Source: a virus
DNA: 22,750 nt
Virus record (IMG/VR): IMGVR_UViG_3300048912_000053
Coordinates: 1-22,750 of that record
Direction: 5' to 3' (one strand)
The notes below the pieces were generated by a model. It did not search any database. It saw only the letters and a program-made list of their open reading frames with translations, and had not been told where the DNA came from. Positions 1 to 22,750 of this stretch are shown here, in pieces. The stretch's first letter is position 1; each line of letters starts with the position of its first letter. The position numbers and the translations under genes are program-made.

Positions 1-1
1 A

Positions 2-622
2 GGATTCCTACTGCGCTACGAGGCGAATGGTGATCGCTATATCCAGATACTTGCATTCGACAAGCACCAGAATCCCCACAAGGATGAACGGAAAAGCGAG
101 ATACCTGCACCGAACTTGCACCGTGCAACAACAGTGCAACAGCAGGAGTTGAACAGCACTAACCCGGCTGATTCTCCGATTCCTGATTCCCTACCTCTGA
201 TTCCTGATTCCTCGATAAACCCCTCGCCAGCGCGGAAGAAACCCGCGCCGATCGAGGACGAGAATTTCATCGAGGCGTATTCGCTGTACCCGAGTCGCCC
301 AGGCTCCAGCAAGGCCACTGCGCTCAAGGCGTGGCGAGCTCGCATTGCAAGCGGGGTTGATCCCGAAGTCATCATCGCTGGCGTCAAGCGATACGCAGCC
401 TACGTGCGCGCAGCTGGCACCGAGCCGAACTTCATCAAGATGCCGGCGACCTTCTTCGGTCCGGACCAGCATTACTTGGCCGACTGGACAGCACCACAGC
501 CTCGCGCATCGCCGCGTCAGGCCCAGCAAGCCAACACGCAGCGCCTTTTGTCCCGCATCCAAGGAACCATGAGCCATGAACACGAACCTCGCATCATCGA
601 CATCAACGACTGCCCTGCCTGA
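2..622 (+). CDS. Phage replication initiator, lambda O-like (5' truncated)
   Basis: The frame is open to the left window edge, so the true start lies outside; a TTG at 116 is only an internal codon. The visible N-terminal part (residues Y-x-Q-I-L-A-F-D-K-H-Q-N-P-H) resembles the winged-helix region of phage replication initiators that carry a KHQNPH-type motif. A Pro/Ser-rich linker follows (about codons 45-80), then a C-terminal module with F-x-E-A-Y-x-x-Y-P and K-A-T-A-L-K-A-W, common in phage O-like proteins that recruit the helicase loader. The downstream neighbour is a lambda P-like loader whose start overlaps this gene by 47 bp, as expected of an O/P pair. The linker DNA contains clustered short repeats that could be the replication origin. 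Function is inferred from motif style and context. Confidence 0.72.
   Translation, partial: GFLLRYEANGDRYIQILAFDKHQNPHKDERKSEIPAPNLHRATTVQQQELNSTNPADSPIPDSLPLIPDSSINPSPARKKPAPIEDENFIEAYSLYPSRPGSSKATALKAWRARIASGVDPEVIIAGVKRYAAYVRAAGTEPNFIKMPATFFGPDQHYLADWTAPQPRASPRQAQQANTQRLLSRIQGTMSHEHEPRIIDINDCPA
106..211. repeat. Clustered short repeats inside the initiator gene; candidate replication origin
   Basis: Two repeat sets lie side by side. TGCACCG occurs at 106 and 117, and GTGCAACA at 123 and 134, both at 11-bp spacing; TTGCAC-C-GTGCAA (116-128) is palindromic. Then five 7-mers of the type (T/C)GATTC(C/T) start at 169, 177, 184, 198 and 205, with one unit-sized gap (191-197). They fall in the linker-coding region of an O-like initiator, which is where lambda keeps its origin iterons. 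The origin role is inference; the repeats also encode a P-D-S-rich linker. Confidence 0.4.
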
Positions 623-1280
623 GCGCTGGGTTGAGCGTCTGTTCGAGCGGATGCTGCTCGACTACGGCAAGAAGTTCGCGGACCAGTGGGGCGGCGCCGA
701 CACTGATGCCCTGATCGCGCACTGGTCCCGGGAGCTTGCCGGCTACAGCGGCGCCGAACTGAAACGCGGTCTGGACGCCCTGAGCACCCGTGAGTGGCCC
801 CCGACCCTGCCCGAGTTCAAGAAGCTGTGCCGTCGCCCCATGGATGCGACAGCGGCCTACTACGAGGCCATCGCGGGAACGCAGGAGCGCGCCAACGGGA
901 AGTACGGTAAATGGTCCCACCCGGCGATCTACTGGGCCGCCATGCCGCTGTCGTTCGATCTGCGGGAGCAGACCTACAGCCAGATCAAAACGCGCTGGGA
1001 AGCGGCCCTGAACGAGCAGTTGGACAAAGGCGAGTGGCCCGAGATCCCGCAGCCGATGGTTGCCTTGCCGGCGCCTGGAAAGACGAAGACCAGCCGTGAG
1101 GAAGCAGCGCAGCGCTTGAGGGAGCTTGGCGCAACGATGGTCGTGAAGGACTTCCGAGGTGGCGATGCACGTGGCTGGGCCAAGCGATTGTTGGAACGCG
1201 AAGCGGCCGGCGAAGCCCTGCTGCCGATCCAATCGCGCTTTGCCCGCGAGGCGCTGGACATCAAGCCCGACAAGCCATGA
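576..1280 (+). CDS. Replication protein P-like helicase loader
   Basis: At 234 residues this is almost exactly the length of lambda P. The N-terminus has R-W-V-E-R-L-F-E-R-M and W-S-R-E-L-A-G-Y-S-G-A-E-L, followed by W-P-P-T-L-P-E-F-K-K-L-C (residues 74-85), the hallmark of the phage replication protein P family. Such proteins bind host DnaB helicase and deliver it to the initiator at the phage origin. The ATG at 576 has an AAGGAA ribosome site at 561-566 and overlaps the O-like gene by 47 bp, suggesting translational coupling. The stop overlaps the next start as ATGA. Assignment rests on motif, length and position, without a database search. Confidence 0.75.
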   Translation: MNTNLASSTSTTALPERWVERLFERMLLDYGKKFADQWGGADTDALIAHWSRELAGYSGAELKRGLDALSTREWPPTLPEFKKLCRRPMDATAAYYEAIAGTQERANGKYGKWSHPAIYWAAMPLSFDLREQTYSQIKTRWEAALNEQLDKGEWPEIPQPMVALPAPGKTKTSREEAAQRLRELGATMVVKDFRGGDARGWAKRLLEREAAGEALLPIQSRFAREALDIKPDKP

Positions 1281-1480
1281 ACCGCGATCCCCTTCCCTGC
1301 GTCCTGTGCCAGCGCTTCCACCGCCGCGACGACGCCCCACCAGGACACGGCTACTGCGAAGGCTACGAGCGAATGCGGCGCCACGACGACGACAACGCGG
1401 CTTGCCCGTTGTGGATCCGGTCGAAGGACGAGGCAGCAAGAAGGAAGTGGGCGGAACGACAACCGAAGGAGGCATCATGA
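1277..1480 (+). CDS. Small Cys-rich protein of unknown function
   Basis: A 67-residue, strongly charged protein. C8-x2-C11 and later C27 and C43 could bind zinc, and the middle is His/Asp/Arg-rich. It starts in an ATGA overlap with the P-like gene and ends in an ATGA overlap with the next tiny ORF, so the three are probably translated as a coupled chain. No strong Shine-Dalgarno sequence precedes it, consistent with coupling. Not recognised; small Cys-rich proteins are common in the nin-type region of lambdoid phages. Confidence 0.6.
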   Translation: MNRDPLPCVLCQRFHRRDDAPPGHGYCEGYERMRRHDDDNAACPLWIRSKDEAARRKWAERQPKEAS

Positions 1481-1566
1481 CAAAACAGCAATACCAGCTA
1501 GAAGTTATCGCCGGCCTGCAATTCGCCCTGCTAATGCTTCGCCTGGGCGTGCGGATGAGGGCCTAG
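1477..1566 (+). CDS. Tiny ORF (29 aa), unknown
   Basis: This encodes a 29-residue peptide with a central hydrophobic run (V-I-A-G-L-Q-F-A-L-L-M-L) and a basic end. It is preceded by a near-perfect ribosome site, AAGGAGG at 1466-1472, four bases before the ATG. The start overlaps the previous stop as ATGA. The excellent ribosome site and coupling argue that it is translated; the hydrophobic core suggests a membrane-associated micropeptide. It is too short to assign to a family. Confidence 0.45.
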   Translation: MTKQQYQLEVIAGLQFALLMLRLGVRMRA

Positions 1567-1612
1567 AGACTATTTCGCGCGAGAGCGTAGACAACGACAC
1601 GAAAGAGAGCCA

Positions 1613-1822
1613 ATGAAAAAGAAGACCGTTATCAGTTTCAAAAGCCTGCCGATGCGCGCACCGACGCACACAGCGATTGTCTGGTGGTTGCTGTTGGATC
1701 GTCTGAATGCCCCTGCATGGGCCTACGGCGTGATGTGGACCGTTGTGGCAATTCTGCTGATCGGTTTCATCGTCGAGGCAGCCACGGCGGAGCATAAGAA
1801 CGTCCCTGGCTTTGGCGAATAA
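1613..1822 (+). CDS. Small inner-membrane protein, unknown
   Basis: A 69-residue protein with a basic N-terminus (M-K-K-K), a short hydrophobic run at about 20-28 and a clear transmembrane segment at about 35-56 (A-W-A-Y-G-V-M-W-T-V-V-A-I-L-L-I-G-F-I-V). Ribosome site is in GAAAGAGAG at 1601-1609. Its leader and first codons closely resemble those of the next gene (1854), although the rest of the two proteins is unrelated. No catalytic motif. It does not look like a recognisable holin and no endolysin lies nearby. Confidence 0.6.
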   Translation: MKKKTVISFKSLPMRAPTHTAIVWWLLLDRLNAPAWAYGVMWTVVAILLIGFIVEAATAEHKNVPGFGE

Positions 1823-1853
1823 CGAAATCAACAACGACACGGGAGAGACTGAG

Positions 1854-2042
1854 ATGAAGATCGTAATCAATTTTAAGAGTCCGGACGCCATCTACGAAAT
1901 CATCACCGCGCGCCACCCTCGCAGCGAGGCGAAGCAGGAGGCATTCTGCGAAGAGTACTTCGAGTATGGCGACTATGGGCGCATCGAAGTGGATTCCAAG
2001 ACTCTTACCGCGCGCCTGCTGCCTCGGAGCGAATGGGAATGA
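1854..2042 (+). CDS. Small acidic protein, unknown
   Basis: A 62-residue acidic protein beginning M-K-I-V-I-N-F-K-S. The frame extends back to a TTG at 1812, but the ATG at 1854 is preferred: it has a GGGAGAG ribosome site at 1841-1847 and matches the leader layout of the gene at 1613. The stop overlaps the NinG start as ATGA (2039-2042). No recognised domain; alternating hydrophobic residues at the start suggest a beta strand. Confidence 0.55.
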   Translation: MKIVINFKSPDAIYEIITARHPRSEAKQEAFCEEYFEYGDYGRIEVDSKTLTARLLPRSEWE

Positions 2043-2650
2043 CAACCCTCACCCGATCCACCTCCCTGCGTACCACGCTCCGCGAACGCAAGTGCGTCAT
2101 CTGCGCCGAACGCTTCAAGCAGGCACAGCCTATGCAGTCGGTATGCGGCGTGCCGTGCGCGATCGCCCAGGGCCAGAAGGCCACGGCCATGCAGGCTGCC
2201 AAGCAGGTGCGCGAGAAGAAGGCCGCCCAGCGCGCGGACCGGGTCGCGACCAAGGCTGCGCTCGAGAAGCTCAAGACGAAGGGCGACTGGCTCGCCGACC
2301 TGCAGCGCGTATTCAATGCCTTCATCCGCGAGCGCGACGCACACCTACCCTGCATCAGCTGCGGCCGGTTCCACACCGGGTCATACGACGCCGGCCATTA
2401 CCGCTCTGTCGGCGCACAGCCTGCCCTGCGCTTCCACGAAGACAACTGCCACAAGCAGTGCGTGCCCTGCAACCAGCACAAGAGCGGCAATGTCGTCGAG
2501 TATCGACTGGGTCTGATTGCTCGCATCGGAGCGGAACGCGTCGCATTTCTGGAGCAGGAGCACGCCCCGGCCAAATTCACCATTGACGAAGCCAAGGCGA
2601 TTAAGGCGCACTACATCGCCAAGCTGCGCGAACTTAAGGAGACAGCATGA
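2039..2650 (+). CDS. ninG: NinG/Rap-type recombination protein
   Basis: A 203-residue protein with the lambda NinG (Rap) layout. An N-terminal zinc-binding cluster has C19-x2-C22 and C36-x3-C40, then a basic helical linker, then a C-terminal HNH-like module with C-I-S-C-G-R-F-H, D-A-G-H-Y, L-R-F-H-E-D-N-C-H-K-Q-C and C-N-Q-H-K-S-G-N. In lambda, Rap is a structure-specific nuclease that cuts branched DNA in phage recombination. The start at 2039 is chosen over the ATG at 2033 because GGAG at 2026-2029 is nine bases away (only three from 2033) and it gives an ATGA overlap with the upstream stop. Confidence 0.88.
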   Translation: MTTLTRSTSLRTTLRERKCVICAERFKQAQPMQSVCGVPCAIAQGQKATAMQAAKQVREKKAAQRADRVATKAALEKLKTKGDWLADLQRVFNAFIRERDAHLPCISCGRFHTGSYDAGHYRSVGAQPALRFHEDNCHKQCVPCNQHKSGNVVEYRLGLIARIGAERVAFLEQEHAPAKFTIDEAKAIKAHYIAKLRELKETA

Positions 2651-2799
2651 ACGATCCCGATTTCCAGTTCGCCGTCGTTGTCATCCTCAGCTTCGTCGCC
2701 GGCTTTGGCTGCGCTATCTGGCTTGCTGTGGCACTTGATCAAGATGCGCGGGCGATGGCAGAGCGAACGGATCAACCGGAACCGATTGAGCACGGTTGA
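2647..2799 (+). CDS. Small single-span membrane protein (50 aa)
   Basis: This encodes 50 residues: a short acidic N-terminus, a transmembrane segment at about 8-30 (F-A-V-V-V-I-L-S-F-V-A-G-F-G-C-A-I-W-L-A-V-A-L) and an acidic tail. A strong ribosome site, AAGGAG at 2636-2641, lies five bases before the ATG, and the start overlaps the NinG stop as ATGA. Its 3' end contains the -35 and spacer of the promoter for the terminase genes. Size and topology would suit a small phage membrane protein, but a holin call is not justified because no endolysin is adjacent. Confidence 0.6.
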   Translation: MNDPDFQFAVVVILSFVAGFGCAIWLAVALDQDARAMAERTDQPEPIEHG

Positions 2800-2815
2800 T
2801 GACGTACGGTAATAT
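2786..2815 (+). promoter_or_regulatory. Putative sigma70 promoter for the late (terminase) operon
   Basis: TTGAGC (2786-2791) and TAATAT (2810-2815) are separated by 18 bp. The initiation zone that follows contains AGCATGTA, which also occurs after the TATAAT at 8135-8140. The transcript would begin about 30 bases before the terminase small-subunit gene and carry the hairpin at 2833-2844 in its 5' leader. Confidence 0.5.
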
Positions 2816-2832
2816 CTCAGCATGTAACAAAA

Positions 2833-2844
2833 CGCCGTGAGGCG
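2833..2844 (+). promoter_or_regulatory. Leader hairpin (GTGA loop) before the small terminase gene
   Basis: CGCC-GTGA-GGCG is a perfect 4-bp stem with a GNRA-type tetraloop. The GGAG ribosome site (2847-2850) follows within three bases and the ATG is at 2857. Near-identical copies precede the genes at 4502 and 5226, and related hairpins precede 8209 and 10332. Confidence 0.6.
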
Positions 2845-2856
2845 CCGGAGATTCAC

Positions 2857-3165
2857 ATGGGAACAGCAGAAAACAGCGGCAAAGCAGCAAAGGCGAAGCC
2901 TCGCGGCCGGGCATTTGTAAAAGGCCAGTCAGGCAACCCAGGAGGCCGCCCAACGCGTACGCAGGAGGAGCTTGACCTGATCAAGGCATGCAAGGAGAAA
3001 ACGCCACAGGCGCTCGATACGCTGGTCCGCATCATGGAGCGCGGTGAGAAAGAGCGCGACCAGCTTACGGCCGCGCTCGCGATCATCGAGCGTGGGTATG
3101 GCAAGCCAGTTCAACCGACCGACAACGAACACAGCGGCACGATCAAGTTCGGATGGCTGGATTAA
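2857..3165 (+). CDS. Probable terminase small subunit (DUF5681-like)
   Basis: A 102-residue basic protein with F-V-K-G-Q-S-G-N-P-G-G-R-P near the N-terminus (residues about 20-32), the signature of DUF5681-type phage proteins usually encoded just before the large terminase. The rest is helical and charged. Its 3' end overlaps the large terminase start by 13 bp, so the two are probably translationally coupled. Inferred role: recognising phage DNA and regulating the packaging motor. It is shorter than many small terminases, so that function rests mainly on position. Confidence 0.65.
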   Translation: MGTAENSGKAAKAKPRGRAFVKGQSGNPGGRPTRTQEELDLIKACKEKTPQALDTLVRIMERGEKERDQLTAALAIIERGYGKPVQPTDNEHSGTIKFGWLD

Positions 3166-4460
3166 TTCGCATCCCGTACAAGCCGCGCGGACCGTTTCTT
3201 GAACTGCACCGCAGAACGCAACGTTGGGCCGTGGTTGTGGCGCACCGCCGGGCGGGCAAGACGGTGGCTTGCATCAACGACCTGATTAAAGCGGCCGTGA
3301 CGTTCGAGCGTCCGGACGGGCGATTCGCCTACGTGGCGCCGTTCTATTCGCAGGCCAAGGCCGTGGCATGGGACTACCTCAAGCACTTTAGCCGCGCAAT
3401 CCCTGGCATCGAAATCAACGAGAGCGAGTTACGCATCGATTACCCGAACGGCAGCCGCATCCGCCTGTTCGGCGCCGACAACGCGAACGCCCTGCGGGGC
3501 CTGTTCTTCGATGGGATCGTGGCCGACGAGTACGGCGACTGGAAGCCGAGCGTATGGAGCTACGTCATTCGCCCCGCGCTGGCCGACCGTGGCGGCTGGG
3601 CGATCATCATCGGCACGCCCAAGGGGCGAAACCAGTTTTGGGAGGTCTACGAGAACGCCAAGATGGGGGACAACTGGCTTTGCCTGACAATCCGCGCGAG
3701 TGAATCGGGCCTGTTGCCGGCCGGCGAACTAGCCGAGTTGCAGAACGAACTGACCGAGGACGCTTGGCGGCAGGAGATGGAATGCGACTTTGACGCAGCG
3801 CTCCCGGGCGCGATCTACGGCAAAGAGCTGTGGCTTGCCGAGCAAGAGGGCCGCATTAAGCCAAACCTCTACGACCCCGACTTGCCAGTGCACGCGGTGA
3901 TGGACTTGGGCTTTAGCGATGACACGGCCATCTTCTGGTTTCAGGTCGGCAAAGAGTTGCGCATTATTGACTGTTATGCAACGAATGGTATGCCGATCTC
4001 CCACTACAACGATGTGTTGCGGTCTAAGCCATACCGCTACGGGCCTTGGCTCTGGCTTCCACACGACGCGCGGGCCAAGAGCCTGCAAACCGGTCGTAGT
4101 ATCGAGCAGCAGTTCACCGCGCTCAACTGGAAACCTCGCATTGTGCCGGAGCTTGGCTTGGTCGACGGAATCCAGGCTGCGAGGCTGACGCTTGCCGAAA
4201 TGTTCATCGATTCTGCCTGCGTTGAGGGGCTAGATGCTCTCAAACAATACCAAAGAGAGTATGATGAGGATAAGAAATGTTTCCGCGATAAACCTCGTCA
4301 CGATTGGACGAGCCACTACGCGGACGCTTTCCGTTACGCCTGCCTTGTCTGGCGCGAGGAATACAAGCCGAAAGAGGTTGCCGCGCCGAGATGGCAGCAT
4401 GACTTGACGGTGAGCGAGATCATCGCCCGGCAGACGCGTAGACGCATGGAAGGCGAGTAA
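3153..4460 (+). CDS. Terminase large subunit
   Basis: A 435-residue packaging ATPase/nuclease. The ATPase domain has the Walker A-like A-H-R-R-A-G-K-T (residues 30-37), Walker B G-I-V-A-D-E (121-126) and a coupling motif G-T-P-K-G (154-158). The C-terminal RNase H-like nuclease begins with V-M-D-L-G-F-S-D-D-T (catalytic Asp251) and has a late acidic site in D-W-T-S-H-Y-A-D-A-F-R-Y. Such proteins drive DNA into the prohead through the portal and cut concatemers. The start lacks a good ribosome site and lies inside the small-subunit gene, pointing to coupled translation. Length is typical of short large terminases. Confidence 0.93.
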   Translation: MAGLIRIPYKPRGPFLELHRRTQRWAVVVAHRRAGKTVACINDLIKAAVTFERPDGRFAYVAPFYSQAKAVAWDYLKHFSRAIPGIEINESELRIDYPNGSRIRLFGADNANALRGLFFDGIVADEYGDWKPSVWSYVIRPALADRGGWAIIIGTPKGRNQFWEVYENAKMGDNWLCLTIRASESGLLPAGELAELQNELTEDAWRQEMECDFDAALPGAIYGKELWLAEQEGRIKPNLYDPDLPVHAVMDLGFSDDTAIFWFQVGKELRIIDCYATNGMPISHYNDVLRSKPYRYGPWLWLPHDARAKSLQTGRSIEQQFTALNWKPRIVPELGLVDGIQAARLTLAEMFIDSACVEGLDALKQYQREYDEDKKCFRDKPRHDWTSHYADAFRYACLVWREEYKPKEVAAPRWQHDLTVSEIIARQTRRRMEGE

Positions 4461-4478
4461 CGCCGGTTTCAATCTTAA

Positions 4479-4490
4479 CGCCGTGAGGCG
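4479..4490 (+). promoter_or_regulatory. Leader hairpin (GTGA loop) before the gene at 4502
   Basis: CGCC-GTGA-GGCG is identical to the element at 2833. It is followed directly by CTGGAG (4491-4496) and the ATG at 4502. The shared block runs from AACGCCGTGAGGCGC through GGAG. Confidence 0.58.
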
Positions 4491-4501
4491 CTGGAGCAAA
4501 C

Positions 4502-5029
4502 ATGCCGCAAGGTACAGATCCGCTCGATATATTCCATAACGGGCAATGGTATAGCCGCAATGGCTCTGCGTCCGTGGAATACACATTGTCGCAATCCGCC
4601 GTCCCGTCATCGGTGACCGGCACGACGTCCGAAACCACGCTGGCGAGTGTCACCATCCCCGGCGGCTCGCTGGGCCCAAATGGCGCGCTGAGGATCGAAT
4701 TCTCCGCATCATGGACTGCGAATACCAACGTGAAGACGGTCACCGTGAAGCTTGGCGGTACGTCCATCGGCATATTCAGCCGCTCGGGCGCGACGGAAAC
4801 TGGGGCGCGTTCGCAGATCACGGTGCGTAATCGTAGTGCGCAGAATTCGCAGGTCGTTGGCCTTCCAGGCTCGACGACCGTCATATTCGGTGTCTTCACG
4901 AGCACGTATCCCCTCACTCTGTCCAAGGACACGTCCCAGGACCAGACGCTCACCATCACTGGCACGCTGGCCAATGGCGCCGATACGGTCACTTTGGAAT
5001 CCTATCTCGTCGAGGTAATCCCAGGATGA
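4502..5029 (+). CDS. Beta-rich phage virion protein, function unknown
   Basis: A 175-residue, Ser/Thr/Gly-rich protein with alternating beta-strand character and almost no Cys or His. Around residues 43-70 it has T-T-L-A-S-V-T-I-P-G-G-S-L-G-P-N-G-A-L-R-I, a pattern I associate with beta-sandwich phage structural proteins. It lies between large terminase and portal in the late operon, behind its own leader hairpin and GGAG site. A head fibre, decoration or neck protein are all possible. Its stop overlaps the next tiny gene as ATGA. Confidence 0.55.
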   Translation: MPQGTDPLDIFHNGQWYSRNGSASVEYTLSQSAVPSSVTGTTSETTLASVTIPGGSLGPNGALRIEFSASWTANTNVKTVTVKLGGTSIGIFSRSGATETGARSQITVRNRSAQNSQVVGLPGSTTVIFGVFTSTYPLTLSKDTSQDQTLTITGTLANGADTVTLESYLVEVIPG

Positions 5030-5184
5030 AAACCATCCCCGTCATCATCACCACGGACGCCGACGGCGACCATATCTCGCCGGCCGAGCCATTCCCCGAG
5101 AACCGCATTGGCGTCGTGTGCGACGGCCAGAACTACGTGATCTACGAACCGGGCGATATCTTCCCGCCGCCGCAAGACACGTAA
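5026..5184 (+). CDS. Small protein (52 aa), unknown
   Basis: A 52-residue ORF starting in an ATGA overlap with the preceding virion gene and ending with a Pro-rich tail (F-P-P-P-Q-D-T). Composition is acidic and beta-like (K-T-I-P-V-I-I-T-T-D-A-D-G-D). The ribosome site is weak (AGG), consistent with translational coupling. It fills the space before the portal leader. A structural accessory is plausible; no motif is recognised. Confidence 0.5.
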   Translation: MKTIPVIITTDADGDHISPAEPFPENRIGVVCDGQNYVIYEPGDIFPPPQDT

Positions 5185-5205
5185 AGCAGCCACCACTTTC
5201 TTAAC

Positions 5206-5216
5206 GCCGTGACGGC
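5206..5216 (+). promoter_or_regulatory. Leader hairpin variant before the portal gene
   Basis: GCCG-TGA-CGGC folds as a 4-bp stem with a triloop. The sequence context CTTAACGCCGTGA is shared with the copy at 4479, but the right arm is changed to CGGC, shifting the pairing by one base while still closing. CTGGA and the ATG at 5226 follow. Confidence 0.5.
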
Positions 5217-5225
5217 ACTGGAAAA

Positions 5226-7457
5226 ATGACCGATCCAAACGCGAATACCATCGAGCGCGCGCAGGACTTGGGGCAATCGCCCGAGGCTGTCGCGCGCCGC
5301 TGGAAGCTTGAACTGAAGCTCGCCGACAAGCGAGAGCGCGACTGGCGCAAGAAGGCCGCCGACATCTACAAGCTGTACACACCCGACACGCCGGCGGCGA
5401 ATTCCTTCAACGTCCTGTGGACGAACACCGAGACGCTGCGCCAATCGGTGTACAACTCGCTGCCGCAGCCCGACGCGCGGCGCCGCTACCAGGACGCCGA
5501 CCCGCTCGGCCAGGCCGTGGGCGAGGTGCTGACGCGCGCACTGGAGTTTTCGCAGGACACGTACGACTTCGATGGGCTGCTCCAGGACGACGTGCTGGCG
5601 ATGTTGCTGGCCGGCCGAGCTGTGTCGCGCGTGCGCTACGTGCCCGACATTCGTACGACGCCGGCCGAACCGGCAGAGGCCGACACCGAGGCCGACACCT
5701 ACGAGGAAATCGCGTGGGAACAGGCCATCTGCGAGCGGGTGCAGTACGACGATTTCCGCATCCTTGGCGCGGCCAAGTGCTGGAACGACGTGCCGGCCAT
5801 CGGCTTACGGCATCGCATGACGCGCCAGGACTGTATCGACAAGTTTGGCGACGAGATCGGCAACGCGATCAAACTGGATGCGGTCGACGACGAGGACGTG
5901 AAGAACGCCCGCGACGATGCCGACCTGTTCAAGACGGCCGAGGTGTGGGAAATTTGGGATAAGACCGAGAAGCAGGTCATCTGGATCAATGCAAGCTACC
6001 CGAGGCCATGCAAGATGCAGGATGACCCGCTAGGCCTCACTGGCTTCTTCCCGGTCCCGCGCCCGCTGTATGCCATCCAGAACGACCAATCGCTGGTTCC
6101 GGCCTGCCTGTACACGCAATACGAGCAGCAGGCCAAGGAGCTGAACCGCATCAGCATGCGCATCAACAAGCTGGTCGACGCGCTGCGTGTACGCGGCATC
6201 TACGACGCCACCCTGGGCGAGCTGTCGCAGCTCATGAAGTCGGGCGACAACGAACTGGTGCCGAGCCAGAGCGTCACGACGCTGCTCGATCGCGGCGGCC
6301 TCGAAAAAGCGATCTGGATGATGCCGATCGAGATCGCCGCGGCTGTCCTCAAGGAGCTCTACGCCCAGCGCGACGCCACGAAGCAGATCATTTACGAGAT
6401 CACCGGCATCAGCGACATCATGCGCAGTGCCAGCGACCCGGCCGAGACGTTCGGCGCGCAGAAGATCAAGACGCAATGGGGCACGCAACGTCTCCAGCGC
6501 ATGCAGAAAGAAGTTCAGCGCTACACCCGCGACCTCGTGCGCCTGAAGGCCGAAGTCATCAGCGCGAAGTTCCAACCCGAGACGTTGCAGCAAATGACGC
6601 TGGTGGACCTGCCGCACCAGGCCGAGGTCGACCAGCAAAAGCAGATGGCAACGCTGCAGTACCAGCAGGCCGCACAGCAGGCCATGCAGACGGGCAAGCA
6701 GCCGCCGCCTTCACCGCAACAGCAGCCCGACCCGATCACTTGGGAAGCCGTCGTGCAGGCAATGCGCAACGATGCGACGCGCACCTACCGGATCGACATC
6801 GAGACCGACAGCACGTTGTCCGCCACGCAGGACAGCGACATGGAGGGGCTGAAGGAGGTTCTCACCGGCCTGTCGCAGATCATGCAGGGCTTCGGCCCGG
6901 CCGTCCAGCAGGGTGCCATGTCCGTCGAGGTGCTGAAGGAACTGATGCTCGTCGTGACGCGCCGCGCACGCATGGGCACGGCCATCGAAGACGTCATCGC
7001 CAAGATCGAGCAGCCGCCCAAGCCGGCCGACCCGAACGCAGGCCAGATGCAGATCGAGCAGCAGAAGATGCAGTTCACCGCGCAGCTGGAGCAGATGAAG
7101 GCGCAGTTGGCGGATCAACAAAACCAGCGGCAACTGCAGTTCGACCAGCAGCGCGCGCAGATGGAGGCTCAAGTGTCGATGCAGGCCGAAGCGCACAAGC
7201 AGCAGATGCAGGCCGCCCAGGTCGAGCAGCAAAACCAGATCGAGGCCCAGCGCGCGCACCTGCAGATGCAGAACGAGGCCGCGCTCGAGCAAATGCGCAT
7301 TGCGTCCGACGAGCGCATGAAAGGCATGGAGCAGCAAATGCAAGTCCTGCTCGCCCACATCAACAACGCCGCAAAGATCGAAGTCGCCGAGATCGCGGCC
7401 GGCACCACGTTGGAAGCGGCGCAGATCAGCGCGGCCAAGCAATCGGAGGGCGACTGA
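5226..7457 (+). CDS. Portal protein (P22 gp1-like)
   Basis: A 743-residue protein, close to the 725 of P22 portal. The N-terminal third has the portal-like block N-V-L-W-T-N-T-E-T-L-R-Q-S-V-Y-N-S-L-P (about 60-78) and L-A-M-L-L-A-G-R-A-V-S-R-V-R-Y-V. The centre carries helical stem/wing-type sequence, including I-I-Y-E-I-T-G-I-S-D-I-M-R-S (about 390-403). The last 140 residues (about 601-740) are an extremely Gln/Met/Ala-rich heptad-like coiled coil, reminiscent of the helical barrel of P22 portal. Portals form the dodecameric DNA gate and docking site for terminase and connector. It lies after terminase and before scaffold and coat; its stop overlaps the next start as TGATG. Confidence 0.9.
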   Translation: MTDPNANTIERAQDLGQSPEAVARRWKLELKLADKRERDWRKKAADIYKLYTPDTPAANSFNVLWTNTETLRQSVYNSLPQPDARRRYQDADPLGQAVGEVLTRALEFSQDTYDFDGLLQDDVLAMLLAGRAVSRVRYVPDIRTTPAEPAEADTEADTYEEIAWEQAICERVQYDDFRILGAAKCWNDVPAIGLRHRMTRQDCIDKFGDEIGNAIKLDAVDDEDVKNARDDADLFKTAEVWEIWDKTEKQVIWINASYPRPCKMQDDPLGLTGFFPVPRPLYAIQNDQSLVPACLYTQYEQQAKELNRISMRINKLVDALRVRGIYDATLGELSQLMKSGDNELVPSQSVTTLLDRGGLEKAIWMMPIEIAAAVLKELYAQRDATKQIIYEITGISDIMRSASDPAETFGAQKIKTQWGTQRLQRMQKEVQRYTRDLVRLKAEVISAKFQPETLQQMTLVDLPHQAEVDQQKQMATLQYQQAAQQAMQTGKQPPPSPQQQPDPITWEAVVQAMRNDATRTYRIDIETDSTLSATQDSDMEGLKEVLTGLSQIMQGFGPAVQQGAMSVEVLKELMLVVTRRARMGTAIEDVIAKIEQPPKPADPNAGQMQIEQQKMQFTAQLEQMKAQLADQQNQRQLQFDQQRAQMEAQVSMQAEAHKQQMQAAQVEQQNQIEAQRAHLQMQNEAALEQMRIASDERMKGMEQQMQVLLAHINNAAKIEVAEIAAGTTLEAAQISAAKQSEGD

Positions 7458-7849
7458 TGCCTACGTACGAAGCGGTTTGCCTCAAATGCGGCGCGTACCA
7501 CGAGTACATCCGCCCGGTCTCGGCCTGCATGGAAACGCCCGAGTGCTGCGGCGCCAAGACCGACAAGCGCATCCTGTCGGCCCCGATGGCGCGCCCGGAC
7601 ATCGCCCCATGGGACGCCTACGAATCGCCGGCCACCGGCAGGATGATCACCAGCCATGCGGAGCGGCGCGAGGATATGAGACGCGCCGGCTGCCGCGACT
7701 GGGAAGGCCAGGACGTTGAGCGCCGCGAGGCCGCGAAGCGTAAGGCAGAGGACGAGGCGAAGCTGGATGCGAAGCTGGACGCCACCGTGCGCCAGGCATG
7801 GGCCGACCTGCCCCCAAGTAAGAAAGCCACCCTTTTGGCGACCACATAG
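7457..7849 (+). CDS. FmdB-like zinc-ribbon protein
   Basis: A 130-residue protein whose first 40 residues form a zinc ribbon of FmdB type: M-P-T-Y-E-A-V-C-L-K-C-G, then P-E-C-C-G (C8, C11, C30, C31) and K-R-I-L-S-A-P. The remainder is a charged Ala/Lys/Glu helix and a C-terminal P-P-S-K-K-A-T-L. It starts in a TGATG overlap with the portal stop, with GGAGG at 7445-7449 as ribosome site. Similar zinc ribbons sit next to portal or scaffold genes in other phages, but their role is unknown to me; a DNA- or portal-binding assembly factor is speculation. Confidence 0.68.
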   Translation: MPTYEAVCLKCGAYHEYIRPVSACMETPECCGAKTDKRILSAPMARPDIAPWDAYESPATGRMITSHAERREDMRRAGCRDWEGQDVERREAAKRKAEDEAKLDAKLDATVRQAWADLPPSKKATLLATT

Positions 7850-7859
7850 GAGAAACATC

Positions 7860-8075
7860 ATGGCGTTTACGGAAGCTCAACTTGTGGCACAACTCGACTC
7901 CGCGTCGACCGGCCGCACCATCAACATTGAGACGCTGATCCCGGGCCCGACCATTACCGACGTGTACGCCGTCGGCATCACCGCGCCGTACACGGGCCGC
8001 AGCCGCTGGGTGCAGGTCACGTCATCCAATACCGCTGCGCAGGCGGCCTCACAGATCCAGACCGCACTCTCATAA
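7860..8075 (+). CDS. Small late protein (71 aa), unknown
   Basis: A 71-residue, Thr/Ala/Ser-rich protein. The longer open frame begins at 7716 inside the zinc-ribbon gene, but the ATG at 7860 is chosen because AGGAG at 7848-7852 lies seven bases before it. Sequence looks mixed alpha/beta with no Cys. It is the last gene before the 133-bp regulatory gap preceding scaffold. A minor virion component is plausible from its location. Confidence 0.5.
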   Translation: MAFTEAQLVAQLDSASTGRTINIETLIPGPTITDVYAVGITAPYTGRSRWVQVTSSNTAAQAASQIQTALS

Positions 8076-8110
8076 CCAGCGCAATTTACTGCCAATTTGC
8101 ATCAATTCCA

Positions 8111-8140
8111 TGGTGAAATTCTTGCAGATAGGCATATAAT
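8111..8140 (+). promoter_or_regulatory. Putative promoter for scaffold/coat genes
   Basis: A consensus TATAAT (8135-8140) follows a weak TGGTGA (8111-8116) at 18 bp. Downstream it shares GAGCATGTA and AAAACGCCGTGA with the promoter region at 2786. Three CAATT motifs at 8082, 8093 and 8103 lie one helical turn apart just upstream and might bind an activator. The poor -35 makes this tentative. Confidence 0.42.
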
Positions 8141-8160
8141 TGAGCATGTAGTAGCTAAAA

Positions 8161-8192
8161 CGCCGTGATGGCGCCAGGACCGGATACCGGTC
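8161..8192 (+). promoter_or_regulatory. Double leader hairpin before the scaffold gene
   Basis: CGCC-GTGAT-GGCG (8161-8173) is a member of the repeated leader-hairpin family. It is followed by a second perfect hairpin, GACCGG-ATA-CCGGTC (8178-8192). The ribosome site AGGAG (8199-8203) then precedes the ATG at 8209. Only this member has the second stem. Confidence 0.52.
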
Positions 8193-8208
8193 AACGACAG
8201 GAGTAAAG

Positions 8209-9276
8209 ATGGCTCTCGAAGACCAAGGGGCTACCCCCGAAGTTGAAGTCAAGCATGAAGACGCGCCGAAGTCCATGGATGACACCATCCGGGAGACTCT
8301 GCGCAGCCTGCAATCTCCCGATGAAAGCACCGTGGCCGCGCCTGAAAATGGCGTGGCTGCTGGTGCCGTGGAAGACCCCGAAGCAGCGGCGCAGCGTATC
8401 CGTGACGCGTCGGGCAAATTCGTCGCCAAGCCTGCCGCCGATGCCGCGCCAGCCGACCTGAACGCAGCACCCGCTGACGCCGCGCCGGCTGATGCCGTCA
8501 GGCCGCCGCCGAACACATGGAAAAAGGAAGTGGCCGCGAAGTGGGCCACGCTGCCGCCCGAAGTGCGCGCCGAGGTCGAGCGCCGCGAGCAGGACATGCA
8601 TCGCGGGATCGCTCAGTACAAGACCCAAGCCGAGTTCGCCCAAACGGTCGAGCGCGCTATGGCGCCGTACCAGCAAACGCTCCAGCAGCTCGGCATCTCG
8701 CCCGATCGCGCCATTGGCGAACTGATGGCGGCCGACCACAAATTGCGTCACGGCTCGCCGCAAGAAAAGACCGCATATTTCGCGCAGCTCGCGCACAACT
8801 ACGGGATCGACCTGCCGGCCGCAGCGCAGCACATGGCCCAGGTCGACCCGAACGTATTCGCGCTGCAAAACCACGCGCAACAGCTTCAATCGCAACTTCA
8901 GCAATACCAACAGACGGCCCAGCAGCAAGCCGAGGCTCAGCTCAACAGCGAGATCGCCGCCTTCGCTGCGGACCCGTCACATAGTCATTTCGAAGCCGTC
9001 AAAGGCCACATGTCCGCGCTACTGCAAGCCGGGCAAGCCAAAGACCTCGCGGATGCCTATGAGCAAGCCGTCTACGCCAATCCAACCACGCGGGCCGCTG
9101 TTCTACAGCAGCAGGCTGCCGCGCAGCGTGAGGAAGCGGCGAAGAAGGCGCAAGCGGCAAAGCAGGCGGCGAGCGTCAACGTACCGCGCCGCCCGGCCAT
9201 GCCAACAGCCCAGCCCATAGGTTCTATGGACGACACCATCCGCGACACGTTCCGTCGACTGACGGGCGCCGCATAA
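8209..9276 (+). CDS. Scaffolding protein
   Basis: A 355-residue, Ala/Gln/Glu-rich, low-complexity and mostly helical protein directly upstream of the coat gene, as expected of a capsid scaffold (P22 scaffold is 303 residues). The N-terminal 100 residues are acidic and Ala/Pro-rich; the middle (about 100-330) is helical with Gln-rich coiled coil at about 220-250; the end is basic. A 13-residue motif S-M-D-D-T-I-R-(E/D)-T-(L/F)-R-x-L occurs at residues 22-34 and again at 339-351, so both tails present the same helix. In P22 the scaffold C-terminus binds coat, so the motif may be the coat-binding element. Scaffold is exported from the maturing prohead. Confidence 0.8.
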   Translation: MALEDQGATPEVEVKHEDAPKSMDDTIRETLRSLQSPDESTVAAPENGVAAGAVEDPEAAAQRIRDASGKFVAKPAADAAPADLNAAPADAAPADAVRPPPNTWKKEVAAKWATLPPEVRAEVERREQDMHRGIAQYKTQAEFAQTVERAMAPYQQTLQQLGISPDRAIGELMAADHKLRHGSPQEKTAYFAQLAHNYGIDLPAAAQHMAQVDPNVFALQNHAQQLQSQLQQYQQTAQQQAEAQLNSEIAAFAADPSHSHFEAVKGHMSALLQAGQAKDLADAYEQAVYANPTTRAAVLQQQAAAQREEAAKKAQAAKQAASVNVPRRPAMPTAQPIGSMDDTIRDTFRRLTGAA

Positions 9277-9295
9277 ATTTTAGGAGCCCCTTAAC

Positions 9296-10294
9296 ATGGC
9301 ATCTCCGGGACAAGGTTACGCAGCCGGCAATTTCGCCGTCTTTTCCGAACTGGTCACGACGACCTTCCGCAACCACTCGAAAGAGGTCGCGGATAACATC
9401 TCCAAGCACAACGCGCTGTATCGCAAGCTGACAGCCGGCGGCAAAGTGCGCCTCGAAGACGGCGGCCTGTCGATCGTGCAGCCGCTCGAATACGCGACCA
9501 ACTCGACGTACCAGCGCTACAGCGGCTATGACGTGCTGAACATCTCCGCCGTCGACGTGCTGACGGCAGCCGAATTCCCATGGCGCCAGGTCGCGGTCAA
9601 TCTGGCCGTCTCGGGCTTGGAAATGCGCACCAACTCGGGCGAAACCCGCATCATCAACTTCGTCAAGGCCAAGATCCGCAACGCACAGCACTCGTTCGCA
9701 AACGGCCTGTCCGCCGACCTGTACAGCGACGGCACCGCGGCGAACCAGATCAACGGCCTGCAAGCCCTGATCGCGGACGCCGGCACCGGCACGGTGGGCG
9801 GTATCAACAGCTCGACCTACGGCTTCTGGCAGAACATCGTTCAGTCTGCCGCAGCCCCGCTGCAAGGCGGCTCGGCGATCACCCCGAGCGCGACCACCAT
9901 CGAATCGCTGATGCTGCCGCTGTGGATCAAGCTGACGCGCGGCATGGACATGCCGGACCTGATCGTGATGAGCGACGACTACTTCACGTTCTACGAGCAA
10001 TCGCAAACCTCGCTGAAGCGCTACACGTCCAGCGACGACACCGGCAAGGGCGGCATGATCGGCATGAAGTACAAGACCGCCGACGTGTTCTTCGACTCGT
10101 CGGGAGGCATCCCCTCGGCCCACGCCTACTTCCTCAACACGAACTACATGGACCTCGTTGCCCACCGTGACGCGAACATCACGATGCTGGATGACGTGGA
10201 ATCGATCAACCAAGACGCGCTGGTCAAAACGATCATCTGGCAGGGAAACCTGGCCGTGTCGAACCGGTCGCTCATGGGCGTGATGAAGGCGTAA
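9296..10294 (+). CDS. Major capsid (coat) protein
   Basis: A 332-residue protein after the scaffold gene, with a good TAGGAG ribosome site. The N-terminal helix contains F-S-E-L-V-T-T-T-F-R-N-H-S-K-E-V-A-D-N-I, then the glycine-rich E-loop-like K-V-R-L-E-D-G-G-L, and later P-D-L-I-V-M-S-D-D-Y-F and W-Q-G-N-L-A-V-S-N-R-S. This pattern fits the HK97-fold coat proteins of short-tailed phages. It is shorter than P22 coat (430), which has an inserted I-domain. Codon use is strongly G/C-ending, as in a highly expressed structural gene. Confidence is high from order and character, lower for exact subfamily. Confidence 0.87.
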   Translation: MASPGQGYAAGNFAVFSELVTTTFRNHSKEVADNISKHNALYRKLTAGGKVRLEDGGLSIVQPLEYATNSTYQRYSGYDVLNISAVDVLTAAEFPWRQVAVNLAVSGLEMRTNSGETRIINFVKAKIRNAQHSFANGLSADLYSDGTAANQINGLQALIADAGTGTVGGINSSTYGFWQNIVQSAAAPLQGGSAITPSATTIESLMLPLWIKLTRGMDMPDLIVMSDDYFTFYEQSQTSLKRYTSSDDTGKGGMIGMKYKTADVFFDSSGGIPSAHAYFLNTNYMDLVAHRDANITMLDDVESINQDALVKTIIWQGNLAVSNRSLMGVMKA

Positions 10295-10304
10295 TCCAAT
10301 TTGA

Positions 10305-10318
10305 GCGCCTTCAGGCGC
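10305..10318 (+). promoter_or_regulatory. Leader hairpin (TTCA loop) before the decoration-like gene
   Basis: GCGCC-TTCA-GGCGC is a perfect 5-bp stem placed three bases before AAGGAA, with the ATG at 10332. The stem arms match those of the GTGA-loop hairpins upstream but the loop differs, so the fold rather than the sequence is kept. It also lies right after the coat stop and could protect that mRNA 3' end. Confidence 0.5.
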
Positions 10319-10331
10319 GAAAGGAACAAGT

Positions 10332-11048
10332 ATGTTTTCTGCAATCAATGGGTTTGCCGGAACCCAGCCGTTCAACGACTGGTTCACGCCGGATACCACC
10401 CAACGTCATGTGCTGGGCACCAAAGTCGTCGCCGTGGACCCGTATTGGGGCCTGGGCACGTTCATGTACATCAAAAGCGCCGACGCGATCCTGAAGGGTT
10501 CGCTGGTGATGTGGGACGAAACCTTCAATGGCGCCCTTCTGCCGAACACCGCCAACCAGGGCTTCCCGCTTGCCGTCGCCATGGCACCGATGGCATCCGG
10601 TGTGTACGGCTGGGTTCAGCTCGAAGGCCGCGCCGTCTACAAGACCAATGCCACGGTTGCGGCAGATACCGCAATCGGCATCACTGCCGCCGGCATTGCC
10701 GGGACGCTCGCCGCCGGCAAGCAGCTGGTCGGCGTGCGCAACCGCGTCGCCGCTACCGGCACCACGACCGTCACCGCTCTGACCCAGAACGGTACGAACG
10801 TCCTGTACTGCGCGAAGGGCTACGACGGCTTCTTCCTCGGCATGGCGCTGTCCGGCACCGGCATCCCGGCCTCGACCGTGGTTGCCGGCCTGGATCCGGA
10901 CGGCCGGCGTATCTACACCGGCTCGGCGATCGGCACGTTCGGCGACAAGAACTCGACGGCGACCGGAAGCATCACCCTGACCGGCACCTACACCGGGTAC
11001 GGCTCGGGCGTCATCAACTACCCGTACGCCCAGGGCGCGATCACCTAA
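10332..11048 (+). CDS. Putative capsid decoration protein
   Basis: A 238-residue protein downstream of coat. The N-terminal 130 residues have the look of phage head decoration proteins (G-T-F-M-Y-I-K-S-A-D-A-I-L-K-G-S-L-V near 45-62; A-D-T-A-I-G-I-T-A-A-G-I-A-G-T-L-A-A-G near 113-130). The C-terminal part (about 145-230) contains G-M-A-L-S-G-T-G-I-P-A-S-T-V-V-A, a beta module found in many unrelated phage virion proteins and possibly inserted here. Expected role: binding the outer capsid surface and stabilising the expanded head. Not proven; a fibre-like head protein is the alternative. Confidence 0.58.
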   Translation: MFSAINGFAGTQPFNDWFTPDTTQRHVLGTKVVAVDPYWGLGTFMYIKSADAILKGSLVMWDETFNGALLPNTANQGFPLAVAMAPMASGVYGWVQLEGRAVYKTNATVAADTAIGITAAGIAGTLAAGKQLVGVRNRVAATGTTTVTALTQNGTNVLYCAKGYDGFFLGMALSGTGIPASTVVAGLDPDGRRIYTGSAIGTFGDKNSTATGSITLTGTYTGYGSGVINYPYAQGAIT

Positions 11049-11057
11049 ACGCTTGCA

Positions 11058-11109
11058 GCGTCCTCTTCACGAGGGCGCTTATCAATGCTGGCAGGGCATC
11101 GATAAGCGC
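11058..11109 (+). promoter_or_regulatory. Two overlapping, mutually exclusive hairpins in the leader of the next gene
   Basis: Hairpin 1 pairs GCGTCCTC (11058-11065) with GAGGGCGC (11071-11078), eight pairs including one G-T, with loop TTCAC. Hairpin 2 pairs GCGCTTATC (11075-11083) with GATAAGCGC (11101-11109), followed by an A/C mismatch, ATGC/GCAT and a 7-base loop. They share 11075-11078, so only one can be complete at a time. No T-run follows, so this is not a simple terminator. The ribosome site AGGAG lies at about 11123-11127. Confidence 0.5.
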
Positions 11110-11133
11110 TACCGCTTACCACAGGAGAACCCA

Positions 11134-11748
11134 ATGGCCCACGCCGACCCACTATCCCGCGTCCCGTTTTTTTTCTTCCAAGACCGCGAGCACGGTATCG
11201 ATGCCGCTGCTTCCGAGAAGCTCGGCTACGAAGTACCGCGCATCGTGACGTTCATCCTGATCGCGCCGCACGGCCACAAGGGCGACCCGATCGAGTTCTT
11301 CGCCGACGAGTTCATCGAACGGAAGATGAAGGAAGCGCGCGACGGCCGCTATGACCTCACGTGGGTCAAGGAGTTCCAGGCCGGGCTGGAATTGCACCGC
11401 GAAGGCAAGGAGATCCCGCGCAACGGTACCCCCCTGATCACGTGGGAACGGATCCTCAAGTCGCGCCGCGAGCAGCTGGCGCGCCGCTTTCCGACCGTGG
11501 AAGACCTGGCCGCCGTGCCGGATTCGGCGCTCGGGGATATCGGCCTCGATGGGCGCGTGCTGCGCGATCTGGCCCGGGGCGACATCCAGGCGAAGAAAGA
11601 CCTGTCGCCGGTCGTGAAGGAATTGGCCGACACCAAGGAAGAAAATCGCCGTCTTCAAGAGCAAATCGCGGCACTCGCTGCACGCCTGGATGCGATCGAA
11701 GAAGACAAGCCCAAGCGCAGCCGCCCGCGCGCTGAAACCGTGGAGTAA
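11134..11748 (+). CDS. Phage structural-region protein with C-terminal coiled coil, unknown
   Basis: 204 residues from the ATG at 11134, chosen over a TTG at 11053 because the upstream part is hairpin DNA and an AGGAG site precedes the ATG. The N-terminus has P-F-F-F-F-Q-D and later I-V-T-F-I-L-I-A-P-H-G-H-K-G-D-P-I; the last 50 residues (E-L-A-D-T-K-E-E-N-R-R-L-Q-E-Q-I-A-A-L) form a coiled coil with a basic tail. It sits between decoration and head-tail adaptor genes, so a head assembly or connector role is likely, but I do not recognise the family. A T8 run at 11167-11174 near the start could allow transcriptional slippage. Confidence 0.6.
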   Translation: MAHADPLSRVPFFFFQDREHGIDAAASEKLGYEVPRIVTFILIAPHGHKGDPIEFFADEFIERKMKEARDGRYDLTWVKEFQAGLELHREGKEIPRNGTPLITWERILKSRREQLARRFPTVEDLAAVPDSALGDIGLDGRVLRDLARGDIQAKKDLSPVVKELADTKEENRRLQEQIAALAARLDAIEEDKPKRSRPRAETVE

Positions 11749-11751
11749 AAC

Positions 11752-12462
11752 ATGGCGCTTACGTGCCTCCAGATCATCCAGGCCGCATGTAAGCGCATCG
11801 GCATTCTGTCGCCGAATGCCGCCGTCACGGCAACAGATCAGCAAATCATCCAGCTTGTCGCCCTGGCTGAGGAGGAAGGCCAGGAGCTCGCCACACGCTA
11901 TCCGTGGGAGGCGCTGCAGGTCGAGACGACATTCACGACTGTTGCGGCCCAAGTGCAAACGACGCTCGCCGCGATCACGACCGGCTTCGATTACATCGTC
12001 AACGACACGATCTGGAATCGCACGCTGCGCCGCCCTGTGTACGGCCCGAAGTCGCAACAGGACTGGCAGCAGTCCAAGGCCCTCCAGATCAACGGCCCGT
12101 TCAATTCGTTCCGAATCATCGCGGACGCCATCAACTTCTATCCGAACCCGGTCGCCGGCCAGACCTGCGCATTCGAGTACCAATCGCGCGCCTGGGTCAA
12201 CACTTCGGCCGGCGGCACGTCGGACACGTGGACGAGCGACGCCGACACGCCCAAGCTCGACGGCCAGTTACTGGTGCTGGGCATTATCTGGCGCTGGCGG
12301 GCATCCAAGGGCCTAGACTACGCAGAGGATTTCACAAAATACGAGCGCCGGGTGGCCGATGCCATGGCACGGGACGGCAGCAAGCCAAAGCTCGACATGA
12401 GCGGCGCACTTCCTGATATCCAGCCCGTCGTGCTCGTACCTCGCGGCTCCTTCGGGGTCTGA
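11752..12462 (+). CDS. Head-tail adaptor (P22 gp4-like)
   Basis: A 236-residue protein beginning with a helical adaptor-like segment: L-Q-I-I-Q-A-A-C-K-R-I-G-I-L-S-P-N-A (5-22), then a helix with L-V-A-L-A-E-E-E-G-Q-E-L. Near the end, W-R-W-R-A-S-K-G-L-D-Y-A-E-D-F-x-K-Y-E is typical of short-tailed phage adaptors that bind below the portal. P22 gp4 is 166 residues, so this version is longer. It lies directly before the gp10-like nozzle, matching P22 order 4-10. Start is three bases after the previous stop. Confidence 0.72.
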   Translation: MALTCLQIIQAACKRIGILSPNAAVTATDQQIIQLVALAEEEGQELATRYPWEALQVETTFTTVAAQVQTTLAAITTGFDYIVNDTIWNRTLRRPVYGPKSQQDWQQSKALQINGPFNSFRIIADAINFYPNPVAGQTCAFEYQSRAWVNTSAGGTSDTWTSDADTPKLDGQLLVLGIIWRWRASKGLDYAEDFTKYERRVADAMARDGSKPKLDMSGALPDIQPVVLVPRGSFGV

Positions 12463-12464
12463 CG

Positions 12465-14255
12465 ATGCGCGCCCCGCAGAAGCGACTCACGCGCACGCAG
12501 ACAGCCCGCACGCTGTCCGTATCGGCTCCGGTGGGTGGCTGGAATGCGCGCGACCCGCTTGCCGAAATGCGGCCGACGGATGCCGTCATGCTGGAGAACT
12601 TCTTTTGCACGCCGTACGACGTGATGCTCCGCTATGGCTACACCAACTACGCCACGGGCATCACCGGCACCGTCAACTCCCTGTGCTCGTATGCGCCGCC
12701 GTCCGGATCAAGCAAGCTGTTCGCTGCGGCCGGCTCGAACATCTATGACGTGAGCGGCTCGGGCGCCGTCGGCTCGCCGGCCGTGACAGGCAATGCGGCG
12801 GACAAGTGGCAGCATGCAAACTTCGGCACGTCGGGCGGAAACTTCCTCGTGATGGCCAATGGATCCGATCTGCCGCTAGTCTACAACGGGAGCGCCTGGG
12901 GGAACATCTTCGGGGCCGCGTTCAACACGACTGTCACCAGCATCACGAGCGTGGGCACGCTGGCCACCGTCACGATGGCCAACCCGCACAACCTGAAAAC
13001 CGGGATGACGGTCGTTGTCGCCGGCTTCACGCCTGCAGGCTACAACGGCACGTACATCATCACCGTGACCGGGGCGAGCACCTTTACCTACGTGCTTTCT
13101 GGCGCGCTGGGAGTGACCACGGTGACGGGCACCGTCACGCCGGCAGCGAACTTCGCCATCACGGGCGTCGATCCAACAAAGCTCATCACCGTCAACGCCT
13201 TCAAGAGCCGCCTCTGGTTCGTGGAGCAGAACAGCACGCGGGTCTGGTATTTGCCGACGCTGTCCATTGGCGGCGCCGCGCAGCAGCTCGATTTCGGGAG
13301 CCTGTTCAGCAATGGCGGCTATCTAATGGCGATGGGTGACTGGTCGCTGGACGCCGGCTATGGTATGGACGACTACGCGGTGTTCGTGTCCTCGCGGGGG
13401 CAGGTCGCGGTCTACAAAGGAACGGATCCGGCGAGCCCCTCAACCTGGGCCTTGATCGGCGTTTTCGACGTCGGCTCGCCGATCGGCCGGCGCTGCCTGA
13501 TGAAGTACGCGGGCGACCTGACGATGATCTGCCAGGACGGTCTTGCGCCTCTGTCGAAGGCCATGATGTCGTCGCGGGTCAACTCGCAGGAGATGTTGAC
13601 CGACAAAATCCAGCACGCGATCAGCGATTACATCTCGACCTACGGTGGCAATTTTGGATGGGAAGTGGCGCTGCTCCCGAAAGAGAACATGCTGCTGTTG
13701 AATATCCCGACCGGGCCGACGACGTCGGTACAGGCCGTGATGAACACGATCAGCGGCGCATGGTCCCGGTTCACCGGGTGGAACGCGGCATGTTTCGAAC
13801 TGCATTCCGACGCTTTGTACTTCGGTACCTCCGGTGGTGTTGCGCTGGCGTGGAGCACGAATGCCGATGCGGGCGCAAACATCAATTTCAACGCACAGCA
13901 GTCATTCAGCTATTTCGGATCCGGGACGCAGCTCAAAAAAGTGAGCATGGTTCGCCCGATTATCTCGACTGACGGCCAGCCCACGATCCTGCTTGGTGTG
14001 AACGCGGATTTCGATATGTCCGACCCGTCAGGCAATCCGACCTTCGCGCCGATCACCCCACAACTGGCCGTGTGGGACACGTCGGTATGGGATGGCTCGG
14101 AAGTATGGGGCGGCGATATGTACATCAAACGCGACTGGCAAACAGCCTTCGCGATCGGCTATTGCCTGGCGCCTCACATGAAGGGCTACGTGTTGAACAC
14201 GCGGATGCGCTGGGCCTCAACGGACCTGCTCGTCGAAGCAGGGGGTGTGCTGTGA
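12465..14255 (+). CDS. Tail hub/nozzle protein (P22 gp10-like)
   Basis: A 596-residue protein, longer than P22 gp10 (472). The start has S-A-P-V-G-G-W-N-A-R-D-P-L-A-E-M, a motif common in gp10/packaged-DNA-stabilisation proteins of podoviruses; the body is Trp/Gly-rich with repeated beta-blade character (V-F-V-S-S-R-G-Q-V-A-V-Y-K-G-T-D-P; S-G-A-W-S-R-F-T-G-W). Residues about 157-223 form an FCCH-like module with N-P-H-N-L-K-T-G-M and P-A-G-Y-N-G-T-Y, which looks like an insertion and accounts for much of the extra length. Expected role: plugging the portal channel and carrying the spikes. It starts two bases after the adaptor stop. Confidence 0.75.
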   Translation: MRAPQKRLTRTQTARTLSVSAPVGGWNARDPLAEMRPTDAVMLENFFCTPYDVMLRYGYTNYATGITGTVNSLCSYAPPSGSSKLFAAAGSNIYDVSGSGAVGSPAVTGNAADKWQHANFGTSGGNFLVMANGSDLPLVYNGSAWGNIFGAAFNTTVTSITSVGTLATVTMANPHNLKTGMTVVVAGFTPAGYNGTYIITVTGASTFTYVLSGALGVTTVTGTVTPAANFAITGVDPTKLITVNAFKSRLWFVEQNSTRVWYLPTLSIGGAAQQLDFGSLFSNGGYLMAMGDWSLDAGYGMDDYAVFVSSRGQVAVYKGTDPASPSTWALIGVFDVGSPIGRRCLMKYAGDLTMICQDGLAPLSKAMMSSRVNSQEMLTDKIQHAISDYISTYGGNFGWEVALLPKENMLLLNIPTGPTTSVQAVMNTISGAWSRFTGWNAACFELHSDALYFGTSGGVALAWSTNADAGANINFNAQQSFSYFGSGTQLKKVSMVRPIISTDGQPTILLGVNADFDMSDPSGNPTFAPITPQLAVWDTSVWDGSEVWGGDMYIKRDWQTAFAIGYCLAPHMKGYVLNTRMRWASTDLLVEAGGVL

Positions 14256-14653
14256 TCGTCATCAGCCAGCACGTCGCCCGGTGGGTTGCCGAGCGCACCG
14301 GAGGCCAGTACTTCGACGGCTCCGGGCAAGGTATCGGCTGGGTGAAGGACGGCGAGCTGGTGGCCGGCGTCCTGTTCGACAACTTCACCGGGCGTTCTGT
14401 GCAGATGCATGTCGCTGGCATCGGCAAGCGGTGGCTGGTGCGTGATTACCTGCATTTCTGCTTCCGTTACCCGTTCGAGCAACTGAAGGTCAAAAAGGTG
14501 GTAGGGCTGGTGGACTCGACCAACACTGCGGCGCTGCGCTTCGACCTACACCTTGGCTTTCAGCAGGAGGCCGTGATCAAGGATGCTGGCAAGACCGGCG
14601 ACATCATCGTTTTGACAATGACACGCGAGCAGTGTCGCTTTTTGGGGAAATAG
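14252..14653 (+). CDS. GNAT-type acetyltransferase
   Basis: A 133-residue protein from a GTG in a GTGA overlap with the nozzle gene, with AGGGGG at 14240-14245 as ribosome site. The acetyl-CoA-side pattern V-D-S-T-N-T-A-A-L-R-F-D-L-H-L-G-F (87-103) is the N-x-x-A-x-x-x-Y/F-x-x-x-G-F motif of GNAT enzymes. The N-terminal half is short and beta-rich. It sits between nozzle and ejection protein genes, so it is expressed late. Substrate unknown: a virion or host protein is more likely than a metabolite given timing, but that is inference. Confidence 0.7.
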   Translation: MIVISQHVARWVAERTGGQYFDGSGQGIGWVKDGELVAGVLFDNFTGRSVQMHVAGIGKRWLVRDYLHFCFRYPFEQLKVKKVVGLVDSTNTAALRFDLHLGFQQEAVIKDAGKTGDIIVLTMTREQCRFLGK

Positions 14654-14656
14654 ATC

Positions 14657-15799
14657 ATGGGCAAACCTTCCGCACCGCCGGCACCGGATTACACGGGCGC
14701 CGCAAAAGAGACGGCGGCCGGCAATCTGGATGCGGCGCGGCAGGCCACCGCAGCGAACCGCGTCAACACGTACACCCCATACGGGAACCTAGAGTACTTT
14801 CAAGACTCGAACAATCCCGACAAGTGGACGTCGATGGTGTCCCTGTCTCCTGACCAGCAAGCGCTGCTCGACCAGCAGAACAAGACAAGCCTGAACCTCG
14901 CCAATATGCAGGATCTGGCGACGACTCGCGTTCAGCGCGCATTCGGGAACGCACTGCCTACGACACTCAATGCGGACAAGATGCCCGCGCCGACCACGTT
15001 CGACCCGAGTCAATCGCAATCGCCGACGGCATTTAACGCCGGCCTGTATAGCGGAGCCACCACATACGACCCGCGATCAGCGAAGCTCGGGGCCGCCTAC
15101 GACCCGACCCAGGCCACGAACAACGCCGCAGACCTGATCAACGCACGCCTTCTGCCGCAGCAGCAGCGCGACCGGGCTGACCTAGAAAACCAGTTGGCAA
15201 ACCAGGGCATCATGCCGGGTTCGGAGGCGTACCAGCGAGCCGAGGACCAGCTTGGCCGCGACCAGAACGACGCGCGCCAGCAGGCGCAGTTACAAGGCAT
15301 CACGCTGGGCCAGCAACAGCAAGCGCAAACGTTTGACCAGATGGCGAACAATGCGCAACTCGGCGCGCAGTTGCAAGGCCAGCAGTACGGCCAGCAAACG
15401 AACAACGATGCCTTGTCTGCCGCACGGCAGGCGCAGCAGTATGGCCAGCAGTTGCAAAACCAGACGACGCGGGCGCAGTTGCAGGCGCAGCAGTTCGGCC
15501 AGCAGACACAGAACCGCATGAACCAGGCGCAGTTGCAGCAGCAGCAGTACACGCAGCAGGCGGCGAATCGAAACATTCCGATAAACGAGTTGAACGCGCT
15601 GCGCACCGGCTCGCAGGTGTCCAATCCGGCGTTTCAGCAGGCACCGCAGCAGGCGACGACTTCGGGCCCGGACATGATGGCGGCCGCGAATGGGATGAAC
15701 CAGTACAACATGGGCTTGTATAACTCGGGGGTCGCCAGCAGCAACAGTACTGTTGGCACAATCGGCAGCGTAGCGGCTGCTGTTGCGATGGCGATGTGA
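14657..15799 (+). CDS. Gln-rich ejection/internal virion protein (gp7 position)
   Basis: A 380-residue protein with the phage N-terminal pattern M-G-K-P-S-A-P-P-A-P-D-Y-T-G-A-A and N-R-V-N-T-Y-T-P-Y-G-N-L-E-Y. Residues about 237-307 contain four imperfect copies of a 16-19 residue unit (consensus A-Q-L-Q-x-Q-Q-Y/F-G-Q-Q-x-Q-N), an amphipathic Gln-rich helix. The end is Ala/Gly/Val-rich and hydrophobic (V-G-T-I-G-S-V-A-A-A-V-A-M-A-M). It is first of three genes in the order P22 uses for ejection proteins 7-20-16, so it is probably injected with DNA to help span the envelope. Ribosome site GGGGA at 14644-14648. Confidence 0.62.
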   Translation: MGKPSAPPAPDYTGAAKETAAGNLDAARQATAANRVNTYTPYGNLEYFQDSNNPDKWTSMVSLSPDQQALLDQQNKTSLNLANMQDLATTRVQRAFGNALPTTLNADKMPAPTTFDPSQSQSPTAFNAGLYSGATTYDPRSAKLGAAYDPTQATNNAADLINARLLPQQQRDRADLENQLANQGIMPGSEAYQRAEDQLGRDQNDARQQAQLQGITLGQQQQAQTFDQMANNAQLGAQLQGQQYGQQTNNDALSAARQAQQYGQQLQNQTTRAQLQAQQFGQQTQNRMNQAQLQQQQYTQQAANRNIPINELNALRTGSQVSNPAFQQAPQQATTSGPDMMAAANGMNQYNMGLYNSGVASSNSTVGTIGSVAAAVAMAM

Positions 15800-16476
15800 T
15801 GACGACCGCACTCGCATTCTCTGGCGGCAAGGATTCCTGGGCCTGTCTCTGGCTCAATCGGCACCGCCTTGCCGAAATCCGCGTGATCTGGATCAACACC
15901 GGGAAAAACTATCCGGAAATGCTCGACACGATCGCGCGCGCGAAAGCGATGTGCCCGAATTTTGTCGAGATTATCGTGGACCGTGATGGGCAGAACGAAT
16001 ATCACGGCATCCCGGCAGAGATCGTGCCGGTCGACTGGACGCGATTGGGGCAGGAAATTACTGGGCCCAAGCCGGTCATGATCCAGCCGTATTTAAATTG
16101 CTGTTACGAGAACATCGGCGCGAACCTGCAACGATATTGCAAAGAAAACGGCATCACCGAACTGATACGAGGGCAGCGCCTGGATGAGGCGCACAAGTCG
16201 ACCGCGCGCGATGGGACCGTCGTCGACGGGATCACCTATCGTCAGCCCATCGAGACTTGGAGTGCCGGGCAAGTACTGGATTTCGTGGCCGAGTTCATGG
16301 AACTGCCCGAGCATTTCCGGTTCGCGCATAGCTCGATGGATTGCTACGACTGCACGGCATTTGCAAAGGAGTCGCAGGACCGCATCGCACACATGAAAGC
16401 TGCCCACCCCATCCTGTTTCGTGAATACGAGGCCCGAAAGGCCAAACTTGATCAAGCACTTCGAGAGGCTATGTGA
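15799..16476 (+). CDS. PAPS reductase-like / PP-loop ATPase
   Basis: A 225-residue protein with the PP-loop S-G-G-K-D-S at residues 8-13, R-G-Q-R-L-D-E (124-130) and P-I-E-T-W (150-154), all in the order seen in PAPS reductase-family enzymes. C101-C102 and C182-x2-C185 are additional conserved-looking cysteines; the classical ECGLH ending of assimilatory reductases is absent. The family adenylates or reduces sulfur substrates, or modifies nucleic acids. ATG 15799 is preferred to GTG 15796 and overlaps the previous stop as TGATG. Placed between two ejection-protein genes, it is a late-expressed accessory enzyme of unknown substrate. Confidence 0.82.
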   Translation: MTTALAFSGGKDSWACLWLNRHRLAEIRVIWINTGKNYPEMLDTIARAKAMCPNFVEIIVDRDGQNEYHGIPAEIVPVDWTRLGQEITGPKPVMIQPYLNCCYENIGANLQRYCKENGITELIRGQRLDEAHKSTARDGTVVDGITYRQPIETWSAGQVLDFVAEFMELPEHFRFAHSSMDCYDCTAFAKESQDRIAHMKAAHPILFREYEARKAKLDQALREAM

Positions 16477-18128
16477 TGCCATCCGGAAATCCATTCACCA
16501 GCGCGCAGGCGCCCAATCCGATGCAGATGGTCGCGCCGGACCTGGCCGCGCAGCAAACCCAAATCGCGCGCCAGCAGCAGCTTGCCGACATGCTGCGGCA
16601 GCAGGCGTTACAGCCCACCGGCGACACTCAGGTGGTCAATGGCTGGGCCGTCAGGAAAAGCCCGCTTGAAGCGGTATCGAAAATTGCGCAAGCACTCATT
16701 GGTGGCTACGCGCAGCAAAATGCCGACGAGAAGCAGCTCGCCCTTGCCAAGGCGATGCAGGGGCGCATGGAAGATACGTTCAATGACACCGGGCCCAGCA
16801 ACGGCGCGCCGGATCGCTCTGTGCTCGCACTTTCGCAAGGCGCCGCGACGCAGCCGAACGCGCCGGACGATAGCGGCGCCATGATCAACCAAGGCGGCGT
16901 CGGCCCGACCGCGCAGAACGCAGCACGAATGGATGCAATGTCGCCAGGAGTGCCTGACCCGCGAAAAGATGCGACATATCGCAATCTGGCGAAGAGAGAG
17001 TATTTCGGTTTGGAGCCCAAAGGCACCGCCGAAGCCTACGCAAAAGCCCTCTACGACTACGGCTCACTGACGAACGATCAGAAGAACGCACGCGATTCGG
17101 TCATCGGCAAGACCTTTCAAGAGAACATGGCGACGGAGCACATGACAGAGTTGCAGCGCTTGCAGCGTGCGCGAGCCCTGCTGCCCGAGGGTGATCCGCG
17201 AATCGCTGAGATCGATAGTCAGATTCAAAAGCTGAACTACATCGTGCCTCACGATGTATCGCCCGGCACGCTTGCTCTCGGCGCCGGCAACAAGCCGGTG
17301 GCATACAACCCTGTGCCGATTAAGGGCGCCCTCCCGCATTTCCAGCAAGTCGACGGCATCTGGACCGCGCCGAGTGTCAAACCGCAGGCCGGCGCGGCCG
17401 GCGTCAGTGCCAACATGGAATATGCGGAGCAAAAGGCCAGACAGGACGCTACCCCGGAACTTCAATATGACCCCGATCGGGGCATCACCGTCAACAAAAA
17501 GACGGGAGTCGCCACGCAGGTGGTCGACACCACTGGCAAGCCACTGCAAGGTGCCGGGAAGCCCCTCACTGAATTTCAGGGCAAATCGGCTGCGTTCTCT
17601 GATCGGGCGCAGGAAGCGGACGCAATTCTGACGCAGCTCCATGCGGCCGGACCAAGCGGAATCGGTGGCTTGGTAGCATCCGACCGGCCGGGCGCGATCA
17701 AGGGCATGGCCGAATCGGTGCCATATATCGGCGACGCGCTTGGCGGCGTAGTAAATACACTTCCGACGGTGCTTGGCGGCCCGAATGCTAGCCAGCAGAA
17801 AGCGGAGCAAGCGCAACGCAACTTCGTCAATGCCATCCTGCGCCAAGAGTCCGGAGCAGTTATCAGCCCGAGCGAGTTCGACAACGCCAAAAAGCAGTAC
17901 TTCCCACAACCGGGAGATACGCCGGAAGTGATCGCACAGAAAGCGGCCAATAGGAAGACTGCGATCAATGGCCTGTCGCGCAGCGCCGGCCCATCATACG
18001 CACCGCCAGCCGCGCCGAAAGCTGCGCCGCCGACCACGAACGCCAAGGGCTGGACGTTGCACACGGATGCCCATGGCAACAAGGCATACGTCAGCCCGGA
18101 TGGTAAATCGTACGAAGAGGTGAAGTGA
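16476..18128 (+). CDS. Probable DNA ejection protein (gp20 position)
   Basis: A 550-residue protein. The first 70 residues are Gln-rich and helical. At about 449-468 it has N-F-V-N-A-I-L-R-Q-E-S-G-A-V-I-S-P-S-E-F, followed by K-K-Q-Y-F-P-Q-P-G-D-T-P, a block I recognise from phage internal/DNA-transfer virion proteins. The C-terminus ends in a compact K-G-W-T-L-H-T-D-A-H-G-N-K-A-Y-V segment. ATG 16476 overlaps the PAPS gene stop as TGATG, with GAGAGG upstream. Expected role: assembled inside the head and ejected to form part of the DNA-delivery channel. The exact family is not certain. Confidence 0.65.
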   Translation: MPSGNPFTSAQAPNPMQMVAPDLAAQQTQIARQQQLADMLRQQALQPTGDTQVVNGWAVRKSPLEAVSKIAQALIGGYAQQNADEKQLALAKAMQGRMEDTFNDTGPSNGAPDRSVLALSQGAATQPNAPDDSGAMINQGGVGPTAQNAARMDAMSPGVPDPRKDATYRNLAKREYFGLEPKGTAEAYAKALYDYGSLTNDQKNARDSVIGKTFQENMATEHMTELQRLQRARALLPEGDPRIAEIDSQIQKLNYIVPHDVSPGTLALGAGNKPVAYNPVPIKGALPHFQQVDGIWTAPSVKPQAGAAGVSANMEYAEQKARQDATPELQYDPDRGITVNKKTGVATQVVDTTGKPLQGAGKPLTEFQGKSAAFSDRAQEADAILTQLHAAGPSGIGGLVASDRPGAIKGMAESVPYIGDALGGVVNTLPTVLGGPNASQQKAEQAQRNFVNAILRQESGAVISPSEFDNAKKQYFPQPGDTPEVIAQKAANRKTAINGLSRSAGPSYAPPAAPKAAPPTTNAKGWTLHTDAHGNKAYVSPDGKSYEEVK

Positions 18129-19576
18129 TGCCATTCGATCTCTCGACAGCGAAGCCGGTCACGTCCGGCAGGTTCGACCTTGCGACGGCCAAGCCAGTGG
18201 TTCCGGTCCAGCAAGATAGCCCCGGCATTCTTGACAGCGTAAAGCAGGGAGCCATCAATCTCGGGGCTGGCGCGATTCGCGGTGCTGGCTCGATCGGCGC
18301 AACCTTGCTGTGGCCGATCGACAAAGCCACGGACCTGATCATGGGCGACCGCGATCCGAACGTCGCGGGCCTCATCAGTGGCAAGCAGCCGATCAGCCGT
18401 AATGAACAGCGCCGCCGCGACATCGACGAAGGCTTAAGCATGCTCGTGGGCTCCGATCCAAACTCGCTACTGTACAAGACCGGTAAGCTCGGTGGCGAGG
18501 TAGCCGGAACCGCTGGCGCGGGCGGCCTGCTTGGAAATGGCGCGCGGTTGGCCGGCGCCTCACCGGAGCTGGTTGCATCACTCGCCTCAGGTGGCATGCG
18601 CACGGGTGGAGTTACCGGGCTGGCGAGTTCTGGCGTGCGCGCAGTTGGGGGTGCCACTACCGGCGCCGCGACGGCCGGCCTGATCAACCCGAATGATATG
18701 GGCGCGGGTGCGGTGGTCGGCGCGGCGCTGCCGGGCGTGGCGAAGGTTATGGGTGTGGCTGGCAAGGCGGTAGATGAGCGTGCCCGCAATCTGGCCGAGC
18801 AGCTGATGCAGAGCGCTATCAAGCCAACCATCAAGCAACGGCAAACCGGGGAAGCCGCCACGGCGGTCAACACGCTTCTCGACTATGGCATCAGCCCGAC
18901 TATGGCTGGCACCGAAAAGATTCGAGGTTTGGTTGATGCCTTGAACAACCAGATCTCCGACAAAATCGCGAACTCAAATGCCGTGGTCGACAAGAACGCA
19001 GTGCTGGGGCGCCTCCTCTCGGTGCAGCAGAAATTTGGAAATCAAGTCAGCCCGACTGCCGATCTGAACGCAATCCAGGGCGTAGCTGACGACTTCTCGG
19101 CCCATCCGAACTTCCCAGGCTTGACGATCCCGGTACAGGCGGCGCAAGACATGAAGCAGGCCACCTATCAGGTGCTCGCGAAGAAATACGGTCAAATGGG
19201 AAGTGCGGATGTAGAGGCGCAGAAGGCTTTGGCGCGCGGCTTGAAGGAAGAAATCGCGACAGCCGTACCGGAAGTGGCCGGCCTGAACGCCGAGGAATCG
19301 AGGCTGCTCAAGACGCTAAAAGTATCTGAGCGCCGCGCCCTGATGGAAGCAAACAAGAATCCTGGCGGCATATCTTTGCTCGCAAAAAACCCGATGACCT
19401 GGGCCTTGTTTATGGCTGATCGCAGTGCCGCGTTCAAGGCGCTGGCGGCCCGGATGGTGAACAGTGCCGGCGGCGCGGCAGGAAACACGGCCCCGGCTTT
19501 GGAGGCAGGGCTTAGTAATCCAGTCCTGCGCGGCGGCGCCGTGCAGCTTCCTGCCGCGCGCGACGGGACGAAGTAA
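18128..19576 (+). CDS. Probable DNA ejection protein (gp16 position)
   Basis: A 482-residue protein. It opens with a 13-residue-period duplication, F-D-L-S-T-A-K-P-V (3-11) and F-D-L-A-T-A-K-P-V (16-24). Residues about 115-195 are Gly/Ala-rich and weakly hydrophobic, as in membrane-active ejection proteins; the rest is helical. ATG 18128 overlaps the previous stop as TGATG with an AGAGG ribosome site. It is last of the late structural run before the regulatory island, as gene 16 is in P22. A membrane-penetrating role is inferred from composition and place. Its 3' end overlaps the antisense gene at 19512-19646. Confidence 0.63.
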   Translation: MPFDLSTAKPVTSGRFDLATAKPVVPVQQDSPGILDSVKQGAINLGAGAIRGAGSIGATLLWPIDKATDLIMGDRDPNVAGLISGKQPISRNEQRRRDIDEGLSMLVGSDPNSLLYKTGKLGGEVAGTAGAGGLLGNGARLAGASPELVASLASGGMRTGGVTGLASSGVRAVGGATTGAATAGLINPNDMGAGAVVGAALPGVAKVMGVAGKAVDERARNLAEQLMQSAIKPTIKQRQTGEAATAVNTLLDYGISPTMAGTEKIRGLVDALNNQISDKIANSNAVVDKNAVLGRLLSVQQKFGNQVSPTADLNAIQGVADDFSAHPNFPGLTIPVQAAQDMKQATYQVLAKKYGQMGSADVEAQKALARGLKEEIATAVPEVAGLNAEESRLLKTLKVSERRALMEANKNPGGISLLAKNPMTWALFMADRSAAFKALAARMVNSAGGAAGNTAPALEAGLSNPVLRGGAVQLPAARDGTK

Positions 19577-19646
19577 AGCCATGAATAAAGGCGGCAATGG
19601 CAAATACACCTAACTTGATCAATATGAACTCGACGTAATCGCTCAT
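19512..19646 (-). CDS. Small membrane protein (44 aa) coupled to the repressor gene
   Basis: This leftward ORF encodes 44 residues: M-S-D-Y-V-E-F, a transmembrane segment at about 7-24 ([18 protein letters not shown]), then a very basic tail ([14 protein letters not shown]). Its ATG overlaps the stop of the ribbon-helix-helix gene as ATGA, so the two form one leftward operon. It also runs 65 bp into the 3' end of the ejection gene on the other strand. P22 places the leftward superinfection-exclusion gene sieA beside mnt here; this peptide is far shorter than SieA, so only the position is comparable. Confidence 0.6.
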
Positions 19647-19933
19647 TTCAGCCCCATGGCTTTTCGTTTGACTTTAAGTGACTCGTCAATGGCTTTCTCT
19701 ACGACATCGGATTTTATTGCCTGGGCAATCATCTCAACCAAGATCGCTTGCATCTTTTCTGGCTCAGGAATCGGCAAAAGGCGGTGCTCAAGACTTGCCT
19801 CAAGTCGCGCGACGATCTCCGCGTTCATGGAGCGGTTGTTGGACTTTGCCAGTTCCGCGATCTTCGCTCGCATCCCCTCTGGGAGGCGAAGAACGAATTG
19901 TTCAGCAGACCGGCTTGGGGGCTTCGTTGACAT
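19643..19933 (-). CDS. Arc/Mnt-like ribbon-helix-helix repressor
   Basis: A 96-residue protein. The DNA-binding strand E-Q-F-V-L-R-L-P (11-18) is followed by helix [10 protein letters not shown] and helix [17 protein letters not shown], matching P22 Arc (Q-F-N-L-R-W-P; N-G-R-S-V-N-S-E-I). A C-terminal helical extension of about 45 residues may give oligomerisation, as in Mnt. The start at 19933 is required to keep the strand intact. There is no Shine-Dalgarno sequence, and the predicted promoter would begin transcription at or next to the ATG, suggesting a leaderless mRNA. Expected role: prophage-state repressor of the rightward antirepressor unit. Confidence 0.87.
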
Positions 19934-19939
19934 GGCGAG

Positions 19940-19968
19940 ACCATACTAGCCAAATGCTATGTTTTCAA
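19940..19968 (-). promoter_or_regulatory. Leftward promoter of the repressor gene
   Basis: On the minus strand, TTGAAA (19968-19963) and TATGGT (19945-19940) are separated by 17 bp; TTGAAA matches the -35 consensus in five of six bases. Seven bases beyond the -10 lies the A of the repressor ATG (19933). Both direct repeats of AATGCTATGT overlap this promoter. Confidence 0.52.
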
Positions 19969-19976
19969 TGCTATGT
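19953..19976. promoter_or_regulatory. Direct-repeat operator candidate between divergent repressors
   Basis: AATGCTATGT occurs at 19953-19962 and 19967-19976, centres 14 bp apart, about 1.3 helical turns. One copy lies in the leftward promoter spacer and the other overlaps its -35 and abuts the rightward -35. Ribbon-helix-helix dimers commonly bind such repeated half-sites. Confidence 0.5.
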
Positions 19977-19978
19977 AG

Positions 19979-20007
19979 TTGCGATCATCGCAAAGTGCGA
20001 GTATTCT
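19979..20007 (+). promoter_or_regulatory. Rightward promoter of the arc-like/antirepressor unit, with palindrome
   Basis: TTGCGA (19979-19984) and TATTCT (20002-20007) are 17 bp apart. The -35 is the left arm of a perfect 15-bp palindrome, TTGCGAT-C-ATCGCAA (19979-19993), a second operator candidate. Transcription would start near 20014, about 25 bases before the arc-like gene. Confidence 0.5.
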
Positions 20008-20038
20008 AAAGGCAGGCTCAACAGCAAAAGGAGAATGT

Positions 20039-20203
20039 ATGTCGACGGCACAGTTCCTCGTGCGCATGCCTATTGAGGTGCGCGACTGGGTAGCAACGGC
20101 GGCAAAGAAGGATGATCGATCGATGAATTGCCTCATCGTGATGATCTTGAAGCGGGCGATGGATGCCCAAAAAGGAAACGCCTCAACCGGTGCGAACGGC
20201 TGA
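20039..20203 (+). CDS. Arc-like ribbon-helix-helix protein (54 aa)
   Basis: A 54-residue protein, the same size as P22 Arc (53). The strand A-Q-F-L-V-R-M-P (4-11), then E-V-R-D-W-V-A-T-A-A, turn K-D-D-R-S-M-N and helix C-L-I-V-M-I-L-K-R-A-M reproduce the Arc fold pattern. AAGGAG at 20028-20033 lies five bases before the ATG; an earlier out-of-frame ATG at 20035 is ignored. It is first in the rightward unit, ahead of the antirepressor, as arc precedes ant in P22. It probably dampens its own promoter. Its stop codon lies inside the hairpin at 20177-20209. Confidence 0.86.
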   Translation: MSTAQFLVRMPIEVRDWVATAAKKDDRSMNCLIVMILKRAMDAQKGNASTGANG

Positions 20204-20209
20204 GGCGTT
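20169..20209 (-). terminator. Minus-strand intrinsic terminator at the end of the arc-like gene
   Basis: AACGCCTCA (20177-20185) pairs perfectly with TGAGGCGTT (20201-20209), followed inward by an A/C mismatch and CCG/CGG around a 7-base loop. Read on the minus strand, the stem is followed by TTTCCTTTTT (20178-20169). On the plus strand the tail is only GTTGGTTT, so termination should be much stronger leftward. Confidence 0.55.
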
Positions 20210-20237
20210 GGTTTGAAACCCGTATCTATAGGAATCA
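20169..20237 (-). ncRNA. Candidate antisense RNA (P22 sar-like position)
   Basis: On the minus strand, TTTATA (20272-20267) and TACGAT (20249-20244), 17 bp apart, would start transcription near 20237. The transcript would end at the minus-strand terminator whose stem is 20177-20209 and whose U-rich tail is 20178-20169. The predicted length is close to 70 nt, and it is antisense to the arc-like/antirepressor junction and to the leader-ORF ribosome site at 20230-20233. P22 sar occupies the equivalent junction and has a similar size. The promoter matches consensus at only four of six bases in each hexamer, so this is a prediction. Confidence 0.35.
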
Positions 20238-20239
20238 AC

Positions 20240-20293
20240 ATGAATCGTACCACAGTGACTACATCGTATAAACCTGCGGGAGGCCCGCCATGA
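20240..20293 (+). CDS. 17-codon leader ORF coupled to the antirepressor
   Basis: The ORF encodes MNRTTVTTSYKPAGGPP and its stop overlaps the antirepressor ATG as ATGA (20290-20293). AGGA at 20230-20233 lies six bases upstream of the ATG. Its last codons run over the hairpin that hides the antirepressor ribosome site, so translating it would open that hairpin. Ending in Pro-Pro-stop, a context known to slow termination, would hold a ribosome there. Too short to assign; its value is the arrangement. Confidence 0.42.
   Translation: MNRTTVTTSYKPAGGPP
20276..20288 (+). promoter_or_regulatory. Hairpin sequestering the antirepressor ribosome site
   Basis: GCGGG-AGG-CCCGC is a perfect 5-bp G/C stem with loop AGG. 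The ribosome site GGGAGG (20278-20283) is half in the stem and half in the loop, six bases before the ATG at 20290. Confidence 0.5.
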
Positions 20294-21156
20294 CCACACT
20301 CACGACGATTACCGCAGAGACGCTGCCGGCCATGACGTGGCAGCAGGCCCGCGTCATCACGACCGAGCTGCTAGCGAAAATGTATGCAGCGGACGACAAG
20401 CAGATCCACGATAATTTCCAGAACAACCAAACACGCTTCGTGGCAGGCAAGCATTACTTCCGGCTGGAAGGCGCTGCGCTCAAAGAGTTCAAGAGCTACC
20501 CCGAATCTGTCGGGGTAGTTCAGAAACATGCGCGCCACCTGATCCTCTGGACCGAGCGCGGCGCCGCGCGCCACGCGAAGATGCTCGACACCGAGGCGGC
20601 CTGGGAAGTATTCGAGAAGCTGGAGGACTGCTATTTCCGCACGCAGGAAGCGGTCCGCAGTTTCGTGAAGAACCCGGGCGATGTCCTGACAATCGAGCAA
20701 GCCGACCTGCTGCGCAGCGCGATGACGACGCACTGCGCGCGGCTACCGAAGAGCCAGCAGGGTCCGTTCATGGTCAAGGGCTGGTCGAAGCTCAAGGCGC
20801 ACTTCAAGGTGAGCTATCGCCTGATTCCACAGGAGCATTTGACCGAGGCGCTGTCGATTATCACGAGGCACGCGGCAGACTGGGAAGTGGTTGATGGATC
20901 GACCGCTGTCGCCGCATCCACGACACGCGAAGATATTCTTGCAGACGCCCTTTCGCATGGCCGCTGGATCATGACCGGGCGTGATGGCCGGCTAATCCTG
21001 ACTCCGCTCGCGAACGAAGCGTTCGTTACGAGCCCGGCAGATTTGCCAGAAATGCTTGCTGAGCCCGCGGCGATCCCGATCCGAAGCCTTCCTGGAATTA
21101 TCGAGGCTGCGACCGAGCGTCTTTCGCGCTGGATGGCAAATAACCTGCCGAAATAG
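20290..21156 (+). CDS. ORF6N-type phage antirepressor
   Basis: A 288-residue protein. Residues about 17-110 form an ORF6N domain: R-V-I-T-T-E-L-L-A-K-M-Y, then N-F-Q-N-N-Q-T-R-F and G-K-H-Y-F-R-L-E-G, then L-W-T-E-R-G-A-A-R-H-A-K-M-L-D-T and A-W-E-V-F-E-K-L-E-D. Residues about 140-195 (F-M-V-K-G-W-S-K-L-K-A-H-F-K-V-S-Y-R-L-I-P) look like an ORF6C-type partner domain. Such proteins antagonise phage repressors; P22 Ant inactivates C2. It is the second main gene of the arc-like unit, directly before the tailspike, as ant is in P22. Start is ATG 20290 with a strong but hairpin-masked GGGAGG. A terminator follows. Confidence 0.83.
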   Translation: MTTLTTITAETLPAMTWQQARVITTELLAKMYAADDKQIHDNFQNNQTRFVAGKHYFRLEGAALKEFKSYPESVGVVQKHARHLILWTERGAARHAKMLDTEAAWEVFEKLEDCYFRTQEAVRSFVKNPGDVLTIEQADLLRSAMTTHCARLPKSQQGPFMVKGWSKLKAHFKVSYRLIPQEHLTEALSIITRHAADWEVVDGSTAVAASTTREDILADALSHGRWIMTGRDGRLILTPLANEAFVTSPADLPEMLAEPAAIPIRSLPGIIEAATERLSRWMANNLPK

Positions 21157-21170
21157 TTAGAAATACGGCG

Positions 21171-21197
21171 CCGCCTCGGGCAACTGAGGCGGTTTTT
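21171..21197 (+). terminator. Intrinsic terminator after the antirepressor
   Basis: CCGCCTC (21171-21177) pairs with GAGGCGG (21186-21192), followed by TTTTT (21193-21197). It lies 14 bases after the antirepressor stop and separates the regulatory unit from the tailspike gene. The remaining 98 bases to the tailspike ATG contain a short TCCC-TGTGAA-GGGA hairpin (21255-21268) and an AGCATGTA near 21217, but no promoter I can call with confidence. Confidence 0.75.
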
Positions 21198-21295
21198 ACG
21201 TGTCCCGGAGAAAGAAGCATGTAATAATTTTTCCAGCAGCAACGTAGTCATTTATCCCTGTGAAGGGACTTGTGTAAGACAGACGAGAGCATATC

Positions 21296-22750
21296 ATGCC
21301 AAGAAACGGTAGCGGCACGTACTCCCCTCCAGCTGGTCAGCCGGTTGTATCCGGTACGGTCATCAGCGCTTCAGTTTTCAACACCCTTGTGGCCGACCTC
21401 GGCACCGAGTTCACCCGGTCTCTTGCCACGGATGGCCAAACCACGATGGTGGCGAACCTGCCGATGGGCGGCTTCAAGATTGTCAATGTGGCCCCCGGTA
21501 CCGTTGCCACCGACGCGGTGCAGCTTGGCCAGCTTACGGCATCCTCTGGATCATCTAAATTCGGATTCATCCAGGCTGGCACCGGGGCAACTCCCCGAAC
21601 TGGCGAGGCCAAACTACGCGACATCATCAGCGTGCGCGACTTCACCGGCGACACGGTTGACGGCGCGACGTCCAATCAAGCTGGGATCGTTGCAGCCGTG
21701 GCGGCTGCGATAGCGGCCGGGGCTGACCTGTACTGGCCGGCCGGGACGTATGTCTCAACGGCGACAATTCCGGGCTTCCATAGTGTTCGCCACATTGGGC
21801 CCGGCGTGATCAAGCGCGGCAGCGATCTTTTCTACGTCGCGCCGACCGGCAGCCAAACGAACAATCTCTATATCTCACCCTCGGGTACGGGCGACGGTTT
21901 GAGTGCTTCGGAACCTAGCTCCGAAGCGGGCGTATTCGCGGCACTGCTCAACTACGGCCCTGTGTTGGACGGCCAATGGAACGTGCGTCTTGCGGCCGGC
22001 ACTTACCCGGGCGGTGTCACGATGACCGGCCTGCGCAGCCGCAATTACCTGGCGTTTTATGGCCCGAACGTTGGCGGCCATCCGAATGTGCCGACCGCGA
22101 TCATCGACGGAACCAGCAGTTCTGCGGATCACGGCTGGTACTTCCAGACGAACATGACCTTGAAAGTCCAGGACATCAAGTTTCAGAACTGGACGACGCA
22201 ATCGTATTCGCACGGCATCACCGTACTCGAAGCATCGAAGCTGTACACGGTGAACGTCCACACCGCCAACTGCTCCTATGGCGGCGTCGACATCGAGGAC
22301 CGGTCGCAACTCATCCTGTCGGGCGGTATCCACAACAACGCCACGTATTGCATCCGCGCCACCTACCATTGCACCGTGTCGATCGGCTACAACGGCGCCA
22401 CGGCTGGCCGGCCGCAAATCACCGGCGCCGTCGCTGGCGGCTCCGGCATCCTGCTCAGCGACTATTCGCAGGGCCACATCGACTACTGCGACATCTACGG
22501 CTGCGGCGGCTCGGGCGGGGCGGTCGGCCTGGTGAATATGTCCAGGGTGGATTTGAATTACAACGTCTTCGGTGCCGGCACACCGAACTACTACAACGTC
22601 AGTTGCTCGATCGGCTCGACCTACATCGACAACGTCAGCAACACGTTCAACGCGGCGACCGTAAAAAGCATAGTGCTGCTGGGTTTCTCGCTCGACTGGT
22701 CCAGCAATGGCAACGTCTTCTACGACCAGGCCAGCGGGAAAATGCGTATT
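21296..22750 (+). CDS. Tailspike / tail fibre protein with beta-helix (3' truncated)
   Basis: The frame is open from the ATG at 21296 to the right edge (485 codons visible, no stop). The N-terminus (M-P-R-N-G-S-G-T-Y-S-P-P-A-G-Q-P-V-V-S-G-T) and the Q-T-T-M-V-A-N-L-P-M-G-G-F-K-I block are typical virion-binding modules of podoviral tail fibres. After about residue 100 the pattern changes to Gly/Asn/Thr-rich, short beta-strand repeats (I-I-D-G-T-S-S-S; V-D-I-E-D-R-S-Q-L-I-L-S-G-G-I-H-N-N-A-T), as in right-handed parallel beta-helix spikes that bind or cut surface polysaccharide. GAGAG at 21285-21289 is the ribosome site. Receptor and enzymatic activity cannot be judged from the part seen. Confidence 0.83.
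   Translation, partial: MPRNGSGTYSPPAGQPVVSGTVISASVFNTLVADLGTEFTRSLATDGQTTMVANLPMGGFKIVNVAPGTVATDAVQLGQLTASSGSSKFGFIQAGTGATPRTGEAKLRDIISVRDFTGDTVDGATSNQAGIVAAVAAAIAAGADLYWPAGTYVSTATIPGFHSVRHIGPGVIKRGSDLFYVAPTGSQTNNLYISPSGTGDGLSASEPSSEAGVFAALLNYGPVLDGQWNVRLAAGTYPGGVTMTGLRSRNYLAFYGPNVGGHPNVPTAIIDGTSSSADHGWYFQTNMTLKVQDIKFQNWTTQSYSHGITVLEASKLYTVNVHTANCSYGGVDIEDRSQLILSGGIHNNATYCIRATYHCTVSIGYNGATAGRPQITGAVAGGSGILLSDYSQGHIDYCDIYGCGGSGGAVGLVNMSRVDLNYNVFGAGTPNYYNVSCSIGSTYIDNVSNTFNAATVKSIVLLGFSLDWSSNGNVFYDQASGKMRI

Follow-up and report, generated by a model that had tools for sequence, protein, structure and literature searches.

Does the antisense RNA predicted at this locus control an antirepressor gene directly, as in phage P22, or does it act through a short leader ORF placed before that gene? 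The window (the whole stretch of virus DNA analysed here, a record of 22750 bases) contains terminase, portal, head and tail genes and, from 21296, a tailspike-like gene. An immI block separates the tailspike-like gene from a virion-region gene that ends at 19576; by homology it is a P22-type module of an mnt-like gene on the minus strand and arc-like and ORF6N antirepressor genes on the plus strand. Blocks of this kind before the tailspike have been discussed as 'ant morons' (PMC2629481). In this module the target of sar is probably a 17-codon leader ORF and not ant itself, with Ant being made through coupling to the leader.

The immunity module

A near-identity DNA search in phages gave no match for the window. 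The nearest relative of the module is a phage locus, L119, with 78% DNA identity over 325 bp, from the mnt start to leader codon 5. The features of the module are as follows.

19643..19933, minus strand: mnt-like ribbon-helix-helix repressor, 96 aa (Pfam Arc PF03869, E 9.5e-17), divergent from arc, like P22
19953..19993, no strand: candidate Arc/Mnt operator region; repeats found by search, almost fully conserved in L119
20039..20203, plus strand: arc-like ribbon-helix-helix repressor, 54 aa (Pfam Arc, E 1.9e-9)
About 20169..20239, minus strand: sar-like antisense RNA, predicted, ~68-71 nt (covariance model R1 and two-hairpin fold)
20169..20209, minus strand: intrinsic terminator of the antisense RNA, 13-pair stem (20209-20177), then UCCUUUUU (U-rich tail)
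20230..20233, plus strand: leader Shine-Dalgarno (SD) sequence AGGA, inside the antisense-covered stretch; sequence and start box common to L119
20240..20293, plus strand: 17-codon leader ORF, MNRTTVTTSYKPAGGPP; its TGA (20291-20293) overlaps the ant ATG at 20290 (ATGA)
20244..20272, minus strand: Psar-like promoter, TTTATA (20272-20267), 17-nt spacer, TACGAT (20249-20244); motif and position match 41 modules
20276..20288, plus strand: hairpin GCGGG-AGG-CCCGC, GCGGGAGGCCCGC, over the ant SD (-7.8 kcal/mol; role doubtful)
20290..21156, plus strand: ant, ORF6N antirepressor, 288 aa (Pfam ORF6N, E 6.6e-18; PHROG anti-repressor, 2.6e-49)

Between mnt and arc there is a direct repeat, AATGCTATGT, at 19953 and 19967 (14 bp apart), and an inverted repeat, TTGCGAT-ATCGCAA, at 19979-19993. 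These are likely to be operators and promoters for Arc and Mnt, which, by analogy with P22, would regulate the divergent transcription of arc-leader-ant and of mnt. Elsewhere in the window, within the structural block, a phosphoadenosine phosphosulfate reductase-like gene (15796-16473; PHROG 424, E 3.8e-18) is an apparent auxiliary metabolic gene.

The antisense RNA and its promoter

An initial sequence-only reading had placed a terminator with a U-rich tail on the minus strand, and this is present at 20209-20169, the single terminator-like site in 19900-20400 by terminator scan (0.3 expected). As that reading implied, its stem is conserved by compensatory change: in an alignment of 13 sequences pairing is kept in 98% of pair cells, with double changes at 9 of the 13 pairs, and terminator covariation is 0.706 versus 0.295 when shuffled. 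Divergent ribbon-helix-helix modules were gathered through relatives of mnt and ant. Of the 171 repressor genes tested in them, 66 are followed by a minus-strand terminator, versus 8.4% of random positions; both members of each pair were included, so at most about half of the genes could be arcs.

The predicted RNA consists of a 5′ stem-loop containing the anti-SD and then the 3′ terminator hairpin. The 71-nt RNA 20239-20169 has a folding energy of -28.6 kcal/mol (z -5.9), and P22 sar folds alike, a 5′ stem-loop being followed by a 13-14 bp terminator hairpin (z -5.3); folding gives similar two-hairpin forms for the RNAs of ten relatives. When covariance model R1, built from 12 relatives with the window left out, was searched against the window, its best match was 20242-20170 on the minus strand (40.8 bits, E 2.7e-6; next best E 0.44). 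Together with the terminator covariation and the conserved promoter place, this bears out the prediction of an antisense RNA of ~70 nt. The comparative evidence strongly supports a true relationship between this predicted RNA and P22 sar; the RNA itself is a well-supported prediction. The Rfam sar model (RF00262) gave no match in the window up to E 10, a point of difference from P22, the only one of five sources searched that the model matches. A minus-strand match to ctRNA_pGA1 (Rfam; 23 bits against a gathering threshold of 45, E 0.09) was dismissed as a generic hairpin match.

The promoter proposed for this RNA at 20244-20272 is likewise supported by comparison. Its -10 is extended (TGG-TACGAT, with TG ahead of the -10). 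Of 41 modules, 73% have a minus-strand extended -10 within codons 2-5 of their first ORF, versus 5-17% in control windows, and in the window this motif, TGGTACGAT, is found at leader ATG+4 with a score of 12.0, the ant start scoring 8.0, which is background. By sigma-70 scan the candidate falls below threshold (8/12); P22 Psar is likewise weak by eye (GTGTTA-17-TATACT). Antirepressors of different families have common N-termini, MNNTT or MNNST (for example at L226, L005, L043, and L003), apparently because the -10 of the antisense promoter is written in those codons. In P1, an annotated antisense promoter, PaskilA, lies within the first codons of kilA (L250 1916-1952; NC_005856 49915-49951), a Psar-like layout.

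Psar would fire head-on at the arc-leader-ant transcript, and sar could act mainly on transcription, with convergent transcription or pairing-induced premature termination lowering ant mRNA and leader translation only protecting the message. In the P1 record icd is apparently required for ant expression, the step not being fixed, which would suit this mode of action. However, what the modules conserve is that the antisense RNA covers the first SD and start codon, as expected for a translational block, and a mainly transcriptional role is considered improbable.

The leader ORF and translation of ant

In P22, by annotated coordinates, the arc stop is at 15022, sar at 15021-15090 on the minus strand, the ant ATG at 15091, and Psar at 15097-15125; the window counterparts are the arc stop at 20203, the antisense RNA at 20169-20239 on the minus strand, and the leader ATG at 20240. 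The antisense RNA therefore lies between the arc stop and the next start codon, the P22 sar position that the sequence-only reading had assigned to it. The window resembles P22 immI in gene order, divergent repressors, a minus-strand RNA of ~70 nt ending at the arc stop, the two-hairpin fold, a promoter in the first codons of the covered ORF, and the placing of the block ahead of the tailspike gene. It differs in the covered ORF, which is ant in P22 and the 17-codon leader here. The place of the P22 ant AUG is taken by the leader AUG (20240), not by the ant AUG (20290): the leader start is 31 nt past the terminator hairpin and the ant start 81 nt, and the first start codons of relatives are mostly at 25-41 nt. 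Unlike in P22, the ant SD (20278-20283) is outside 20169-20239, and the SD covered by the antisense RNA is that of the leader; complementarity of sar to the ribosome binding site of the antirepressor itself, a P22 trait, is absent in the window. The coordinates thus agree with the proposal of a 17-codon leader ORF whose ribosome site the predicted antisense RNA covers, and the sar-like RNA would target this ORF instead of ant.

The leader ends in an ATGA overlap with the ant start, as expected for translational coupling. An ATG-initiated ORF with an SD ending exactly at the ant overlap arises in 3.0% of shuffles. It is probable, from the overlap and from the analogous systems described below, that Ant is made only when ribosomes finish the leader, although the strong SD in front of ant, GGGAGG, could also let ribosomes start there without the leader.

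A lock on that SD had been proposed in the GCGGG-AGG-CCCGC hairpin. The sequence is present, but its role as a lock is not above the level of shuffles: 20 of 200 shuffles fold as stably as 20276-20288, when the flanks are shuffled, a perfect stem of 5 bp or more that sequesters the SD still forms in 4.4% of cases, and the ant SD has a predicted unpaired probability of 0.51, not low beside a shuffle mean of 0.33. Conservation of the hairpin among leader-type relatives was rejected, there being local SD stems in some and a common structure in none. A masking role is therefore doubtful, not being supported by the predicted folds beyond base composition and chance; leader-ant coupling needs only the ATGA overlap.

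Taken in order, Psar in the first leader codons would give an RNA of ~68-71 nt, strongly supported by comparison, with its terminator overlapping the arc stop. Given its complementarity and the example of P22 sar, this RNA would pair with the arc-leader mRNA over the leader SD and block initiation. Ribosomes that finish the leader would restart at the AUGA and be the chief source of Ant, as suggested by the overlap, by the relatives, and by P1 icd-ant1 and Gifsy-1 orf45-anrP, so that sar would silence Ant indirectly, through the leader. Initiation without the leader may be reduced by the small hairpin, which the model does not require.

An effect of opposite sign can also be envisaged, in which the sar-covered stretch (GGCG at 20204 and CCCGUA near 20219) pairs with the ant SD region and sar binding would free ant, like IsrK on orf45-anrP. 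The minimum free energy fold of 20204-20330 contains such long-range pairing, and IsrK is an activating precedent (PMC4825925). This fold is, however, less stable than shuffles (z +1.05), and position and architecture agree with P22 sar, which is a repressor; activation by sar is very improbable.

Phage precedents, relatives and the origin of the leader

In CopA/tap/repA of the IncFII plasmid R1, an antisense RNA stops translation of a leader peptide that is coupled to the downstream gene. The analogy drawn with this system is apt in its logic, but R1 concerns replication control, with genes and an RNA unrelated to those of the window, and closer precedents exist in phages P1/P7 and Gifsy-1. 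In P1, icd (48470-48691) and ant1 (48688-49731) overlap by four bases (48688-48691), and C4 target sites lie before icd. The c4-icd-ant system of P1/P7 (C4, RF01695) is similar in that an antisense RNA blocks a leader ORF, icd, with a four-base overlap between leader and antirepressor. It is dissimilar in that C4 comes from a same-strand upstream transcript, not from an opposite-strand promoter, that icd encodes an active protein of 73 aa, and that Arc and Mnt are lacking. Rfam search found no C4 RNA in 19500-21300 of the window, which works like c4-icd-ant but is not a member.

In Gifsy-1, the stop codon of orf45 overlaps the start codon of anrP (AUGA). Synthesis of AnrP depends on orf45 being translated and is cut by start and early-stop mutations of orf45 (PMC4825925). 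AnrP is 66% identical to the window Ant over the N-terminal domain, so the two systems have homologous antirepressors, each preceded by a short ORF that overlaps its start codon by AUGA. Unlike the sar-like RNA, IsrK is an activating, same-strand RNA, and Gifsy-1 has no sar, arc, or mnt. No isrK was matched in the window by Rfam search, whereas a relative of Ant without arc/mnt has IsrK and C4 RNAs upstream (L006 2754-2952; Rfam). Two antisense systems are therefore found with one family of antirepressors.

The statement that no phage antirepressor was known with this arrangement does not hold, as P1 icd/ant1 and Gifsy-1 orf45/anrP both use leader coupling with the same overlap. Leader coupling (P1/P7, Gifsy-1) and the antisense element (P22) are each already known. 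A P22-type sar combined with a coupled leader, recurring with different antirepressors, was not found in the open-access literature searched, most subscription journals being outside this coverage; the union and its recurrence seem unreported.

In most modules, as in P22, the antisense-covered ORF is the antirepressor itself, and the domains KilAC, Rha, Bro-N, KilA-N, AntA, and ORF6N are among the first ORFs of 31 modules. That an overlapping leader occurs in all relatives of the window Ant was rejected (only 6 of 43). L119 has at the leader place a 67-codon ORF with an ATGA overlap with an AntA antirepressor. Other relatives have the following small ORFs.

L120/L121: 64-codon ORF before ORF6N; ATGA; GGAGG ribosome site
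L123/L125: 88-codon ORF before Rha with KilAC; TGATG; GGAGG ribosome site
L152: 85-codon ORF before KilA-N; TGATG; GGAGG ribosome site
L129: 119-codon ORF before AntA; ATGA; antirepressor without clear SD
L203-L206: same small ORF as L123/L152; TGATG junction

Among L120/L121, L123/L125, L152, and L129, a GGAGG ribosome site with an ATGA or TGATG junction is thus found in all except L129 (ATGA, without clear SD). Searches with the relatives' small leader ORFs found no Pfam family and, in PHROGs, a single weak match of unknown function. On this comparison, a mini-gene between antisense RNA and antirepressor has arisen repeatedly, and the window leader would have originated either from such an ORF by shortening or at a recombination junction. 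Conservation of the leader ORF is only partly borne out: the start box ATCTATAGGAATCAAyATGAA is common to the window and L119, but the 17-codon leader itself is seen only in the window and one identical contig. Exact start-box matches in viral contigs gave the same locus only in this twin contig and L119, the other 12 being unrelated.

Since most sar-type modules cover the antirepressor itself, the leader might be a remnant from a recombination event. A sar/start-box segment would have been joined to a foreign ant, the leader being an accident of frame, and ant would use its own SD under the control of Arc and Mnt only. Within the start box, at leader codon 5, homology to L119 is lost abruptly, which shows a mosaic joint; relatives of the Ant N-terminus are mostly from phages with C4/IsrK-type control; and the GGGAGG of ant is strong and not strongly masked. 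Against this, the leader, which is out of frame with ant, terminates precisely at the ATGA junction (3.0% of shuffles), longer ORFs with a like overlap persist in several other lineages, and Psar and the terminator are still intact. A leader without function is therefore unlikely, and sar control through the leader is the preferred reading.

Because whichever ORF comes next has the antisense promoter and anti-SD within its opening codons, phages may repeatedly place a small ORF there. It is possible, although we hold this only tentatively, that such ORFs are a recurrent 'adapter', small, replaceable, and ATGA/TGATG-coupled to interchangeable antirepressors (ORF6N, AntA, Rha, KilA-N), of which the window would be the minimal, 17-codon form. 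If so, sar control would survive antirepressor swapping. The sar RNA has so far been a P22 special case, and the comparison shows a broad, structurally conserved class before several antirepressor families, with a recurring sub-form in which the coupled short ORF unites the classical P22 sar and P1 c4-icd-ant designs. The comparison supplies a covariance model, and the module a small construct open to testing, for asking how antisense control outlasts antirepressor gene exchange.

The phage contig that contains L119 also has, on the opposite strand, a further ORF partly related to the 67-aa leader ORF (L246 954-1169), adjoining a helix-turn-helix (HTH) repressor-like ORF. The small leader protein may therefore be functional in its own right.
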